Shown: positions 1-64,000 of the stretch, piece after piece
Layout: each line of letters starts with the position of its first letter
Numbering within the stretch: position 1 is the stretch's first letter
From: Dehalococcoidia bacterium
Lineage (GTDB): Bacteria > Chloroflexota > Dehalococcoidia > Lucifugimonadales > JAGWBF01
Length of the DNA: 64,000 nucleotides
Assembly (NCBI GenBank): GCA_021295955.1
Contig: JAGWBJ010000004.1
Span: 63,097 to 127,096, forward strand
Reading direction: 5' to 3'
Made by a program: the position numbers and the translations under genes
Notes under the pieces: generated by a model
Seen by the model: only the letters and a program-made list of their open reading frames with translations
What the model was told of the DNA's origin: nothing
Databases searched by the model: none

Positions 1-1367
1 CGGACCCGGACCTGATATACGTCTTCTTCGCCAGCAGCTACGACCAGGTCAAGGACCTGGGGATCAAGGTGCTGTACCTGGAGAGCCCCACGACTCTGGA
101 TGGAATTCCCCAGCGAATGCGCATGTGGGGGCAGATAACCGGGAACGTCGATGCGGCCGAGACGCTGGCGGCGGCGTACGAGGCCCGGCTCGACGCGGTA
201 CTGGGCAAGCTGTCCGCCGTGAGCCGGGGTCCCAGAATCCTCTACGATGTGGGGGGAGCCTGGACCGTTGGCCCCGACACCATAATCGGCCAGCTTCTGG
301 ACCTGTTGAAGGCGGAGAACGTTGCCGGAGACCTGGAGGGCTGGAGCCAGATAAGCCCCGAGGTGGTCGTGGAGCGAGACCCCGAGGTGATCATTACGGG
401 CACGGCCCAGGAGTTCCTGGGCAACCCGGCCTTCCAAGACGTATCGGCGGTGAAGAGCAGGCGGCTCTATTCCGTGGAGCCTTCGGGGGTCCTCAGCGTC
501 TTCGGCCCCAGGTTCATAGAGGGGGTCGAGGGACTTGCCCGGCTGCTTCACCCGAACGTGTTTGCCTTCCCCGCCGTGGTCACCGACAGCAACGGCAACG
601 ACGTGACGTTCGACGCTCCGCCTGAGCGCATCGTAGCCTTGACCTCGGTGGTGGTGGAGATACTATTCGCCCTGGGGGAGGGTCACCGGATAGTGGGCAC
701 CCACGACTTCGTCTCGTATCCTCCCGAGGCCGACAGTGTCCCGCGAATGGGCACCGCGTTCCAAGTGAACACGGAGCAGGTTGTCGCGGCGGACCCGGAC
801 CTGATATCCGTCTTCTATGCCAGCAGCTACGAGCAGGTGGAGGACCTGGGCCCCACGGTGCTGTACCTGGAGAGCCCCAGCACCCTGGACGGGATCCCGG
901 ACCGGATGCGTTTGTGGGGACGTATAACTGGGAAATGGGAAGCCGGCGAGAGGCTGGCCCTGGAGTTCGAGACCAAGCTGAACGCCATACTGGACCGGCT
1001 GGCGTCCCTGGAGCAGGGTCCCCGGCTGTTCCACGACGACTCTCTCCTCTACACCCGGGGCCCCGGTACCGTCTTAGGCCAGGTGTACGACCTGCTCAAG
1101 GTCCAGAACATCGCCCACGATATCGACCGCTATGGGCAGCTAGCCCCCGAGGTCCTGGTGGAGCGAGACCCGGAGGTGATCATCACCACGTTCCCCACCC
1201 GGGTACAGGAGCTCATGGAGGACCCGGCATTCCAAGAGGTGTCCGCCGTAAAGAACGGCAGGGTCTACGTGGTCCAACCCGATGGGCTCGTCAGCGTCTT
1301 CGGCACCAGGTTCATAGAGGGGATCGAGTTCCTTGCCCGGGTGATTCACCCGGACCGGTTCGAGTAA
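1..1367 (+). CDS. Twin-domain BtuF-like cobalamin/iron-chelate binding protein (5' partial)
   Basis: The frame is open from the first bases of the window, so the true start lies upstream. The protein holds two Peripla_BP_2 (BtuF/FecB-type) units in tandem; these bind a corrinoid or chelate outside the membrane and pass it to the permease encoded next. The second unit starts near the VTDSNGNDVTF stretch (about position 580), the usual N-terminal strand of this family. Both units carry the same landmarks: ADPDL(I), FASSY or YASSY, VLYLESP, LDGIP, VERDPEVIIT, and FGxRFIEG. The visible repeat period is 789 bases, or 263 codons, and DNA identity between units is high. The first unit lacks its N-terminus here. 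The operon with btuC, btuD, cobO and cobQ favours a corrinoid ligand, although the family also binds ferric siderophores. Confidence 0.85.
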   Translation, partial: DPDLIYVFFASSYDQVKDLGIKVLYLESPTTLDGIPQRMRMWGQITGNVDAAETLAAAYEARLDAVLGKLSAVSRGPRILYDVGGAWTVGPDTIIGQLLDLLKAENVAGDLEGWSQISPEVVVERDPEVIITGTAQEFLGNPAFQDVSAVKSRRLYSVEPSGVLSVFGPRFIEGVEGLARLLHPNVFAFPAVVTDSNGNDVTFDAPPERIVALTSVVVEILFALGEGHRIVGTHDFVSYPPEADSVPRMGTAFQVNTEQVVAADPDLISVFYASSYEQVEDLGPTVLYLESPSTLDGIPDRMRLWGRITGKWEAGERLALEFETKLNAILDRLASLEQGPRLFHDDSLLYTRGPGTVLGQVYDLLKVQNIAHDIDRYGQLAPEVLVERDPEVIITTFPTRVQELMEDPAFQEVSAVKNGRVYVVQPDGLVSVFGTRFIEGIEFLARVIHPDRFE

Positions 1368-1377
1368 CGGCGGAGCA

Positions 1378-2502
1378 ATGAGGATAGGCCTGCCTTTCTC
1401 AATGGGAGCCACGAAAGACCGCGGGACCGCGAGGGACGGGAGCCCGGGGGCCGGAGCGCGTCCCCGGCCCTTGCACATGGTCTACCCGTGGTGGCGTCTG
1501 GCTGTCGGTCTGGTCGTGGTGGTCCTCATTGGCGTGGCGGCCCTGGGCATCGGGTCCGTGAATGTGCCTCCCCTCACCACGACGAAGATACTGGTAGACC
1601 AGATACCCTTCGTGGAGGTGGAGGGCGACTGGCCCAACGGCTGGAACTCCATAATCTGGAACATCCGGTTCCCCAGAGTTGTGCTGGCAGGCTTGGTGGG
1701 AGCGTGCCTGGCCATTGCGGGAGCGGCCTATCAGGGCCTGTTCCGTAACCCGTTGGCCGAGCCGGGGCTGATAGGCGTGTCCTCGGGGGCCGCACTGGGC
1801 GCCACGGTGGTGCTGGTCACCAGTGTACCCTTCTACGTCTTCGGCTACAGCCTGCTGCCCATAGCCGCCTTCGCGGGAGGGATCGTGACGGTAGCCGTGG
1901 CCTACACCGTGTCCAGGCAGTCCAACGGCGTGCCCCTCCTTACGCTGATCCTGGCGGGGGTGGCCATCGCCTCCCTGGCCACCGCGGTATCGAGCCTTCT
2001 GATGATACGCAGCGACCCCGATGTTCGGCCTCTGCTCTCCTGGCTCCTGGGCGGAGGCCTGATATCATCCCAGTGGGACGACATCTACCTGCTGCTGCCC
2101 TATCTGGTGGTGGGAGCCCTGATTCTCTTGGGGTACAGCCGTATTCTCAACACCTTCCAGGTAAACGAGGAGGAGGCCAAGCAGCTTGGAGTAAATGTGG
2201 AAAAGACCAAGATCGTCCTCGTCGTGGTGGCAACCCTCATAACGGCCGCCTCCGTATCGGTGGCCGGGATAGTGGGTTTCGTGGGGCTCATAGCTCCACA
2301 CGCGGTGAGGCTGATATGGGGGCAGGACAATCGCTTTCTGCTGCCCATGGCCATGCTTGCGGGCGCGGGATTCATGATAGCGGCCGACCTGATAGGCCGG
2401 ACCATAGCCAATCCCAGTGAGCTGCCCGTGGGGGTCGTGACATCCTTCTGCGGGGCGCCCTTCTTCCTCTATCTCTTGCGACAGCGGAGGGTCGTGCTTT
2501 GA
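1378..2502 (+). CDS. btuC: BtuC/FecCD-family ABC transporter permease
   Basis: This is the integral membrane subunit of a cobalamin or iron-chelate importer. The first 35 or so residues are polar and Gly/Arg-rich, then hydrophobic helices run to the end, fitting the ten-helix FecCD fold. Family landmarks are visible: GAAYQGLFRNPLAEPGLIG near residues 120-140, then GIVGFVGLIAPHAVRL and the ELPVGVVTSFCGAPFF segment near the C-terminus. ATG 1378 follows the binding-protein stop by 10 bases. A shorter start at Met34 (MVYPWW) is possible because the N-terminal extension is unusual. The stop overlaps the TTG start of the ATPase gene. Ligand specificity, corrinoid rather than siderophore, is inferred from the neighbours. 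Confidence 0.9.
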   Translation: MRIGLPFSMGATKDRGTARDGSPGAGARPRPLHMVYPWWRLAVGLVVVVLIGVAALGIGSVNVPPLTTTKILVDQIPFVEVEGDWPNGWNSIIWNIRFPRVVLAGLVGACLAIAGAAYQGLFRNPLAEPGLIGVSSGAALGATVVLVTSVPFYVFGYSLLPIAAFAGGIVTVAVAYTVSRQSNGVPLLTLILAGVAIASLATAVSSLLMIRSDPDVRPLLSWLLGGGLISSQWDDIYLLLPYLVVGALILLGYSRILNTFQVNEEEAKQLGVNVEKTKIVLVVVATLITAASVSVAGIVGFVGLIAPHAVRLIWGQDNRFLLPMAMLAGAGFMIAADLIGRTIANPSELPVGVVTSFCGAPFFLYLLRQRRVVL

Positions 2503-3314
2503 GCGTTCAACCTCCCTTGAAAGCGACGGGGATAGGGTTCTCCTACGGCCAACGCCCCGTCCTGCATGATATAGACCTGGAGGCGGAGACCGGAGAGGCC
2601 ATCGGCATCGTGGGTCCCAACGGGTCCGGCAAGACCACCCTGCTGAGGATAGTCGGTGGCACCCTGACCCCCGGACAAGGCGATGTCTACGTACGGGGAG
2701 AGAGACTGCCCTCCCTGCGGCCCAGGGACCGGGCGCGACTGGTGGCCATGGTGCAGCAGAGTCCGGCGGTGCCGCCCGGCTTCTCTGCACTGGAAGTGGT
2801 CCTGATGGGCAGGAACCCCTATCTGGGGCTGCTCCAGTGGGAGGGGCAGAGGGACATGGACGTATGCCAGGAGGTGATGGAGTTGACCGAGACGTGGGAG
2901 TACGCCGCCCGCCCCGTCTCCACCCTGTCGGGCGGCGAGCTGCAAAGGGTGTTCATCGCCCGGGCCCTGGCGCAGCAGACACCCGTGCTCATTCTAGATG
3001 AGCCCACCTCCCACCTGGACATCAGCTACCAGACCTCCGTCATGGACATGATAGAGAGAATTCGCAGGAAGACGCGGATAACCGTCCTGGCAGCCATGCA
3101 CGACCTGAGCCTGGCAGCCCAGTATTGCAGCCGGATCGTTGCCCTCCACCAGGGGACCATCGTTGCCTCCGGAGAGCCCTCGGAGGTGCTCACGGTGGAC
3201 GTGGTCTCCAGGGTCTTCGGCGCTCCAGTCTCCGTGATAGAGCACCCCATCCACAAGACGCCGGTGATACTCCCCTTGGGGCAGGTTGCGAACGGGAGGG
3301 AGAGGGTCGGCTAG
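2499..3314 (+). CDS. btuD: ABC transporter ATP-binding protein, BtuD/FecE type
   Basis: This is the cytoplasmic ATPase that powers the importer. All expected motifs are present: Walker A GPNGSGKT at residues 39-46, Q-loop near residues 86-87, signature LSGGE at 143-147, Walker B LILDE near 164-168, D-loop SHLD at 171-174, and switch His in AAMHDLS near 201. The length of 271 residues is normal. Translation starts at a TTG that overlaps the permease stop (TTGA), which suggests translational coupling. Confidence 0.92.
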   Translation: MSVQPPLKATGIGFSYGQRPVLHDIDLEAETGEAIGIVGPNGSGKTTLLRIVGGTLTPGQGDVYVRGERLPSLRPRDRARLVAMVQQSPAVPPGFSALEVVLMGRNPYLGLLQWEGQRDMDVCQEVMELTETWEYAARPVSTLSGGELQRVFIARALAQQTPVLILDEPTSHLDISYQTSVMDMIERIRRKTRITVLAAMHDLSLAAQYCSRIVALHQGTIVASGEPSEVLTVDVVSRVFGAPVSVIEHPIHKTPVILPLGQVANGRERVG

Positions 3315-3375
3315 TGGTGTATTGCCAGGGCGCAGACGATGAGTCCCCCGGCGCTGCCGGGAAAGTGGAGGTGCC

Positions 3376-3945
3376 GTGACACGGGCGGAGGAGATCGAAA
3401 GACACCAGCCTGTAAGGGGGCCCAGGGTCAAGAAGGGCCTGGTGATCGTCAATACGGGGGACGGCAAGGGCAAGACCACCGCCGCCATGGGTGTGCTGTT
3501 CCGCGCCTGGGGCAGGGACATGCGGGTCGTCATGCTCCAGTTCATCAAGCACACCACCGCCAGATTCGGCGAGCAGCGGGCCGCCAAGAAGATCGGGGTG
3601 GACATCCTGGCCTACGGGGACGGCTTTACTTGGCGGTCCAAGGACATGGACCGCACCCAGGAGATGGCCCGTATTCAGTGGAACGTGGCCAAGGAGAAGA
3701 TCGCCTCGGGCCTGTACGACGTGGTCATCCTCGATGAGTTCACCTACCCAATGCACTACGGCTGGATACCGGTCGCGGAAGTGCTGGAGGTCCTGAAGGC
3801 CCGCAACCCGGACCTGCACGTCATCATCACCGGCCGCAGCGCCCCGCCGGAGCTGGTGGAGTATGCTGACTTGGTAACCGAGATGAGGGCGATCAAGCAC
3901 CCGTACCAGGAGGGGATCAAGGCCCAGCCCGGCATCGAGTTCTAG
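3376..3945 (+). CDS. cobO: Cob(I)yrinic acid a,c-diamide adenosyltransferase
   Basis: This enzyme transfers the 5'-deoxyadenosyl group from ATP to cob(I)alamin or cobyrinic acid diamide, making the adenosylated corrinoid. The CobO/BtuR family is recognisable from the P-loop TGDGKGKTTAA at residues 27-37, the VVILDEFTYP strand near 113-122, and the ITGRSAPPELVEYADLVTEM block. The length of 189 residues fits the family. The GTG start at 3376 follows a 61-base gap. Position directly after the importer suits adenosylation of imported or salvaged corrinoid. Confidence 0.92.
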   Translation: MTRAEEIERHQPVRGPRVKKGLVIVNTGDGKGKTTAAMGVLFRAWGRDMRVVMLQFIKHTTARFGEQRAAKKIGVDILAYGDGFTWRSKDMDRTQEMARIQWNVAKEKIASGLYDVVILDEFTYPMHYGWIPVAEVLEVLKARNPDLHVIITGRSAPPELVEYADLVTEMRAIKHPYQEGIKAQPGIEF

Positions 3946-4011
3946 GCTGGGCCCTCGTTCCATTCTCGTCGAGGAGAAGACCGGGTGTCAGCGCTTTCAA
4001 AGGAGCCACCC

Positions 4012-4050
4012 ATGACCCCAGCGCCGCCGGAGCTCCCGGGGGGAGGGTAG
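4012..4050 (+). CDS. Possible 12-codon mini-ORF in the cobO-cobC gap
   Basis: An ATG at 4012 is preceded by a strong Shine-Dalgarno sequence (AAAGGAG) and opens a 12-codon Pro/Gly-rich frame, MTPAPPELPGGG. Its stop lies two bases before the TTG start of the phosphatase. The last codons contain the GGGGGAGG that serves as ribosome site for that TTG. It could be a coupling leader peptide, a remnant of a longer N-terminus, or chance. Expression is unproven. Confidence 0.25.
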   Translation: MTPAPPELPGGG

Positions 4051-4052
4051 CC

Positions 4053-4769
4053 TTGTTGCGGCCCGACGGTTCCCACGGAGGGGGCGGGGAGGCCCATCGC
4101 TTGCTGATGGTCCGGCACGGCGAGACGCCGTGGAACCTGGAGGGCAGGATTCAGGGCCACACCGACGTGCCCCTGTCCGAGAAGGGCCGCGCCCAGGCGG
4201 CCTTGCTGGCCCGCCGGATTGCCCGGCTCCAGGTCCACGCCGCCTACGCCAGCGACCTGACCCGGACCATGCACACCGCGGAGTCGGTGCTGGCCGGGCG
4301 GGAGGTGGCCCCTTCGCCCGTACCGGAGCTGCGGGAGTTCTCCTACGGCCGCTGGGAGGGCATGACCCACTGGGAGGTGGAGCGTGAGGACCCGGCGGCA
4401 TACGCCGACATGATGACCCGCCGGCCGGACTTCGTTCCCCCCGGGGGCGAGAGCCTGCACCAGGTCAGGGCCAGGGTCTGCGGGTTCGCCTCGGGCCTCC
4501 GCGACGCCATGTTCTCAGGAGACCCCGGCGGTTTCCGGGGTCACTCCCTGGCCGGGCCGCGTGGAGGCGGGGGCAGCGTCGTCCTGGTCGTGGGCCACGG
4601 AGGGTCGCTCAGGGCCCTGCTGGTCTGCCTGCTGGGCCTGCCGGTGTCCGTGGTGTGGAGCCTCTGGCTGGACACCGCCAGCCTGACCATCGTCGACCTG
4701 TACCCGGACAACGCGGTCATGAAGCTGTTCAACGATACGTCGCATCTGAGGGGAGACGAGGGGCCGTGA
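4053..4769 (+). CDS. cobC: Histidine phosphatase, probable alpha-ribazole phosphatase
   Basis: The protein belongs to the phosphoglycerate-mutase/histidine-phosphatase superfamily. The catalytic motif VRHGETPWN lies near residues 20-28 and the second histidine is in VVGHGGSLR near residue 192. Between them are the YASDLTRTMHTAE and FSYGRWEG blocks of the CobC group. In cobalamin assembly CobC removes phosphate from alpha-ribazole 5'-phosphate. That role is inferred from its place between cobO and cobQ. A Gly-rich insertion precedes the second His block. TTG 4053 is preferred because GGGGGAGG lies about 6 bases upstream; ATG 4107 directly before the RHG motif is too short to be likely. Confidence 0.82.
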   Translation: MLRPDGSHGGGGEAHRLLMVRHGETPWNLEGRIQGHTDVPLSEKGRAQAALLARRIARLQVHAAYASDLTRTMHTAESVLAGREVAPSPVPELREFSYGRWEGMTHWEVEREDPAAYADMMTRRPDFVPPGGESLHQVRARVCGFASGLRDAMFSGDPGGFRGHSLAGPRGGGGSVVLVVGHGGSLRALLVCLLGLPVSVVWSLWLDTASLTIVDLYPDNAVMKLFNDTSHLRGDEGP

Positions 4770-6319
4770 CAGCCAGGGTGCTGATGGTCCAGGGTACCGC
4801 ATCCCACGTGGGCAAGAGCGTGCTGGTGGCGGCCCTCTGCCGGATACTCCGCCAGGACGGCTACAGGGTCGCGCCCTTCAAGGCCCAGAACATGTCCAAC
4901 AACTCCTACGTGACCCCCGAAGGTGGCGAGATAGGTCGTGCCCAGGCGGTGCAAGCCGAGGCTGCGGGCATCGAGCCGTCGGTGGAGATGAACCCTGTCC
5001 TCCTCAAACCCGAGGCCGACAGCCGGTCCCAGATAGTGCTCCTGGGAAGGCCCCAGGGCTCGGCAGGCGGCTCCTACTTCGCCCAGGTCAAGCCAAGGTT
5101 GTGGCAGGCCATCTCCACGTCCCTGGACAGCCTGCGGGACCAGTACGACGTGGTCGTCATAGAAGGCGCGGGGAGCCCCGCCGAGATAAACCTGAAGCAA
5201 CACGAGATCGTGAACATGCGCGTGGCCCGCTACTGCGGCGCCCCCGTGCTGCTGGTGGGCGACATCGACCGGGGCGGCATATTCGCCTCCCTGGTCGGCA
5301 CCATGGAGCTGCTGGACCCGGAGGAGCGTGACTGCGTCAAGGGGTTCGTCGTCAACAAGTTCAGAGGCAACGTGGACCTGCTGAAGCCGGGCCTGGCGTT
5401 CCTCGAGGAGAGGACCGGGGTCCCCGTGGCCGGGGTGGTCCCATACTACTACGACATCGACATACCCGAGGAGGACGCGGTGCCCCTGGACGAGCGGCGC
5501 CGGATGAAGGAGCGGACGGACTACCTGCTGGACATCGCCGTCATCGGGTTCCCCCACATCTCCAACTTCGACGACTTCGACCCCCTGGTGCGGGAGCCGA
5601 GCGTCAGGCTGCGGTACGTGGAGGCCCATGACGAGCTGGGCCGCCCGGACATGGTGGTCCTCCCGGGAACCAAGACCACCGTTCGCGACCTGGAGTGGAT
5701 GCGGGAGCAGGGCTTCGCCCATCGCCTCCGGCAGCTCGCCGACGACGGGGTGGCCGTGGTGGGTATATGCGGCGGCTACCAGATGCTGGGAGATCTGATC
5801 CTGGACCCCCAGGGAATCGAGGCCGCCGAGCCCCGGACCCGAGGGCTGGAGCTCCTGCCGGTGACCACCGTCTTCGAAGGTACCAAGGAGACCTCCAGGG
5901 TGACGGGGGAGGTAACGGGCTCAGCCGGTCTTCTGGGGAGGGCGACGGGCACGATCCTCAAGGGCTACGAGATACACATGGGCAGGACATTCCCATCGCC
6001 GGGGGGCCGGGAGCCCATCGGCCGTGCACCTTTCCTCCTGAAGGAGCGTTCCGGCCTTCCCGTGGAGCACCTGGACGGGGCTGCGGACTCGGCGGGCATG
6101 GTGCTGGGTACCTACCTCCACGGTCTCTTCTACAACCGGGGTGTCCGTGACTCTGTGCTCGGGGCCCTGGCGGAGCGGAAGGGGGTCTCCCTGCCCGAGT
6201 CCGGCGGGGACGCCCCCCACTCCAACGACACCGAGTACGACAAGCTGGCGGCCCTGGTCAGGAGCAGCCTGCGCATGGACCTGGTCTACGGCATGATGGG
6301 ACTGCAGGCCGCCCCTTAG
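4766..6319 (+). CDS. cobQ: Cobyric acid synthase, glutamine-dependent
   Basis: CobQ amidates side chains b, d, e and g of adenosyl-cobyrinic acid a,c-diamide using glutamine and ATP. The N-terminal dethiobiotin-synthetase-like ATPase domain shows QGTASHVGKS near residues 9-18 and FKAQNMSNNSYVT near 39-51. The C-terminal class I amidotransferase domain has nucleophile Cys335 in VGICGGYQMLG and His452 in TYLHGLF. The length of 517 residues is typical. The GTG start overlaps the phosphatase stop (GTGA). The frame is open further upstream, but homology begins at this GTG. No other corrin-ring genes are in view, so this section may serve salvage or the late steps only. Confidence 0.95.
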   Translation: MTARVLMVQGTASHVGKSVLVAALCRILRQDGYRVAPFKAQNMSNNSYVTPEGGEIGRAQAVQAEAAGIEPSVEMNPVLLKPEADSRSQIVLLGRPQGSAGGSYFAQVKPRLWQAISTSLDSLRDQYDVVVIEGAGSPAEINLKQHEIVNMRVARYCGAPVLLVGDIDRGGIFASLVGTMELLDPEERDCVKGFVVNKFRGNVDLLKPGLAFLEERTGVPVAGVVPYYYDIDIPEEDAVPLDERRRMKERTDYLLDIAVIGFPHISNFDDFDPLVREPSVRLRYVEAHDELGRPDMVVLPGTKTTVRDLEWMREQGFAHRLRQLADDGVAVVGICGGYQMLGDLILDPQGIEAAEPRTRGLELLPVTTVFEGTKETSRVTGEVTGSAGLLGRATGTILKGYEIHMGRTFPSPGGREPIGRAPFLLKERSGLPVEHLDGAADSAGMVLGTYLHGLFYNRGVRDSVLGALAERKGVSLPESGGDAPHSNDTEYDKLAALVRSSLRMDLVYGMMGLQAAP

Positions 6320-6399
6320 CCGGCCTCCCCTAGCCGAGCTTGACACCCCCCGTCGCCCTCCCCATACTCGTGTGCATACCTCGTTTGGAGGTGCCCGAC

Positions 6400-7641
6400 A
6401 TGGCCGGTCCCACCGTCAACGGAAGGCGTCTGAACGCCACCATAGAGGCCCTGGGCAAGATCGGAGAGACCCCGGAGGGGATGCAACGGGTCGCCTTCTC
6501 CACCGCCGACGTGGAGGGAAGGAGGTACGTCATGGACCTGATGGCCGGGGCGGGCCTCCAGGTCCGGATGGACCCGGCCGGAAACATCATCGGCCGCAGG
6601 GAGGGCAGCGACCGGCAGGCGCCGGCCATCGCCCTGGGCTCTCACGTGGACACGGTGCCCAGCGGCGGCAAGTACGACGGCGCCCTGGGCGTGCTGGCCG
6701 CCATCGAATCGGTCCGCACCCTCGACGACCATGGCATCACCACCGGGCATCCTCTGGAGGTGCTGGTTTTCACCAACGAAGAGGGCACCACCTTCAACCG
6801 CTGGCTGCTGGGCAGCCGGGCCATGGCCGGCGCCTGGGACAAGGCCGACCTGGATGCCGCAGACCCGGTGGGGACCAGCCTGGCGGAGTACTTCCCCAGG
6901 ATCGGCGGAGACCTGGACCGCGTCGAAGAGGCCGCCCGGCGGGAGGGCGACCTCCATGCCTACCTGGAGCTGCACATCGAGCAGGGCCCGGTGCTGCACC
7001 GGACCGCGGTCCCCGTCGGCGTGGTGTCGGGGATAACGGGCCGGTCGGTTTTCCAGGTCGTCGCCAAGGGGACGGCCAACCACGCGGGCACCACGCCCAT
7101 GGACAACCGGCGCGACGCCCTGCTGGCCGCCTCCAGGCTGATCACGGCGGTCAACACCATAGTCGCCGAAGAGGAGACCTGCCGGGTGGGGACGGTGGGC
7201 ACCGTGGCCGTGAAGCCCACCAGTGCGGTGAACGTCATCCCCGGAGAGGTGGAGCTGGGAGTGGAGTTCCGTGACATAGACATGGAGTCCCTGGACCACG
7301 CCGAGCGGCGGCTCAACGAGGTGGCGAGAGATATCGCCGGGGCCACGGACACGGAGGTCCTGATAAATCGACTGGAGCGGGGCCTGTCGTGCCCCATCGG
7401 CGGAGACGTCAGGGACGTGGTGGCGAGGGCGGCCCGTAACCTGGGTCTGGAGTCCATCGTCATACCCAGCGGGGCCGGACACGACGCCCAGGCCATCGCC
7501 AACATCACGCGAGTGGGAATGATCTTCGTCCCCAGTGTGGACGGCATCAGCCACTCCCGGGAGGAGTACACGACGCCCCAGGACTGCGTCAACGGCGCCA
7601 ACGTGCTGCTCAACACCATGCTGGACCTGGACCGGGCGTAG
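6400..7641 (+). CDS. Zn-dependent hydrolase, hydantoinase/carbamoylase family (M20)
   Basis: The protein resembles N-carbamoyl-L-amino-acid hydrolases, beta-ureidopropionases and allantoate amidohydrolases, which cleave N-carbamoyl or ureido groups with two metal ions. Metal-ligand motifs are GSHVDTVPSGGKYDG (His82, Asp93), FTNEEGTTF (Glu127/Glu128) and ELHIEQGPVL (His near 193). The dimerisation domain includes GTANHAGTTPMDNRRDAL. ATG 6400 is chosen over upstream in-frame starts because GGAGGT lies 8 bases before it. The exact substrate cannot be read from sequence. It is convergent with the following hydrolase gene. Confidence 0.88.
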   Translation: MAGPTVNGRRLNATIEALGKIGETPEGMQRVAFSTADVEGRRYVMDLMAGAGLQVRMDPAGNIIGRREGSDRQAPAIALGSHVDTVPSGGKYDGALGVLAAIESVRTLDDHGITTGHPLEVLVFTNEEGTTFNRWLLGSRAMAGAWDKADLDAADPVGTSLAEYFPRIGGDLDRVEEAARREGDLHAYLELHIEQGPVLHRTAVPVGVVSGITGRSVFQVVAKGTANHAGTTPMDNRRDALLAASRLITAVNTIVAEEETCRVGTVGTVAVKPTSAVNVIPGEVELGVEFRDIDMESLDHAERRLNEVARDIAGATDTEVLINRLERGLSCPIGGDVRDVVARAARNLGLESIVIPSGAGHDAQAIANITRVGMIFVPSVDGISHSREEYTTPQDCVNGANVLLNTMLDLDRA

Positions 7642-7659
7642 GGCCGCCTGACGGGAGGC

Positions 7660-8361
7660 TCAGGCCGCCTCCAGACGCCTGGGCAGCCACGCCCCGAGGA
7701 GCTCCTGGAGCTCGTCCCGGCACTCCCGCAAGCCGTGCTCCGCCCCCTCGTACAGCACCAGTTCCTTGGGCTCCCGGGCCCATCCGTAGATACGCTGGGC
7801 GCACCAGGCCGGCAGGCGGGTGTCCGCCGTGCCGTGGACTATCAGCAGCGGCCGGGGCGAAACGTGGGGGGCGCCCTGGGCGCCGTGGGTCTGGGACGAT
7901 AAGGCCACCACCGCAGACACGTCCGGGCTGAACGCGGCGGTGGCTATGACCACCGCGCCGCCGAAAGAGTGTCCCACTAGGGCGACGCGGGAGCATTTCC
8001 GGGACCTCAGGGCCTGCACGCCGATCAGGGCGTCCCACACCGACTCGTCCAGGTCGGCGGGGTGGCGGTAGTCCAGCCGCAGGGACGTCACGCCCCGGAC
8101 CGTCAGCTCCTCGGACAGGGTCTCGTAAATGCCCTCCGCCGGCCCTGCGTATCCACCCCGCGCGCCGCACACCCACAGCACGGCCCCTCCGGCGGGCCGT
8201 TCCGGCTCGTGCAGGATGGCCCCTAAGGCGCCGCGGGTGGTGGCGAGGGTTAGGCCTTGTCCGGCGGCGCCATAGGGCAGGGCTATCTCTTCTACGCCCA
8301 GCAGCGACGATGCCACCGAGCGCCGCAGCTCCCGGACGCGCCCTTGGTCTTCATTGCTCAC
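7660..8361 (-). CDS. Alpha/beta hydrolase
   Basis: This is a serine hydrolase of the alpha/beta fold, 233 residues from a GTG start at 8361. The nucleophile elbow GHSFGG places Ser132, the acid is likely the Asp in HGTADTRLP, and the catalytic His is in GAEHGLREC. The frame stays open far into the upstream amidohydrolase gene on the same strand, but that part is only a shadow, and recognisable sequence begins near this GTG. The preceding amidohydrolase gene ends 26 bases away, so the two are probably co-transcribed. The substrate is unknown; small ester or acyl compounds are plausible. Confidence 0.78.
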   Translation of the reverse strand: MSNEDQGRVRELRRSVASSLLGVEEIALPYGAAGQGLTLATTRGALGAILHEPERPAGGAVLWVCGARGGYAGPAEGIYETLSEELTVRGVTSLRLDYRHPADLDESVWDALIGVQALRSRKCSRVALVGHSFGGAVVIATAAFSPDVSAVVALSSQTHGAQGAPHVSPRPLLIVHGTADTRLPAWCAQRIYGWAREPKELVLYEGAEHGLRECRDELQELLGAWLPRRLEAA

Positions 8362-8387
8362 GCCCCCGCCTGCCGGACCCGCTGCCG

Positions 8388-9566
8388 CTACCGGACTCTC
8401 CGGCCGGCCTGAAACACCGCCCACACGTTCCGCAAGGCCCCTATGTCCGAGAGGGGGTCGCCGTCGATCAGCACCATGTCGGCCTGCTTGCCCACCTCGA
8501 TGGTGCCTGCCAGGTCCTGGATGCCCATCAGCTCGGCCCCCTCCCGGGTGGCCGACTCCAGGGCCGTGGCTGGGGACATGCCCGAGTCGACCATCAGCTC
8601 CAGCTCCCTGGCGATGAAGCCGTGGCGGGCTGGGGAGCCCCCGGCGTCCGTGCCGGCGGCGATGCGCACCCCGGCGGCCAGGGCCCTCTTGAAGCTGGAT
8701 ATGGAGTTCTCCTTGCGGGCCGCCAGGTCCGTCCGCTGGTCGTCGGTCAGGCCGTACAGGGCTCCCAGGCGCTCCCGGGCGTCCCAGGTGGACATGGTGG
8801 GGACGAAGTAGGTGCCCCGCTGGGCCATCAGCGCGCAGGTCTCCTCGTCCAGGTAGGTGCCGTGCTCCACGGAGTCTATGCCCGCCTCCACGGCCTGGCG
8901 GCTGCCCTCGTAGCCGTGGCAGTGGGCCGCGATCTTCAGTCCGGCCTCGTGGGCCGTGCGTACGGCGGCGTCCAGGGCCGCCGGTCCCAGGCTGGCAAAC
9001 TGGTCGCCGTTGGGCCTGAAGCCGGTGGCCCCGACCTTGATCATTCCCGCTCCGCGTTCGATCATCTCCCGGATGCCCAGCACCAGCTCCTCGGTGGTGT
9101 TCATGGCCCGGGTGAGTGTCGGGGGCCAGGTGCCCGGAAACTGGAACCACTCCCCGCTGGCAATGATCCGGGGACCCATGATGGCCCCCGACGCTGTCTG
9201 TTGGGCGACGAGGATGTTGATGGCGTGCCTGGCCCCCACGTCTCGGGCGGAGGTCACCCCCGACATGATGGCCCGGCGGCAGTTTCCCACGGCCTTGAGT
9301 GTGAAGGTGTCGTGGCTGTCGCCCAGGAGACGTTCCATGCTGTCCATGCCGCCGTCCCCGGTGAAGTGCTCGTGGCAGTCGATCATGCCGGGAATCAGGT
9401 TCAGTCCCTCTCCGTTGATGTCCTCCTGGTGGACAGTGGTCCTGGGCCGCGCCGTTTCCTCGCCGATCCAATGGACCACTCCGTTGGAGATCGCCACGCT
9501 GACCCGTTGCACGGGATCGGCTCCGGTCCCATCGATGAGCCTTACGTTACGAATGACGCTATCCAC
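8388..9566 (-). CDS. Metal-dependent amidohydrolase
   Basis: The protein is a 392-residue member of the amidohydrolase superfamily (imidazolonepropionase/prolidase-like branch). Metal-site motifs are IDCHEHF (His65, His67), AHCHGYEG, VEHGTYLDEE and AGTDAGGSP. The N-terminal beta-sandwich strand VIRNVRLIDGTG and the C-terminal GKQADMVLIDGDPL complete the fold. It likely hydrolyses a cyclic or linear amide in the cytoplasm; the substrate is not evident. A near-consensus promoter lies just upstream on this strand, and an alpha/beta hydrolase gene follows in the same direction. Confidence 0.88.
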   Translation of the reverse strand: MDSVIRNVRLIDGTGADPVQRVSVAISNGVVHWIGEETARPRTTVHQEDINGEGLNLIPGMIDCHEHFTGDGGMDSMERLLGDSHDTFTLKAVGNCRRAIMSGVTSARDVGARHAINILVAQQTASGAIMGPRIIASGEWFQFPGTWPPTLTRAMNTTEELVLGIREMIERGAGMIKVGATGFRPNGDQFASLGPAALDAAVRTAHEAGLKIAAHCHGYEGSRQAVEAGIDSVEHGTYLDEETCALMAQRGTYFVPTMSTWDARERLGALYGLTDDQRTDLAARKENSISSFKRALAAGVRIAAGTDAGGSPARHGFIARELELMVDSGMSPATALESATREGAELMGIQDLAGTIEVGKQADMVLIDGDPLSDIGALRNVWAVFQAGRRVR

Positions 9567-9600
9567 CAGGCCCCCCTTTGCCGCTCACGCAGTTTGCGCC

Positions 9601-9630
9601 ATACTAGTGCCCGGATTCTCCCAGTGTCAA
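9601..9630 (-). promoter_or_regulatory. Sigma-70-type promoter of the amidohydrolase gene
   Basis: Read on the minus strand, a perfect -35 TTGACA (9630-9625) is followed after 18 bases by -10 TAGTAT (9606-9601). The gene start at 9566 lies about 28 bases after the predicted transcription start. This is a motif match only. Confidence 0.6.
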
Positions 9631-9686
9631 GGTAGCCCGGCCTCGGCGGGGCTTCGCCGGGACCGCGCGGGGTGTTACAATGGTTT

Positions 9687-9731
9687 CGTACCCGGGGGCC
9701 TCGTACCCGGGGGCCTCGTATCCGGGCGGCC
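9687..9731 (+). repeat. 15-bp tandem repeat, three units
   Basis: Two identical units CGTACCCGGGGGCCT (9687-9701 and 9702-9716) are followed by a diverged third (9717-9731). They lie in the divergent gap between the amidohydrolase and the MmgE/PrpD gene, about 40 bases before the latter's start, so they would be in its 5' leader. Confidence 0.8.
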
Positions 9732-9767
9732 CGCAGGCTCGGGACGCCTTGGAATAGGAACGGCGAT

Positions 9768-11144
9768 ATGGACGCGACGGCGCGCCGCATCAGCGACTAT
9801 ACTGTCCGGTTGGAGTACTCCCATCTGCCCCCGGAGACGGTCCATCAGGCCAAGCGGAGGATCATAGACGCCCTGGGGTGCGCCATGGGAGGCTACGGCA
9901 GCGAGCCGGCCAGGATCGCCCGCCGCCTGGCCTCCCGGACCCGTGGCTCACCTCCCGCCACCGTCCTTGGCGGCGGTCCGGCCACCTCTCCCGAGATGGC
10001 GGCCTTCGCGAACACGGTCATGCTGCGGTACTTGGACTGCAACGACACCTTCGTATCCGCGGGCACGGGGCATCCCAGCGACATGGTCCCCGCAGTGCTG
10101 GCCGCCTGTGAGATTGCCGGGGGTCCGGGCAAGACACTCATCACCGGCACGGTCCTCGCCTACGAGGTCTGCGGCAGGTTCTCCGAAAGGGTCTCCATCG
10201 ACGGGCAGGGTTGGGACCAGGGCATCTTTTCGGTCATCGGGGCGGCCTGCGGCGCGGCCAAGGCGTTGGGCCTGTCGAGGGAGCAGACGGCCCACGCCGT
10301 CTCCATGGCGGTGGTCCCCAATCTGCCCCTACGCCACACCAGGGCCGGGGAGCTCTCCATGTGGAAGGGGTGCGCCACCGCGGCGGCCACGCGCAACGGG
10401 GTGTTCTCGGCCCTCCTGGCCCAGGAGGGGTTGGAGGGACCTTTCGAGCCCTTCGAGGGCAGGCACGGTCTGTACGAGCAGGCCACCGGCCCCATCGACC
10501 TGGGGGAGTTCGGCCCCGGCGGCGGGCCGTTCAAGTTGGACCAGACCAGCCTCAAGTTCTACCCCTCCCAGATACACACTCAGGGGCCCGTGGCCCTGGC
10601 CCTGGAGCTGAGGACACGGGTCGGTCCAGAGGACGTCGCGGCCATCAACCTGGAGACGTACCGGACGGCCTGGCACAGCGCCGGCAGGGAGCCGGAGAAG
10701 TGGGACCCCAAGACCCGGGAGACCGCCGACCACAGCCTGCCCTACATGATATCCGTGGCCTTTCGCGACGGCCGGGTCGGCGCCGACAGCTTTACGCCGG
10801 AACAGGTCCTGGACCCGGCGCTGCGTCCCCTGATGAGGAAGGTCCACGTCAGCGAGGCCCCGGCCTTCACCGCCCGCTACCCTGCGGAGCAGCCGGGACG
10901 CATGGAGGTGGTGAGCCGCTCCGGAGAGCGGTTCTACGCCGAGACGTCCTACCCCAAGGGGCACCCCATGAACCCCCTGACCGATGGCGAGCTGGAGGAC
11001 AAGTTCCACGGCCTCGCCAGCGGTGTCCTTGTGAAGGAGCAACGTGACCGCGCCCTGGAGGCCTTGTGGGGCCTGGAGCGGGTCGACGAGATCGGACCGC
11101 TCCTGGGACTGTTCCGGTGTGACGGAGAGGGCGGGGAGCGGTGA
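9768..11144 (+). CDS. MmgE/PrpD family protein (first copy)
   Basis: The protein is a 458-residue MmgE/PrpD-fold member, the family of 2-methylcitrate dehydratase and related lyases or isomerases. Recognisable blocks are RIIDALGCAMGGY near residue 32, ATVLGGG, NTVMLRYLDCNDTF near residue 86, GHPSDMVPAVLA, and KFYPSQIHTQGPV near residue 270. ATG 9768 is preferred because AGGAA lies 7 bases upstream; the frame also opens at GTG 9672, before the tandem repeat. A possible -10 TACAAT lies at 9675-9680. The next gene overlaps the stop by one base. No prpB or prpC is nearby, so a methylcitrate role is not supported. Confidence 0.85.
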   Translation: MDATARRISDYTVRLEYSHLPPETVHQAKRRIIDALGCAMGGYGSEPARIARRLASRTRGSPPATVLGGGPATSPEMAAFANTVMLRYLDCNDTFVSAGTGHPSDMVPAVLAACEIAGGPGKTLITGTVLAYEVCGRFSERVSIDGQGWDQGIFSVIGAACGAAKALGLSREQTAHAVSMAVVPNLPLRHTRAGELSMWKGCATAAATRNGVFSALLAQEGLEGPFEPFEGRHGLYEQATGPIDLGEFGPGGGPFKLDQTSLKFYPSQIHTQGPVALALELRTRVGPEDVAAINLETYRTAWHSAGREPEKWDPKTRETADHSLPYMISVAFRDGRVGADSFTPEQVLDPALRPLMRKVHVSEAPAFTARYPAEQPGRMEVVSRSGERFYAETSYPKGHPMNPLTDGELEDKFHGLASGVLVKEQRDRALEALWGLERVDEIGPLLGLFRCDGEGGER

Positions 11145-11500
11145 TGCGGGCCGTCGACGTCGAAGAAGCGTCCTCCATCTGCATGGGCCGCTGCCGGGCC
11201 GCCTGCTGCCAGGGCCCGCTGGTGCTGCGGCTGAGCAGGGAGGAGGTCGACGACTTCAGGTCTAGGGCGGCGTCCCTGGGGCTTGGACCGGTGCGGGCCC
11301 GGACCCTGGAGGACGGCGGCGGCCTGGTGCGCTTTACGGACTACCCCGGGGACCGCTGTCCCATGCTGGACCCCGACACGTGGGCTTGCCGCATATACTC
11401 GCACCGCCCCGGCAGGTGCCGCGACTTCCCCGAGAGGCTGACGCCCGGCTGTCCCCTGTCCGAGGTGGTGTTCGGAGAGGACGACGCCGGCGGGGGCTAG
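11144..11500 (+). CDS. YkgJ-like cysteine-cluster protein
   Basis: This 118-residue protein begins with a CMGRCRAACC motif and continues with further cysteines in DRCPML, WACRIY, GRCRDFP and PGCPL. That arrangement matches the YkgJ/CxxCxxCC family, thought to bind zinc or an Fe-S cluster. ATG 11144 overlaps the last base of the MmgE/PrpD stop (TGATG), so the two are probably translationally coupled. GTG 11141 is also in frame. The biochemical role is unknown. Confidence 0.75.
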   Translation: MRAVDVEEASSICMGRCRAACCQGPLVLRLSREEVDDFRSRAASLGLGPVRARTLEDGGGLVRFTDYPGDRCPMLDPDTWACRIYSHRPGRCRDFPERLTPGCPLSEVVFGEDDAGGG

Positions 11501-11540
11501 TCCCCCGCCGCCCCGTTGCCTTCCCGTGACGCAGGGGCCG

Positions 11541-11858
11541 TCACTCGGGCATGCCGGCGTCGATCCAGCGTTCGATTTCGGCGATCTCGTCCTCGGTCAG
11601 GAACGGGCCGCCCCGGGGCATCCTGGGGATCATGCCTACTCCCTTTCGAAGGAAGGTAACCAGGTGGGTCTCCCGGCCCGGCTTGCCCGGCTCGATTAGC
11701 TTGCGGCGGTAGGGGCTGCTTGCGGCCAGGTCCTGGGGCGTGTCCCAGTAGTACTCGTGAATCCCCGGGGCGGGAGGCCCGTGCTTGGCCTCCCAGGCGG
11801 CCATTGACTTTTCGAGCAGTTCCTTGACCCGAGGCCAGGTGACCGGCTGGTCCGACAT
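11541..11858 (-). CDS. Hypothetical protein with a cytochrome-c-like C-terminal helix
   Basis: The protein is 105 residues from ATG 11858 (GGGAG 5 bases upstream). I do not recognise a family for the whole. The end, LTEDEIAEIERWIDAGMPE, looks like the last helix of c-type cytochrome domains of planctomycete-type proteins, and MPRGGPF also appears in such domains, but there is no CxxCH haem site. It could be a cytochrome-derived domain that lost haem binding or an unrelated helical protein. A hairpin terminator separates it from the NHL gene upstream. Confidence 0.6.
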   Translation of the reverse strand: MSDQPVTWPRVKELLEKSMAAWEAKHGPPAPGIHEYYWDTPQDLAASSPYRRKLIEPGKPGRETHLVTFLRKGVGMIPRMPRGGPFLTEDEIAEIERWIDAGMPE

Positions 11859-11874
11859 TGGCACTCCCAAATCG

Positions 11875-11904
11875 GAAGCCCCCCGCAGGCCGCCGGGGGG
11901 CTTC
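11875..11904 (-). terminator. Rho-independent-type terminator after the NHL gene
   Basis: A perfect 10-bp stem (GAAGCCCCCC pairing with GGGGGGCTTC) encloses a 10-base loop. Read on the minus strand it lies 41 bases after the NHL gene stop and is followed by a short T-rich run (CTTCCGATTT). It separates that gene from the small minus-strand gene at 11858. Confidence 0.7.
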
Positions 11905-11944
11905 ATCGTTCTCGGCGGGGCCGGCCTATACGGCCCCTAGGCCC

Positions 11945-12931
11945 CTAGTAGTCGTCCTTCTGATAGACCTGCAGGCGGTTGCGGTTGCTGTCCAGGATGA
12001 TGACGCGACCGTCGTCGTCGATGGCCACGGCCTTGGGCCGCCACAGGTTCCGTTCATCGGAGAAGTCCCTCATCAGGTTCCGTTGCCGTATCATGTCCGG
12101 ATTGGCGTTCAGCTTCTCCCAGGCCCACTTGGACATGCCGGCGTCGCCCGTGAAGGTGGTCACGTGGCGCCCGTCGGGGGTCAGCACCTGCACCCGGTTG
12201 TTGTGCCAGTCGGCCACGTAGATGTCCCCGTACTTGTCCACCGCGACCCCGGTGGGACGGCTGAACTCCCCGGTCCCGTCCCCGGTGGACCCGAACTCCG
12301 CCAGGAACTCGCCGTCGGGAGTGAACTTCTGGACCCTGTCGTTGCGCCAGTCGGCCACGTAGATGTCGCCCCGGGAGTCGATGGTCAGCCCCCAGGGCAG
12401 GTTGAGCTGGCCCTCGCCGCTGCCCTCCTCCCCCCATTTGGCCAGGAAGCCGCCGTCCCTGGTGAACTTCTGGACGCGGTTGTTGGCGCTGTCCACGACG
12501 TAGGCGTTGTCCTCGGCGTCGAACCGGATACCCGAGGGCTTGTTAAGCTCGCCGTCGCCCGAGCCCGCCACTCCCCACTTGGCCTGAAAGGTGCCGTCCT
12601 TGTCGAAGACGGAGACGCGATTGAGCCAGTCGTCGGTGACGTACACGTTCTGCTGGCTGTCCAAGGCTATGGAGGTGGGCCAGAAGAGGTCGCCGTCCCC
12701 GTCGCCGAACTGGGAGAACTGGCCCAGGTAGTCCTCGTCGATGTTCAGCATGGTGACCCTCACCCCGTCGGGCCTCCACTCCCAGCACCGGTTCACCACG
12801 TAGATGGTGCCGTCGGGGGCCAGGGCCAGGTCCATGGGTTGGCGGAACCCCGTCCCGGCAAACTCGAAACGTCCTACGGTACGGTCGTAGTGGAACGACC
12901 GGTTGGTGATGCCAAAGAAAACGGCGCTCAT
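11945..12931 (-). CDS. NHL-repeat beta-propeller protein
   Basis: The 328-residue protein consists of NHL repeats. At least five units show the pattern of [WD]GDG-E[FL]-P-G[IV]-[IV]D--[DG]--YV-D---NRVQ-F--DG, for example the units ending VVDSANNRVQKF, VADWRNDRVQKF and VADWHNNRVQVL. The fold is a six-bladed propeller used for binding. There is no signal peptide, so it appears cytoplasmic unless exported by another route. ATG 12931 is chosen over 12976 because the propeller starts just after it; the nearest GAGGAG is 13 bases away, so the start is uncertain. It follows the DUF1800 and DUF1501 genes in the same direction. Confidence 0.82.
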   Translation of the reverse strand: MSAVFFGITNRSFHYDRTVGRFEFAGTGFRQPMDLALAPDGTIYVVNRCWEWRPDGVRVTMLNIDEDYLGQFSQFGDGDGDLFWPTSIALDSQQNVYVTDDWLNRVSVFDKDGTFQAKWGVAGSGDGELNKPSGIRFDAEDNAYVVDSANNRVQKFTRDGGFLAKWGEEGSGEGQLNLPWGLTIDSRGDIYVADWRNDRVQKFTPDGEFLAEFGSTGDGTGEFSRPTGVAVDKYGDIYVADWHNNRVQVLTPDGRHVTTFTGDAGMSKWAWEKLNANPDMIRQRNLMRDFSDERNLWRPKAVAIDDDGRVIILDSNRNRLQVYQKDDY

Positions 12932-13052
12932 GGTATTCTCGCAACTCCTCGTTGACTGGCACGCCCGGGCGGACAAGCCCGGCTATCAGCCGCCAAGCCC
13001 CCCCGGCCCGGTGAGCCGGACCGTTAGGGGGGCCGGTGCGCCATGCATGGGC

Positions 13053-14189
13053 CTAGAGGAAGTCCATCTGCTCGAAGGTGCCGCCCACGATGGGGGCGGG
13101 GTCCAGGCCGATCCACCTCTCCAGCATGGTGGCGTAGACGCTGCGGAAGTCCACGGTGTGCAGCAGGTCCCCGCCGTCCTCCAGGTCGCCCTCGTTCAGG
13201 GAGGGGTACTCGCCGTAGAGGCCGCCCTTGACCTCGTCGCCGATGACGAAGCACACGCTGCCGGTGCCGTGGTCGGTCCCGCCCCCGTTGTCACGGGCCC
13301 GGCGTCCGAACTCGCTGAACAGGAGCATGATGACCTCTTCGCCTTGATTGTGCTCCCGCAGGTCGTCGTAGAAGTCCGAGACCGACTCGGATACCTGCCG
13401 CCACAGCCTGGCGTGGTCCCCGGCCTCGTTGGCGTGGGTGTCGAAAGCGTTGTAGGGGGACGTGGTGTACAGGACCCTGGTCCCCAGCTCGGCGAAGTGC
13501 ACCTGGGCGATGCCCCGCATGCTCTGGCCCATGGCGTAGTTGCCGTACTCCACGCTGGAGGAGTACCGCTCGGGGGCCACCTTCAGGATGTCGGCCCCCT
13601 TGAGGGCCGCCCGTCCCGTCTCCCAGATGTAGTCCATGACCGGCCCCGATCCTATGGCTGGCGCGTACATCCTGGAGAACACCTCCAGGGCCTGGCTGCG
13701 GTTGTCCTCCCCGGATATGCCCGTCAGCAACCCGTAGGTCTCCAGGTTGCCCACCGAGGCCACGGGCACCCCGGGGCACACCAGCGCCCTGGGCAGGCCC
13801 CGTCCGAAGTTGACGCCCGTGAGGACGTTCTCCGTGCTGGGGTCCAGCTCCCGTATGGCCCGGCCCAGCCATCCCTCGTCGCCGATCTTGTCGGGCTCGC
13901 AGGTGTGCCAGATATCCATCGACCGGAAGTGGGAGCGGCTGGGGTTGGGGTATCCGACCCCCTGGATTATCGCCATGTTCCCCTGGTCGTAGATATCTTT
14001 CAGCTCGGTCATGCTGGGGTGAAGCCCGACCTCGTCGTCGATCCTGAGGACCTGGTCTTCCGATATCCCGAGGGTGGGCCTGTAATCGTAGTAGTTGGAG
14101 TTGGTGTAGGGTACCAGGGTGTTCAAACCGTCGTTGCCCCCGGACAGCGACAGGACCACGATCACCCGCTCCCTTCCATTGGACGCCAT
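13053..14189 (-). CDS. DUF1501 family protein
   Basis: The 378-residue protein matches the DUF1501 family (alkaline-phosphatase/sulfatase-like superfamily). Landmarks are VVLSLSGGNDGLNTLVPY at the N-terminus, HPSMTELKDIYDQG, YPNPSRSHFRSMDIWHT, FDTHANEAGDHARLW, and LFSEFGRRARDNGGGTDHGTG. ATG 14189 is selected because AAAGGAGGA lies 7 bases upstream; GTG 14195 would overlap that site. Most relatives carry a Tat signal, but this protein starts directly with the first strand and shows none. It lies 21 bases after the DUF1800 gene, its usual genomic partner. Function is unknown in the family. Confidence 0.88.
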   Translation of the reverse strand: MASNGRERVIVVLSLSGGNDGLNTLVPYTNSNYYDYRPTLGISEDQVLRIDDEVGLHPSMTELKDIYDQGNMAIIQGVGYPNPSRSHFRSMDIWHTCEPDKIGDEGWLGRAIRELDPSTENVLTGVNFGRGLPRALVCPGVPVASVGNLETYGLLTGISGEDNRSQALEVFSRMYAPAIGSGPVMDYIWETGRAALKGADILKVAPERYSSSVEYGNYAMGQSMRGIAQVHFAELGTRVLYTTSPYNAFDTHANEAGDHARLWRQVSESVSDFYDDLREHNQGEEVIMLLFSEFGRRARDNGGGTDHGTGSVCFVIGDEVKGGLYGEYPSLNEGDLEDGGDLLHTVDFRSVYATMLERWIGLDPAPIVGGTFEQMDFL

Positions 14190-14210
14190 GGGCACTCCTC
14201 CTTTCCGGAC

Positions 14211-15629
14211 CTACGCGTACTGGTACTCGGCCGTGGCTACGATAAGCTGCAGCATCTCCGTCACCCGTCGGGCGAAGGTGCCGCGCTCCTCTTCCGTTCC
14301 TCTCCGGAGCTCCCCGCCGCTGGCGGCGTGCTCGATGAGGGAGCCGCGGGTCTTGTCGGCGACCTCTATGGGCCCCAGGAGGTCCAGGCAACGGTCCACG
14401 AACTCCGCCGTGGACATGCTGGAGGCGCCGTCGCTCATGCGGTCGACGATGAGCTTGACGCCGGGCAGGGACTGGTTGCCGACCTGGTCCGCCACGAAGT
14501 TGATGCGCTCCACCAGGGTCCCGCTGTCGATCCACTCCCTGCCGGTATGCCACCCTTCCACGGTCGGGGGGTTCAGCAGGTCCTGACCCATGAAGGTCGT
14601 CTCCTGCATGATGGGGTAGAGCCCGGGCTTCAGCTCCTGGTGGTCCTTCACCAGGCGCATAGTGCCGACGACCACGTCCGCTGGGCTCTTCATCTTGGTA
14701 AACCGCGCCTCCTTGAAGAAGTCCGAGTTGAACAGGGTGCGCAGTACGGACCGTATGTCGGCGTCGTTTTCGGCGAAGGAGCTCTCGAGGATACGAATGG
14801 CCTCCATGTCCCGGGGAGGGGTGTCCTTCCAGGCGGGCACCTGGGGCTCGTCGGCGACGAAGAAGTTGTACAAGTGCCGGGAGACGAACCGGGCGGTGGC
14901 CGGTTGGCGCATGATGATGTGGATGATGTCCATCCCGTTCCAGCGGCCCGTCTCCCCCAAGAAGGTCTTCTCGCCGTTGTCGTGGTCGGCGGGGTCGTAG
15001 CGGAACTTCCAGTTGCTGCGCCCGTAGGGGAATACAGGCGGGGTGGGCTCCAGGTTCCAACCCGTAAAGGCGCGGGAAGCGGCCTTTACGTCGTCCTCGG
15101 TGTAGTTGGACCGGCCGTCCATGCCCACGCCCATGGAGAAGAGCTCGAGGAGCTCCCGGCCGTAGTTCTCGTTGATGGTGCCCTTGTGGTTGTCCACGTT
15201 GTCCAGAAAGTAGACCATGGCAGGGTTCCGGGACAGCTCCATGAGCAGGTTTCCAAAATTGCCTAGGCCGTACCGCCGGAACAGGTCTATATGGGAGGTC
15301 ATCACCGGGCCGTTGTCCACCTTGGCAAAGCCGGTGCACAGTATTCCGTGCCAGAAGAGGGCCATCTTCTCCTGGAGGGGGCGCTTCGTGGAGATCATCC
15401 TCTGCATCCAGAGCTGCTGGTTTGACTCTATCGCCGCCAGCTCTACGAACTCCGGCAGGTACCGCTCGAACAGGTCTTCCTCCACGTCGGGGACCCGCTC
15501 CGGGTGTATTAGGTCCTCCACGGTGGACTCGTATCCCCTGGCCACCAGTGCCTCCAGCTCGTCGCGGCCGGCGCCGAACCCCGCGCGCCGCATCAGGTGT
15601 GCCATCAGGGCGATGTCGTTGTCCGCCAT
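14211..15629 (-). CDS. DUF1800 family protein
   Basis: The 472-residue protein matches DUF1800: HLMRRAGFGAGRDEL at the start, KMALFWHGILCTGF near residue 90, NENYGRELLELFSMGVG near 155-171, YTEDDVKAASRAFTGW, and FLGETGRWNGMDIIHIIMRQPATARF. No signal peptide or lipobox is visible. The biochemical function is unknown; the family is nearly always encoded beside DUF1501, as here. ATG 15629 has AGAGG upstream, and a promoter with a perfect -35 lies about 115 bases before it. Confidence 0.88.
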   Translation of the reverse strand: MADNDIALMAHLMRRAGFGAGRDELEALVARGYESTVEDLIHPERVPDVEEDLFERYLPEFVELAAIESNQQLWMQRMISTKRPLQEKMALFWHGILCTGFAKVDNGPVMTSHIDLFRRYGLGNFGNLLMELSRNPAMVYFLDNVDNHKGTINENYGRELLELFSMGVGMDGRSNYTEDDVKAASRAFTGWNLEPTPPVFPYGRSNWKFRYDPADHDNGEKTFLGETGRWNGMDIIHIIMRQPATARFVSRHLYNFFVADEPQVPAWKDTPPRDMEAIRILESSFAENDADIRSVLRTLFNSDFFKEARFTKMKSPADVVVGTMRLVKDHQELKPGLYPIMQETTFMGQDLLNPPTVEGWHTGREWIDSGTLVERINFVADQVGNQSLPGVKLIVDRMSDGASSMSTAEFVDRCLDLLGPIEVADKTRGSLIEHAASGGELRRGTEEERGTFARRVTEMLQLIVATAEYQYA

Positions 15630-15750
15630 GGGTGCCCTCTTTCGTCAGGGTGTGGTCGTGTCGGTAGCTGGGGGACGCCGCCGCTGGGACTCGACGGCAG
15701 GCGGGCGCGTCCTCCTACGTCCAGCGGCGCAATTCGCGATAATGACTATT

Positions 15751-15780
15751 ACATTAACCGTTTCCCCGTGGCATTGTCAA
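15751..15780 (-). promoter_or_regulatory. Candidate promoter of the DUF1800-DUF1501-NHL run
   Basis: On the minus strand, -35 TTGACA (15780-15775) is followed by an 18-base spacer and a weaker -10 TAATGT (15756-15751). The surrounding bases are AT-rich. The rest of the 15630-15846 gap holds no gene. Confidence 0.4.
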
Positions 15781-15846
15781 TGGCGAATACGAGGCGGAAA
15801 CTTCGGCTGCTCCGACGCCTCGCGGTCTCGTAAGCGTCCCTCCGGG

Positions 15847-16242
15847 CTACCACTTCATCGTGCTGGAGTCCGTCAGATGGATGCGTGTGCCGTTGGTGCA
15901 CGACGTGTCGAAGAAGATGAGGCGGTAGCCTGCTGCGTTGACCCAGGGCTGTTCCGTCGCGAACTTGTAGCCCCGGGCCTTGTAGTCCGCCACCACCTTG
16001 TCCAGGTCCGGCAGGAAGTAGCCGATGTGATGGAACACGTGGTCTCCTCCGCCGGTGAGCTGGCTCCTGTCCGCGGGTTCGATGAGCTCGACCTCGGCCT
16101 CGCCGACACGGACGAAGGCCAGCTTGCCCACCTCCGCCTCTCCACCGCCGATCTTGGCGCCGCCGAAGGTCTTCTCGTACCACGCCACCGCGGCGTCGAT
16201 GTCCTCCACCAGGTAGCCGGCGTGCTGGATCCGTCTGAACAT
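15847..16242 (-). CDS. VOC/glyoxalase family protein
   Basis: The 131-residue single-domain protein has the vicinal-oxygen-chelate fold: IQHAGYLVEDIDAAVAWYEK at the start, VELIEP in the middle, and HHIGYFLPDLDKVVADYKARG opening the second beta-alpha-beta-beta-beta unit. Likely metal ligands are the early His, the Glu of VELIEP, and the His of HHIGY. It is closest in look to methylmalonyl-CoA epimerase and glyoxalase I groups, but no mutase gene is nearby. ATG 16242 is chosen because AAGGAGG lies 9 bases upstream; ATG 16251 touches that site. Confidence 0.82.
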   Translation of the reverse strand: MFRRIQHAGYLVEDIDAAVAWYEKTFGGAKIGGGEAEVGKLAFVRVGEAEVELIEPADRSQLTGGGDHVFHHIGYFLPDLDKVVADYKARGYKFATEQPWVNAAGYRLIFFDTSCTNGTRIHLTDSSTMKW

Positions 16243-16311
16243 GTCGGTCATCCTCCTTGTTGTGAGAGCCTCGGCGAGGGGCTTGGAGCGCCGTTGGCCT
16301 GGCCGCGGAAA

Positions 16312-16346
16312 ATCATAACACAGGGCCGGGCGGCTTGTGTTAATAT
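16312..16346. promoter_or_regulatory. Divergent extended -10 promoters inside an inverted repeat
   Basis: TAACACA (16316-16322) and TGTGTTA (16336-16342) form a perfect 7-bp inverted repeat with a 13-base spacer. On the plus strand TGTTAATAT (16338-16346) reads as an extended -10 for the TIM-barrel gene. On the minus strand TGTTATGAT (16320-16312) reads as an extended -10 for the VOC gene. A protein binding the repeat could control both. Confidence 0.45.
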
Positions 16347-16365
16347 CGAAAGTGGAGGACGAGAC

Positions 16366-17196
16366 ATGATCCTTGGCGCCATAACCAACTCGTGGGCCGA
16401 GCAGCTAATGGACACCGACCTGCCCCGCCTTGTGGAGCGTGCCCGCAGGCGCGGGGCCCAGCACGTCGAGCTGCGCCAGAGCTACCTGGGACAGTACGAG
16501 ACCGGCGCGGGAGAGGACTGGCGGCCCGTCACCGAGAAGATGGTCCGGCTGGTGCGCACCTTCCCGCTGCTGACCTTCAACCTCGCCATCGCCTACCCGT
16601 GCCTGACCACTCCCCCGGAGCCCCGGTCCCCGGTCTTCCAGGCCTCCCTGGAGGCGGCCAGGGCGCTGGGCTCCTCGGGCAACCCGAGGCTGCGCATGGT
16701 GGACCCGGCCAGGTTCGACTCTCCCTGGGAGACGGCAGAAGACCTGCCCCGGGAGGCGCTGGGTGTCGCGGACCTGGCCAGGGAGAGCGCCCGCCAGGGC
16801 GTCAGTCTCTTCATCGAGAACTCGGGGCAGCCCATTCGCAGCATGCACTTGCTGGTCCGGGAGGCTAGGGCCAGGTTGGCGCCCGAGGAGGCGGGCTGCC
16901 TCGGCCTGTGCGTCGACGCCGCCAACAGCCTGCGTTGCGACCCCTCCAGCGACCCCGTCGCCGAGATGGAGGGCGTGCCCGGGGACGCGGTCCTGATGGT
17001 CCACTTCAAGCAGACGAGGGACGGGAAGCCCCACCCCTCGGTGGGAGAGGGGGACCTGGACTTCCGCCGCCAGGTGGCTGTCATGAGGGCCAAGGGGTAC
17101 GACGGCCCGGTGGTCCTGGAGATTCCACCGGGGCCGGGCGTATTCGACAGCTTCGTGGAGAGCGTCCAGTACCTGGAGGGGCTGGAAGCGGCCTGA
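16366..17196 (+). CDS. Xylose-isomerase-like TIM-barrel protein (sugar phosphate isomerase/epimerase family)
   Basis: The 276-residue protein looks like the AP-endonuclease-2/xylose-isomerase TIM-barrel superfamily. Supporting segments are HVELRQSYLG at the first strand-helix, NSG preceded by LFIE (strand with metal-ligand Glu), LCVDAANSLR (Asp ligand), LMVHFKQTR (His ligand), and VVLEIPPG at the last strand (Glu ligand). It probably acts on a sugar or polyol; the substrate is unknown. ATG 16366 has GGAGG 8 bases upstream; the much longer open frame upstream is not coding. Confidence 0.78.
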   Translation: MILGAITNSWAEQLMDTDLPRLVERARRRGAQHVELRQSYLGQYETGAGEDWRPVTEKMVRLVRTFPLLTFNLAIAYPCLTTPPEPRSPVFQASLEAARALGSSGNPRLRMVDPARFDSPWETAEDLPREALGVADLARESARQGVSLFIENSGQPIRSMHLLVREARARLAPEEAGCLGLCVDAANSLRCDPSSDPVAEMEGVPGDAVLMVHFKQTRDGKPHPSVGEGDLDFRRQVAVMRAKGYDGPVVLEIPPGPGVFDSFVESVQYLEGLEAA

Positions 17197-17212
17197 AGAG
17201 GGCTCCCCTCCC

Positions 17213-18436
17213 CTAGTACAGGACGCCATCCTCGGTGAGCTGCCGGATCCGCTCAGCCGGCATGGCCAGGACCTCCCCGAATACGTAGGCGTTGTCCTCT
17301 CCCACGTTGCTGTAGCTGCCGAACTCCAGCGGGGTGCCCGAGAGGCGCATGGGTGAGGTCCAGCCGGTCCCGGTGCCCGGTTGCCACCGGGAGGCGGGCA
17401 CTCCCCGCTCTGCTGTATAGTAGCGCGTCTCCCGGTAGAAGCCCCTGGCGGCCAGGTGGGCGCTCTCGTGCAGGTCCCTTCCCTGGGAGACTATGCTCGC
17501 GGGGACCCCCCGACCCTGCATCGCCGCCATCACCTCCTCCGCCGAGCGTTGCCGGGTCCAAGCGGCGATGAGCTCGTCCAGCTCGTCCTGGTGCTTCAGC
17601 CGCTCGAAGGCGCCGGCGAACCTGAAGTCTCGGGTCCAGTCGGGGTCGCCCATGGCGCAGCCCAGGCCCCTCCACTGCTCCTCGGAGAAGACGGCGATGG
17701 CGCAGTACCTGTCCTCGCCGGCGCAGGGGTAGACCCCGTGGGGGGCGGCCCGTGGGTCCCGGTTGCCCAGACGCCGGGGCAGCCGGTGGTTGAGCTGGTA
17801 GTCCAGGACCCCGGGGCCCACGGTGGCCGCGCCCGACTTGAACACCGACGACTCCATCGTGGCCCCTCTGCCCGTCCCGCGGCGGCGCATCAGGGCCCCT
17901 ATCACCGCGGCCGGCTGGAACACGCCCGTGTGGTAGTCGGAATAGGAGGAGTTGACCACGCCGGGGGACGCCCCGGGAAGTCCTGTCTGCAGGGATACGC
18001 CCGACATGTGCTGCACCAGGATGCCGTAGGGCTTGTAGGTGTAGTAGGGGCCGTGGCCTCCCAGACCAGTCTGCCACATGATGATGATGTCCGGCCGGGT
18101 CTGCCTGATGACGGGGAAGTCTATGCCCCACCGGTCCAGGATGTTGCGCCGGAAGTTGGTCATGAACACGTCGGAGATGGCTATCAGCTCCAGGAGGACC
18201 TCCCGGCCCTGGGGGGTGCGCACGTCGATGGTGACCCGGCGCTTGCCCCGCTGGTAGTCGGGCTGGCCCGCTCCCCGGGACCAGGCGGGGATGAAGGCCA
18301 TCTCGTCCAGCACCTTGTTGGTCTCCACCTTCACGACCTCGGCGCCCAGGGAGGCCAGGATGCGGCCCGCCAGGGGTAGGGCCACGTAGGGGCCCAACTC
18401 GACCACCCGGGTCCCCTCCAGCGCCCTACCCGCCAT
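17213..18436 (-). CDS. CaiB/BaiF family CoA transferase (first)
   Basis: This 407-residue class III CoA transferase moves CoA between carboxylic acids. The N-terminal Rossmann half shows RVVELGPYVALPLAGRILASLGAEVVKVE near residues 10-38, followed by the linking domain. Asp167 in SYSDYHTG sits where the catalytic aspartate is expected. FYRETRYY and the P-A-SIVSQ---ESAHL motif are typical C-terminal features. The start overlaps the end of the Ddn-like gene by 11 bases, so these genes and the second CaiB gene form one minus-strand unit. Substrates are unknown. Confidence 0.88.
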   Translation of the reverse strand: MAGRALEGTRVVELGPYVALPLAGRILASLGAEVVKVETNKVLDEMAFIPAWSRGAGQPDYQRGKRRVTIDVRTPQGREVLLELIAISDVFMTNFRRNILDRWGIDFPVIRQTRPDIIIMWQTGLGGHGPYYTYKPYGILVQHMSGVSLQTGLPGASPGVVNSSYSDYHTGVFQPAAVIGALMRRRGTGRGATMESSVFKSGAATVGPGVLDYQLNHRLPRRLGNRDPRAAPHGVYPCAGEDRYCAIAVFSEEQWRGLGCAMGDPDWTRDFRFAGAFERLKHQDELDELIAAWTRQRSAEEVMAAMQGRGVPASIVSQGRDLHESAHLAARGFYRETRYYTAERGVPASRWQPGTGTGWTSPMRLSGTPLEFGSYSNVGEDNAYVFGEVLAMPAERIRQLTEDGVLY

Positions 18437-18893
18437 CGCGGTCCCTTCCGCCGCCCTTCACCGGGAAGGCCACCAGCGCCAGCCGGTCCAGGTGGTAGAA
18501 CAGGCCCATGGTACGGTGGCCGTACTTGGCGGCGAACACGGCCGACACCCGGCCCACCTCCTCCGGGTCCTCCACCAGCCGCCCCCGGCTGCGCCAACCT
18601 CGGGACCCCACCCGGAGATGCACGTCGGGGTGGGCCCTGACGTTCTTCAGCCAGTCTGACGACCCGCCCCAACTCGAGAAGCAGAGGAATGTGTCTTCCT
18701 CCCTGACGTACCACAGGGGAGTCCGCCGCTGCGACCCGGAGGCCCGTCCGATGGTCGTCAGGACCATGACCTTTCGGGCCAGCAGGGGGCCCAGACCCAG
18801 CCGGTAGGCCACCAACGCCCACTTGGCGAGGCGGCTCCGCAGCCAGCTTGGGCGGAGGGGGCTGAGCTCCGTCTGTAGTGGCGTCGCTCCCAT
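18426..18893 (-). CDS. Deazaflavin-dependent (F420H2) nitroreductase-like protein
   Basis: The 155-residue protein matches the Ddn/DUF385 family of split-beta-barrel F420H2-dependent reductases. Landmarks are VMVLTTIGRASGSQRRTPLWYV near residues 43-64, SSWGGSSDWLKNVRAHPDV near 73-92, and EEVGRVSAVFAAKYG. It would bind reduced F420 and reduce an unsaturated or nitro substrate, in keeping with the luciferase-like F420-type enzymes elsewhere in the window. It lies between two CoA-transferase genes, 4 bases after one and overlapping the other. Confidence 0.82.
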   Translation of the reverse strand: MGATPLQTELSPLRPSWLRSRLAKWALVAYRLGLGPLLARKVMVLTTIGRASGSQRRTPLWYVREEDTFLCFSSWGGSSDWLKNVRAHPDVHLRVGSRGWRSRGRLVEDPEEVGRVSAVFAAKYGHRTMGLFYHLDRLALVAFPVKGGGRDRDGG

Positions 18894-18897
18894 TTGC

Positions 18898-20133
18898 CTA
18901 GACCACGCCCGCCGCCCTCAACGCTGACAGGTCATGCTTCGAGAGTCCCAGCTCTCCGCAGTACACCGCCACGTTGTCCTGCCCCATGGCCGGTGCCGGG
19001 CGGGCGCCCACGTCCATCTCCTCGGAGTAGATGATGCCCAGGGGGTATCGCAGGGTGCCTGCCTCGGGGTGGTCGACCTGGGCCCAGAAGCCGCTGGCCT
19101 CGAGCTGGGGGTCCTCCAACAGATCTCCCACGTCGTTCACGGGCAGGAAGACCAGGTTCCGCTTCTGTCCCTCGTGAAACAGCTCGTCGGCGGTGAAGCG
19201 CGCCGTGAAGTCCATGAACAGCGCGGTAATCACGTCGATGTAGGGGGCCCGCTCCTGGTTGCCGCCCCGGTACTCGTCGGCCAGGATGGCGTCGTTGCCC
19301 GTCGCTTCGTGTATCCACTCCGCCAGGGTGTCCCACTCTCGGGGGGTGATGACGCCGGCCGCGATCCAGCCGTCCCGGCAGGGGTAGGCCCCCAGGGGGA
19401 TCACCAGGGTGGAGTTGGTGCCCACCCGGGTCACGTTCTCACCCCGTTGCATCCACGCCAGGGCCGGATGGGCATCGGTGTAGTAGGTGATGAGGGACTC
19501 CTGGACCGAGACGTCGATGTGCTGGCCCTGCCCCGAGCCGCCGTCCCTGTGATAGAGGGCGGCGAGGATACCCACGGCGGCGTACTGGGCGCCGGCGAAA
19601 TGGGACTGCTCGTTACCCTGGCGCAGGGGAGGCTCGTCTGGCTCACCCGTGATCTGCATGTATCCGCTGGCGGCCATGGCCACCAGGTCCGAGGAAGCGT
19701 AGTCCCTCCAAGGGCCCGTCTGGCCGAAGGGAGTGATGGAAGCCATGACGACCCCTGGGTTGACCCGCTTCAGTGAGGAGTAGCCCAGTCCCAGGCTCTC
19801 CATGTACCCCACCGGAAAGGTCTCCACCACCACGTCGGCGGTCTTCACCAGCCTGAGAAACAGCCACCGGCCGGTGGCCGACTCCAGGTCCAGGGTGATG
19901 GAGCGCTTGTTGGTGTTGTGCAGGAGGAAGTAGGAGCTCTTCTCGTGGTGGGGGACGTCCCCCGGAAAGGGGCCTCTGCTCCTGGACGGGTCGCCCCCGG
20001 GGGACTCGATTCTGATCACCTCGGCGCCGTAGTCCGCCAGGAACCGGGTGCAGAACACACCCTTCTCGTCCGTCAGGTCCAGCACCCTGTAGGGCGGCAC
20101 CAGGGTATCTCGATGTTGCGGCTCCTGGGGCAT
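18898..20133 (-). CDS. CaiB/BaiF family CoA transferase (second, atypical active site)
   Basis: This 411-residue class III CoA-transferase homologue has RVLDLTDEKGVFCTRFLAD at the start, VVVETFPVGYMESLGLGY near residues 101-118, and ITPFGQTGPWRDY near 133-145. At the place of the catalytic Asp (D-x-x-A-G pattern) it has SHFAG, so Ser177 appears to replace Asp. That makes classical transferase chemistry doubtful; some divergent family members share this form. It leads the operon with the Ddn-like gene and the first CaiB gene, so a heteromeric or paired action is possible but unproven. Confidence 0.85.
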   Translation of the reverse strand: MPQEPQHRDTLVPPYRVLDLTDEKGVFCTRFLADYGAEVIRIESPGGDPSRSRGPFPGDVPHHEKSSYFLLHNTNKRSITLDLESATGRWLFLRLVKTADVVVETFPVGYMESLGLGYSSLKRVNPGVVMASITPFGQTGPWRDYASSDLVAMAASGYMQITGEPDEPPLRQGNEQSHFAGAQYAAVGILAALYHRDGGSGQGQHIDVSVQESLITYYTDAHPALAWMQRGENVTRVGTNSTLVIPLGAYPCRDGWIAAGVITPREWDTLAEWIHEATGNDAILADEYRGGNQERAPYIDVITALFMDFTARFTADELFHEGQKRNLVFLPVNDVGDLLEDPQLEASGFWAQVDHPEAGTLRYPLGIIYSEEMDVGARPAPAMGQDNVAVYCGELGLSKHDLSALRAAGVV

Positions 20134-20212
20134 CTGCGCTACTCTTTACGCCGTTACTCGGGGCACCGTTACCGGAGGCACCGTGACCAGGGCGGCCAAG
20201 ACCGGGGTCCCG

Positions 20213-21331
20213 TCATCCACCGAACCGTTCCAGGGAGAACCGGTCGATGTCCAGGTCGGTGCGACCCTGGCACACCAGGTCGGCGGTCACGCGGGCCATG
20301 GCGGCGCTGAGGAGGATTCCCTTGCGCTCGGCACCGGTGGCCATGTAGACGCCCTCCCAGCCGGGGACCGAGCCCAGTACGGGCATGCCGTCGTCCGAGG
20401 CCGGCCGGAGGCACGCCGTCTGCAGCACCAGGTCGCCCTGGTGGACGGCGGGCATCAGCTCCATCACGTCCTTCATGATGGCCTCCCGCGCCTCGGTAGT
20501 CGGGCGGTCGTCGAATCCCACGCGCTCCTCGGTGGTGCCTATCCAGGTGGTGCCGTCGGGCTTGGGCGACACGTACTCCCCTCCCGGCCCGGTGAAGAGG
20601 CATGGCGGCTGGGACCCCGGCAGCTTCAGGCGTAGTATCTGGCCCTTGAGAGGCCACACCGGCACCGGCCGGCCCAGCCAGTCCGCCGCCTCTCCGGACC
20701 AGGGGCCCATGGAGAGCACCACGCTGCCGCAGGACACATCCTCGCCCTCCAGCGCCACCGCCGACACCCTGCCGTTGGAGGCCCTGAGGCCCCGGACCGT
20801 GCCCTGGCGCATGACGGCGCCCCGGTCCCTGGCGGCCTGGAGCAGGGCCTGCGTGTACTGGTAGCTGTCCACCTGCACCGTGCCCTCCACGTAGGCCCCT
20901 CCCGCCACGCCGGGGGCGATGCGGGGCTCCATGGAGAGGACCTCGGGCCCGTCGAGCCAGCGCGACTCGAACCCCTCGGCCCTCTCGGCCAGGTCCAGGA
21001 CGTCCCGGGCCCGGTTGGACTGGTCGTCGTCGAAGGACAGGTAGATGGACGGAACGGGACGGAACTGGTGGTCGATGCCGGTCAGGTCCTTCACCTCGGG
21101 GGCCAGGCCCGTGTGAAGCTGGAAGCTCCTCCGGGCCAGCTCCTCCAGGGGGCCCGGGATGCCCGACCCGTGGAGCGGGTTGAGCAGCCCCGCCGAGAAC
21201 CCCGAAGCGCAGTTGCCCACGGACCCCTTCTCGATCAGCGTTGGCTTGAGTCCGGCCTTGGCCAGGAGGTACGCGGTTGCGCACCCGACGATGCCGCCGC
21301 CGATTATGACCACGTCCGAGGTGTTCCCCAT
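20213..21331 (-). CDS. FAD-dependent amine/glycine oxidase (DadA/ThiO type)
   Basis: The 372-residue flavoenzyme belongs to the DAO family, which oxidises amino acids or N-substituted glycines. The FAD site is DVVIIGGGIVGCATAYLLAKAG near residues 6-27, followed by LIEKG. GPWSGEAADWLG, PLKGQILRL and a C-terminal GAERKGILLSAAMA block are typical. ATG 21331 is favoured by homology and has GGGGG about 10 bases before it; an upstream GTG at 21388 is less likely. The 177-base divergent gap to the aminotransferase holds a direct repeat GTTGTAGTG (21364-21372 and 21377-21385). Confidence 0.85.
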   Translation of the reverse strand: MGNTSDVVIIGGGIVGCATAYLLAKAGLKPTLIEKGSVGNCASGFSAGLLNPLHGSGIPGPLEELARRSFQLHTGLAPEVKDLTGIDHQFRPVPSIYLSFDDDQSNRARDVLDLAERAEGFESRWLDGPEVLSMEPRIAPGVAGGAYVEGTVQVDSYQYTQALLQAARDRGAVMRQGTVRGLRASNGRVSAVALEGEDVSCGSVVLSMGPWSGEAADWLGRPVPVWPLKGQILRLKLPGSQPPCLFTGPGGEYVSPKPDGTTWIGTTEERVGFDDRPTTEAREAIMKDVMELMPAVHQGDLVLQTACLRPASDDGMPVLGSVPGWEGVYMATGAERKGILLSAAMARVTADLVCQGRTDLDIDRFSLERFGG

Positions 21332-21508
21332 ATTCCATACCCCCTGAGTTGGCAGTGCCTGGAGTTGTAGTGGCCGGTTGTAGTGCAATGTTAGACTATT
21401 CTCGGGTAAACTTAAACAGCCGTTTCACGTTGGACGCGGGGCGCCGCCGTCCGTCCAACCGGGAACACGTCAGCCGAGCGTCGGAACGACCGAGGATAGG
21501 AGCGACCC

Positions 21509-22678
21509 ATGACCGTTTCCCGAAAGATGTCCAGCCTTGGCACGGAGTCGGCCTTCGAGATGCTGGCCAAGGCCAGGGCCCTGGAGGCCCAGGGCAGGGA
21601 CATCATACACCTGGAGATAGGGGAGCCCGACTTCGACACCCCGGCCCACATCGTCGACGAGGGAGTGGCCGCCCTGCGCGACGGCTACACCCACTACGGG
21701 CCCACCGCCGGGCTCCCGGAGCTGCGGGAGACCATCGCCCGGAATGTGGGGGAGACTCGGGGCGTCTCCGTGAGCCCGGACCAGATCGTGGTGACGCCGG
21801 GGGCCAAGCCCATCATGTTCTACACCATCATGACCATGGCCCAGCGGGGAGTGGAGGTCATCTACCCCAACCCGGGCTTCCCCATCTTCGAGTCGATGAT
21901 ACGCTTCTGCGGGGCCAGGGCCGTGCCCATGCCCCTCCTCTCCGAGAATGGCTTTCACCCGGACCTGGACGCTCTGGAAGCCAGCATCACCGACCGTACC
22001 CGGCTGATGGTGGTCAACTCCCCCGGGAACCCCACGGGCGCGAACCTGTCCCGAAGGGAGCTGGAGGCCATCGCCTCCTTCGTCCGCGACCGCGACGACC
22101 TGTACGTCCTCTCCGACGAGATATACAAGGACATAATCTACGACGGCGAGCACAACAGCATCGCCTCCCTGCCCGGCATGGCCGAGCGGACGGTCATACT
22201 GGACGGGTTCTCCAAGAGCTACGCCATGACCGGCTGGAGGCTGGGCTACGGCGTGTTCCCCGACCCCCTCAGGGAGCACATCCTGAAGCTTTCGGCCAAC
22301 AGCGTGTCCTGCGCCGCGTCCTTCTCCCAGAGGGCCGCCATCAAGGCGTTGGACGGGCCCCAGGACGGGGTGACGGACATGGTGGCCGAGTTCCGGCAGC
22401 GCAGGCAGATCATCGCCCGGGGACTCCGGGAGATACCGGGGGTGGAGTGCCCCGAGCCGGAGGGCGCCTTCTACGCCTTCCCCAACATCTCGGGCACCGG
22501 GATGTCCAGCCAGGAGTTCGAGAACAGGGCCCTCAACGAGGCGGGCGTCGCCCTGCTCTCGGGTGAGGCCTTCGGCGTCTACGGCAAGGGGTGCGTCCGA
22601 CTCTCCTACGCCAACTCCCAGGAGAACCTGAAGCGGGCCCTGGAACGCCTCAAGGAGATGGTGGTCGGGGCGCGCTGA
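21509..22678 (+). CDS. Pyridoxal-phosphate aminotransferase, class I/II
   Basis: The 389-residue fold-type I aminotransferase is close in form to aspartate/alanine aminotransferases of the AspB type. Motifs are IHLEIGEPDFDTP near residues 33-45, HYGPTAGLPELR near 62-73, Asn174 in NSPGNPTGA, Asp203-Tyr206 in SDEIYKD, Lys236 (Schiff base) in GFSKSYAMTGWR, and Arg near 368 in CVRLSYA for substrate carboxylate. The gene is divergent from the FAD amine oxidase. The following GTG gene starts two bases after its stop. Confidence 0.92.
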   Translation: MTVSRKMSSLGTESAFEMLAKARALEAQGRDIIHLEIGEPDFDTPAHIVDEGVAALRDGYTHYGPTAGLPELRETIARNVGETRGVSVSPDQIVVTPGAKPIMFYTIMTMAQRGVEVIYPNPGFPIFESMIRFCGARAVPMPLLSENGFHPDLDALEASITDRTRLMVVNSPGNPTGANLSRRELEAIASFVRDRDDLYVLSDEIYKDIIYDGEHNSIASLPGMAERTVILDGFSKSYAMTGWRLGYGVFPDPLREHILKLSANSVSCAASFSQRAAIKALDGPQDGVTDMVAEFRQRRQIIARGLREIPGVECPEPEGAFYAFPNISGTGMSSQEFENRALNEAGVALLSGEAFGVYGKGCVRLSYANSQENLKRALERLKEMVVGAR

Positions 22679-22679
22679 C

Positions 22680-24137
22680 GTGGGCTCGGTGCTCGTGATC
22701 GCCTTCGACGGCCTCCAGCCGGCCCAGGTGACGCCGGATCTGATGCCCAACCTGGCGGAGCTAGCCGCCGCGGGAGTCACCTTCCAGCGCCACCACGCGG
22801 CCTTCCCCACGGTGACCAGGGCCAACGTGGCCACCCTGGTAACCGGGTGCCATCCAGGAAGCCACGGGCTGCCGGCAAACACGTTGGTGGCCCGTGAGGT
22901 CGACCCCCTCCGGGCGATGCCGGCCCTGGAGCCGCAGCTATCCCGCCTCGCCCTGGAAGCGGGCCGCGTGCTCCTTCGACCGACCCTGGGCGAGCTCCTT
23001 GCCAGGCACGGCATGGAGTACATTGCCGTGGGCGTGGGCACCAGCGGCAACGCTTACCTGCAGAACCCCGAAGCCGAGACCTGGGGCGGCGCCACCATCC
23101 ATCCCGACTTCTGCCTGCCCAGGGAGCTTCATTCCAAGCTGGAGTCGGACTTTGGGGACTGGCCCAAGAAGGGCTCTCCCAACACGCTGCAGATGGCCCG
23201 CGCCACGGACATCCTCATGGACTACGTCCTGGCCGAGCGCGACCCGGCGGCGTCACTGTTGTGGTTCTCCGAGCCCGACAGCTCCCAGCATCTGGCGGGG
23301 GTCGGCTCGGACCTCGCCAGACGGGCCCTGAAAGAAGCCGACGCCCAGCTCGGCCGGCTGCTGCGCCGGCTGGAGGAGGAGGGGCGGGTGGAGGACACCG
23401 ACGTGATGGTCGTCTCCGACCACGGCTACTCGACCATAAGCGGCGTCGTGGATGTGGAGTCCCTGTTGCGGGAGGCGGGGTTCCCGGCGGGAGGGGGACC
23501 GGGAGGGGTGGTGGCTGCCCCCAACGGCGGCTCGGTCCTCATGTACGTGCCCGACGGGGACCCGGACACGTGCCGGCTCTTGGCGAAGCTGCTGATGGCC
23601 CTGCCCTGGTGCGGACCGCTCCTGGCCTGTGGGGCCGCCGAGGGGATCGAGGGCGCTATTCCGGGAGGGCTGGCCGGCGTCTCCGGCATCAGGGCACCCG
23701 AGCTGACCATGTCGTTCAAGTGGGAGTCCCGCGCCAACGACGCCGGGTTCCCCGGCCACGTCTACTCGTCCCATGGGACGGCGGGACGGGGCCAGCACGG
23801 GTCCATGAGTCCCCACGAGACCCGTAACGTCCTTTTCGCCCGGGGCCCCAGCTTCAAGTCCGGGGTGGCCCTGTCCACCCCGTCGGGAAACGTGGACGTG
23901 GCTCCCACGGTCTTGCGTATCCTGGGGGTCGAGTCCGGCGAGAAGATGGACGGGAGAGCGTTGGAGGAGGCCCTTGCCGCGAAACCCGGACATGCCGGGC
24001 CCGACTGGTGCCGGGAGACCCACGAGGCGGAGACGTCGGTCCTGGACGACCGGTACCGGCAGGAGATAACCCTGGTCCGGGTCGGAGAGACGGCCTACCT
24101 GGAGAGCGGCTGGGCGGAGCTGCAGTCGCGGAAGTAG
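22680..24137 (+). CDS. Alkaline-phosphatase superfamily phosphodiesterase
   Basis: The 485-residue protein resembles type I phosphodiesterases/nucleotide pyrophosphatases. The first metal Asp is in VIAFDGLQPAQV, the nucleophile Thr is in the TVTRANVATLVTG stretch near residues 43-55, and later metal ligands are in SEPDSSQHL, VVSDHGYS and YSSHGTAGRGQHGSMS. No signal peptide is visible, so it may act in the cytoplasm. GTG 22680 follows the aminotransferase stop directly, suggesting one transcript. The substrate is unknown. Confidence 0.85.
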   Translation: MGSVLVIAFDGLQPAQVTPDLMPNLAELAAAGVTFQRHHAAFPTVTRANVATLVTGCHPGSHGLPANTLVAREVDPLRAMPALEPQLSRLALEAGRVLLRPTLGELLARHGMEYIAVGVGTSGNAYLQNPEAETWGGATIHPDFCLPRELHSKLESDFGDWPKKGSPNTLQMARATDILMDYVLAERDPAASLLWFSEPDSSQHLAGVGSDLARRALKEADAQLGRLLRRLEEEGRVEDTDVMVVSDHGYSTISGVVDVESLLREAGFPAGGGPGGVVAAPNGGSVLMYVPDGDPDTCRLLAKLLMALPWCGPLLACGAAEGIEGAIPGGLAGVSGIRAPELTMSFKWESRANDAGFPGHVYSSHGTAGRGQHGSMSPHETRNVLFARGPSFKSGVALSTPSGNVDVAPTVLRILGVESGEKMDGRALEEALAAKPGHAGPDWCRETHEAETSVLDDRYRQEITLVRVGETAYLESGWAELQSRK

Positions 24138-24147
24138 CCTTGCTCCA

Positions 24148-24176
24148 TTGCTCCCGACCAACTGGGGTGGCATACT
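24148..24176 (+). promoter_or_regulatory. Candidate promoter giving a leaderless GDPD transcript
   Basis: TTGCTC (24148-24153), a 17-base spacer and CATACT (24171-24176) resemble -35/-10 elements. The predicted transcription start falls at about 24183, next to the ATG at 24184, which lacks a clear ribosome site. This is a weak motif match. Confidence 0.3.
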
Positions 24177-24183
24177 GGACACG

Positions 24184-24954
24184 ATGTTGACGAAAGAGGC
24201 AGGCTGGAAGGCCCCGCCCGGCTCCCGCAGCCGTCCCATGGTAATAGCCCACCGGGGCGGGTCGCACCTGGCGCCGGAGAACACCCTGGCGGCCTTCCGG
24301 AAGGCCGTGGAGGTGGGAGCCGACGCCATAGAGTTGGACGTGCGCCTGACCAGGGACCGCCGCGTGGCCGTCTTCCACGACCGGCGCGTCGACAGGACCA
24401 CCTCCGGCTCCGGCACCGTGGGTTCCCTGACGATGGAGGAGCTGAGGAGTCTGGACGCAGGCTCCTGGTACGGCCGGGAGTACGCCGGCGAGTGCGTGCC
24501 TTCACTGGAGGACGTGTTCGAAGCTGTGCCCGAGGAGTTCCCCGTCTACGTGGAGATGAAGGCCAGGGGCCCCAACGGCTTCTCCCTGGCCAAGGCGGTG
24601 GTCGATGTGGTCCGCCGCTACCGGCGTTGGGACAGCACCATGGTTGCCAGCTTCAATCCCTGGGGTACACTGTGGGTCAGGGCCTGGGAAAAGAGGATCG
24701 TCCGGGGATACATCTGGGCGCGGCGGCACCCCCTCCCCCTGCGGGCCCGCTGGTTCGGGCCCCTGGTGGATGCCCAGTGGCTGGCGCCCGACCGGGACAC
24801 CTTCTCGGCCAGCCTGCTGTGCAGGAGCCATTCCCGAGGCAAACGTGTCGCTGCCCTGGATACGGACGTGGGCAGGGACATGACCAGCCTGAAGGAGATG
24901 GGGCTGGACGGAGTGGTGACCGACGACCCGGTCGAGCTGGCCCGGGGGAGGTAG
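24184..24954 (+). CDS. Glycerophosphodiester phosphodiesterase
   Basis: The 256-residue protein has the GDPD TIM-barrel signature: IAHRGGSHLAPENT (His23, Glu32), IELDVRLTRD (Glu50, Asp52), VFHD (His65) and YVEMK. It would cleave glycerophosphodiesters from lipid turnover to glycerol 3-phosphate and an alcohol. There is no signal peptide. ATG 24184 is the first methionine; a TTG at 24148 is in frame but has less support. No Shine-Dalgarno is obvious. Confidence 0.88.
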   Translation: MLTKEAGWKAPPGSRSRPMVIAHRGGSHLAPENTLAAFRKAVEVGADAIELDVRLTRDRRVAVFHDRRVDRTTSGSGTVGSLTMEELRSLDAGSWYGREYAGECVPSLEDVFEAVPEEFPVYVEMKARGPNGFSLAKAVVDVVRRYRRWDSTMVASFNPWGTLWVRAWEKRIVRGYIWARRHPLPLRARWFGPLVDAQWLAPDRDTFSASLLCRSHSRGKRVAALDTDVGRDMTSLKEMGLDGVVTDDPVELARGR

Positions 24955-25021
24955 ACCGGGCATGACCGGCGGCGGGGAGCATGTTTCCAGATCGGGCCGG
25001 ATAGGTCCGGGAGGGTTGTAG

Positions 25022-25297
25022 ATGGAGCTTTACTGGCAGGAACGAAGGGCCGGGCAACGCCTGGTGCTGGTGGCCGACGACGGCACCGAGACCGATGTGG
25101 GGGCAGTGCGGCAGACCAAGAGGGGCTTCGACGCCCTGGCTATGACCAACACCTACGACCCCGGGCGGGCCATGAAGGGGATCGCCACGCTGGAGGAGGC
25201 CAAGCAGTTCGTAGAGGCCTTCACTCCCTGGGACCTGTTTGGCGGCGACCCCGACATGGACGTGGAGCCCGAGGTGCGGCCCAACCCCGCGGCTTAG
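25022..25297 (+). CDS. Conserved-looking hypothetical protein
   Basis: The 91-residue acidic protein is not recognised. It opens with MELYWQERRAGQRLVLVADDG, giving the look of a small beta-sheet, and ends with a Pro/Asp-rich tail. Start at ATG 25022 is supported by GGAGGG 8 bases upstream. It lies 67 bases after the GDPD gene and before a strong hairpin terminator, so it is likely a real, last gene of that transcript. Confidence 0.6.
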   Translation: MELYWQERRAGQRLVLVADDGTETDVGAVRQTKRGFDALAMTNTYDPGRAMKGIATLEEAKQFVEAFTPWDLFGGDPDMDVEPEVRPNPAA

Positions 25298-25322
25298 GGG
25301 AGGCGCCGTCCCCGATACGGAT

Positions 25323-25348
25323 CGCCCCAGGTAGGCACACCTGGGGCG
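25323..25348. terminator. Bidirectional hairpin terminator between convergent genes
   Basis: CGCCCCAGGT (25323-25332) and ACCTGGGGCG (25339-25348) form a perfect 10-bp stem with a 6-base loop. It lies between the plus-strand hypothetical gene and the minus-strand luciferase-like gene. There is no long T-run on either side. Confidence 0.65.
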
Positions 25349-25379
25349 AGGGCCGGTTCCCGTGTGCGGCCAGGGGAGG

Positions 25380-26378
25380 CTAGCCCGGCGCGCAGGCCCT
25401 CAGTATCTCCATGACCTGGGCCTTGGGGTCGTCGCTGCCCGAGACGGCGGGGGAGATGATGGGCAGGGTGATGCCCGCCTCCCTGTACTGTTCGGTCCGG
25501 CTGCGGGCGTGCTCGGCGGTGCCCACGATGCCGATGGTGTCCAGCAGCTCCACGGGCAGGAGCCTTTGGGCCTTTGCCTGGTCGCCTTCCTCCCAGGCCC
25601 GGCGGGAGGCCTGCACCTCGTCGGCGAACCCCGCCTCCATCATCATCCTGCGGTACCGCGGGAAGCGTGCCGCGTACATGGCCAGGCCGGGGCGCATGCC
25701 GTCGGCGGCCCTCTCCCGGTCGTCTCCGATGCCGCACCGGACCAGGGTTGACACTTCGACTTCGGCCGGGTCCCGCCCCGCCCTCCTGGCGCCGGCGGCC
25801 ACGTGCTCCACGGCATCCCTGGCCCTGTCCAGAGTGCAGGAGGTGAGCATGGTGCCCTGGGCCATCTCGCCGCATACCTCCAGCATCTTCGGGAACACCG
25901 CCGCTACGAAGACGGGTATCTCCTTGCGGTACGGCTTGAACCACAGGTCGAAGCCTTCGATGTCGTAGACTTCTCCCTTGAACGACACGCGGTCCTCCCG
26001 CAGGAGGGTGCGCACGATCTCGACGCACTCCCTGACCCGGGCTATGGGCTGGCCGAAGACCAGGCCGTGCTCGCCCTCGACCTGTACCCTGTGGCTGGAG
26101 CCGACGCCCAGGATGAAGCGTCCCTTGGAGAAGTGGTCTACGCACGCCGCCGCCATGGCGATGGTGGGCGGGGTCCTCACGAACACGCTGGTGATGCTGG
26201 TCCCCAGCAGTATCTTCTCGGTGGCCACGGCGCAGGCCGTCAGTATCGAGAACTGGTCCCCGCCGTGTCCCTCGGCCATCCAGGCGGACTCGTAGCCCAG
26301 CTCCTCCGCCAGACGTACGCACTCCACGATGTCCCTGGGCGGCAGGCCCATGGACAGGGCCACTCCGGTACGCTCCAT
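25380..26378 (-). CDS. LLM-class (luciferase-like) F420-type oxidoreductase, first
   Basis: The 332-residue protein belongs to the bacterial-luciferase-like monooxygenase family. Key segments are ECVRLAEELGYESAWMAEGHG near residues 18-38, the TACAVATEKILLGTSI block, FSKGRFILGVGSS near 84-96, and PVFVAAVFPKMLEVCGEMAQG near 155-175, typical of the F420-dependent reductase group rather than FMN luciferases. ATG 26378 is supported by GGAGGG 8 bases upstream; the open frame further upstream belongs to the opposite frames of the next gene. The substrate is unknown. Confidence 0.85.
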   Translation of the reverse strand: MERTGVALSMGLPPRDIVECVRLAEELGYESAWMAEGHGGDQFSILTACAVATEKILLGTSITSVFVRTPPTIAMAAACVDHFSKGRFILGVGSSHRVQVEGEHGLVFGQPIARVRECVEIVRTLLREDRVSFKGEVYDIEGFDLWFKPYRKEIPVFVAAVFPKMLEVCGEMAQGTMLTSCTLDRARDAVEHVAAGARRAGRDPAEVEVSTLVRCGIGDDRERAADGMRPGLAMYAARFPRYRRMMMEAGFADEVQASRRAWEEGDQAKAQRLLPVELLDTIGIVGTAEHARSRTEQYREAGITLPIISPAVSGSDDPKAQVMEILRACAPG

Positions 26379-26434
26379 GCTACTACCCTCCGGGTCTCGA
26401 AACGATAGGGGCCCCCACCCCTGCTGGCGGCAGC

Positions 26435-27331
26435 CTAAAGGTCCAGGTGCTCCTTGAGATAGGCCATGGACATGTCCATCACCTGGGTCTTGTACGGCTC
26501 GCCGTAGACCCCGTAGTGGGAGAGGCCGGGGATCACCCACAGCTTCTTGGGCTCCCGTGTCCGCTCGTACATCTCGATGGCCTGCTCGGCGGGGCATATG
26601 GTGTCCCGGCCGGCTATGATGTACAGGGCCGCCCGGGGCGAGATCCTGTCCACCACGTCGATGGGCTTGAAACGGTGAAGCATCTCCTCCGACGCCAGGG
26701 AGTAGGGCGTGAGGGACGGGTTCTCCATGTGCGGCACCTTGCCCAGAATGGAGTCCCGCTCCTCGGCCTCGGCGGGGTCGGGCACCAGGATGTCCATCAA
26801 GTCCCGGAGCTGGGACTCTCCCGTCTTCACCCTCGTCCTGCGGTCCTCGGCGATGCGGTCCAGAAGGTAACGCCACTCGTAGTCGCGCCTCACGCTCTGG
26901 GCCCATCTCCCGCCGTCGCTCCAGCCGGCGACGCTGATGGCGCACCGGACGCGCTCGTCAACGCCCGCCACGTAGGGGACCATACCCCCGCCGAAGCTCC
27001 ACCCTATCAGGGCCAGGCGGTCGGGATCCACCTTGGGGTTGGTCTCCAGGTACGTCAGGGCGTTGCGTATGTCCTCCGCCTGCTCCTGGGGGTAGAGGCG
27101 CCCATGCTCGCCCTCGCTCTCGCCCACCCCCCTGTAGTCCCATATCAGGGCCACGAACCCGGCCTGGGCGAACTGCCGGCCTATCTCCGGGAACCAGAAG
27201 TACTCCTTGATGCCTATCATGCCCTGGCACAGCACGATGGCGGGACAGCTACCGTCCGGGGCCTCGTCGGGCTCGAACAACACCCCGGCGATCCTCAGTC
27301 CGTCGCTGTAGAAACCTACCTTGCTCTCCAT
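26435..27331 (-). CDS. Alpha/beta hydrolase, dienelactone-hydrolase/acetylesterase type
   Basis: The 298-residue serine hydrolase has the order GVLFEPDE, LCQGMIGIKEYF, WDYRGVGESEGEHG near residues 64-77, nucleophile elbow GWSFGGG (Ser112), GRDTICP (acid) and GLSHYGVYG (His). This layout is that of X-Pro dipeptidyl-peptidase/DLH-like esterases. ATG 27331 is preferred over ATG 27337 since GAAAGG lies 6 bases before it and would touch the other. It precedes the luciferase-like gene by 56 bases on the same strand. Confidence 0.85.
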   Translation of the reverse strand: MESKVGFYSDGLRIAGVLFEPDEAPDGSCPAIVLCQGMIGIKEYFWFPEIGRQFAQAGFVALIWDYRGVGESEGEHGRLYPQEQAEDIRNALTYLETNPKVDPDRLALIGWSFGGGMVPYVAGVDERVRCAISVAGWSDGGRWAQSVRRDYEWRYLLDRIAEDRRTRVKTGESQLRDLMDILVPDPAEAEERDSILGKVPHMENPSLTPYSLASEEMLHRFKPIDVVDRISPRAALYIIAGRDTICPAEQAIEMYERTREPKKLWVIPGLSHYGVYGEPYKTQVMDMSMAYLKEHLDL

Positions 27332-27388
27332 GTCCATCCTTTCTCGACGATACGGTGGGGTGGGCCGCCGGGCTTCGAGGTACGCTCG

Positions 27389-27706
27389 CTACTCCGGGTC
27401 CTTGGGAACGTTCTTGCTCCTCCTGGGGCGCAACATCCAGAAGACCAGGAGGGCCGAAGCGGCCAGGAAGATGGGTAAGCTGACCGCCGCGTTGTCCCCG
27501 GAGAAGTCTCTCACCCACCACCACCAGCCGACGCCCAGAATGGCCGCGCCCCAAAGCAGCCTTGCCACAGCCTGGGTCCCCCGGCGCGCCCGGTAGTAGT
27601 CGTCGCTGTCGGCAACGTGCCCAGTGTTGGCGAAGTGGTTCTCCAGAGTGCTCTGCCAGGCGCTGGCAAAACCGCACTGGCCGCACTCGTACAGCTTAGG
27701 GAACAT
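27389..27706 (-). CDS. Small membrane protein with an N-terminal C2H2 zinc finger
   Basis: The 105-residue protein starts with a finger of spacing C-x2-C-x12-H-x5-H (Cys8, Cys11, His24, His30), the classical C2H2 pattern. A basic stretch, a Trp-rich transmembrane helix around residues 49-66 (RLLWGAAILGVGWWWWV) and a second helix around 75-92 (SLPIFLAASALLVFWML) follow. The C-terminus is basic. The finger would lie on the cytoplasmic side if both ends are inside. The function is not known. The first finger could also be a plain zinc-ribbon-like structural site. Confidence 0.65.
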   Translation of the reverse strand: MFPKLYECGQCGFASAWQSTLENHFANTGHVADSDDYYRARRGTQAVARLLWGAAILGVGWWWWVRDFSGDNAAVSLPIFLAASALLVFWMLRPRRSKNVPKDPE

Positions 27707-27770
27707 CTGGGATACCCCTCACCGCGTCGGCATATCGTAACTCATGGTGTCCGGCTCCGGTTGGGGCGGC

Positions 27771-27832
27771 CCGGCCCCCGAGCCGGACTCCAGGGGTTGG
27801 GGGGCGTGGATTCCCGTTTACACGGGAATGAC
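27771..27832. repeat. Dispersed palindromic intergenic repeat, copy A
   Basis: This copy has a left part centred on GGCCCCCGAGCCGGA with the following TCCAGGGG, and a right perfect inverted repeat ATTCCCGT-TTAC-ACGGGAAT (27810-27829). The left part matches the element at 35399 almost base for base. The 27707-28014 gap holds otherwise no gene that I can support. Confidence 0.7.
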
Positions 27833-27978
27833 CGACGGGGCGCTGCAAGCTATTGTCAGCGTGAGGCATGGGATAGGCGGAGCATCGAAGGCTGGAAAAT
27901 GGCGAAGCGTCCATGGCGGCTCCTTTCCCGACTCCCGGAATGGGACGGAGCTGAGGAGGATACCGTAGCGGACTGGCG

Positions 27979-28026
27979 CCCGCTGTTTGGGTGGCCCGCT
28001 ACTTGGGTGGCCCGCTACTTGGGTGG
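27979..28026. repeat. 16-bp tandem repeat, three units, covering a gene's 3' end
   Basis: Units at 27979-27994, 27995-28010 and 28011-28026 have the consensus CCCGCTACTTGGGTGG; the first differs at two bases. The stop codon of the small minus-strand gene (28015-28017) lies inside the third unit, so the two other units repeat that stop region downstream. Confidence 0.8.
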
Positions 28027-28197
28027 AATAATGATGGGGAGGGGCTCGACGTCTTCCAGGCCCGGGGGGTTTATGTTGTCCAGGGCCTCCAGGATGGCGT
28101 TGAGGCTGTAGGTCACTTCCGTTAGCTCGGGGTCCTGGATCTCCAGGCCAACGGCGTGGCCCAGGGCTACTACCTCTTCCTTGGTCAGGTCAGCCAT
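28015..28197 (-). CDS. Small GatC/AtzG-like protein
   Basis: The 60-residue protein begins MADLTKEEVVALGHAVGLEI and ends with an ILEALDNINPPGLEDVEPL segment followed by IIIPPK. The helix-turn-helix layout and the GLEDVEPL loop resemble GatC, the small subunit of amidotransferase complexes, and AtzG-like helper subunits. It is shorter than true GatC and no gatA or gatB lies beside it; the nearest amidase gene is 12 kb away. ATG 28197 is supported by GGAGG 7 bases upstream. The call is tentative. Confidence 0.55.
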   Translation of the reverse strand: MADLTKEEVVALGHAVGLEIQDPELTEVTYSLNAILEALDNINPPGLEDVEPLPIIIPPK

Positions 28198-28286
28198 GTC
28201 GGCCTCCGGAGCCGCCCTGGATGTTCGTCCCGGTGTCAGGTCGCTGGCGGCGGTGAAATGGATTATAGGACGCAACGCCGGGAGCG

Positions 28287-29288
28287 TCAACCGTTCAGGC
28301 CGCTCACGGCGGGACCAATGCTGTCCCAGTTGTCCCGGAACCAGGACACCGTCCGCTCCAGGCCCTCTTCCAGGGACGTGGCCGGATCGTATCCTGCCAG
28401 CGATTTTGCTTTGGAGATGTCGGCGCAGCGCCTGCTCTTGCTGTCCCAGTCCCGCCGGGGCCGATGGTGGACCCCCGCCCCGTTGCCCGTGAGCCGGTTG
28501 ACGGCTTCGGCCAGGTCGGCGATGCGGGTCTCCCGGCCCGAGCCCAGGTTAACGGAATGGCCGCTGGCGTCAGGGCAAAACCCCAGCCTGAGCAACCCAT
28601 CTACTATGTCTCCGACGTAGGTGAAGTCCCGGGTCTCGTCGCCGGTCCCGGTGACCATCAGGGGCAGGCCCGACATGGCCCGGTGGACGAAGTTGGGGAT
28701 GACGTTGCGGTACCGGCCCGGCGCCTCGCCGGGGCCGTAGGAGTTGAACAGCCGGGGCTTTACCACGTCAAGGCCTTGGTGGAGGTGGAAGTAGTCGCAA
28801 TACATCTCGCCCAGCACCTTGGTGATCTGATAGGGGGTCTCGTGGAGGAGGGACCGGGCGCGCTCGTTCAGGGGCAGGGCTGCGTCGGAGGCGTAGATGG
28901 AGCTGGACGAGGCGAAGACGAACCGCTCCACACCCGCGGACGCCGACCGCTGGAGGATCCGCAGGGTCCCCATTCCATTGACGGTGAGGTCCAGCTCGGG
29001 GTGGTCGACGGAGTTCTGGTTGGCGAAGAGGGCCGCCAGGTGGAACACCAGGCTCGGCCCCCGCTGAAAGACGTCGTCCAGCCTGGCCTCGTCGACGACA
29101 CTCCCCTCCACGAAGAGGACGGACGGGTCCTCGGGGAGGTTCCACGGCGGCGCCGAGGAGAGGTCGTCCAGGACGATGACGGTGGCGCCAAGCCCGGCCA
29201 GGGCCCGGGAGAGGTTCGACCCGATGGAGCCCGCGCCGCCGGTTACCAGGACCGTCTTGCCCCGGTAGTGGTCCAGGTGCTCGGGCAT
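28287..29288 (-). CDS. NAD-dependent nucleotide-sugar epimerase/dehydratase
   Basis: The 333-residue protein is an extended short-chain dehydrogenase. The NAD site is VLVTGGAGSIGSNL near residues 13-26, LDDLSS follows, and the catalytic pair is YQITK with a preceding SSSSIYAS serine motif. KPRLFNSYGPGE and DFTYVGDIVDGLLRL are standard for UDP-glucose 4-epimerase/dTDP-glucose dehydratase-like enzymes. It is 8 bases downstream of the bi-domain oxidoreductase and belongs with the polysaccharide cluster. The exact sugar is unknown. Confidence 0.9.
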   Translation of the reverse strand: MPEHLDHYRGKTVLVTGGAGSIGSNLSRALAGLGATVIVLDDLSSAPPWNLPEDPSVLFVEGSVVDEARLDDVFQRGPSLVFHLAALFANQNSVDHPELDLTVNGMGTLRILQRSASAGVERFVFASSSSIYASDAALPLNERARSLLHETPYQITKVLGEMYCDYFHLHQGLDVVKPRLFNSYGPGEAPGRYRNVIPNFVHRAMSGLPLMVTGTGDETRDFTYVGDIVDGLLRLGFCPDASGHSVNLGSGRETRIADLAEAVNRLTGNGAGVHHRPRRDWDSKSRRCADISKAKSLAGYDPATSLEEGLERTVSWFRDNWDSIGPAVSGLNG

Positions 29289-29296
29289 CCCGGTCG

Positions 29297-31486
29297 CTAC
29301 TGCTCCATCCCAGGCGCTGCGGGCTGGGACTGGCGCAGCGACTCCTGGGCGGCGAAGGTGGTCAGAGTCGTGGCGACGTATCCTTCGAAGGTCTCGTTCA
29401 GGGGCCGTCCCTCCACCAACGCCCGCGTAAGGGCTCGCACCTCCGCGGCGTGGCCCCAGTCGGGGCCGGTGCGCAGCTTCATCTTGCGTGTGCGGCCCCG
29501 GTGGGTGTAGCTGGCGGAGCGGAAGTTGTCGATGACCCCCACGGCCCCGCCGCCGAATACCTCGACGCGCTCCTTGGGGTAGCCCTTGTCCCCGCCCGCC
29601 GCGTAGCTGATGGAGGCTATGCCGCCGTCGGCCATCTTCAGGGTGATGGCCACGTTGTCCGTGGGGTCGTAGCCCGCCGAGGAGAGGGACTCGGCGTGGA
29701 CCCGTACGGGATGGGAGCCGGTGAGGAGCTGGACCAGGTCCACGAAGTGGCACACCTCGCCGATTATCCGCCCCCCGCCCTCCTCCGGGTCGTACGTCCA
29801 GTGGTCCAGGGGAAGCGGGCCCGCGTTCACCGTGTAGTGGACGGACATTGGCTCCCCGCACCGGGAGAACCGGTCCCTTAGCCACTGGACCGTGGAGGAG
29901 TACCGCCGGTTGAACCCCAGCATGAGGACCGGCGGCCTATCCATATCCCGGGATGCCCGGTACGCCTCCTCCACCCGCCCTAGCTGCCCCCGGTCCAGGG
30001 CTAGGGGCTTCTCCACGAAGACGTGCTTCCCCGACTCCAGGCAATCGGCGGTGATGGCGGCGTGGGAGCCGTGGCGGGTCAGTACGAACACCAGGTCGAC
30101 TTCAAGGTCCTGGATGATCTCCCGGTAGTTGGTGGCGCAGTAGTCGAAGCCGAACCTCTGGGCGGCGTGCCGGGCGCTCAGTCCCGTGGCCGCCGCGATG
30201 CCCCTGAGACTCAGCCCGGGCGTTTTCTTCAGTGCCGGGAGCATTGTGCTCCTGGCGAACAGGCCCCCGCCGATGACTCCAACCCCAAGCTCTGCCCTGC
30301 TGGACGGGGAGGGTCCGGTCTCCCGGCCCAGGCGGACTTTCCGGGAGACCGGTGGTGCTGACGACTGTTCGGGGTAGGTCAGGACGACCCCGACGCAGGG
30401 CTCGTCTCCCTCCAGGATGAGGCGGTATGCGTCCTGGGCCCGTTCCAGCGGGAACCGGTGGGTTATCAGGTCGTCCACGTGCACCCTGCCGCCCTCCAGG
30501 AGCCTGAGAAACTCCCCGATGTTCCGTCCCGCCGTCCACCTGGCGTAGCCGATGGGGTAGTCCAGGCCCCTGGCGGTGTATGCGGGATCGTAGACTCCGG
30601 GCCCCCATGCCCGGGAGACGACCAGCTCCAGCTCCTTGTCATAGAACGCCCGGCGGGGCACCTCCAGGCCCACTTGTCCGGTGGCGACGATGCGCCCCTT
30701 CTCGCGGCACAGCTCGGCCGCCTGCTCCATGGGCTCGTTGCTGTCCGAGGATGCCATTATTATCACCGCGTCCACCCCATTGCTCGAGGTGGCCCTGCGG
30801 CAGGTCGCGGCCAGGTGGTCGTAGTCGGTGGCGGCAGACTCGACGCCGCGGCCCAGGGCCATCTCCGCGCGCCGTGGGTCGATGTCCATGCCGATGACGT
30901 GACATCCGGCCGCCTTCAGCACCTGCACGGTGATCTGGCCCAACAGCCCCAGGCCCAGGACGACCACCGTGTCCCCCAGGCCCGCGTGGGCCACCCGTAC
31001 GGCCTCCAGGGCGATGCCCCCCAGGGCAGCGAAGGCCGCGGACTCCCCCTGCACGCCGGCGGGAATTCTCGCGCACAGGTTCGCCGGGACGGACGCCACC
31101 TCCTGGTGCCCGGCGTACCCCTGCCCGGTGCATGCCACCCGGTCGCCCACGGCCAGCCCATCGACCCCGTCTCCCACCTCCACTACCACTCCGGCCGAGG
31201 AGTACCCCAGGGCCACGGGGACGTCCAGCCTGCCCATGGCCTGCCGCCACGCCTCCAGCACGCCGTCGGCCTTCGCCTTGGCGATGACCCGCTTCACCAG
31301 GTCGGGGCGGGCCATAGCCTTGCCGATGAGGGACTTTTGGGCCAGCTCCATCATCGACCTCTCGGTGCCGCTGCTGACCAGCGACGCCGTGGTGCGCACC
31401 AGCACGTGCCCGCGCCCTGGAAGGCCCACGGGGACCACGTCGACGCTGAGCCGCCCCGTCCGGTAGTTTTGCGACACCTGTCTCAT
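29297..31486 (-). CDS. Bi-domain oxidoreductase: zinc-type dehydrogenase fused to Gfo/Idh/MocA
   Basis: The 729-residue protein has two enzyme domains. Residues 1 to about 370 form a medium-chain dehydrogenase (VALGYSSAGVVVEVG, GDRVACTGQGYAGHQEV, VVLGLGLLGQI for NAD(P) binding). Residues from about 400 form a Gfo/Idh/MocA dehydrogenase (GVGVIGGGLFARSTMLP, HVFVEKPLAL, GFNRRYS, GEVCHFVDLVQ). This fusion is known from sugar and exopolysaccharide clusters. ATG 31486 is preferred; GTG 31492 is in frame. It likely oxidises or reduces a sugar intermediate for the cluster that starts at 40518. Confidence 0.9.
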   Translation of the reverse strand: MRQVSQNYRTGRLSVDVVPVGLPGRGHVLVRTTASLVSSGTERSMMELAQKSLIGKAMARPDLVKRVIAKAKADGVLEAWRQAMGRLDVPVALGYSSAGVVVEVGDGVDGLAVGDRVACTGQGYAGHQEVASVPANLCARIPAGVQGESAAFAALGGIALEAVRVAHAGLGDTVVVLGLGLLGQITVQVLKAAGCHVIGMDIDPRRAEMALGRGVESAATDYDHLAATCRRATSSNGVDAVIIMASSDSNEPMEQAAELCREKGRIVATGQVGLEVPRRAFYDKELELVVSRAWGPGVYDPAYTARGLDYPIGYARWTAGRNIGEFLRLLEGGRVHVDDLITHRFPLERAQDAYRLILEGDEPCVGVVLTYPEQSSAPPVSRKVRLGRETGPSPSSRAELGVGVIGGGLFARSTMLPALKKTPGLSLRGIAAATGLSARHAAQRFGFDYCATNYREIIQDLEVDLVFVLTRHGSHAAITADCLESGKHVFVEKPLALDRGQLGRVEEAYRASRDMDRPPVLMLGFNRRYSSTVQWLRDRFSRCGEPMSVHYTVNAGPLPLDHWTYDPEEGGGRIIGEVCHFVDLVQLLTGSHPVRVHAESLSSAGYDPTDNVAITLKMADGGIASISYAAGGDKGYPKERVEVFGGGAVGVIDNFRSASYTHRGRTRKMKLRTGPDWGHAAEVRALTRALVEGRPLNETFEGYVATTLTTFAAQESLRQSQPAAPGMEQ

Positions 31487-31638
31487 AGTCACCTACTGGA
31501 GCGCTCCGCCGGGCCCGCCATACCCGTTGGACCGTCGAGCGCACCCATGATACCGTAGCCACCAGGGAGGAGGCCAAGGTCTCGTGCCCGTGCCCGTGGA
31601 TAAAGCCGGAAACGGGACGGGGCGCGGAGCATCGCTGG

Positions 31639-32907
31639 TCATGCGGCTTTGGCCCGGGCCGCGCGGCCCCTCCAGCCGGACACGATCTCCTGGAACCGGT
31701 CCTCCATCTCCGGCAGTAGCCTCCGTCGTTCGAACCGCTCCACGGCCGCGGCTCTGCCTGCCTCTCCCAGGCGCCTGCGCAAGTCGGAGTCCCGGAGGCC
31801 CATTATGCCCTGTGCCATCGCCTCAGGGTCCTGGGGGGCCACCACCAGCCCGCACCCGGTCTGGCGCACCAGGTCGGCCGCTTCTCCCTCCAGTCCCGCC
31901 AGGACCGGCCGCCCCGCGCTCATATAGTTGAGCAGCTTGGTGGGGATGGTGCCCTGCCGGAAGGGCGCCTTGTTCAGGTGCGTCAGGAGCACGTCCGCCG
32001 CCGACGTGAAGGCGGCCATGGCGGTCGCAGGCTTGGGCGGTATGAACCGTACGTTGTCCAGGCCGCCGTCCCCTGCCAGGGCGGCCAACCGGTCCCGGTC
32101 CGCCCCGCCCCCAACAAAAACCAGCAGCACGTCGTGTTCTCCCCGCTCCTTCAGCAGCCGGGCGGACTCGACGGCGGTGTCCAGTCCCTGGGCGAGGCTG
32201 ATGTTGCCCGTATACATGACGACCAACCTGTCGCCGAACCCGTACTCCCGGCGGACCTCCTCGGCCTCGTGCGCCGAGGCAGACTCGAAGAAGCACGTGT
32301 CCACCCACAGGGGATGCACCTCGGTCTTGCCCTCGGGCACGCCGGTCTCCACCACGTCCCCGCGCATCCGGTTGGAGTAGAAGTACAGGTAGTCGGCGGC
32401 GGAGTAGACGAAGCGCTCCAGCCCCAGGGCCAGGCGTATGGCGGTCCGCCCCTTGAGGACTCCGAGGTGGATCGGCTCCTGGGGCCACAGGTCGTGGACG
32501 TCGACCACCAGGGGCGCTCGAAACAGCCTGCTCAGCACGTACCCCGACACTCCAAGGAACAGGGGAGGCGAGTAGACGTAGACCAGATCGGGCCGGCCCG
32601 ACCTGACACCCCCGTACATCGACGTCAGCATGAAGGATAGGTGGTTCTTCATGCGGGGCCAGAAGTCGCGCCTGGACCTCGGGATGAAGAGGAAGGTGCG
32701 CGCTACTCTCACGCCCTCCCGTGTCTCCTCCCGGTACAGACGCCGCCGGTACCCGTCGTAGACCGCGCCGTCGGGGTAGTTGGGGAACCCCGTGACGACC
32801 GTAACGTCGTTCCCCCGGCCAGCCAGGTAGCCCGCCATCTCCGACACCTTCTGGGACGCCGACGCCGGTTCCGGTGGGTAGTATTGGGTCAGCAGCAGGA
32901 GCTTCAC
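31639..32907 (-). CDS. Glycosyltransferase family 4 (WbuB/WcaI-like)
   Basis: The 422-residue protein is a GT-B retaining glycosyltransferase. It starts MKLLLLTQYYPPEPASASQ, a WbuB-like opening, and contains SPPLFLGVSGYVLSR, DVHDLWPQEP near residue 140, VMYTGNISLAQGLDTAV near 230, and a donor-binding end with PTKLLNYMSAGRPVLAG. WbuB relatives transfer N-acetyl-fucosamine or similar sugars. The GTG start overlaps the stop of the upstream glycosyltransferase gene (GTGA). Confidence 0.9.
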   Translation of the reverse strand: MKLLLLTQYYPPEPASASQKVSEMAGYLAGRGNDVTVVTGFPNYPDGAVYDGYRRRLYREETREGVRVARTFLFIPRSRRDFWPRMKNHLSFMLTSMYGGVRSGRPDLVYVYSPPLFLGVSGYVLSRLFRAPLVVDVHDLWPQEPIHLGVLKGRTAIRLALGLERFVYSAADYLYFYSNRMRGDVVETGVPEGKTEVHPLWVDTCFFESASAHEAEEVRREYGFGDRLVVMYTGNISLAQGLDTAVESARLLKERGEHDVLLVFVGGGADRDRLAALAGDGGLDNVRFIPPKPATAMAAFTSAADVLLTHLNKAPFRQGTIPTKLLNYMSAGRPVLAGLEGEAADLVRQTGCGLVVAPQDPEAMAQGIMGLRDSDLRRRLGEAGRAAAVERFERRRLLPEMEDRFQEIVSGWRGRAARAKAA

Positions 32908-34061
32908 GCCCGGCCCGCCGCTCTCAGGGCCTGTTGGTACACCCTCTCGTGCGTCTCGGCGCACCGGGCGGGCGAGAACATCTCGCGGACCCATTCCCTG
33001 CCCCGAGCCGCCATTGATGCAGCTTGCTCCCCGTGCTCCAACAGCGACACGACCGCGGATGCTATGGCCTCCGGGTCCCGGGGAGATACCAGGATGCCTG
33101 TATTCCCGTCCTGGACGATCTCGGGAACGCCCCCCACGTCAGAGGCCACCACCGGCAGTCCCGCGGCCAGTCCCTCGGCTATCGCGATGCCAAAGGACTC
33201 GGAGAGGGACGGCTGTACCAGGATGTCCGCGGCGTGGAGGATGTCGGCAACGTCGGTGCGAAACCCCGCGAAGACCATCGCATCTCCGAGGCACAGAGTC
33301 CGGGCTTCGCTGTGAAGAACGTCTGCGTACTTCGTGCGTCCCTCGAGAGTCTGCCCCACGACGACGAACCGGGCCTCGGGGGACCTCTCCTTCACCGCCG
33401 CCGCGGCCCGTACGAAATACAGGTGCCCCTTGGTCGGGTACAGGTTGCCCACGGTGACGACCATCGGGGAGTCCTCGGGTATGCCCAGCTCGCCGCGTAC
33501 CCTGCTGCGGGTCCCGGGCTCGGCCGGGCCGGGGATGTCGACGGGGGGGTACAGGACCTCCACCGGCCTGTAGAACACGTCCCCCCGGGAGCCCATGTAC
33601 TCCCGGCCCATTGCCCGGGAGGACGCGGCCACAACGTGGGGGACCAGGTAGACCAGGGGCTTGAAGCTCTTCCAGACCAGGGGATAGGGCATTCCGTTGA
33701 TGTGCCACACGACCCCGCAGCCCGCCAGCCTGCCGGCGATGGCCCCCTGCACATGGGTAACGTCGTGCTGGTGTACCACGGAGATACCCTCGTCCCGTAT
33801 CAACCGGACCAGTCTTCGAATCGAGCCCCAGAGGTGCGCCAGCCATCCCAGGTGGGAGAGGGGGTTCACCGTCGCGCGGGGCCTCCTCATGCCCGGGACC
33901 CGGTGGTACGGGACCCCGGCTTCCTCCAGCATGTCCCCGAACGCCCCGGTACCGTGGGGGATGGCGACGACCGTGTCCACTCCACTGTGCTTCAACGCTG
34001 CCGCCATCCTCAGTATCCGCATCTGGGGACCGCCGACCCGGTCTTCGGCGATGATGTTCAA
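32904..34061 (-). CDS. Glycosyltransferase family 4
   Basis: The 385-residue GT-B enzyme begins with NIIAEDRVGGPQMRILRMA, has HQHDVTHVQGAIAGRLAG near residues 97-114, VVTVGNLYPTKGHLYFV near 204-220, and the donor site PSLSESFGIAIAEGLAAGLPVVASDVGGVPEIV near 285-317 containing the E-x7-E pair. TTG 34061 is the only conventional start near the first strand, and lies 11 bases before the end of the previous gene's stop, so the true initiation point is not certain. The sugar and acceptor are unknown. Confidence 0.88.
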   Translation of the reverse strand: MNIIAEDRVGGPQMRILRMAAALKHSGVDTVVAIPHGTGAFGDMLEEAGVPYHRVPGMRRPRATVNPLSHLGWLAHLWGSIRRLVRLIRDEGISVVHQHDVTHVQGAIAGRLAGCGVVWHINGMPYPLVWKSFKPLVYLVPHVVAASSRAMGREYMGSRGDVFYRPVEVLYPPVDIPGPAEPGTRSRVRGELGIPEDSPMVVTVGNLYPTKGHLYFVRAAAAVKERSPEARFVVVGQTLEGRTKYADVLHSEARTLCLGDAMVFAGFRTDVADILHAADILVQPSLSESFGIAIAEGLAAGLPVVASDVGGVPEIVQDGNTGILVSPRDPEAIASAVVSLLEHGEQAASMAARGREWVREMFSPARCAETHERVYQQALRAAGRA

Positions 34062-34071
34062 TACCCGCAGG

Positions 34072-35310
34072 CTACGCCCCCTTCAGCTCCCCGATGAGCC
34101 GAAGGTATTGCCTCGCGCTCTCGCGCCAGCTCCCCATGGACTCCACGCGCCGCCTGCCGTTCTCGCCCATCCGTGCGCGCTCTTTCTCGTCTCGAAGCAG
34201 GCGCAGAATAGCGCTCCCCACGGCGTCGGCATCTGCCCGAGGCGCCAGGAGGCCCGTTTCGCCGTGGGCCACCGCCTCGGTGGTGCCCATCACGTCGCAC
34301 CCGACCACGGGCTTGCCAAAGGCCCCGGCCTCTGCGAACACCAGGCCGAACCCCTCTACGGCGGACGGCATGGCGAACACGTCGCAGGCATCGTACAGGG
34401 CGAATTTCTCGGACTCGGAAACCGTTCCCAGGAACGTAACGGCGCCTTGCAGGCCTGGTGGCAGCACGGCTTTGACCGTGCGCTCCAGCTCGGCCCTGTA
34501 CGGCCCGTCTCCCGCCACGACGTAGCGGGCGTCGGGGTACTCGGCAAGGATTCGCGGCATGGCGCCAATGACCCACTGGGCGCCCTTGTATTCGATTAGC
34601 CTCGCAACCGTGAGGATGACAGGGCGATGTCCGCTGGGATATGCGCGCTCTCTTAAAGTGCTCATCGCCTCGCCGGCCCGTGCGGCATCTTCTCGCCAGG
34701 CGTCCACGGCGTCGACGTCGACGGCGTTCGGGATGACGGTGGTGCGGACGCGTTTCGAGGGTATGAAGTTGGTCACGTCGGCCTCGGTGTCCCTCGACAC
34801 GCACACGTTCGCGTTTGCCGCCCGCAGGATGAAGTGCAAGATCCACTTGCGCCGGCGCCAGTTCAACCCCGGACCTGTGTCGCGGGCCACGTGGTGAATA
34901 GTCTGGACAACCGGAATGCGTGCCGCCTTTGCCACCAGGCAGCAGGCTGCGACCATGGACGGGGACTGATTGGCGACTATGTACTCGGCCCGGCTCCGGC
35001 GGACCGCACGGTACAGGTCCCACACAAAGCGGAGCCGTCCCAACACGAGGGATGGACTGTTCCACTGCCCCGAACCCAGAGACGCGCCATGGACCCGCTC
35101 GATGGGATAGCCGCAGGTGGCCTCGAACCGTTCCATTTCCTGAGGCTCTGGGCACCAATCGTGCTGGGTCGTAGGATGCGGGCAGGATGTAGCAACGAAC
35201 GTGATGTCTTCGCCCAATCTGGCCAGGTGTCTCGCTATCTGGTGGGCGTGCACTTCCCCACCCCCAACGTGGGCGCCGCAAAGGTAGGATGCCATCACTC
35301 CGGTGCCCAT
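34072..35310 (-). CDS. Glycosyltransferase family 4
   Basis: The 412-residue GT-B enzyme has GAHVGGGEVHAHQIARHLARLG at the start, IIHHVARD-like acceptor loop (TIHHVARD) near residue 138, VILTVARLIEYKGAQWVI near 230-247, and PSAVEGFGLVFAEAGAFGKPVVGCDVMGTTEAV near 316-348 for donor binding. ATG 35310 has AGGTAGGA 8 bases upstream; ATG 35295 is also possible. Its start follows an intergenic space with the dispersed repeat, so it could head a separate transcript from the genes further upstream. Confidence 0.88.
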   Translation of the reverse strand: MGTGVMASYLCGAHVGGGEVHAHQIARHLARLGEDITFVATSCPHPTTQHDWCPEPQEMERFEATCGYPIERVHGASLGSGQWNSPSLVLGRLRFVWDLYRAVRRSRAEYIVANQSPSMVAACCLVAKAARIPVVQTIHHVARDTGPGLNWRRRKWILHFILRAANANVCVSRDTEADVTNFIPSKRVRTTVIPNAVDVDAVDAWREDAARAGEAMSTLRERAYPSGHRPVILTVARLIEYKGAQWVIGAMPRILAEYPDARYVVAGDGPYRAELERTVKAVLPPGLQGAVTFLGTVSESEKFALYDACDVFAMPSAVEGFGLVFAEAGAFGKPVVGCDVMGTTEAVAHGETGLLAPRADADAVGSAILRLLRDEKERARMGENGRRRVESMGSWRESARQYLRLIGELKGA

Positions 35311-35398
35311 GGACGCATCCTACCTTTCTCGGGCCGGCACGCCCAGCCTGTCAGGTGCTTCGGCTCCCTGCCTACCGTCACTCCGGCCCCGTCCCTAC

Positions 35399-35498
35399 CG
35401 TCATTCCGGCCCCCGAGCCGGAATCCAGGGGTGGGGAGCATAGACTCCCACGTTCGGAGACTGTGGTATACGCGGCATATCCGCGAAAGCGGGTATCC
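35399..35498. repeat. Dispersed palindromic intergenic repeat, copy B
   Basis: This is the fullest copy. It has a perfect inverted repeat ATTCCGGC-CCCCGA-GCCGGAAT (35403-35424), the tail CCAGGGGTGGGGAG, and a second hairpin with an 8-bp stem and GAAA tetraloop (35477-35496). It fills much of the gap 35311-35513 between two glycosyltransferase genes. Confidence 0.7.
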
Positions 35499-35513
35499 AA
35501 AGGCCTAGGTTTG

Positions 35514-36587
35514 TCAGGCGACGAGACTGCGGAGGTCCCGCGCGACTCGGTCATACCAGGGCCCGCTCCGAAAGAACTCCCCCCGCTCCTTGGCCCCGAC
35601 GCATAGCCGCCGATATAGTTCGGGGTCGTTCAGTATCCGATCGATCGCGGCCTTCAGACTGTCGACGGAACCTGGTTCTACCAGCAGGCCGTTTTCCTCG
35701 TGCTGGACAACTTCAGGGATGGCGCTGAACATGGTGGCAATCACGGGGACGTGGCACTGGAAGGCTTCCACGATGATCCCCGGATGACCTTCTCCTGGGT
35801 AAAAGGTGGGCAGCAGCAGCAGGTCGTGCTCCGAGAGCACTCGTGGGACATCTGCGGGGTCCAGTATACTGCGATGGGTCGCCTTGGGATGCCCATCGAA
35901 TACCGCCATGTCGAATCCGAAGCTGGGCGGCCCATAGACGTAAAGGTGGCATTGTTCGGGCAGAGAACGGCAAGCCTCCAGGAGCTCATATATCCCTTTT
36001 CGCGAGTCCAATCGCGATATGAAGACCAGGTTTCGGACGCTGTCCCTGGGTCCGGTCTCCGGAGGCTTGATATCTCTCGTGTTTGGCAGCCACCTAAAAT
36101 CAGCGAATTCGGGAAAGCCTCCAATGATCTGTTGGGTCTCGACGTACACACGCTCAGACCGCAGCCAGGTCCATCGAGACAGCCGCCGGAGGGACTTCGG
36201 GTAGGTGCGGCCAAGGCTGCCGCCGAAGAACCGGACCGCCAGAGGCCGACGCATCAGTCTGCAAATGGTCCAGACAACAAACACCGACGCGGGTACGCGT
36301 GGGTAGGGGGCCGTGTTCAGGAACACCAACCGGGAACGCCAGCCATGCCTCGGGACTCTCCAGCACAGGAGCAGCAACATCAGGGCCTTGATGAGCCAAC
36401 GGAGCCAGACTATGCCCACTCCATCGGCGTTGAACCAGAACCACGGGTGAAGGACCCTCACGTCGAAGCCCCGTGTTCTTAGTTCTTCGACCGTTTTCGC
36501 GAAGAGTACTTCGGCCCCTCCGATGTTGGTCGTGAGTAAAGGCGGCCCAATGCAAAGGATTCTGATGGACTTGTTCTGTTGGCCCAT
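35514..36587 (-). CDS. Glycosyltransferase family 4, base composition shifted
   Basis: The 357-residue enzyme has TNIGGAEVLFAKTVEELRTRG near residues 20-40, a hydrophobic segment near 62-75, RFFGGSLGRTYPKSL near 118, LVFISRLDSRKGIYELLEAC near 186-205, and the donor-site block HPGIIVEAFQCHVPVIATMFSAIPEVV. These mark a GT-B family 4 enzyme. Base use is visibly more AT-rich than in the flanking genes, which may reflect recent transfer of a specificity gene. It lies downstream of the exporter gene by 26 bases. Confidence 0.85.
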   Translation of the reverse strand: MGQQNKSIRILCIGPPLLTTNIGGAEVLFAKTVEELRTRGFDVRVLHPWFWFNADGVGIVWLRWLIKALMLLLLCWRVPRHGWRSRLVFLNTAPYPRVPASVFVVWTICRLMRRPLAVRFFGGSLGRTYPKSLRRLSRWTWLRSERVYVETQQIIGGFPEFADFRWLPNTRDIKPPETGPRDSVRNLVFISRLDSRKGIYELLEACRSLPEQCHLYVYGPPSFGFDMAVFDGHPKATHRSILDPADVPRVLSEHDLLLLPTFYPGEGHPGIIVEAFQCHVPVIATMFSAIPEVVQHEENGLLVEPGSVDSLKAAIDRILNDPELYRRLCVGAKERGEFFRSGPWYDRVARDLRSLVA

Positions 36588-36613
36588 ACCTGATTTCGTT
36601 CTCTTGGCTTCCC

Positions 36614-38410
36614 CTACGTGGAAGAGGCCACCAGGCGTGAGTAGTGGCCCTGCCGTTCCAGCAGCTCCTCGTGGCTTCCCTCCTCTATCACCTCACCCTG
36701 GTCCAGGACCACGATCTTGTCGGCGTATCGGATGGTGGACAGGCGGTGGGCTATGATGATCACCGTGCGGTCCCTGGATACGCTGTGGATCGCCTCCTGC
36801 ACCAGCCTTTCGGACGCGGTGTCCAGGGAGCTGGTCGCTTCGTCGAAGATCAGTATCTCCGGCGAGCTCAGCACGGCCCTGGCTATGGCCAGGCGCTGCT
36901 GCTGTCCCCCGGAAAGCTTCATCCCCCGGTCTCCGATGACGGTGTCGTAGCCCTCGGGCAGCTCCAGGATGAACCCGTGGGCGTTGGCGGTCTTCGCCGC
37001 CTGGACGACGGACTCGGTGGAGTGGGCGTTCCTGCCGAAGACGATGTTGTCGACCACGCTGGAGTTGTGGATGAAGGGGTCCTGGCTCACCAGCCCTATG
37101 CTGCCCAGCCAGGCGCTCTGCTTCAGCTCGTCCAGGGGCACGCCGTCGACGGTGACCCTGCCCCCGTCGGGCTGGAACAGGCCCAGGACCAGGTTGATGA
37201 GGGTGGTCTTCCCCGCTCCCGAGGGTCCCACCACGGCCGTCACCTTGCCCTTCTCGAACGTCAGGTCCACGCCCTTCATCAGCGGCTCCCTCCCCCGGTG
37301 GGCAAAGGAGACGTTCTCGAAGGCGATGCCCCGTTCCAGCCGGTCCAGGACCACCGTCCCGTCGGGCCTCTTGGGCACCAGACTGGTCATCGCCAGGTGC
37401 GCCAGGTCCACGTCGGGCAACAGCCCCATTGTCTCTATGCGCAGGCGTCCAAAGGAGGTCAGGGCCGGCAGCATCTGCACCAGAGCCATGGCGAAGACCC
37501 CCAGCTTGGGCAGGAGGTCCACCAGGTCGCCGGGGCTGAGGGTCTTGATGGACAGGACGAAGCCCAGCATCACCAGGACCGCCGAGACCTCCATCAGGGG
37601 CCTGGGGATGGCCATCCAGCCCATGAGCCTGCCGTGGGCCTCGGCGTGGTCCCTGGTCTGCCGGTCGAAGCGCTTGGCCCACTGGCCGGTGACCCCCAGC
37701 GCTATGATCTGGCGAATGCCGCTGATGAGCTCGTTGGCGATGACGTTCTGCTCGGCCCCTGCGGCGGCCCTCCTCCGGCCCAGGTTGAAGGATACGGTCC
37801 TGGACAGGTGGTGAATCAGGACGTAGTAGAGGAGCCCAAGGCAGACGAACGGCAGAAACCCCATGGGGAATATGAGGCCCAGTACGACGGCTATGGTCAC
37901 CACCCTCAGCAGGAAGGCCGTCATCTGGGGCCCCCTGAGGAGCAGCAGACCCACCGCCATCGGGGCAGTCAGGCCGTTGTAGAGCAACGTGCCCTGCCGG
38001 TTGTCCAGGAAGAACTGGTACTGACCCGAGGCGTACCGGTCCATTATCTCGCTCTGCACTGTGTACAGCACCTTGCCGCTGGTGTAGGCGGTTAACGCCT
38101 CCAGCGCCACGGTGAAAAGGGTCTTGGCGACGAAGAGGGCCATGAGCAGCACCGAGGCGGCGACCAGCGGGTCCGAGAGGGGCACCAGACCGGCCATGTC
38201 CTGGAAGAACGCAAGGACGCTGCCCGTCTGGTCTTCGGAGCTGCCCAGAAGAGACGAGAATACTGGAAGGAAGGCGGCTACGCTGAGGCTTTCCAGGACG
38301 GAGGTGGTCAGGATCAGCATCAGGATCGATCCGGTGAGCAGCTTGTAGCGCCCCAGGAAGTAGAGGACCGCGGTGTACCGCGGGCCGCTAGCGTCGGCTC
38401 TTTCGCTCAC
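36614..38410 (-). CDS. ABC exporter, fused membrane and ATPase domains (PglK/MsbA-like)
   Basis: The 598-residue half-transporter has an N-terminal six-helix domain (helices visible between about residues 20 and 300) and a C-terminal ATPase: Walker A GPSGAGKTT, signature LSGGQQQR, Walker B EILIFDEATSSLD and switch His in IIAHRLSTIR. Within a glycosyltransferase cluster it probably flips a lipid-linked oligosaccharide, as PglK does, or exports a lipid. The GTG start overlaps the HAD gene stop (GTGA). The longer open frame upstream is not coding. Confidence 0.9.
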   Translation of the reverse strand: MSERADASGPRYTAVLYFLGRYKLLTGSILMLILTTSVLESLSVAAFLPVFSSLLGSSEDQTGSVLAFFQDMAGLVPLSDPLVAASVLLMALFVAKTLFTVALEALTAYTSGKVLYTVQSEIMDRYASGQYQFFLDNRQGTLLYNGLTAPMAVGLLLLRGPQMTAFLLRVVTIAVVLGLIFPMGFLPFVCLGLLYYVLIHHLSRTVSFNLGRRRAAAGAEQNVIANELISGIRQIIALGVTGQWAKRFDRQTRDHAEAHGRLMGWMAIPRPLMEVSAVLVMLGFVLSIKTLSPGDLVDLLPKLGVFAMALVQMLPALTSFGRLRIETMGLLPDVDLAHLAMTSLVPKRPDGTVVLDRLERGIAFENVSFAHRGREPLMKGVDLTFEKGKVTAVVGPSGAGKTTLINLVLGLFQPDGGRVTVDGVPLDELKQSAWLGSIGLVSQDPFIHNSSVVDNIVFGRNAHSTESVVQAAKTANAHGFILELPEGYDTVIGDRGMKLSGGQQQRLAIARAVLSSPEILIFDEATSSLDTASERLVQEAIHSVSRDRTVIIIAHRLSTIRYADKIVVLDQGEVIEEGSHEELLERQGHYSRLVASST

Positions 38411-39066
38411 CCTGCACCCTTCTCCGGCATTCCGCCCGTGGTCGACAGGATGATGTCCGCTGCCCCGGCCAGGTCCGGGGCGGACAGGACGCCCCGGTGC
38501 TGTTTCGCGGGGGAGGCGCCCACACGGATGCCGCGGACCCCGGCGGCCCGGGCGGCGTCCATGTCCCCCTGCCGGTCTCCCACCATGAACGACCGGGACA
38601 TGTCCACCCCCCAACGAGCGGCCGCGGTCACCAGCATTCCGGGCTGCGGCTTACGGCACCCGCACTGCACGTCGTAGGCGGCCAGCGCCGCGCCGGGGCG
38701 GTGGGGGCAGTAGCAGATTCCGTCTAGGAAAGCGCCCCTGGAGTAAAGGCGCCCGGCCATCTCCCGGTGGACCTCCAGCAGGCCGGCCTCGGTGATCAGC
38801 CCCATCCCCACGGCCGCCTGGTTGGTGGCCACTATGACCAGGTACCGCTCCTGGAGGCGGGCGACGGCCTCGGGGACGTGGGGCAGGACGCATAGCTGGC
38901 CGGGATGGGTTACGTTGCCCACCTCCTCGACGATCACGCCGTCCCGGTCCAGGAACACCGCGGGGCTGGCGGACCCGGGGCCGGGCCTTGCCGGCCGGCT
39001 GTCGTCGGGATAGGAGGGGATGTGGATGTTGCCCTCCAGGCGCACCATTCCGGAGAGGCGTTTCAC
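38407..39066 (-). CDS. HAD-IIIA phosphatase, GmhB type (heptose bisphosphate phosphatase-like)
   Basis: The 219-residue protein has the HAD nucleophile motif VFLDRDGVIVEEVGNVTHP near residues 37-55, VATNQAAVG near 78-86, the zinc-site cysteines in CYCPHRP and CGCRKPQPGM near 118-144, and VGDRQGDMDAARAAG. This is the layout of GmhB, which removes the 7-phosphate of heptose bisphosphate. No other heptose gene is visible, so the substrate may be another sugar bisphosphate. The start is GTG 39066 or ATG 39048; both are plausible. Confidence 0.85.
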   Translation of the reverse strand: MKRLSGMVRLEGNIHIPSYPDDSRPARPGPGSASPAVFLDRDGVIVEEVGNVTHPGQLCVLPHVPEAVARLQERYLVIVATNQAAVGMGLITEAGLLEVHREMAGRLYSRGAFLDGICYCPHRPGAALAAYDVQCGCRKPQPGMLVTAAARWGVDMSRSFMVGDRQGDMDAARAAGVRGIRVGASPAKQHRGVLSAPDLAGAADIILSTTGGMPEKGAG

Positions 39067-39230
39067 GACGTTACCTGACGCCCTGGGCGTTCATCATCTT
39101 CTGCGCCGGCAAGCCCCATGTCCGTCGGTTGGGAGCGGTCTTGGGCAATGCTCCGCCCATCGCCTCGCCTGTGCCGTCGAGGCGCGCGCCTGGGTCTCCC
39201 ATCCATTGCCCCTACCCATGGGCCCTATCG

Positions 39231-39255
39231 GCGCAACGGCCCGCTGCCGTTGCGC
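39231..39255 (-). promoter_or_regulatory. Perfect hairpin downstream of the NusG-like gene; candidate antitermination signal
   Basis: GCGCAACGGC and GCCGTTGCGC pair perfectly over 10 bp with a 5-base loop. The hairpin begins 22 bases after the NusG-like stop, on the transcript that continues into the exporter and glycosyltransferases. It has no T-run, so it is unlikely to be a simple terminator. The surrounding gap (39067-39276) has further palindromes (CCCATGGG, GGCGCGCGCC) and no gene. Specialised NusG proteins such as RfaH and LoaP act through leader hairpins; the link here is inference. Confidence 0.4.
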
Positions 39256-39276
39256 GTATCCGTGGCCGGCTGGCGT

Positions 39277-39843
39277 CTAGACCCCGGCCCCTACACCGTC
39301 GGGCGCCATCCTGCCGTATCCCGTGACCCAACCGGGGACCGTTCCAGAGCGGGTCGCCACATCCAGGTCAGTCGGGTCCAGGGTGGTCGGCAGCCGCCTG
39401 CCCAGCCAGTTGAGAAACACCTCGCACCGGTCCCCGGAGGGAAGGTATCTCTTGAACAGGGCATCAAGGCCCCTGAGGGGTCCCGACTTGACGTGGACCC
39501 GGTCGCCCCCGCGGAAGGCCTGGCCGTAGCCGCCCTGGTTCCATACCTGGACCCGCGACCGGACCTCCTCCACGGCGTCCTCGCCAATGGGGGACGGCCT
39601 CTCCCGCGCCGGCAGGAAGTAGGTGACCCCCGGAGTCCACATCGCCCGGGACCAGCGCTCTGGGTCGTCGCTGCTCACCCGGCAGAAGAGGTAGCCCGGG
39701 AACAGCTCCTCCCAAGCGGTCGCGCCCCTCTTGACCACGGCGATCCGGGGGTTGTACACCTCGCAGCCCCAACGGCGCATGTGCTTCTCCACCAGCGCCG
39801 ACCGGTTCCGCTTGACCCTCGCAACGTACCAGTCATGGGGCAT
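39277..39843 (-). CDS. Specialised NusG paralogue (RfaH/LoaP/UpxY-like antiterminator)
   Basis: The 188-residue protein has an N-terminal NGN domain (WYVARVKRNRSALVEKHMRRWG near residues 5-26, LFPGYLFCRV near 47-56, TPGVTYFLPA) and a C-terminal KOW-type domain (FRGGDRVHVKSGPLRGLDALF near 109-129). Housekeeping NusG sits with secE and rpl genes; this one heads a polysaccharide operon, like RfaH and UpxY, so it probably promotes read-through of that operon. A Pro/Gly tail follows. Its ATG overlaps the regulator gene end by 11 bases. Confidence 0.82.
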   Translation of the reverse strand: MPHDWYVARVKRNRSALVEKHMRRWGCEVYNPRIAVVKRGATAWEELFPGYLFCRVSSDDPERWSRAMWTPGVTYFLPARERPSPIGEDAVEEVRSRVQVWNQGGYGQAFRGGDRVHVKSGPLRGLDALFKRYLPSGDRCEVFLNWLGRRLPTTLDPTDLDVATRSGTVPGWVTGYGRMAPDGVGAGV

Positions 39844-40447
39844 TGGAGTCCTCCGTAGCCCCGGGCAGCAGGGAGACGATCCTGTCCGGCTGGATGCCCA
39901 GGTCTCGTAGATGGCCCCGCTTCTCCTCCACGCCGTCCAGCGCGGCTATGATCACCCGGTCGTGGTCCGTTGGGGGCGATGCTTCCACGTCCCGCACGTG
40001 GGCGCCCAGGAACTTGCCGTTGGCCGGCGTGGAGGGGCCGTAGATGTCGATCTCTTCGATGCCGGCCTCCCGGAGCGCCAGATAGACCAGCTCCGCCAGC
40101 TCGCCCGTCCCGAATATCGCCACACGGGACTCGGCGTGCAGCTCCAGGGGGGCCAGCTCCTGCCGGAGGGTCTGGCGAATGGTCTGGTAGTGGCCCAGGA
40201 ACCTCTGGATGTAGGAGACGGTGAGCTGTACCTTGCGGGTAAACCCCTTGGGCGTTAGAGCGTACAGGCGTCGTTTCCACCTGGCGCGGGTGACGCGAAT
40301 GTACCCCTTCTGGGCCAGGTTGCGCACCAGCGCGTTGGTCAGCCCCAATGCGATTCCCAGCCTGCGGGACAGGTCCCGCTGGGTCACGTCGGGAGCGTCG
40401 TACACCTCGGTCAGGAGCTTGAGCTGCCGGTAGCTCGACGTCTCCAT
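39833..40447 (-). CDS. HTH regulator fused to a Rossmann-like sensor domain
   Basis: The N-terminal winged helix (TQRDLSRRLGIALGLTNALVRNLAQKG, then RRLYALTPKG) resembles the EPS-associated MarR-family regulators. The C-terminal half is a Rossmann-like domain, RVAIFGTGELAELVYLAL with ID-IYG and RVIIAALDG, similar to the N-terminal domain of PglD-type acetyltransferases or a nucleotide-sugar binding fold. Such a regulator could sense a sugar nucleotide or dinucleotide. I chose ATG 40447 (CAGGA upstream) because a promoter maps just before 40477. ATG 40477 would add ten residues and be nearly leaderless. It is the first gene of the cluster and overlaps the NusG-like gene. Confidence 0.75.
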   Translation of the reverse strand: METSSYRQLKLLTEVYDAPDVTQRDLSRRLGIALGLTNALVRNLAQKGYIRVTRARWKRRLYALTPKGFTRKVQLTVSYIQRFLGHYQTIRQTLRQELAPLELHAESRVAIFGTGELAELVYLALREAGIEEIDIYGPSTPANGKFLGAHVRDVEASPPTDHDRVIIAALDGVEEKRGHLRDLGIQPDRIVSLLPGATEDSNAP

Positions 40448-40458
40448 CGGGTCCTGGT

Positions 40459-40473
40459 GTTCACTTCGTGAAC
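40459..40473. promoter_or_regulatory. Palindromic candidate operator
   Basis: GTTCAC-TTC-GTGAAC is a perfect 15-base palindrome about 9 to 23 bases after the predicted transcription start of the regulator gene. Further half sites (GTGAAC at 40562-40567, ATTCAC near 40586) lie in the same divergent gap. It would suit autorepression by the winged-helix protein. Confidence 0.45.
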
Positions 40474-40488
40474 TCATGACTCTGGTTG

Positions 40489-40518
40489 ATATTAATGACG
40501 CCTGGAACTGGATGTCAA
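40489..40518 (-). promoter_or_regulatory. Strong sigma-70-type promoter of the polysaccharide regulator operon
   Basis: On the minus strand, TTGACA (40518-40513) is followed after 18 bases by TAATAT (40494-40489). This is one of the best promoter matches in the window and faces the HTH-Rossmann and NusG-like genes. Confidence 0.65.
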
Positions 40519-40601
40519 GCGCTTTCGGTTCGAATAATGAACAACAATTTTCGGTTGTACAGTGAACCCATGAACGTTACGGGCCATTCACTTGACGTTA
40601 C

Positions 40602-40630
40602 TTGACACCCGCTGGTTCGATGGTCAAAAT
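40602..40630 (+). promoter_or_regulatory. Candidate promoter of the amidase operon
   Basis: TTGACA (40602-40607), a 17-base spacer and CAAAAT (40625-40630) lie 36 bases before the amidase start. A second ACTTGAC ten bases upstream forms a direct repeat with the -35 element. Confidence 0.45.
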
Positions 40631-40665
40631 AGGTATCCGTCGACGGCGACGTGACAGGAGGCGGC

Positions 40666-42072
40666 ATGGACAGAGCCGACATACCGTACCTATCGGCCGG
40701 TGACCTCTCCAGGCTCATCGAGAAGAGGGAGGTCTCCCCAGTGGAGGCCGCCGAGGCCTACCTGGACCGCATCGACGACCTGGACTTCAAGTTCAACGCC
40801 TACCTGACCGTGTGCCGCGACCTGGCCATGGACGCTGCCCGGGAGGCCGAGAGGGCCATCGTGGCGGGCAACCACCTGGGCCCCATGCACGGCGTCCCCG
40901 TGGCCGTCAAGGACCAGTTCTGGAGCAAGGGCATCCGCTCCACCGGCGGGTCACGGATCCTGATGGACTTCGTTCCCGACGACGACGCCACGGTGATTGC
41001 CAACCTGAAGAAGGCCGGAGCGGTCCTGCTGGGCAAGACCAACGTCACCGAGTTCGCCGTCACCGGCTTCACCCACCGGTTCAGCACACCGCGGAATCCC
41101 TGGGACCTGGACCGATACACGGGTGGCTCCAGCGGCGGTTCCGGGGCCGCGACGGGGGCGTTCATGTGCGCCACCTCCCTAGGGGAGGACACCGGCGGCT
41201 CCATACGCTGCCCGGCCACCTGGTGCGGCCTGGTGGGACACAGGCCCTCCTGGGGCAGGGTCAGCCGGTATGGTGTCATGCGCGGAGTGTGGTCCATGGA
41301 CGCCGTCGGGCCCATCTCCAGGACCGTGGAGGACGCGGCCATCACCCTGGGGGCCATCGCTGGTCAGGACCCCAAGGACCCCTACACCTGGGACACCCCC
41401 GTCCCCGACTACCGGGCCTCCCTGGACGGGGACGTGAGGGGAATGAAGGTGGGCGTCATCTCGGAGATCATGCACAGCGACCTGGTGGAGCCCGAGGTCC
41501 GCGACGTGGTATCCCAGGCGGCTGCGGTCCTGCGGGGGCTGGGGGCAACTGTGGAGGAGGTGTCCATACCACTGTCCACCGCGGCCAGCGCCGTGTCGGG
41601 GACGTTGCTGGGAGTGGAGCCCGCCGCAACTCACCGCAAGTGGATGCGGGAGCGGCTGCAGGACTACGGGCACGACAACCGCATCGGTCTCTTGGTGGGC
41701 AGCATCATGCCGGCCCAGGCCTACTACAAGGCCCAGAAGCTCAGGTCCATGGTCAAGGACCAGGTGCACGCTGCGCTGGACACCTACGACGTGCTGGTCC
41801 TCCCGACCAGCGGCAGGCCGGCCCCCGAGGTGGAGGACGACCCGGTCGTCACCAGCAAAGAGACCTCCTCCAGGCTGGCGTTCCTTTTCACCCGCATCTT
41901 CAACCTCGCCAGCGCCCCGGCCCTGTCAGTGCCCTGCGGGTTCACCTCCGGCGGCCTCCCCATCGGTATGCAGATCGGTGGCCGTCCCTTCGGAGACGAC
42001 GTGGTGCTGAAGGTGGCCCACGCCTACGAGCAGGCCACACCCTGGCACACCATGAGGCCGACCCATGCCTAG
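40666..42072 (+). CDS. Amidase signature family protein
   Basis: The 468-residue enzyme has the Ser-cisSer-Lys triad of the family: Lys82 in VAVKDQF, Ser155/156 in TGGSSGGSGAATG, and Ser179 in GEDTGGSIRCPA. It would hydrolyse an amide (or act as GatA-like subunit, but no gatB is near). ATG 40666 has AGGAGG 5 bases upstream; GTG 40651 overlaps nothing useful. The next flavoprotein gene starts 8 bases before its stop, so they are co-translated. The substrate is unknown. Confidence 0.9.
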   Translation: MDRADIPYLSAGDLSRLIEKREVSPVEAAEAYLDRIDDLDFKFNAYLTVCRDLAMDAAREAERAIVAGNHLGPMHGVPVAVKDQFWSKGIRSTGGSRILMDFVPDDDATVIANLKKAGAVLLGKTNVTEFAVTGFTHRFSTPRNPWDLDRYTGGSSGGSGAATGAFMCATSLGEDTGGSIRCPATWCGLVGHRPSWGRVSRYGVMRGVWSMDAVGPISRTVEDAAITLGAIAGQDPKDPYTWDTPVPDYRASLDGDVRGMKVGVISEIMHSDLVEPEVRDVVSQAAAVLRGLGATVEEVSIPLSTAASAVSGTLLGVEPAATHRKWMRERLQDYGHDNRIGLLVGSIMPAQAYYKAQKLRSMVKDQVHAALDTYDVLVLPTSGRPAPEVEDDPVVTSKETSSRLAFLFTRIFNLASAPALSVPCGFTSGGLPIGMQIGGRPFGDDVVLKVAHAYEQATPWHTMRPTHA

Positions 42073-43549
42073 GACGACATCGCGCTACGACGTAATCGTG
42101 GTGGGCGCCGGCAACGCGGCCCTCACCGCCGCCCTGTCCGCCAGCCAGGCCGGGGCCAGGGTACTGGTGCTGGAGAAGGCCCCCGAGGCGGAGCGGGGCG
42201 GCAACAGCCGGTTCAGCGGGGGCCTGTTTCGCTTCGCTTACGATGGCATCGAGGAGCTCAAGCCCTTCCGCCGGGACCTCTCCGCCGCCGATTGGGACCG
42301 GGTGGAAGCGGGCCACTACGACACCGACCGCTACTATCAGGACATCATGCGGGTGACCCAGGGCCAGGCGGACCGGCAGCTGTCCCTCAAGCTGACCGGC
42401 GAGTCTTACTCGACCCTGGCGTGGATGACCGGCCTGGGCGTGGACTGGGACTGGACCTCCCTCTGGTCGGTGGACTCGGGAGAACTCCTCCGGTTCAACC
42501 CCGGCGCAGTCCTGGAGGCCAGGAACAAGGGCGTCGGCCTTATGGAATCCCTCTACCGGGCGGTGGGCCTGGCGTCCATCGACGTGGTGTATGGCGCCAA
42601 GATGACGGCTTTCCTCCAGGACGGCGACGGCGGGGTCACGGGGGTACGCATCCGCACGCCCGACGGGACCGAGGACGCGCCCGCCGGTGCGGTGGTGCTG
42701 GCCTCGGGCGGGTTCGAGGCCAACGCGGAGATGCGGGCCCGTTACCTGGGGCCCGGATGGGACCAGGTGAAGGTCCGCGGAACCAAGTTCAACACGGGGG
42801 AGACCCTGCGCATGGCCCTGGAGCTGGGCGCCAAGCCCGTGGGCCACTGGCAGGGCTGCCATGCTACCCCGGTGGACGGTGACTCGGCGCCGGTGGGAGA
42901 CCTGCGCCTCACGGACAGGACCAACCGCCTCTCCTATCCCTACTCCATCATGGTCAACGTCCTGGGGCGGCGGTTCATCGACGAGGGAGAGGATACGGGA
43001 GGCTATACCTACGCCAAGACGGGCCGGGCCGTGCTGGCCCAGCCAGGCGCCATGGCCTACCAGATATTCGACGCCAAGACGGTCCATCTGCTGGAGGAGC
43101 GGTACTCCACGGGCGCTCCGGTGGTCTCGGAGACCATCGAGGGACTGGCCGGCGGTCTCTCCATTCCTGCGGATGCCTTGGCCCAAACGGTGGCCGAGTA
43201 CAACGCCGCCGTGCTGCCGGGGAGGTTCGACCCCGCGGTGAAGGACGGCAAGGGGACGGCGGGGCTGGAGCCTCCCAAGTCCAACTGGGCGCTGCTCCTA
43301 GACACGCCGCCCTATACGGCTTACTCCGTGGCCTGCGGCATCACCTTCACCTATGGGGGCATCCAGATCGATACCCAGGCGCGAGTCATCGACACCGAGG
43401 ACAACCCGGTCCCGGGCCTCTATGCCACCGGCGAGATAACGGGGGGCTTCTTTTTCCACAACTACCCGGGTGGCACCGGCCTGATGCGCGGCGCGGTGTT
43501 CGGGCGCATCGCGGGGGCCAACGCCGCCGCCGAGGGTGCGGGCAAGTAG
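42065..43549 (+). CDS. FAD-dependent dehydrogenase, tricarballylate dehydrogenase-like
   Basis: The 494-residue flavoprotein belongs to the succinate dehydrogenase/fumarate reductase flavoprotein family. The FAD site YDVIVVGAGNAALTAALSA lies near residues 8-26, LVLEKAPEAERGGNSRFSGG near 34-53 is the form seen in TcuA, and the C-terminus has the GLYATGEITGGFFFHNYPGGTGLMRG block of the family. It may oxidise or reduce a dicarboxylate or tricarballylate-like acid. TcuB and TcuC are not adjacent, so the function is tentative. Confidence 0.85.
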   Translation: MPRTTSRYDVIVVGAGNAALTAALSASQAGARVLVLEKAPEAERGGNSRFSGGLFRFAYDGIEELKPFRRDLSAADWDRVEAGHYDTDRYYQDIMRVTQGQADRQLSLKLTGESYSTLAWMTGLGVDWDWTSLWSVDSGELLRFNPGAVLEARNKGVGLMESLYRAVGLASIDVVYGAKMTAFLQDGDGGVTGVRIRTPDGTEDAPAGAVVLASGGFEANAEMRARYLGPGWDQVKVRGTKFNTGETLRMALELGAKPVGHWQGCHATPVDGDSAPVGDLRLTDRTNRLSYPYSIMVNVLGRRFIDEGEDTGGYTYAKTGRAVLAQPGAMAYQIFDAKTVHLLEERYSTGAPVVSETIEGLAGGLSIPADALAQTVAEYNAAVLPGRFDPAVKDGKGTAGLEPPKSNWALLLDTPPYTAYSVACGITFTYGGIQIDTQARVIDTEDNPVPGLYATGEITGGFFFHNYPGGTGLMRGAVFGRIAGANAAAEGAGK

Positions 43550-43552
43550 CCG

Positions 43553-44911
43553 ATGGACGAGACCCGCCGCCTGGCTGAATTCGCGGCGGGGCGCCGTTAC
43601 CAGGACCTTCCGCCCTCCGTCGTCGAAGCGGTCCGCGTCTACATACTGGACAACCTGGCCAGCGGCCTGGTGGGCTCCCACACCCCCTGGGCGGACATGG
43701 TCGGCGGCCTCGTCCGGGAGACGGCCCCCAACGGCCCCTGCTCCGTGTTCCAACGTTCTTGGACCACGTCCCCGTCCCATGCGGCCCTGGTCAACGGGAC
43801 CATGATCGGCGGCTTCGAGACGGACCACGCCTTCGTCCCCGGCTCCTGCCACCCCAGCGCCGCCGTATTTCCCGCGGCGATGGCCGTTGCCGAGAAGCGT
43901 CGCTTGGACGGACGTTCCTTCATCGCGGCGGTGGCTGCTGGGTACGAGCTGGCGTGCCGGGTGGGCGCGGCCGCTACGCGGTCGGTGGAGGACGAGCGGG
44001 GGTTCCATGGGCCGGGGACCAACGCTCCCTTTGGCGGCGCGGCGGGCGCGGGCCGGGCCCTGGAGCTGGACACGGAGGCGATGGTCAATGCCCTGGGAGT
44101 CGCCGGCTCCCACGCCTGCGGGCTGCTGGAGTTTGCCCGGGAGGGGGCCATGACCAAGCGGCTTCACGTGGGTCGCGGAGCCCAGATGGGACTGGAGAGC
44201 GCCCTCCTGGCATCCAGCGGCTTCACGGGACCCTCCACCGTCCTGGAGGGGGAGAAGGGGTTTCTGCGCGTCTACTCTCCCAGTCCGCGCCCCGAGCTCC
44301 TGCTGGAGGGCCTTGGAGAGCGTTACCTGCTCATGGACATGCTGGTGAAGGCCTACCCCTGCCACGCCTCCTTCCACCCCGTCGTCGAGGGCATCCACCG
44401 CCTGAGGGCCGGCGGCGGCATGGAGCCTGGCGCCGTCGAGTCCGTCCGGGTCGTGGGGTACGAGCGGATGATAAAGCGCCACGACCAGCGGGAGCCCACC
44501 AGCGTGTTGGGCGCGCAGTACAGCCTGCCCTTCTCCGTGGCCGTCGGCCTCTGCCGGGATATCGACGACCCCTTTACGTATAGCGAGGAGACGCTGTGGG
44601 ACCCGGCCATCCGGAGGCTGGCGTCGTCGGTGGAGCTGGCCGTGGATGGGGAGCGGTTCGGCAGGCCCGGCGGCCCGGCGGCCGAGGTGTCCCTGACCGT
44701 GGGAGGGTCCCTCCACACCTTCCAGGTCGCGGGCTGGAAGGGCGCTCCCGGCAACCCCTACACCTTCGATGAGATGGCAGGCAAGTTCCGCCGTTACGCG
44801 GCTGGGTCCCTGGACCCGGAGAGGACCGAGCAGGTGGTGCGGACCGTCTTGGCCCTGGAGGACGCCGACGTGGGGGAGCTGGCCGCGTTGCTGAGGATGG
44901 AGGGGCCCTGA
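43553..44911 (+). CDS. MmgE/PrpD family protein (second copy)
   Basis: The 452-residue MmgE/PrpD-fold protein has VYILDNLASGLVGSHTPWADM near the N-terminus, NGTMIGGFETDHAF near residue 81, HPSAAVFPAAMA near 99, and KAYPCHASFHPVVEGIHRLR near 266. It is clearly distinct from the copy at 9768. It lies 3 bases after the flavoprotein stop and shares one base with aroE, so it is part of the same operon. It is probably a dehydratase or isomerase of an organic acid; the substrate is not known. Confidence 0.87.
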   Translation: MDETRRLAEFAAGRRYQDLPPSVVEAVRVYILDNLASGLVGSHTPWADMVGGLVRETAPNGPCSVFQRSWTTSPSHAALVNGTMIGGFETDHAFVPGSCHPSAAVFPAAMAVAEKRRLDGRSFIAAVAAGYELACRVGAAATRSVEDERGFHGPGTNAPFGGAAGAGRALELDTEAMVNALGVAGSHACGLLEFAREGAMTKRLHVGRGAQMGLESALLASSGFTGPSTVLEGEKGFLRVYSPSPRPELLLEGLGERYLLMDMLVKAYPCHASFHPVVEGIHRLRAGGGMEPGAVESVRVVGYERMIKRHDQREPTSVLGAQYSLPFSVAVGLCRDIDDPFTYSEETLWDPAIRRLASSVELAVDGERFGRPGGPAAEVSLTVGGSLHTFQVAGWKGAPGNPYTFDEMAGKFRRYAAGSLDPERTEQVVRTVLALEDADVGELAALLRMEGP

Positions 44912-45774
44912 TGATGGTCCAGGGCGTGGGCATCATTGGGTACCCCATCCGGCACTCCATCTCCCCGGTGTTCCAGCAGGCGGCCCTGGACCACCACTCG
45001 TTGGATGCGACCTACCAGGCGTGGGAGGTGACGCCCGAGGGGCTTGGCGACTTTATGGCCGAGCTGCGGCGGGCCGACGCCCTGGGCATCAACGTGACGG
45101 TCCCCCATAAGGAGGCGGTGATACCCTACCTGGATGAGGTCGACGGCTGGGCCTCCGACGCGGGCGCCGTCAACACCGTCCACAAGGACGGGGGCGCCCT
45201 TGTCGGGCACAACACCGACGGCATCGGCTTTGTCCGGGCGCTGGAGGGCGAGGCCGGGTTCGCCCCACGGGGGAGCAGGGCGCTGATCGTCGGGGCGGGC
45301 GGCTCCGGCCGGGCGGTGGCCCTGGCCCTGGCCCGGTCCGGCGTCGCCTCCATCACCATCGCCAACCGGACCCTACGGAGGGCCGGGGACCTGGCCGACG
45401 CCGTATCCGGCCGGGGAGCGTCGCCCGGGCCGGAGAGGCCGCCGGAGGTGGAGCCCATTTCCCTGGAGCGGATTGCCGAGGCGGCCTCCTCGGTGGACCT
45501 GATCGTCAACTGCACCACCCTGGGGATGAGGCACGGGCCCGACGAGGCAGCATCGCCTCTGAAGGCGGACCACATACCATCGAACGCCCTGGTATATGAC
45601 CTGGTGTATAATCCTCCCGATACGCCCCTTCTCATGGAGGCGAGGAAGGCCGGGGCCGCCACGCTGGGAGGCCTGGCGATGCTCGTCTACCAGGGGGCGG
45701 CCGCCTTCGAGTACTGGACTGGGGTGGAGGCGCCGGTGGAGGTGATGATGAAGGCGGCTAGAGCGGCCCTGTGA
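44911..45774 (+). CDS. aroE: Shikimate dehydrogenase
   Basis: AroE reduces 3-dehydroshikimate to shikimate with NADPH. The substrate site shows GYPIRHSISPVFQQAA near residues 10-25, INVTVPHKE near 59-67 (Asn, Thr, Lys) and HNTDGIGFVRAL. The cofactor loop GAGGSGRAVALAL and the NRT motif that selects NADPH follow. The GLAMLVYQGAAAFEYWTG end is standard. The length of 287 residues is normal. The ATG overlaps the previous stop (TGATG). Confidence 0.94.
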   Translation: MMVQGVGIIGYPIRHSISPVFQQAALDHHSLDATYQAWEVTPEGLGDFMAELRRADALGINVTVPHKEAVIPYLDEVDGWASDAGAVNTVHKDGGALVGHNTDGIGFVRALEGEAGFAPRGSRALIVGAGGSGRAVALALARSGVASITIANRTLRRAGDLADAVSGRGASPGPERPPEVEPISLERIAEAASSVDLIVNCTTLGMRHGPDEAASPLKADHIPSNALVYDLVYNPPDTPLLMEARKAGAATLGGLAMLVYQGAAAFEYWTGVEAPVEVMMKAARAAL

Positions 45775-45811
45775 CATATCCATCGGCATCGATAGCCACC
45801 GGGAGGTGCCA

Positions 45812-46975
45812 TTGGTCCGGTTCCTGACGGCCGGAGAGTCCCACGGGCAGGGGTTGGTGGTCATCGTCGAGGGCGTCCCGGCGGGACTCCGCCTGGACGA
45901 AGACTACATCGGCGCCCACCTGGCCCGGCGGCAGCGGGGCTACGGCCGGGGCGGCCGGATGCTCATCGAGCGGGACCGGGCGGTCATCCTCTCGGGTGTG
46001 CGCCATGGCCTGACCCTGGGGAGCCCCATCGGGATGACCCTGGAGAACCGCGACTGGGTCAACTGGCAGGAGTCCATGAGCGTCGTTCCCGTGGAGGGCG
46101 AGGTGGCGCGGATTACCCGGCTGCGCCCGGGCCACGCCGACCTCCCGGGGGCCATGAAGTACGGCTTCCAGGACGTGCGCAACGTCCTGGAACGGGCCAG
46201 CGCCAGGGAGACGGCGGCCCGGGTAGCCGCGGGAGCCGTGGCCCTGAGGCTGCTGGAGGAGTTCGGCATCGAGCTCCATAGCCACTCCATATCCATAGGC
46301 GGCGTGTGGGCCAGTCCTCGCGAGCCCATCGACTGGCAGGTCGTCGAGGAGTCCCCCGTGCACTGCGCCGACGCCGAGGCCGGGCCTCGGATGATGGCGG
46401 TCATCGACCAGGCCAAGGAAGCCGGCGACACCGTCGGCGGCGTGGTGGAGGTGGTGGCCACCGGCGTGCCCATAGGCCTGGGATCCCACGTACAGTGGGA
46501 CAGGAGGATAGACGGCCTCATCGCCCAGGCCCTCATGTCCATCAACGCCGTAAAGGCCGCCTCCATCGGCGAGGGGTGGGAGTCGGTGGACCGGATGGGC
46601 TCCCAGGTCCACGACGTGATAGAGCCGGTGACGGACCCCTCCCGGCCCTGGCAGCGACGGACCAACCGGTCCGGCGGCACCGAGGGGGGGATGACCAACG
46701 GCATGCCCCTGGTGGCCCGGTTTGCCATCAAGCCCATATCCACACTGGTCAAGCCGTTGCCGTCGGTGGACCTGGACACGGGCGAGGTGGTCCAGGCCCA
46801 CTACGAGCGCTCCGACGTATGCCAAGTGCCGCCGGCCGGGGTCATCGGCGAGGCCATGGTGGCCCTGGTGCTTGCCGACGTCTTGATGGAGAAGTTCGGC
46901 GGCGACAGCGTCGAGGAGACCCGCCGCAACCACCTGGCCTACCTGGAGACGGTGGGCCCGCGGAGGGGCCCGTAG
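45812..46975 (+). CDS. aroC: Chorismate synthase
   Basis: AroC converts 5-enolpyruvylshikimate 3-phosphate to chorismate with reduced FMN. Signatures are RFLTAGESHGQGL at the N-terminus, RRQRGYGRGGRMLIERD near residues 37-53, GVRHGLTLGSPI, RPGHADLPGAMKYG near 107-120, RASARETAARVAAGAVA, and SGGTEGGMTNGMPLV near 287-301. TTG 45812 is preferred over GTG 45806 because GGGAGG (45801-45806) is correctly spaced only for the TTG. The length of 387 residues is normal. Confidence 0.94.
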   Translation: MVRFLTAGESHGQGLVVIVEGVPAGLRLDEDYIGAHLARRQRGYGRGGRMLIERDRAVILSGVRHGLTLGSPIGMTLENRDWVNWQESMSVVPVEGEVARITRLRPGHADLPGAMKYGFQDVRNVLERASARETAARVAAGAVALRLLEEFGIELHSHSISIGGVWASPREPIDWQVVEESPVHCADAEAGPRMMAVIDQAKEAGDTVGGVVEVVATGVPIGLGSHVQWDRRIDGLIAQALMSINAVKAASIGEGWESVDRMGSQVHDVIEPVTDPSRPWQRRTNRSGGTEGGMTNGMPLVARFAIKPISTLVKPLPSVDLDTGEVVQAHYERSDVCQVPPAGVIGEAMVALVLADVLMEKFGGDSVEETRRNHLAYLETVGPRRGP

Positions 46976-46980
46976 GGCCT

Positions 46981-47019
46981 GGAGTGCCCGGAGTGCCCGG
47001 AGTGTACGGAGTGTACGGA
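46981..47019 (+). repeat. 9-bp tandem repeat carrying SD-GTG start cassettes
   Basis: GGAGTGCCC occurs twice and GGAGTGTAC twice in direct succession, then a partial unit GGAGTA. Each unit holds a GGAG and a GTG, and each GTG after the first is 8 bases from the GGAG of the preceding unit. The repeat spans the start region of aroK and encodes a VPG/VYG run. Confidence 0.85.
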
Positions 47020-47586
47020 GTAAAGGAAGCGAACGCCTTCCCTCGGAACGTCATCCTCATCGGGTTCTCCGGCACGGGGAAGACCCAGGTGGGCAGGAAG
47101 GTGGCCCGCCTCCTGGGCTGGGAGTTCGTCGACACCGACGAGGAGATCGAACGTACGGCCGGCAGGCCGGTCCGCCGTATCTTCGCCGAGGAGGGGGAGC
47201 CCGCTTTCAGGGACCGGGAACGGGCCCAGATTCGTGAGGGGTGCCGGGGGGAGCGCCGGGTGATCTCCACGGGCGGGGGTGCGCCGGTGGACCCCGAGAA
47301 CCGCGCCACGATGCTGAGCGGAGGCGCCGTGGTCTGCTTGGACGCCGAGCCGTCGGCCATCTACCGGAGGCTCGTCGAGGACGCCGGCAACTCCGTGGCC
47401 GGGCGTCCCATGCTCGCGGGGTCCGACCCCTTGGACCGTATCACGGCCCTCAAGGAAGAGAGGCGGGCAAGTTACGCCTCCGCCCACCACACCGTCGCCA
47501 CCGACGGCCTGACGGTGGAGGAGGTGGCCAGAAGGGTCGTGAAGCTGGTCGGCCTTGCCCGGTGCAGGACGGAGGCGCCCCCTTGA
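46984..47586 (+). CDS. aroK: Shikimate kinase
   Basis: AroK phosphorylates shikimate at O3 using ATP. The P-loop GFSGTGKT is at residues 27-34 counted from GTG 46984, followed by FVDTDEEIE (shikimate-binding Asp), FRDRER and STGGGAP (the GGG substrate motif), and AGRPML in the lid. From this GTG the protein is 200 residues, longer than most; four in-frame GTGs at 46984, 46993, 47002 and 47011 are all possible because of a 9-bp repeat. The stop overlaps the TTG of aroB. Confidence 0.9.
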   Translation: MPGVPGVYGVYGVKEANAFPRNVILIGFSGTGKTQVGRKVARLLGWEFVDTDEEIERTAGRPVRRIFAEEGEPAFRDRERAQIREGCRGERRVISTGGGAPVDPENRATMLSGGAVVCLDAEPSAIYRRLVEDAGNSVAGRPMLAGSDPLDRITALKEERRASYASAHHTVATDGLTVEEVARRVVKLVGLARCRTEAPP

Positions 47587-48701
47587 GAGAGCGGATGACG
47601 GAGAGGAGCGAGCTGGCCGCGGAGGTTACCCACCAGGGCGGACGATACCAGGTGCTGGTGGGTTGGGGCCTGCTGGACGACCTGGGCCGGCGGGTCGCCG
47701 ATGAGGGACTGAAAGGGCCCGCCTACATCGTCAGCGACGACCGGGTGTTCAGCCCCTACGGCCGTCTTGCCCAGCGCTCCCTCGAGAAGGCGGGCATTCC
47801 CACCCACTGCTTCATCATTCCGGCGGGCGAATCCAGCAAGACCCTGGAGGTGGCCCAGGGGATATACCAGTGGCTCGTGGAGATGAGGGCCGAGCGCCGC
47901 CATCCCATCGTGGCGGTGGGCGGAGGCGTCGTCGGGGACCTGGCGGGCTTCGTGGCCGCGACCTTCCTGAGGGGGATGCCCTTCGTCCAGGTTCCTACGA
48001 GCATGGCCGCCATGGTCGACGCCTCCATCGGGGGCAAGGTGGCCGTGGACCTGCCCCAGGGCAAGAACCTGGTCGGCTCCTTCTATCAACCCAGGCTGGT
48101 GCTGGCGGACGTGGCCGCCCTGGCCACTCTGGGAAAGCGTGAGCTGGCAGAGGGGTGGGCCGAGGCCATCAAGCACGGACTCATCCTGGACGCGGACCTG
48201 TTCGCCGTGTTCGAGGAGCACGCCGAGGACCTGATGGACCTGGAGCCCGAGTTGTCCACCGACGTGATCCGCCGGAGCGTTGCCATCAAGGCCCGGGTGG
48301 TGAGCGAGGACGAGAAGGAGACCCTGGGCCGACGAATACTGTTGAACTACGGCCACACCATCGGGCACGCCATTGAGGCGGCCACAGGTTACGGCCGGTA
48401 CCTGCACGGGGAGGGAGTGTCAGTGGGAATGACCGGCGCGTCCATCATAGGGCGGGAGCTGGGGCTGACGGACCAGGGCTTGGTGGACCGCCAGCGGCGG
48501 GTCCTGGAGCGCTTCGGCCTTCCCACCGGGGCAAGAGACGTGGAGCCCGATGACCTCTTCCGGGCAATGTTGCTGGACAAGAAGACCGAGAGCGGCTCCA
48601 TCCGCTGGGTCATGCTGGAGGACGTGGGAAGGGCGGTGGTCACCCGGGACGTCCCCGGCGAGCTGGTGGAACGGACGGTGCGCGGCCTCCTGGGCCCGTA
48701 G
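47583..48701 (+). CDS. aroB: 3-dehydroquinate synthase
   Basis: AroB cyclises DAHP to 3-dehydroquinate with NAD and a divalent metal. Signatures are IPAGESSKTLE, AVGGGVVGDLAGFVAATFLRG, PTSMAAMVDASIGGKVAVD, GKNLVGSFYQP, EAIKHGLI (Glu and metal site), NYGHTIGHAIE (His ligand) and HGEGVSVGM (His ligand). TTG 47583 overlaps the aroK stop and has GGAGG 8 bases upstream; ATG 47595 is an alternative. aroF/G, aroQ/D and aroA are not in view. Confidence 0.93.
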   Translation: MRERMTERSELAAEVTHQGGRYQVLVGWGLLDDLGRRVADEGLKGPAYIVSDDRVFSPYGRLAQRSLEKAGIPTHCFIIPAGESSKTLEVAQGIYQWLVEMRAERRHPIVAVGGGVVGDLAGFVAATFLRGMPFVQVPTSMAAMVDASIGGKVAVDLPQGKNLVGSFYQPRLVLADVAALATLGKRELAEGWAEAIKHGLILDADLFAVFEEHAEDLMDLEPELSTDVIRRSVAIKARVVSEDEKETLGRRILLNYGHTIGHAIEAATGYGRYLHGEGVSVGMTGASIIGRELGLTDQGLVDRQRRVLERFGLPTGARDVEPDDLFRAMLLDKKTESGSIRWVMLEDVGRAVVTRDVPGELVERTVRGLLGP

Positions 48702-48705
48702 CTCC

Positions 48706-49041
48706 TCAGGCGAACTCCTGCAGGATGCGGCTGAACTCGTCCTCCAGCGACGGGATGCTGTCCACGACCTGGGGCAGCTCGTCCTCGGGGAAGGCCTTGA
48801 GGGTCGTGCTCCTTACGTTTCCCAGACTGGACAGTCCCAGAGCGATGGAGGCGCACGTCTGGTCGTCGGGGGCCTCCAGGATACCCACCAGGTCGTACTG
48901 CCCCATGGTCAGGTAGATGTTGGGGAGCCGCCCGCCCGCGGCCTCCACGGCCTGCCGGACGGCGTTGACGTGCTGGGGCAGGTACCTGATGTTCCGTAGA
49001 CCCTCGTCGGTGTAGGTCATCAACAGGACGTAGCTGGGCAT
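48706..49041 (-). CDS. GYD-domain protein
   Basis: The 111-residue protein is a ferredoxin-like-fold GYD-superfamily member: YVLLMTYTDEGLRNI at the start, AAGGRLPNIYLTMGQYDLVGILEAPDD near residues 35-60, and STTLKAFPEDEL near 78-89. The family function is poorly known. It begins one base before the TauE gene stop, so it is translated with that permease. It is convergent with aroB, with only 4 bases between stops. Confidence 0.8.
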   Translation of the reverse strand: MPSYVLLMTYTDEGLRNIRYLPQHVNAVRQAVEAAGGRLPNIYLTMGQYDLVGILEAPDDQTCASIALGLSSLGNVRSTTLKAFPEDELPQVVDSIPSLEDEFSRILQEFA

Positions 49042-50115
49042 TTAGCCCTCCTCTCTTGGTTTTTTCCGGTACATGGCGGACCGGGTCCGCTCCTGTCTGC
49101 TCCACTCGGCCACGAAGAGGGCCGCGATGACGACGCAGATCGCCCCGGCGAAGGTCAGCAGGAGGATGGAGGCCGCGCCGGCCAGAAAGTCGGGACCCGC
49201 CCCCGATGCCTGCCGCAGCCCGACGGCGACGGCCCCGCTGAGGACAGTCGCCCCGTAAAGGACCCTGATTCTCGAGGGCTCCACGAACCTGGTGGCCGCC
49301 ACCCCAAGCTGGGACCCCACGGAGGCCGCGGCCAGCATCATTACCGCCATCAGCAGGTCCACGTGGTTCGAGAGCGCGTACAGCAGGGTGCCCACCGAAC
49401 CGGTTATGATCACCTGGAACAGGTCCGTCCCGATGGCCACGGTGGTTGGTACCCCCAGAACGTATATCAGGATGGGCATCAGGATAAAGCCCCCGCCGGC
49501 GCCCAACAGTCCCGCCAGAAAGCCGACGCCGGACCCGATGAGCACCAGCACCCACAGCGAGACCCGCTCCATGCCGGGCACCGACAGGGAGACGTAGGTT
49601 GGTATGCTGAACAGGCCGGGAATCCCGATGGAGTGGGGCGGGACTCGCAGCCTCCGCACCCTTCCGGCCAGGAGGGACGTGGCGGTCGGGTCGCCCTCCT
49701 CCGCGGCGTGTCGGGTCCTCAGGAAGTCGTAGAGGAGGAACGACCCAAGGGTGCCCAGGAACGCCACGTAGACATAGCGTATCACGGGGCCGGCTATGCC
49801 CACCTCCTCCAGGTGGGAGTTCAGCCGCTCGGCCGCGAACAGGGCCGGAATGGTGCCGATGACCATCAGGGCTCCCAGCTTGAAGTCGACGTTGCCCACC
49901 CTCCGGTGCTTCAGGGTGTTGATCAGCGACGACCCCATTATCAACGTAAGGCCGGTCCCTACGGCGAACACGGGCGGCACGCCGAAGACCAGCAGTCCGC
50001 CGGTGATGAGGAAGCCGCCGCCCACGCCGAAGAAACCGCTCAGGTTCCCCACCATCCCACCCAGGAGCAGGAGCAGCGCCGGATGCACCTCGACTCCGGC
50101 ATTGGGGAAGAGCAC
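49042..50115 (-). CDS. TauE/SafE-family anion permease
   Basis: The 357-residue membrane protein has two matching halves. Each starts with the family block: GGMVGNLSGFFGVGGGFL near residues 19-36 and SGVGFLAGLLGAGGGFILMP near 193-213, both followed by VPPVFAVGT / VPTTVAIGT. Eight or so hydrophobic helices are visible. Relatives export sulfite, sulfoacetate or other small sulfonates or organic anions. The start GTG 50115 lies 23 bases after a small membrane-protein gene on the same strand. The substrate is not evident. Confidence 0.87.
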   Translation of the reverse strand: MLFPNAGVEVHPALLLLLGGMVGNLSGFFGVGGGFLITGGLLVFGVPPVFAVGTGLTLIMGSSLINTLKHRRVGNVDFKLGALMVIGTIPALFAAERLNSHLEEVGIAGPVIRYVYVAFLGTLGSFLLYDFLRTRHAAEEGDPTATSLLAGRVRRLRVPPHSIGIPGLFSIPTYVSLSVPGMERVSLWVLVLIGSGVGFLAGLLGAGGGFILMPILIYVLGVPTTVAIGTDLFQVIITGSVGTLLYALSNHVDLLMAVMMLAAASVGSQLGVAATRFVEPSRIRVLYGATVLSGAVAVGLRQASGAGPDFLAGAASILLLTFAGAICVVIAALFVAEWSRQERTRSAMYRKKPREEG

Positions 50116-50138
50116 GAGCTAGCCGCCGGCGGCGGGGG

Positions 50139-50339
50139 TCAACTCCGGCCGCTATCCGTAGTCGTCTGGCGGGAGCGCGTGACCCTCCGGCCGAGTCTGG
50201 AGACGAGCCTCAACACTACCTCCCATAGCGCGTACAACCCAAGGGACAGGGTGGCCATGACCGCCAGCACGAAGACGCCCCACAGCCAGGGGCTGTCGTC
50301 GCTCAGAGTCCGGAGGAAGTCGCCGATGGAGCCGTACAT
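50139..50339 (-). CDS. Small single-span membrane protein
   Basis: The 66-residue protein has one predicted transmembrane helix (residues about 19-42, WLWGVFVLAVMATLSLGLYALW) and a basic, Arg-rich tail. It is not recognised. Its place directly before the TauE gene in the same direction suggests co-expression. The start ATG 50339 has no clear ribosome site, so the call is moderate. Confidence 0.5.
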   Translation of the reverse strand: MYGSIGDFLRTLSDDSPWLWGVFVLAVMATLSLGLYALWEVVLRLVSRLGRRVTRSRQTTTDSGRS

Positions 50340-50517
50340 AGTCTGGACCGAACGGGGCCGGCAGCGGCCTCACCAATCTTATCATCGGAGTATTGTCATG
50401 GAAATAGCTGCCAGCCATGCGCGTAAGATTCCTCAGCTCCGCTGTGCTCCGTGCGGAATTGCCAATGGCCTTGTGAAGGCCACGTATGGGGATGAAGATG
50501 ACGGTGCCCTCCTCACC

Positions 50518-50548
50518 GTCGTTCCGGCGCAGGCCGGAACCTAGGGGT
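50518..50548. repeat. Dispersed palindromic intergenic repeat, copy C
   Basis: GTTCCGGC-GCAG-GCCGGAAC (50521-50540) is a perfect 8-bp inverted repeat followed by CTAGGGGTGAGG, aligning with the first half of copy B (CCAGGGGTGGGG). It lies just before the candidate min promoter. Confidence 0.6.
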
Positions 50549-50553
50549 GAGGC

Positions 50554-50582
50554 TTGCTACACCAATTTCTAAGAAATATATT
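50554..50582 (+). promoter_or_regulatory. Candidate promoter of the min operon
   Basis: TTGCTA (50554-50559), a 17-base spacer and TATATT (50577-50582) lie in the most AT-rich part of the 529-base gap between the small membrane gene and minC. Confidence 0.4.
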
Positions 50583-50868
50583 AGATTATGTCTCGAAAAT
50601 GCTTGAAAGACTGTGGCCCCGTTGCTATGCTGGGGCACGATGCCCTCGATGGCATAGTCCACCCAGGCCCATCCTTCGGTTGCTTGCACCTTTGCCGGAG
50701 GGCCGTTTCCACTGGGGGCCTGGACGCGGACCGGTGGGGTGGTGGGCGGGAAGAGCCGCTGCCGTCGATCTCGGGCTCCAGATTTTTCGGGCCTCTTAGG
50801 TTCTCTCTGGGTGTTTTGGTAGTGGCGAACCCGTTACCAAACAGACTCCGCGCGCTCGGCGGGAGCAT
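50583..50868 (+). other. Long leader upstream of minC with a two-part hairpin
   Basis: No gene is supported in this stretch. A nested inverted repeat is present: CTATGC (50625-50630) pairs with GCATAG (50652-50657), and inside it GGGCA (50633-50637) pairs with TGCCC (50641-50645) around a CGA triloop. The in-frame extension of minC opens at 50800 after a TAG at 50797. The element may be an RNA leader; it does not match a riboswitch class that I know. Confidence 0.3.
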
Positions 50869-51675
50869 CTGGTCAAGGTCGGCGGACGGGCATGGCAGCT
50901 CAGCTTCATCCTGGATGACGAGGCGGAGCTGGTGCGCGTGGAAGAGAGTCTGCGCGACTACCTGCAAGAGAGCCAGGGCTGGTTTTCCGGGGGCGAGGTG
51001 GCGGTGGACGTGGGGCGTCGCATCGTCTTCCCCGATCAGGTGAGGGCCCTCAAGGATGTGCTGGAGGAAGAGTTCGGACTGAGGGTCTCCGGCTTTAGGT
51101 GTGACGCGCGGGTGCTGGAGGAGGCCATCGCCGATCAGACCGGCGCCCCCGTGAGCGTGACCTCCGACCGGGTCCCCCCGCGGCCGAAGCAGAAGAAGCC
51201 CGAGCCCGAGCCGCGCCCCACGGAGCCGGGCCCGTTGCTGTACAAGGGGACCTGCCGCTCGGGGACCGTCATCCGTCACGACGGAGACGTGGTGATCTGG
51301 GGTGACGTCAACCCCGGGGCCCAGGTCTCGGCCACCAGGGACATTGTCGTACTGGGCAACCTGCGAGGAGCGGCCCACGCCGGGTCGGCCGACGTTGGGG
51401 CCTCCGAAGCCATGGTGGTCGCCTTCTCCCTGCGGCCCATGCAGCTCCGTATCGGGCACCTGGTATCCGTCGCCCCGACCAGGAAGGGCGCTCGTAAAGG
51501 ACAGCGGCACCCGGAGGTCGCCTACGTGAGCGGCAATTCGATAGAACTGGCCCCCTTCACCGGGGGTGTTCCCAGGTTTCAGGGTTCCGGCGCCCGCGGG
51601 TTCCGTCGCGGGGCGGCTGCCGGACAGTACGGTAAGCCCTCCTCGAAGGGCGGAAGGGGAATGAAAGGGCAATGA
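50869..51675 (+). CDS. minC: Septum site-determining protein MinC (start unclear)
   Basis: The C-terminal half is the MinC beta-helix domain that binds MinD and FtsZ: GTVIRHDGDVVIWGDVNPGAQ, IVVLGNLRGAAHAG and RPMQLRIGHLVSVAP. A Gly/Arg-rich tail follows. The N-terminal half is consistent with the inhibitory domain. Clear coding sequence (KVGGRAWQLSFILDDEAEL) precedes the first conventional start at GTG 50932. The frame is open from 50800 but has no ATG, GTG or TTG before 50932. I place the start at CTG 50869 (GGGAG nearby); a frameshift from GTG 50822 is also possible. The stop overlaps minD (ATGA). Confidence 0.82.
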   Translation: MVKVGGRAWQLSFILDDEAELVRVEESLRDYLQESQGWFSGGEVAVDVGRRIVFPDQVRALKDVLEEEFGLRVSGFRCDARVLEEAIADQTGAPVSVTSDRVPPRPKQKKPEPEPRPTEPGPLLYKGTCRSGTVIRHDGDVVIWGDVNPGAQVSATRDIVVLGNLRGAAHAGSADVGASEAMVVAFSLRPMQLRIGHLVSVAPTRKGARKGQRHPEVAYVSGNSIELAPFTGGVPRFQGSGARGFRRGAAAGQYGKPSSKGGRGMKGQ

Positions 51676-52553
51676 CGACTAGCGACTCCTCGGTGGTACT
51701 TACCCAGCCATCCAAAAACGGCCAGCAGACGAGGCCGTCCTCATCGGACAAGGCTTTCGTCATCACCTCGGGCAAGGGCGGCGTGGGCAAGACCACCGCG
51801 ACGGCGAACATCGGCGCGGGGCTCGCCTTGCGGGGGAGAAAGGTGGTCGTGATAGACACGGACATCGGCCTCCGCAACCTCGACGTCGTCATGGGACTCG
51901 AGAACCGCATCGTCTACGACCTCGTGGACGTGGTGGAGGGGCACTGCAAGCTGAGCCAGGCCTTCATACGCGACAAGCAGGTCAAGGACCTGTGCCTCAT
52001 CCCGGCGGCCCAGACCAGGGACAAGTCCTCGGTAACGCCGGACCAGATGAAGGAGCTGTGCGCCCGGCTGGGGGAGGAGTTCGAGTACATACTCATCGAC
52101 TGCCCCGCCGGCATAGAGCAGGGGTTTCGAAACGCCATCGCCGCAGCGGAGCAGGCCGTGGTGGTCACCACCCCTGAGGTCTCGGCCATCCGGGACGCCG
52201 ACCGGGTCATCGGTCTGCTGGAAGCGGCCGAGATTCCCATGCCCAGGCTGGTGATCAACCGCCTCCGGGTCGGCATGGTCAAGCAGGGCGACATGTTGGA
52301 CAAGGACGACATCCTGGACCTCCTGTCGGTGAAGCTCCTGGGCATGGTTCCCGACGACAACGAGATAATAGTGTCCACCAACAAGGGCCTCCCGGTGGTG
52401 CACAACCCCAGGTCCCTGGCAGGGGAAGCCTTCCGGCGCATAGCCGCCCGCATCGACGGCGAGGACGTGCCCTTCCTGGACCTGCGGGACGACGGGGGCC
52501 TCATCTCGCGCGTCAAGAGGATGGTCGGACTCGGGAAGGAGGTGTCCTCCTGA
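51672..52553 (+). CDS. minD: Septum site-determining ATPase MinD
   Basis: MinD is the membrane-bound ATPase that positions MinC. It shows the deviant Walker A GKGGVGKTT at residues 34-42, VVVIDTDIGLRNLDVVMG, LIDCPAGIEQGF (Walker B), and TTPEVSAIRDADRVIGLL. The C-terminus ends in an amphipathic helix (GGLISRVKRMVGLG), the membrane-targeting sequence. The N-terminus has about 25 extra polar residues before the first strand. It overlaps minC by 4 bases and minE by 1. Confidence 0.95.
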   Translation: MTTSDSSVVLTQPSKNGQQTRPSSSDKAFVITSGKGGVGKTTATANIGAGLALRGRKVVVIDTDIGLRNLDVVMGLENRIVYDLVDVVEGHCKLSQAFIRDKQVKDLCLIPAAQTRDKSSVTPDQMKELCARLGEEFEYILIDCPAGIEQGFRNAIAAAEQAVVVTTPEVSAIRDADRVIGLLEAAEIPMPRLVINRLRVGMVKQGDMLDKDDILDLLSVKLLGMVPDDNEIIVSTNKGLPVVHNPRSLAGEAFRRIAARIDGEDVPFLDLRDDGGLISRVKRMVGLGKEVSS

Positions 52554-52831
52554 TGGTCGACCTCCTCAGGTGGATTCTCCGGAGGCGGGAGAACAGCAAG
52601 GACGACGCTCGCAGGCGTCTGCACCTCATCCTCGTGATGGACCGCATCGGGGTGTCGGCGGAGCTGATGGAGACCATGAAGGGGACCATCCTCGCCGGCC
52701 TGTCCGACTACGTAGTGGTGGACGAGGGCTCCTTGGAGCTGAACATCAAGCGCGAGGGCGACTCCATGGTCCTGGTGTCGAACGTGCAGGTCAAGGAGGT
52801 CGTGCGGACCTTCGCCACGGCCGCCAGCTAG
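52553..52831 (+). CDS. minE: Cell division topological specificity factor MinE
   Basis: The 92-residue protein has the MinE layout: an N-terminal amphipathic membrane helix (MVDLLRWILRRRENS), the MinD-activating stretch with RRRLHLILVMDR near residues 20-31, then the dimer-forming topological domain (LSDYVVVDEGSLELNIKREGD). MinE stimulates MinD ATPase and drives the pole-to-pole pattern. It starts within the minD stop (TGATG). Confidence 0.93.
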   Translation: MVDLLRWILRRRENSKDDARRRLHLILVMDRIGVSAELMETMKGTILAGLSDYVVVDEGSLELNIKREGDSMVLVSNVQVKEVVRTFATAAS

Positions 52832-52868
52832 GGCGGACGCCTCGCCATCACACGAACTGGAACGGGAG

Positions 52869-52889
52869 CGCCGGGTCCTGGCTCCGGCG
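52869..52889. terminator. Weak hairpin between minE and the ABC permease gene
   Basis: CGCCGG (52869-52874) pairs with CCGGCG (52884-52889), with some extra pairing outside, followed on the plus strand by CTATTTG. It sits between convergent genes. The stem is short, so this is tentative. Confidence 0.35.
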
Positions 52890-52890
52890 T

Positions 52891-53691
52891 CTATTTGCGG
52901 GTGGCCCGGCCCTTCAGGGCGGCCAGGGCCAACCCGATGCTCACCACGCCCACCCCCAGGACGGCGCCCACCCCCTTCCCCAAGGTCACCGGCTCCCAAC
53001 CGTTGGAGATCAGCGAGCGCAGGGCCGCCAGCAGGTAGGTGACCGGGTTGTACAGGGCCGCCGTGCCCAGCCACCCGGTCATCGCTTCGAGGGGCACGAA
53101 GAGGGTGGTCATGAACAGGAACGGGAAGAACAGCAGAAAGCTGATGTTGACGGCGGAGGGGTTCCCGGTCTTGAGGGCGATGGTGTAGGGGAACCCGGTA
53201 AAGATCAGCCCCCACAACCCGCTCAGGAACATGAAGGCCAGGATTCCCGGCACGCCGGTGGCGAAGCTCACGCCGACGATGAACGCCATGATGATCACCG
53301 GCACGGTGAGGGCAGTGACCAGGGCGAAGTCGGCGATCATCAGTCCCAGGAGCAGCGCCAGACGGTTCACCGGGCTGATCACCAGGCGGTCGAAGTACCC
53401 GGTCTGGATGTCGGTCACCACCACCATGGCCCGGGAGACTCCCGTCACGGCAAACAGGACGGCTACCGGTATCTGAAAGGCGCGGTAGTTGAGGCCTGGA
53501 ATCTCCTCGGCCACGTCGTTGAGCGCTCCCACCGTCATGATGTACATGAACACGGGGATGAAGAGGGCCGAGACAGTAACCTCCAGGTCCCGTGGTATCG
53601 AACGCAGCGCCCGCTCGGCAACGCTGGCGGTGTCGTGAAGGAACCCTCCCCGGCGGGCCAGCGGTCCTTGGTCCCTGTATGCTATCGCCAC
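52891..53691 (-). CDS. ABC-2 type transporter permease (DrrB-like)
   Basis: The 266-residue membrane protein has about six hydrophobic helices and the ABC-2 pattern FDRLVISPVNRLALLLGLMIAD near residues 100-121. FMTTLFVPLEAMTGWLGTAALYNPVTYLLAALR near 195-227 matches the family's end segment. With the ATPase gene upstream it would export a drug, lipid or glycolipid. GTG 53691 is the start; 25 bases separate it from the ATPase stop. Confidence 0.88.
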   Translation of the reverse strand: MAIAYRDQGPLARRGGFLHDTASVAERALRSIPRDLEVTVSALFIPVFMYIMTVGALNDVAEEIPGLNYRAFQIPVAVLFAVTGVSRAMVVVTDIQTGYFDRLVISPVNRLALLLGLMIADFALVTALTVPVIIMAFIVGVSFATGVPGILAFMFLSGLWGLIFTGFPYTIALKTGNPSAVNISFLLFFPFLFMTTLFVPLEAMTGWLGTAALYNPVTYLLAALRSLISNGWEPVTLGKGVGAVLGVGVVSIGLALAALKGRATRK

Positions 53692-53716
53692 TGTGACCGA
53701 CCTGGTGCGATCCCGT

Positions 53717-54712
53717 TCACTGGCCTGACTCCTGCTGGAGCCGGGCCCCGGTAACCTGCAGGAACACGTCGTCCAGGGTGGGCGTCCTCAGGGTCAGCTC
53801 CTGGACGTCGATCCCCCGTTGGTCCAGCGCCAGGGCCACGGTGCTGATCGAGGCCGCGCCGTTGGCTACAGCGACGGTCAGCTCCTGTCCGTGCACCTCC
53901 ACGCTCTCCACCTGGGGTATGTCGCGCAGGGCCTCTGCCGCCTCTGCCCCGTCCCCCTCCAGCCGGACCACGATCAGGTCGGAGCCGCGGGCCCGCTTCA
54001 GGTCGGCGGGCGCTCCTTGTGCCGCAAGCTTGCCTTGGTCGATGATGCCCACCCTGTGGGCCAGGGCGTCGGCTTCCTCCAGGTACTGGGTTGTGAGGAA
54101 GATGGTGACGCCCAGCTCCACGTTGACGTTGCGCACTTCCTCCCAGATGCGGGCCCGGCTGATGGGGTCGAGGCCGGTGGTCGGCTCGTCCAGGAAGAGC
54201 ACCGCCGGGTTGTGGACCAGGGCCGCCGCCAGGTCCAGACGCCGTTTCATGCCGCCGGAGTAGGTCCCGATCATGCGGTCCATGGCCTCGCCGATGTCCA
54301 CCAGGCTGGAGAGCTCGTCGATGCGCCTGCGGACCTCCCTCCGGGAGAGGCCGTAAAGCATTCCCTGGAGGCTCAGCAGCTCCCGGCCTGTCTGCTTGTT
54401 GTCCAGGGCGGCTTCCTGCAGCGCCGCCCCGATGTGGAGGCGCACCTCGTTGGGCTCGCAGACCACGTCGTAGCCCGCTACCCGCATCTCGCCGGCGGTG
54501 GGGGCCAGCAGCGTGATCAACATCCGGATGACCGTGGTCTTGCCGGCTCCGTTGGGGCCCAGGAAGCCGTAGATCTCCCCCTTGGACACGGCCAAGTCGA
54601 TGCCGTCCACCGCTCGCACGGCGCCGAAGTGCCGCACCAGCCCCCGGGTGAAGATGGCGTGTTCCCGGTTGACGTCGGTGTCGGTGGGGGTGCCCATGGA
54701 CAAGTCGGCCAT
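53717..54712 (-). CDS. ABC transporter ATP-binding protein, DrrA family
   Basis: The 331-residue ATPase shows Walker A GPNGAGKTT near residues 52-60, YSGGMKRRLDLAAAL (signature) near 151-165, Walker B AVLFLDEPTTGLD near 170-182, and the family-typical TTQYLEEADALAHRVGIIDQGKL. The C-terminal regulatory extension ends in TLRTPTLDDVFLQVTG, which is characteristic of DrrA exporters. It starts 3 bases after the luciferase-like gene, so the three genes form one unit. Confidence 0.9.
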   Translation of the reverse strand: MADLSMGTPTDTDVNREHAIFTRGLVRHFGAVRAVDGIDLAVSKGEIYGFLGPNGAGKTTVIRMLITLLAPTAGEMRVAGYDVVCEPNEVRLHIGAALQEAALDNKQTGRELLSLQGMLYGLSRREVRRRIDELSSLVDIGEAMDRMIGTYSGGMKRRLDLAAALVHNPAVLFLDEPTTGLDPISRARIWEEVRNVNVELGVTIFLTTQYLEEADALAHRVGIIDQGKLAAQGAPADLKRARGSDLIVVRLEGDGAEAAEALRDIPQVESVEVHGQELTVAVANGAASISTVALALDQRGIDVQELTLRTPTLDDVFLQVTGARLQQESGQ

Positions 54713-54715
54713 CGG

Positions 54716-55642
54716 CTAGGCGTGGAAGTGGGGTAGGACCAGCTCCCCGAACAGCCTGAGCTGGCCCACGGTATCCTTGGGGTGGCACATGGGCCTCACG
54801 ACGAACTTGGACGCGCCGGCATCGAGGAAGTCCTGTATCCTCCCTTGCACCTGCTGTGCCGTGCCAAGGGCGCTGTACCTGCGGAAGTGGGAGTCCTCCC
54901 GTACGCGGGTCACGTAGGGCTCCGCCGTGGCCTCCGCCTCCTCGACGGTCGGAGCGATGAAGTAGCCTACCAGTGCCCCGATGTGGTCGTCGTCAATGGA
55001 CCGCCCGTGCTCCGGGGCGGTGGAGAAGATCAGGTCCACGCCCTCCTGCACCTCGTCCGGGGTCGCCGAGGACACGAGCCAGCCGTCGCCGATCCGGGCC
55101 ACCCTCCGCTGGGCCGCGGGGCTGCGGCCCCCGATCCAGACGGGGATCGACGGCTCCTGCACCGGCTTCGGCTCCACCGTCACGTCGTGGAGTGTGTAGA
55201 ACTCCCCCTCATGGGTCACCGAGTCCTCGCTCCACAGGCGGCGCATCACCGTCATCGCCTCGTCGGTCCTGCGCCCCCGGTCCGCCTTGGACACGCCGCA
55301 GGCCTCGTACTCTCGCGGGTCCTCCTGGCCCAGGCCGATGGCCGGCAGGAAGCGGCCGTTGGACAGGTAGTCCAGCGTGGCCAACTCCTTGGCCAGCACC
55401 ACCGGGTTCCGGATGGGTAGCTGGAGGACGCTGGTGCCGAACTTGAGCTTGTCGGAGTAGGCGGCGACCATCGACAGGGCGATGAGGGGCTCGGGGCTGA
55501 ACCTCTCGCCCACCACCCGGTCTGAAAGCCAGATGGAGTCGTACCCGAACTCGTCGCCAACGGAGACCAGGTCCCTCAGGAATCCGAGGCCCTCGTCCCC
55601 GTCGGGGAAGGCTCCAGGCATATAGCCTATACGTATGCTCAT
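54716..55642 (-). CDS. LLM-class (luciferase-like) F420-type oxidoreductase, second
   Basis: The 308-residue protein starts MSIRIGYMPGAFPDGDEG and has SVGDEFGYDSIWLSDRVVG near residues 27-45, LKFGTSVLQLPIRNPVVLAKELATLDYLSNGRF in the second strand region, and VWIGGRSPAAQRRVARIGDGWL near 166-187, typical of the family. The N-terminal methionine at 55642 is favoured by homology over the upstream in-frame start at 55714. It differs strongly from the copy at 25380, so they are not recent duplicates. Confidence 0.87.
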   Translation of the reverse strand: MSIRIGYMPGAFPDGDEGLGFLRDLVSVGDEFGYDSIWLSDRVVGERFSPEPLIALSMVAAYSDKLKFGTSVLQLPIRNPVVLAKELATLDYLSNGRFLPAIGLGQEDPREYEACGVSKADRGRRTDEAMTVMRRLWSEDSVTHEGEFYTLHDVTVEPKPVQEPSIPVWIGGRSPAAQRRVARIGDGWLVSSATPDEVQEGVDLIFSTAPEHGRSIDDDHIGALVGYFIAPTVEEAEATAEPYVTRVREDSHFRRYSALGTAQQVQGRIQDFLDAGASKFVVRPMCHPKDTVGQLRLFGELVLPHFHA

Positions 55643-55727
55643 GCGGTCTCTCGCTTCGTCCCAGATATGGCGTCCCGGCCTGTCCATCATACCCACGCCG
55701 GGACGGCGGCGCAATCCCGGAGAGGCC

Positions 55728-56708
55728 CTAGCTGTCCAGCAGCCGGGCCACGGCGCGTTTCACCAGGTTGGCGGCCAGAAGGACCTTGTAGGCGTTGTCC
55801 TTCATGGGGGTGGCCCCCTCCACGGCCAGCCGGCCGGCGACGGCCCCGTCCACCTCCGCCACGGGTCTGCCTTCCAGGTACTCCTCGGCCCGGCGGGCCC
55901 GGTACGGGACCGGGGCCACCCCGCCCAGCACCACGCTCGCCGCCGCCACGGTGGAGCCCAGGGGACGGACCGCCGCCGCGACGCTGGCCAGCGCGAAGTC
56001 GCCGGCCTCCCGCTCGCGGGCCTTCAGGTAGACGCTGCGGGCGCCCGCCTCAGGCTCGGGCAGGCGGACGCAGGTGACCAGCTCCCCGTCTCCCAGGACG
56101 TTCTCTCGGGTCACGTCGGCGGAGGGGCCGGCAAAGAGCTCCTCTACGGGCATCCAGCGGGCGCCCCCGGGACCGTGGACCTCCACGGAGGCGCCCAGGG
56201 CGGCCAGGGCCACGGCCGTGTCCGAGGGATGGACGATGTAGCACCTGTCCCCTCCCAGGATGCACAGGTACTTGGAGCTGCCCGCCAGGGCGTAGCACCG
56301 GTCTCCGCCCTTCTTCAGGCAAGGGACCGAGGGATGCCGGTAGTACCAGCACCGGGGCCGCTGGCACAGGTTGCCCCCCAGGGTGCCCATGTTCCTTATC
56401 TGGAGTGTTGCCAGGGTGCCGGCAGCCTGGGCCAGGGCCTCGTAGCGCGATACGATTGTGGGGTGCGCCGCGATCTCGGCGAGGGTGGTCATGGTCCCGA
56501 TGGCGACGCCGTCGGCGGTAACCTCCATGCCTCGCAGTCCCGGTACCCGGGACAGGCCCACCAGCCTGGCGGGCGACACGACCCCCTCCTTCATCTCGGC
56601 CAGCAGGTCTGTGCCCCCGGCTATGGGGCGGGACCCGTATTCCGGACGGGCCAGGAGTCCCACCGCTTCTTCCAGGCTCCCCGGCTCCAGGTACTCGAAG
56701 GGCCTCAC
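55728..56708 (-). CDS. FAD-binding subunit of a molybdenum hydroxylase, with a four-Cys insert
   Basis: The 326-residue middle subunit carries FAD: PIAGGTDLL at residues 28-35 and RNMGTLGGNL near 105-114. Between these and the C-terminal domain lie Cys115, Cys120, Cys130 and Cys138, with nearby CWYYRHP and CLKKGGDRC. This resembles the [4Fe-4S]-bearing FAD subunits of PaoB (YagS) and HbaB-type enzymes. The GTG start overlaps the large-subunit stop (GTGA). It passes electrons from the molybdenum and Fe-S subunits to an acceptor. Confidence 0.87.
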   Translation of the reverse strand: MRPFEYLEPGSLEEAVGLLARPEYGSRPIAGGTDLLAEMKEGVVSPARLVGLSRVPGLRGMEVTADGVAIGTMTTLAEIAAHPTIVSRYEALAQAAGTLATLQIRNMGTLGGNLCQRPRCWYYRHPSVPCLKKGGDRCYALAGSSKYLCILGGDRCYIVHPSDTAVALAALGASVEVHGPGGARWMPVEELFAGPSADVTRENVLGDGELVTCVRLPEPEAGARSVYLKAREREAGDFALASVAAAVRPLGSTVAAASVVLGGVAPVPYRARRAEEYLEGRPVAEVDGAVAGRLAVEGATPMKDNAYKVLLAANLVKRAVARLLDS

Positions 56709-58981
56709 GGGCCCCGCTCCGACGCCCGCCGGCGTTGGATGGCTTCGAGCACCACGTCGGGAGTAAGGGGCAGGCGGGTGGGCCTCACCCCGATGGCGTC
56801 GTACACGGCGTTGGCGATGGCCGGGGCGACGCCGACGCAGGGAGGCTCGCCCAGGGCCTTGGCTCCCATGGGGCCCACCGGGTCGGTGACGTCGGCGAAG
56901 ATGACCCGGATGTCGGGGTAGTCCAGGATTGTGGGGCTCTTGTGCTCCAGGTAGCTGGCATTGAGGGTTACCCCGGTGGGGCCGTCGGTGACCAGCTCTT
57001 CGGTCAGGGCGAAGCCCAGCATCTGGGAGATGGCGCCCTCGGCCTGGTTCAGGGCCAACCTGGGGTTCAGGATTCGACCGGAGTCGTGGGCCGCCACGTA
57101 CTTGACGACGCGCACCCGGCCCAGGTCCGTGTCCACCTCCACCTCGGCGAAGTGGGCGCCGAAGGAGTTGACTATGTAGTCGGTGCTCCCCGGCGTGAGG
57201 ACCTCGTCGATGACGGTGGTCTCGCCCTCCATGAGTCCCGCCGCTTCCTGCATGGACATGCGCCGGTGCGGGTCTCCCTTTACGAAGATGTGGCCCTCGG
57301 CGGCCTCCAGCTCGTCCACCGGGCTTTCCAGGCCCAGCGAGGCCAGCTCCAGAAGGGCCCGTCTGGCCCGCCGGGCGGCGCTGACCACCGCGGTGCCCGT
57401 GGAGAAGGTGGCCGTGGAGCCCGCAGTTATGGGGGAGTCGGGCGTGCCCGAGGTATCCGCGAGGACGGGCTCGATGTCCTCGTACCGGGCGCCAAGGGCC
57501 TCGGCGGCGAGCTGGCAGAGGACCGTGGTCAGCCCCTCGCCCACGTCGATCAGGCCCGTCGCTAGCCGGATGCGGCCCGACCTGTGGAGCCTGACCTCGG
57601 CGGCGGCATGGAATCCCGGTCCACCCCGGTAGAGCATCATGCTGACGCCGAAGCCACGCTTGACGGATGGGTCGCCGGTCTCCCGGCGCGTCTGACGCCC
57701 CGCCCAGTCGAAGGCATCGGCGCCCATGCGCAGGCACTCGTCCAGTCCGTTGCTGGAGAAGGGGATTCCCCCTTCCACGGGCTGGCTGTCGACTATCTGG
57801 CCGGTGGGGGTGGTCCTGTGCCCGGGCTGCCCCTCTAAGCGCACGTGGTTCCTGATGCGGAACTCCAGGGGGTCCATTCCCAGCTCCTCGGCCGCCCGGT
57901 CCATGAGGCACTCCAGGGCGAAGTGGCCCTGAGGGGCGCCCAGGGCCCGGTACGACCCCGCGACGGGCCGGTTGGTGTATGCCAGGTGGGCCTCGTACCG
58001 GACGTTGGGACAGTGGTACAGGTAGAGCGGTCCCTGTCCCAAGCGGCGGGCGACACCCTGGCCCGAGGCCAGGTAGGCGCCGGTGTCGATGGTGGCCCGG
58101 GTGTCGATGGCCGTTATGGTTCCGTCCCTCTTGACTCCCACCCGCATCCCGATGTGGGCGGCGTGACGGGTGCGGCCCGCCACGAACTCCTCCTCCCGGG
58201 AGTACTCCAGGCGCACCGGCCGTCCGGCCCGTCCGGCCAGCAACGCCGCCAGCGCCGCCATGCGGGACTCGTCCTTGTTGCCGAACCCGCCCCCAAGGTA
58301 GGGTCCCACGACCCTGACCCGCTCCGGGTCCATGTCCAACGCCTTTGCCAGAGCGGCCCGGTCCACGTGCACTCCCCGGCTGGACTTCCAGACGGTCAGG
58401 TCGTCCCCGTCCCACCTGGCCGTTGCCGCCCGAGGCTCAAGGGGCGTCGCGGAGTGGACCGGGACGAAGTAGTCACCTTCCACCGTCAGGTCCGACTCCC
58501 CGAACCCAGCATTTACGTCGCCTCGCTGCAGGACCAGGGGCTCGCCCCCGACCAGGTTGCCGCCGGCGTGTATTGCCGGAGCGCCTTCTTTCAGGGCGTC
58601 CTTCGCCTCCAGCACGAAGGGCAGCTCCCGGTACCGGACCTGGAGAATACCGGCCGCTTCCCTGGCCGTTTCCGGGTCCTCGGCCGCGACCGCCGCCACC
58701 TCGTCGCCCACGAACCGTACCCGCGTGTCGAGGATGGGCAGGTCAACATCGACCATGCCCTTGGGCGCGTCGAAGGGGGTGACGACGGCGTGGACTCCCG
58801 GCAGGCCGCGGGCTCCGGCCGTATCCACCGAGAGGACGTCGGCGTGGGGGTGAGGGCTGCGTAGCACCGCGGCGTACAGGAGCCCCGGCAGGTCAAGGTC
58901 GGCGGTGTACTTCGCCTCGCCCGTCAGCTTGGGAAGCAGGTCCCGCCGTGGTACGCTCTTACCGGCTACGGGCGTGCTCAC
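56705..58981 (-). CDS. Molybdopterin-binding large subunit of a xanthine dehydrogenase-family hydroxylase
   Basis: The 758-residue catalytic subunit has the N-terminal hammerhead segment (GEAKYTADLDLPGLLYAAVLRSPHPHA), GGGFGNK at 230-236 and GSYRALGAPQGHFALE for cofactor binding. The likely catalytic Glu712 is in KALGEPPCVG. GQRGCD-type sites are absent because the Fe-S domain is a separate protein. It hydroxylates an aldehyde or N-heterocycle; the substrate cannot be told. GTG 58981 begins just after the embedded exonuclease gene. Confidence 0.92.
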   Translation of the reverse strand: MSTPVAGKSVPRRDLLPKLTGEAKYTADLDLPGLLYAAVLRSPHPHADVLSVDTAGARGLPGVHAVVTPFDAPKGMVDVDLPILDTRVRFVGDEVAAVAAEDPETAREAAGILQVRYRELPFVLEAKDALKEGAPAIHAGGNLVGGEPLVLQRGDVNAGFGESDLTVEGDYFVPVHSATPLEPRAATARWDGDDLTVWKSSRGVHVDRAALAKALDMDPERVRVVGPYLGGGFGNKDESRMAALAALLAGRAGRPVRLEYSREEEFVAGRTRHAAHIGMRVGVKRDGTITAIDTRATIDTGAYLASGQGVARRLGQGPLYLYHCPNVRYEAHLAYTNRPVAGSYRALGAPQGHFALECLMDRAAEELGMDPLEFRIRNHVRLEGQPGHRTTPTGQIVDSQPVEGGIPFSSNGLDECLRMGADAFDWAGRQTRRETGDPSVKRGFGVSMMLYRGGPGFHAAAEVRLHRSGRIRLATGLIDVGEGLTTVLCQLAAEALGARYEDIEPVLADTSGTPDSPITAGSTATFSTGTAVVSAARRARRALLELASLGLESPVDELEAAEGHIFVKGDPHRRMSMQEAAGLMEGETTVIDEVLTPGSTDYIVNSFGAHFAEVEVDTDLGRVRVVKYVAAHDSGRILNPRLALNQAEGAISQMLGFALTEELVTDGPTGVTLNASYLEHKSPTILDYPDIRVIFADVTDPVGPMGAKALGEPPCVGVAPAIANAVYDAIGVRPTRLPLTPDVVLEAIQRRRASERGP

Positions 58982-58985
58982 GGGG

Positions 58986-59630
58986 TCAGTCCTGGAAGGT
59001 CATCCTGCGGTATATGGCCCGGGTGGTCCGCACGTCCTCCATGCAGTACCGGTAGATCTCCTCCAGCCTGCCGTCCTGGTAGTAGTCGTACACCTTGCTT
59101 CCGTCCAGGTCGCCCTTGGGCGACCGCAGGTCCAGCGCCTCGGCCAGCTCTCCGAGCCTGATGTTCTCCCGGCCCCAGCACTCCCACTCCTGCATGACGT
59201 CGTAGACGGGCTCGCTGCGGTACCTGGCGAAAGGGAGGCGTTTCGTGGGCTCTATGCCGTGGATGATGGACCGCTGGACTATGAACCGCAGGTCGAAATT
59301 CAGGATGTTGAAGCCGACGAAGAGGTGCACGTCCTTCGCCAGGTCCCAGAAGTAGCGCAGGATGGATGGCTCCAGTCCACTGATGACGTCCTCAGTCAGG
59401 CTCTTGTCGGTCTCCTTGATGTATCCCACGCACAGGATGCGTCCCTGGTGCCCCCGGAGGGCGGTCTTCCGGAAGGTGTCCTCCACCCTGTCGGGCTTCG
59501 CCTCGGTCTCCCAGCGCTCCAGGGTCTCCGGGCGGGACAGGTTCCTGGGAGGCCTGATGTGCGACTCCAGACCGGCCTTGATGGACTCGTCGGCCGGAAT
59601 GGTCTCGATGTCCAGGAACAGCTTGATCAC
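58986..59630 (-). CDS. PolB-like 3'-5' exonuclease (DEDD family)
   Basis: The 214-residue protein shows the exonuclease motifs: FLDIETIP with Asp7 and Glu9 (ExoI), GFNILNFDLRFI with Asp113 (ExoII), and YCMEDVRTTRAIY with Asp near 199 (ExoIII). This is the predicted PolB-like 3'-5' exonuclease family of the RNase H fold, without a polymerase domain. It is odd that the gene lies between the 2Fe-2S and molybdenum subunit genes, with a GTGA overlap to the former and 4 bases before the latter. It may cleave DNA or RNA ends; the link to the hydroxylase is unknown. Confidence 0.82.
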   Translation of the reverse strand: MIKLFLDIETIPADESIKAGLESHIRPPRNLSRPETLERWETEAKPDRVEDTFRKTALRGHQGRILCVGYIKETDKSLTEDVISGLEPSILRYFWDLAKDVHLFVGFNILNFDLRFIVQRSIIHGIEPTKRLPFARYRSEPVYDVMQEWECWGRENIRLGELAEALDLRSPKGDLDGSKVYDYYQDGRLEEIYRYCMEDVRTTRAIYRRMTFQD

Positions 59631-60112
59631 CGGCCCGCCGCCCTCACCGACGCGATTATCCGGCCGTAGGCGTTGCAACGGCACAGGTTTCCCGCCAGCG
59701 CCTCCCGTATCTCCGAGTCCGTTGGGTTGGGGTTGCCGTCCAGCAGGGCCCGGGCCGCCATCACGAAGCCGGGGGTGCAGTACCCGCACTGGCCGCCGTC
59801 TTCCTCCAGGAACGCCCGCTGGACGGGGTCCAAGCCGTCCTTGGATGCCAGTCCCTCGATGGTCACAATGGACCTTCCCCGGGCTTGCATGGCGAGAAGC
59901 TGGCAGGAGTAGACGGGCAGGCCGTCCATCAGGACGGTGCAGGAGCCGCACTCACCCCGGTCGCAGCCCCGCTTGGACCCCGTCAGGCCCAGCCTGTCGC
60001 GGAGCACGTCCAGCAGGGTCCAGCGGTGCTGGGTCTCCAGAGTATGGTCCTGTCCGTTCACCCGTAGGGTGACCGTGGATGAAGGGACCGGCTCTCGGCT
60101 TCGGTCGGTCAA
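59627..60112 (-). CDS. 2Fe-2S subunit of a molybdenum hydroxylase
   Basis: The 161-residue subunit has two [2Fe-2S] clusters. The plant-ferredoxin-type cluster uses Cys50, Cys55, Cys58 and Cys70 (KRGCDRGECGSC, then YSC). The second uses Cys109, Cys112, Cys144 and Cys146 (QCGYCTPG and NLCRC). TTG 60112 is chosen because AGGAG lies 7 bases upstream and it overlaps the LRR gene stop (TTGA); an in-frame TTG at 60133 is also possible. It hands electrons from molybdenum to the FAD subunit. Confidence 0.9.
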   Translation of the reverse strand: MTDRSREPVPSSTVTLRVNGQDHTLETQHRWTLLDVLRDRLGLTGSKRGCDRGECGSCTVLMDGLPVYSCQLLAMQARGRSIVTIEGLASKDGLDPVQRAFLEEDGGQCGYCTPGFVMAARALLDGNPNPTDSEIREALAGNLCRCNAYGRIIASVRAAGR

Positions 60113-61803
60113 AGGGGCGCTCCTACGGTCCAATCGTCGGGGTCAAACAGACTATACTCTACACGGGACTTGCTGGTGTTGGAGATGGAATCCCACGTCA
60201 GATCTATGCTGTTCTCGCCCGGTGTGCCAGCGCTCAGGTTCTCCGGGGTGGGCGGAGCGCAGTAGAGCAGGTTGAGGGAGGCCAGATCGTTGGTGGCTAC
60301 GTCCTCAAGGGCCACGGGTATGCAGCCAGTCAGCGAGTTTCCCGACAGCCTGAGCTCTGCGAGGTTGTATAGCAGACCCAATTCCCTTGGTATCTCTCCC
60401 GTCAATGAGTTGCTGCTAAGGTCCAGCGTCGTCAACGCGAACAGGGTTCCCAGATCCGGCGGGATGGTCCCGTCCAGGCTCTTGCCGGGCAGATCGAGTT
60501 TCGCGACCCGGCTGGGGGTGCCTCCGGTGCTGATCCCATCCCAGTCGCTGATGGCAGTGTCGGCACTCCAGTCCAGGGTGGCTGTGCCTGCGAGTGAATC
60601 CTTCGAGGCCAGTAGCGCTTCGCAGTCGTGGACCAGGGGGCGGTTGACGCTCGGGTCCTCCACGGCGGTAGCGTTGGCGCAGGTGTACGCCGGCGGCGGC
60701 TGCGCAGGCGTGAAGGTGGCGGTGGAGGCGTCGTCGGGGGTTATGTCGTCGTAGGCGCCGATGTCATCGTAGTAGTCGTCCAGCTCGTCGGCATTCTCCA
60801 TCCGCTCGTCAGCAAACTCATCCTCCCCAGCAGCCGTCTCGATACGAGTCTCCAGGTTGGTGAGCGTCTGGGTGTGTTCCGGATCCCCTTCGGACGCTCC
60901 GTAGCGCACCGCATGCACCACATCCTCGTCGTCCGTCTGAAGGTCCCACCGAGCGACTAGCTGCCACGCTTCTACTGCGATGGCGTTGTGGGCTCCCATG
61001 GGTGCCAGGAATACAACACTCTCGTAGTCACCTATCCGGTTTATAAGGGATTTCTCGGCTTCGGCAACGATCTCAACCAATGAACTCTCATACTCTCCTC
61101 GACTCAGAAGCGGCTGTTCGCCGAATTGGCCAGCCTCATGCTCTTTTCGGTACAGGTCGTACGACTGCGCTTCGCCCATCCGGTCATAGGCCACAGTTAG
61201 CGTACTAGGACCGTCGCCAAGCAGGTATTCATGGACGGAGTAGTCTGCGTAACATGTGAGGAAGAGGTATTCGGTAGATAGGCCGCCCCTTGCTAGCGAT
61301 AGCAAGTTGGACTTGGCGGTCTCCTGAAACTCTGGCCCCAAGGTGCCCAAGACAATGGTGAATAGGGTTTCTAAATATGACGCTTCTGGTATCGTGTCAT
61401 CCTCGCCCAGCCCCAGCCAGAACCGTATCGCCTCCTCCCGCTGTTCGGGTGTCCTGGCGATGCCCCGCCACTCACACCGAACAGATTGCGAGGATGCGGT
61501 TCCACGAACCGCTAGATGGACCGGAGACGCGCTGGCTAATAGCAGGCCCTTCTCGAGAACGTCCTCCACTGTTGGGGAGGAATCGTGAAGTTCACTCAGC
61601 ACAAGCCTCTTAGACTCTGGAGCAGGAGGTTCCCGGGACGGAGCAACATTGGAGTCAAACAAAGACTCTCGGGCCGGGGGTTCCTCTTCATTGTATCTAG
61701 GGGTGTTGGAATCCCCGTCATTGCCACAGCCGGATGCCGCTACTAGGAGCACAAGCGTTCCCAGCCCCGATAGCCACCATAATCTGATGGCGGTGGCGCT
61801 CAT
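60109..61803 (-). CDS. LRR lipoprotein, apparently cut short in a fibronectin-type-III domain
   Basis: The 564-residue protein has a lipoprotein signal peptide (hydrophobic LGTLVLLVA, then ASG-Cys26). A long unfamiliar helical region spans about 60-340. A shared cap module (DCEALLASKDSLAGTATLDWSAD, ending GGTPSRV) and two to three plant-type LRRs (LTTLDLSSNSLTGEIPREL) follow. It ends with NLSAGTPGENSIDLTWDSIS, the opening strands of a fibronectin type III domain, then stops after about 40 residues, too soon for a whole domain. It is less GC-rich than the XDH genes. It is probably an outer-surface binding protein. Confidence 0.78.
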   Translation of the reverse strand: MSATAIRLWWLSGLGTLVLLVAASGCGNDGDSNTPRYNEEEPPARESLFDSNVAPSREPPAPESKRLVLSELHDSSPTVEDVLEKGLLLASASPVHLAVRGTASSQSVRCEWRGIARTPEQREEAIRFWLGLGEDDTIPEASYLETLFTIVLGTLGPEFQETAKSNLLSLARGGLSTEYLFLTCYADYSVHEYLLGDGPSTLTVAYDRMGEAQSYDLYRKEHEAGQFGEQPLLSRGEYESSLVEIVAEAEKSLINRIGDYESVVFLAPMGAHNAIAVEAWQLVARWDLQTDDEDVVHAVRYGASEGDPEHTQTLTNLETRIETAAGEDEFADERMENADELDDYYDDIGAYDDITPDDASTATFTPAQPPPAYTCANATAVEDPSVNRPLVHDCEALLASKDSLAGTATLDWSADTAISDWDGISTGGTPSRVAKLDLPGKSLDGTIPPDLGTLFALTTLDLSSNSLTGEIPRELGLLYNLAELRLSGNSLTGCIPVALEDVATNDLASLNLLYCAPPTPENLSAGTPGENSIDLTWDSISNTSKSRVEYSLFDPDDWTVGAPL

Positions 61804-64000
61804 GGGCTCGCCGTCCCTTCAGATTCGCAACGCTCTAATCGACTCTCATAAGCCCATATCCCCGGCAGCTCAGCCGGTACGCAACCACTGAACTTGTATC
61901 CGTAGCGCTGAGCGAGCGTTAGTTCGAACAGGCTCTCCAACCGGCTCATTTCAGCAGGTATGCTCCCCGTGAGTTGATTACCCCCTAGGTCCAATATCTT
62001 GAGATTGGTCAGATTCCCCAGCTCCGGGGGGATACTCCCGGTAAGTTGATTGACCCTTAGGCTCAGCGTCTTCAGATTTGTGAGACGACCCAACTCCGGG
62101 GGTATGGAACCGGGCAGCCCACTGTACTCCAGGTACAACCGCTCCAGATTGGTGAGATCCCCCAACTCTGGAGGAATTTCTGCCGTGCCCTGTTGGTTGC
62201 TCCCTATGCTCAACGTCTTCAGATTAGCGAGACGGCCCAGTTCCGGAGGGATACCGGCCTTCAGGGGACTCCCGAGATTCAGCACCTCTAGATTCGTGAG
62301 TAAGCTTAATTCGGGGGGGATTTGTCCGGACAACCTGTTGCCGTCGAGGCGCAACACCCGTAGTTCGGTGAGGCCGCTCAACTCCAGGGGGATACTGCCG
62401 CGGAGAGAGTTCCATCTGAGATTCAAGCGCTCAAGGGCTGTGAGTTGTCCAAGCTCCGGGGGGATGGAACCTGACAGGCCGTATTCCTGGAGCACTACCC
62501 CTCGTATCCGCACAGGTGAGCCTCCAACGGTGATCCCCTCCCACTCCGTGATGGGTTTGTCGGCGGACCAATTCAGGAAGACGCGAACGGTGAACGTATC
62601 CCTGAGCGTGAGCAGTGCCTCGCAATCCCTTACGAGCGCAGGGTTCGACCCAGGGTTAGGCACTACGACGCCTGCCGAACACGGTGCGGTCTCGTCGGAG
62701 CCGCTCTGAGTGTTAGGGTTCCCGGCCACCAGCTCACCGCGGCCATGGAATTCGTCACTCGGCTCCCATGTCACGAGAATGCGCAGGTCCGTTCCATCAC
62801 GCGCCACGGTGGCTATCCTGCCCGAAGACGAGGGGTCATGGTCATCGAAAACGTGCATCGCTATCCGTGATCCGTCGGGTGACCACACCGCATTGACAGA
62901 GTGGGGCCCCTTGATGGTGCGAAGATCCCTGCCCTCTGTATCCACCACGTGGACAGCCCCAGCTTTCAGGTACCAACGGCCTACCTTGACCATTAAGAAA
63001 AGAATCTCGGTACCGTTAGGCGACCATACCACTCGCATAGCCTGGCCAGGCGTGATCAGCCTCAGTCCGGTTCCATCAGGCCGCGCCGCGTAAACTCCCG
63101 CCTCGCTACTACCCACCGCGAACGCCAGCTCCGAACTATCCGGCGACCATGACGGCACCCCAACGATCTCCGAGACCCTCTTCAGGTCCGACCCGTCCGC
63201 TGCCACGGTGTACAGGACCCGTCGGACTCCAGGGCCTTTTTCGTCACGGACTAAGAAGGCTATCCGCTGACCGTCAGGCGACCAGACGGGCGGGTAAAAG
63301 TCAACCGTATCGAGGGAGGGAGCGACAAGACGCACGTCTGTGCCGTCTGCGGCCATCGTGTACAGGCGTCCGCTGTCTGGCAGCCAGTCCTCGGGGTCCG
63401 CTATAAAGGCGATGCGTGTCCCGTCAGGCGACCACACCGGGTAGTGATCGACATGGATGTTCTCAGTTAGTCTCTGCATGTTGGAACCGTCGATGTTCGC
63501 AGTTACGATCTCATAACTACGCCTTGTACGGTCGTAGGACCTATGGTCTCCGTCATCAGGATCCCGGGCGGCCGGCCACCACTGCGGCGGCGGATCGGTA
63601 GGAAACCGGCAGGTGGTGTAAACGATCCGGGAGCCGACTGGCGATACATCGGCGTGAAAGTAGTACCGGAGATCATGCACAGCATTCACGTCGGCGATCA
63701 GTTGCGGACGGGTTCCCTCGGCATCGATTGCCTGTATGGTCTTGCCGTGGGCGAAGATGAGCTGTGAACCGTCTGGGGTCCAATCAAGGAAGTATTTGTG
63801 CAGCTCTCCCTGGTATTCAAATGTATACGGCTCACATGGGTGTACTGGCTCAATCCGATAGCTGCTGCTAGGGACCCGACCCCAGAGAGACACGGTGGAC
63901 TCCGTGGTGGGAGCAGCGGAGCCGGGTGTGGGGGAAGTGGTGGGAGTACCGGAGCCCGGGGGGGGGGAAGTGGTGGGCGATGGGGGGAGGGGCGGGGCGG
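61800..64000 (-). CDS. Surface protein: beta-propeller (TolB/PD40-like) plus LRR domain (5' partial)
   Basis: The frame stays open to the window end through a Pro/Thr-rich linker, so the start is upstream and not seen. The next part is a TolB-like propeller of about six blades with repeats of the form WSPDGTRIAFI and SPDGQRIAFLV. Then come the shared cap (RDCEALLTLRDTFTVRVFLNWSAD, GGSPVRI) and about nine plant-type LRRs of the form IPPELGxLTNLxxLxLxxNxLxGS. The C-terminus ends CVPAEL and a short Cys-bearing tail. The Pro/Thr linker suggests surface display. The stop overlaps the ATG of the downstream LRR lipoprotein (ATGA). Confidence 0.8.
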   Translation of the reverse strand, partial: APPLPPSPTTSPPPGSGTPTTSPTPGSAAPTTESTVSLWGRVPSSSYRIEPVHPCEPYTFEYQGELHKYFLDWTPDGSQLIFAHGKTIQAIDAEGTRPQLIADVNAVHDLRYYFHADVSPVGSRIVYTTCRFPTDPPPQWWPAARDPDDGDHRSYDRTRRSYEIVTANIDGSNMQRLTENIHVDHYPVWSPDGTRIAFIADPEDWLPDSGRLYTMAADGTDVRLVAPSLDTVDFYPPVWSPDGQRIAFLVRDEKGPGVRRVLYTVAADGSDLKRVSEIVGVPSWSPDSSELAFAVGSSEAGVYAARPDGTGLRLITPGQAMRVVWSPNGTEILFLMVKVGRWYLKAGAVHVVDTEGRDLRTIKGPHSVNAVWSPDGSRIAMHVFDDHDPSSSGRIATVARDGTDLRILVTWEPSDEFHGRGELVAGNPNTQSGSDETAPCSAGVVVPNPGSNPALVRDCEALLTLRDTFTVRVFLNWSADKPITEWEGITVGGSPVRIRGVVLQEYGLSGSIPPELGQLTALERLNLRWNSLRGSIPLELSGLTELRVLRLDGNRLSGQIPPELSLLTNLEVLNLGSPLKAGIPPELGRLANLKTLSIGSNQQGTAEIPPELGDLTNLERLYLEYSGLPGSIPPELGRLTNLKTLSLRVNQLTGSIPPELGNLTNLKILDLGGNQLTGSIPAEMSRLESLFELTLAQRYGYKFSGCVPAELPGIWAYESRLERCESEGTASP
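63904..63969 (-). repeat. 33-bp tandem repeat encoding a Pro/Thr linker
   Basis: Two 33-bp units (63904-63936 and 63937-63969) and a partial third encode the 11-residue units SPTPGSAAPTT and SPPPGSGTPTT on the minus strand. The third unit runs toward the window edge. The G-run in the middle is a place where length could vary. Confidence 0.75.

Follow-up and report, generated by a model that had tools for sequence, protein, structure and literature searches.

Is a bacterial polysaccharide operon controlled twice, once at its promoter and again beyond the gene of a NusG protein that the operon itself encodes? The question is raised by an operon in the window, by which we mean the whole stretch of 64,000 nucleotides that was analysed, a part of contig C21 in a 2.56-Mb MAG (SAR202-type Chloroflexota). 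The original prediction, read from the letters of this stretch, was of control in two coupled layers, with an HTH-Rossmann sensor, a NusG paralogue and a perfect 10-bp hairpin placed ahead of exporter, phosphatase and glycosyltransferase genes.

Organization of the locus

Every part named in that prediction is present on the minus strand, with a correction of order in that the phosphatase gene precedes the exporter gene: the operon runs from a predicted promoter through genes for the HTH-Rossmann regulator, the NusG paralogue, a HAD phosphatase, an ABC exporter and four GT4 glycosyltransferases (Table 1). The 3' end of the regulator gene and the start of the NusG gene have 11 bp in common, and a gap of 210 nt separates the NusG gene from the HAD phosphatase gene. 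No terminator-like site was found in positions 38900-40800, and no terminator was identified from NusG to the next gene. Gene calls made by script are simple longest-ORF calls, and masked bases (N) in some stretches of L029, L014 and L177, three of the loci compared, give a few X residues. Beyond the genes of Table 1, an ORF at 29297-31492 fuses a zinc alcohol dehydrogenase to a Gfo/Idh/MocA oxidoreductase, and the divergent ORF at 40651-42072 is presumably amidase-like, on the strength of a GGSSGGSG stretch that we take to be the motif of such proteins.

Table 1 Features of the predicted polysaccharide operon in the window, numbered from the first letter of the window
Feature	Position	Strand	Remarks
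Candidate operator O2, GTTCATTATTCGAAC	40528..40542	-	5' of the -35 box
Predicted promoter TTGACA-18-TAATAT	40489..40518	-	-10 box stops 11 nt upstream of ATG
Candidate operator O1, GTTCACGAAGTGAAC	40459..40473	-	spans codons 2-7 of the regulator gene
HTH-Rossmann regulator gene (P0001)	39833..40477	-	214 aa; MarR_2 / HTH_24 and Rossmann domain matches
NusG paralogue gene (P0002)	39277..39843	-	188 aa; NGN and KOW-type C-terminal part
Perfect 10-bp hairpin, 5-nt loop AGCGG	39231..39255	-	21 nt 3' of the NusG stop
Element B, ops-like, GGCGGAGCATTGCC	39144..39157	-	sole exact match to GGCGRAGCNTTGCC in the window
HAD phosphatase gene	38407..39066	-	GmhB / histidinol-phosphatase-like profile matches
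ABC exporter gene	36614..38614	-	MsbA/HepA/PglK-like; actual start probably within the ORF
Four GT4 glycosyltransferase genes	31639..36587	-	profile matches

The HTH-Rossmann regulator

The regulator consists of a MarR_EPS-like winged helix (approximately residues 14-111) and a Rossmann domain (approximately residues 113-207). It scores 34.6 bits with PF12802 (MarR winged helix), above the cut-off of 27, and 66.1 bits with MarR_EPS TIGR04176, under the equivalog cut-off of 88; the latter cut-off was exceeded in none of the 193 genomes searched, and the TIGR04176 winged helix is matched by all 42 members of the regulator alignment A1. A Rex-type N-terminal DNA-binding domain is not among the Pfam matches of the regulator at E <= 0.1, where the HTH matches are to MarR families.

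There are 597 homologues of P0001; in the best 120, which were listed, MRSxxE is found near the N-terminus of 99, and the closest named kin among these listed matches are from MAGs of SAR202, Dehalococcoidia and other Chloroflexota. A search for closer relatives in viral contigs found none. The window regulator begins with MSSRSE, which is disordered in the structure model, and close homologues are annotated from a start about ten residues further in.

Because earlier fold lists had been taken up by the HTH half or by loose full-length matches, the Rossmann half was folded alone. The ligand-binding type of fold that had been proposed for it is borne out by the resulting model (pLDDT 91), which has structure matches to Rex, WbaP and PerB-like proteins. 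Foldseek with this model gave a single PDB chain at E 0.001, a Rossmann profile had no significant match among PDB sequences, and PglD_N is matched weakly, by 9 of 57 members at E <= 0.1. Across 57 sequences from several phyla, the first glycine of the loop and the next glutamate are invariant and several neighbours are nearly so. We infer that the Rossmann domain binds a metabolite.

Conservation of the regulator-NusG pair

A near-full-length homologue of the regulator is encoded in 12 of 97 genomes of relatives (the window's own genome apart), one of them ending at a contig edge. Linkage to NusG was counted over 80 named loci and the loci of relatives, after removal of same-contig repeats (L002, L034, L037-L041, L066, L114 and L115) and with L031, a 124-aa fragment, kept outside the phylum table; distances were measured to the NusG open frame rather than to its start codon. 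The proposed search for the HTH-Rossmann fusion beside NusG in other genomes proved positive: of the 13 Chloroflexota loci that offer 1.7 kb of room or more, 12 have a same-strand NusG frame no further than 100 bp past the regulator. In Nitrospirota such a frame follows at 1.1 kb or less in 22 of 26 loci (at 100 bp or less in 11 of them), as it does in the single Methylomirabilota locus. No NusG adjoins the regulator in Acidobacteria (0/12 loci with room), Rokubacteria (0/13), Omnitrophota (0/5) or other phyla (0/4), which suggests that the sensor is able to work alone, and none was seen in the short loci L179-L203. In the closest metagenomic homologues, contig sizes are equal for regulator and NusG (1931, 24806 and 5517), which fits linkage there too.

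Downstream in 12 Chloroflexota loci, genes for sugar-nucleotide enzymes abound: the 69 proteins encoded there include 14 Epimerase, 10 UDP-glucose/GDP-mannose dehydrogenase, 5 GT2 and 3 NeuB matches.

A candidate operator at the promoter

The promoter of the window operon is flanked by two exact copies of a palindrome (O1 and O2). An exact GTTC-N7-GAAC was found within 230 nt of the regulator start in 14 of 15 Chloroflexota loci (window counted), compared to 0.04 expected from shuffles, and in 60 of 71 loci of other phyla, compared to 0.2 expected; the palindrome was first spotted by eye in the Chloroflexota loci, and the loci of other phyla served as the test. The consensus of 89 sites is TGTTCA-N5-TGAAC.

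In 11 Chloroflexota loci the palindrome begins at codon 2 of the regulator gene, where ATGCGTTCnnnnnnnGAAC codes for the N-terminus MRSxxE. Codon 2 is CGT in 10 of these 11, compared to 32 of 193 arginine codons elsewhere in the same genes, and codon 6 is GAA in all 11, compared to 78 of 162 glutamate codons elsewhere; codon choice at the N-terminus of the regulator follows the operator. The same 11 loci have a TTGAC[AT] / TATAAT-like promoter, of which the -10 box ends only 6-13 nt 5' of the ATG, and no clear Shine-Dalgarno sequence, so the regulator mRNA is probably leaderless, that of the window probably being leaderless or nearly so. The palindrome is located further upstream, within or close to promoter-like sequence, in L022, L023 and L029; L030 has neither the operator nor NusG.

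Eleven loci of other phyla (two of them, L080 and L214, near-identical), in which the regulator has no site of its own, have two or three tandem palindromes approximately 5.5-12 kb upstream at the operon head, and in six of the 11 the tandem copies sit around a TATAAT box. In 16 extended loci (236 kb) there are 28 palindromes compared to 4.2 expected, a count that takes in chance-like sites within genes; an exact GTTCA-N5-TGAAC is present outside called genes in 10 of the 16 and not in the other 6. An operator is close to the regulator in 9 of the 25 loci L179-L203, which, like L204-L219, share some of their contigs with counted loci and so are not an independent sample. Three tandem operators around TATAAT head operons that include the regulator in L210, L213, L216, L219, L061 and L075, and in several of these a similar leader stretch, TGTGACTGAG...GCCGGAGGC, then follows.

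A third match to the palindrome is present elsewhere in the window, a total to which 3 of 100 shuffled windows also came. Across the genome, the palindrome by itself shows no enrichment, with 13 sites compared to 10 in a reversed control. The case for an operator therefore rests on position and conservation. The second GTTCA-N5-TGAAC of the genome, on contig C22, lies inside a roughly called ORF and was taken as chance. We infer that the HTH-Rossmann protein binds the palindrome, whose overlap with the -10 box and the start site argues for repression; most likely this protein represses its own gene and senses a metabolite of the sugar-nucleotide or NAD type.

Other Chloroflexota (L116-L143) have a shorter regulator, of approximately 159 aa, that includes no more of the Rossmann domain than its first half, and there is no NusG inside those short loci. 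Sites resembling AATTCA-N5-TGAATT lie over a TATAAT box there, and a loose TTCA-N5-7-TGAA is close to the regulator gene in 17 of 28 loci. That a similar operator accompanies half a Rossmann domain would suit the alternative that this domain is a relic that serves dimerisation only, the regulator responding through its winged helix as ordinary MarR proteins do, and so would the weak PglD_N matches and the lone PDB chain; dimerisation would not need the invariant glycine and glutamate of the loop, however, and we consider a relic unlikely.

The NusG paralogue and the window hairpin

The NusG protein of the window scores 53.1 bits with PF02357 (cut-off 22.2). The genome has two NusG matches, the stronger on contig C26 (101.9 bits, the housekeeping nusG) and the other on C21 (54.7 bits), so the window protein is a paralogue and the specialised NusG of the original prediction is upheld.

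The perfect 10-bp hairpin exists as described, 3' of the NusG gene, but it is not a conserved signal in the loci compared. No perfect 10-bp hairpin was found 3' of NusG in 12 other Chloroflexota loci, and the sequence of the window hairpin occurs once in its genome and does not match the model of element A (below). It was also excluded as an intrinsic terminator, lacking a T run. The window has 4 perfect hairpins of at least 10 bp compared to 0.35 expected under an order-1 Markov model, so these are not a mere consequence of base composition, and approximately 222 kb of the genome (the window and 9 further stretches) have 25 of at least 9 bp. The other three in the window are of 11 bp (25322-25349, 11875-11904 and 46166-46192), the first of them approximately 30 nt past a luciferase-like monooxygenase gene and without a T run.

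Element A, a candidate leader RNA in relatives

A motif search of the 400 nt 3' of the NusG stop in 13 loci, the window among them, found a common 16-mer, TYGTAGCCnnnGCTCC, with a score of 162 compared to 117-126 in eight shuffled sets. It forms the top of a 38-nt stem-loop, element A, with the core YGTAGCNNNNGCTCC, which follows NusG in 9 of 12 Chloroflexota relatives (alignment A6); the motif search fitted no element A after NusG in the window, L021, L024 or L026. Pairing was counted in 13 instances, from the nine loci, one of which has A twice, and from three that were identified later, these being also the sequences from which the structure was derived: 85.8% of cells are paired compared to 68.3% in shuffles, none of 500 shuffles being as high, and alignments slid out of register reach at most 49%. 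In the outer stem all 10 pairs show two-sided changes, each in at least one sequence, whereas the three inner pairs do not vary; RNAalifold, which draws the inner part differently, itself gives 7 pairs with two-sided changes. An Rfam scan gave nothing in the window and only tRNAs in 14 loci.

A covariance model of element A has 26 matches, in 22 of 395 genomes. Thirteen are training sites; of the 13 new matches, 5 lie directly after NusG and 4 in the leaders of other, unlinked genes, the last 4 being weak or ambiguous. The genome of the window has none, the best score near the locus being 8.8 bits. Three genomes without A beside the paired NusG (G039, G003 and G015) do have a copy at another place, which precedes an epimerase gene in L264, a UDP-sugar dehydrogenase gene in L280 and again an epimerase gene in L271, and the genome of L280 has a further A after a second NusG (L268). 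The unlinked leader L271, in G015, contains in order a promoter, an exact operator GTTCATGTCATGAAC, A, a B-like stretch and the epimerase gene. That A recurs before unlinked sugar-nucleotide genes suggests that it belongs to leaders as a module and is not a peculiarity of the NusG 3' end. In L035, two successive copies of A (11268-11305 and 11586-11623), each with a B-like element behind it, accompany one NusG gene.

Most SAR202-order NusG paralogues that adjoin the regulator have an arginine-rich C-terminal tail, such as RRTRGKGRWI; the window protein and seven close homologues from the protein database (P0123-P0129) have C-termini that resemble ATRSGTxPGWVxGYGR or are similar, and lack the arginines of that tail. 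Of 30 paralogue loci, 27 are untruncated (L232, which has a regulator, L238 and L248 end less than 60 nt from NusG), and these fall into just four types: tail, regulator and A in 13, tail and regulator with no A beside NusG in 3, tail and A with no regulator visible in 2, and none of the three in 9. Element A thus accompanies 15 of 18 tailed paralogues and 0 of 9 tail-less ones, in a tally for which the tail search expression was relaxed between two counts after the sequences had been inspected; 9 of the 13 loci with all three features are discovery loci, and L239 and L241 are near-identical. In G001, from the window's own family, A lies at the end of a tailed NusG and is followed by an ABC exporter gene of the window's exporter type; this NusG (L233, L259) was matched in two pieces and the regulator is on a separate contig, so that the pair is not directly seen.

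Element B and other leader motifs

A second element, B, follows in many of the same leaders. Its pattern, GGCGNAGC, which comprises 7 fixed bases and a loose extension, is present after NusG in 7 of 12 Chloroflexota relatives. With the window counted, 8 of 13 loci have it no more than 150 nt past the NusG stop, compared to 0.25 expected; this count includes L022, L027, L035 and L036, where B was first noticed by eye. Twelve of 21 A sites have B 65-78 nt 3' of A and one has a looser form at 117 nt; the remaining 8 have no B by this pattern. Among six later tailed loci, the pattern is present in L231, L239, L241 and L242, a looser form in L229 and none in L233. Pairing between GCTCCG of A and CGGAGC of B was considered and found unsupported, since B changes to CGAAGC while A is constant.

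We call B ops-like by comparison with what we take to be the E. coli ops sequence, GGCGGTAGCGTGC. That sequence as such occurs in the window about as often as chance predicts (44 matches compared to 42 expected) and has no match at up to 3 mismatches 3' of NusG there; GGGCGGTAGCGTC in L054 holds most of it. A different motif, the 26-mer TGTAAGTGAGAGGGCGAAGCTGTGTC or a form with at most 8 mismatches, is found 32-1358 nt past the regulator stop in 28 of 30 Nitrospirota loci. Acidobacteria have such a form 5' of the regulator in 9 of 14 loci, all 16 Rokubacteria loci lack it, and there are no reverse-strand matches. The 26-mer is nearly invariant, lies mostly between regulator and NusG (for example at 10648 in L078 and 10612 in L091), and is possibly a JUMPstart-like signal.

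In the window, the second layer is divergent: it retains B but neither A nor the arginine tail, and where relatives have A there is a plain, strong hairpin, followed by B. This hairpin may have taken the place of A, or it may be incidental. The prediction of two coupled layers is supported in relatives by the gene pair, the operator, covarying A and ops-like B, and is not borne out in the 12 loci compared for the hairpin that it named; as judged from these sequences, the family supports the idea better than the copy in the window does.

A probable two-step switch and its alternatives

As a whole, the best explanation, to which we give a probability of roughly 60%, is a two-step switch made of a self-repressing sensor and read-through by its own NusG. 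Regulator and NusG paralogue are predicted to be made under one promoter. The regulator would occupy its operators and repress that promoter until a metabolite is sensed by the Rossmann domain; once it has left these likely operators, the same mRNA would also supply NusG. Signals 3' of the NusG gene (in relatives, A and B) would recruit this NusG, which would then take RNA polymerase onward into the predicted polysaccharide genes, with read-through as the outcome.

It is improbable, in our estimation, that the operon simply co-expresses two independent regulators, the HTH protein being an autorepressor, NusG being general or acting elsewhere, and the hairpin being a 3'-end or mRNA-stability structure. 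Regulators without a neighbouring NusG are common, as such an arrangement would have it, and a hairpin that is unique in a genome where perfect hairpins are frequent would be no surprise; the close pairing of regulator and NusG in two phyla, the co-occurrence of A, B and the arginine tail at one place and the recurrence of A in unlinked leaders argue against it. That A is instead a small metabolite-binding (riboswitch-like) leader RNA, or a ribosome or RNase signal, with no part in NusG recruitment, is decidedly doubtful: it is a compact hairpin with an invariant core and a covarying outer stem before sugar-nucleotide genes, but at 38 nt it is small for a known riboswitch, and its presence tracks the arginine-tailed type of NusG.

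Returning to the two-step switch, it may represent an undescribed module with a cross-phylum operator code, an operator set within the first codons of the regulator in SAR202, a new class of leader RNA (A and B) read by the arginine-rich tail of NusG, and both its own and unlinked sugar-nucleotide operons as targets; this fuller reading is tentative and falls a little short of an even bet. It would join a candidate RNA signal with strong covariation and a candidate partner for it, the tail, to a switch at the level of initiation at the same promoter. To our knowledge, polysaccharide regulation has been little studied in the phyla concerned. The operator code and the RNA model lend themselves to direct tests in vitro and to the mapping of regulons in the genomes of uncultured bacteria; for Nitrospira, a transcription start overlapping the operator is predicted.

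Comparison with known systems

Among DNA-binding regulators, MarR_EPS TIGR04176 shares the winged helix and the polysaccharide context, and differs in being a model of 105 positions without a Rossmann domain. Rex differs in its DNA-binding part, the window regulator having a MarR-type winged helix, and the window operator is unlike the one that we take to be that of Rex.

Among NusG paralogues, RfaH (TIGR01955) gives the best NCBIfam score with the window protein, 67.1 bits, under the cut-off of 144.5; B resembles ops, without a match to ops proper after NusG in the window at up to 3 mismatches. LoaP of Bacillus is a NusG paralogue with a leader RNA hairpin, dfn, of UNCG type (PMC12691694). 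The combination of paralogue and leader hairpin is shared, whereas the loop of the window hairpin is AGCGG, the core of element A is of a different kind from UNCG, and the window NusG scores 40.3 bits with NF033641, compared to a cut-off of 125.

A search of titles and the beginnings of abstracts, mostly in journals outside subscription, found no publication on the HTH-Rossmann and NusG pair. UpxY of Bacteroides is a NusG paralogue encoded at the head of its own capsule operon, and an HTH-Rossmann partner is not mentioned in the accessible parts of the two sources (PMC7593976, PMC7819879). How NusG paralogues encoded within their own target operons are recruited was called unknown in 2020 (PMC7593976). 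The window NusG gene likewise stands at the head of a predicted polysaccharide operon; its product scores 34.3 bits with NF033644, compared to a cut-off of 100. UpxY, according to PMC7819879, acts on leaders 5' of its own gene, whereas A and B lie 3' of the NusG gene.
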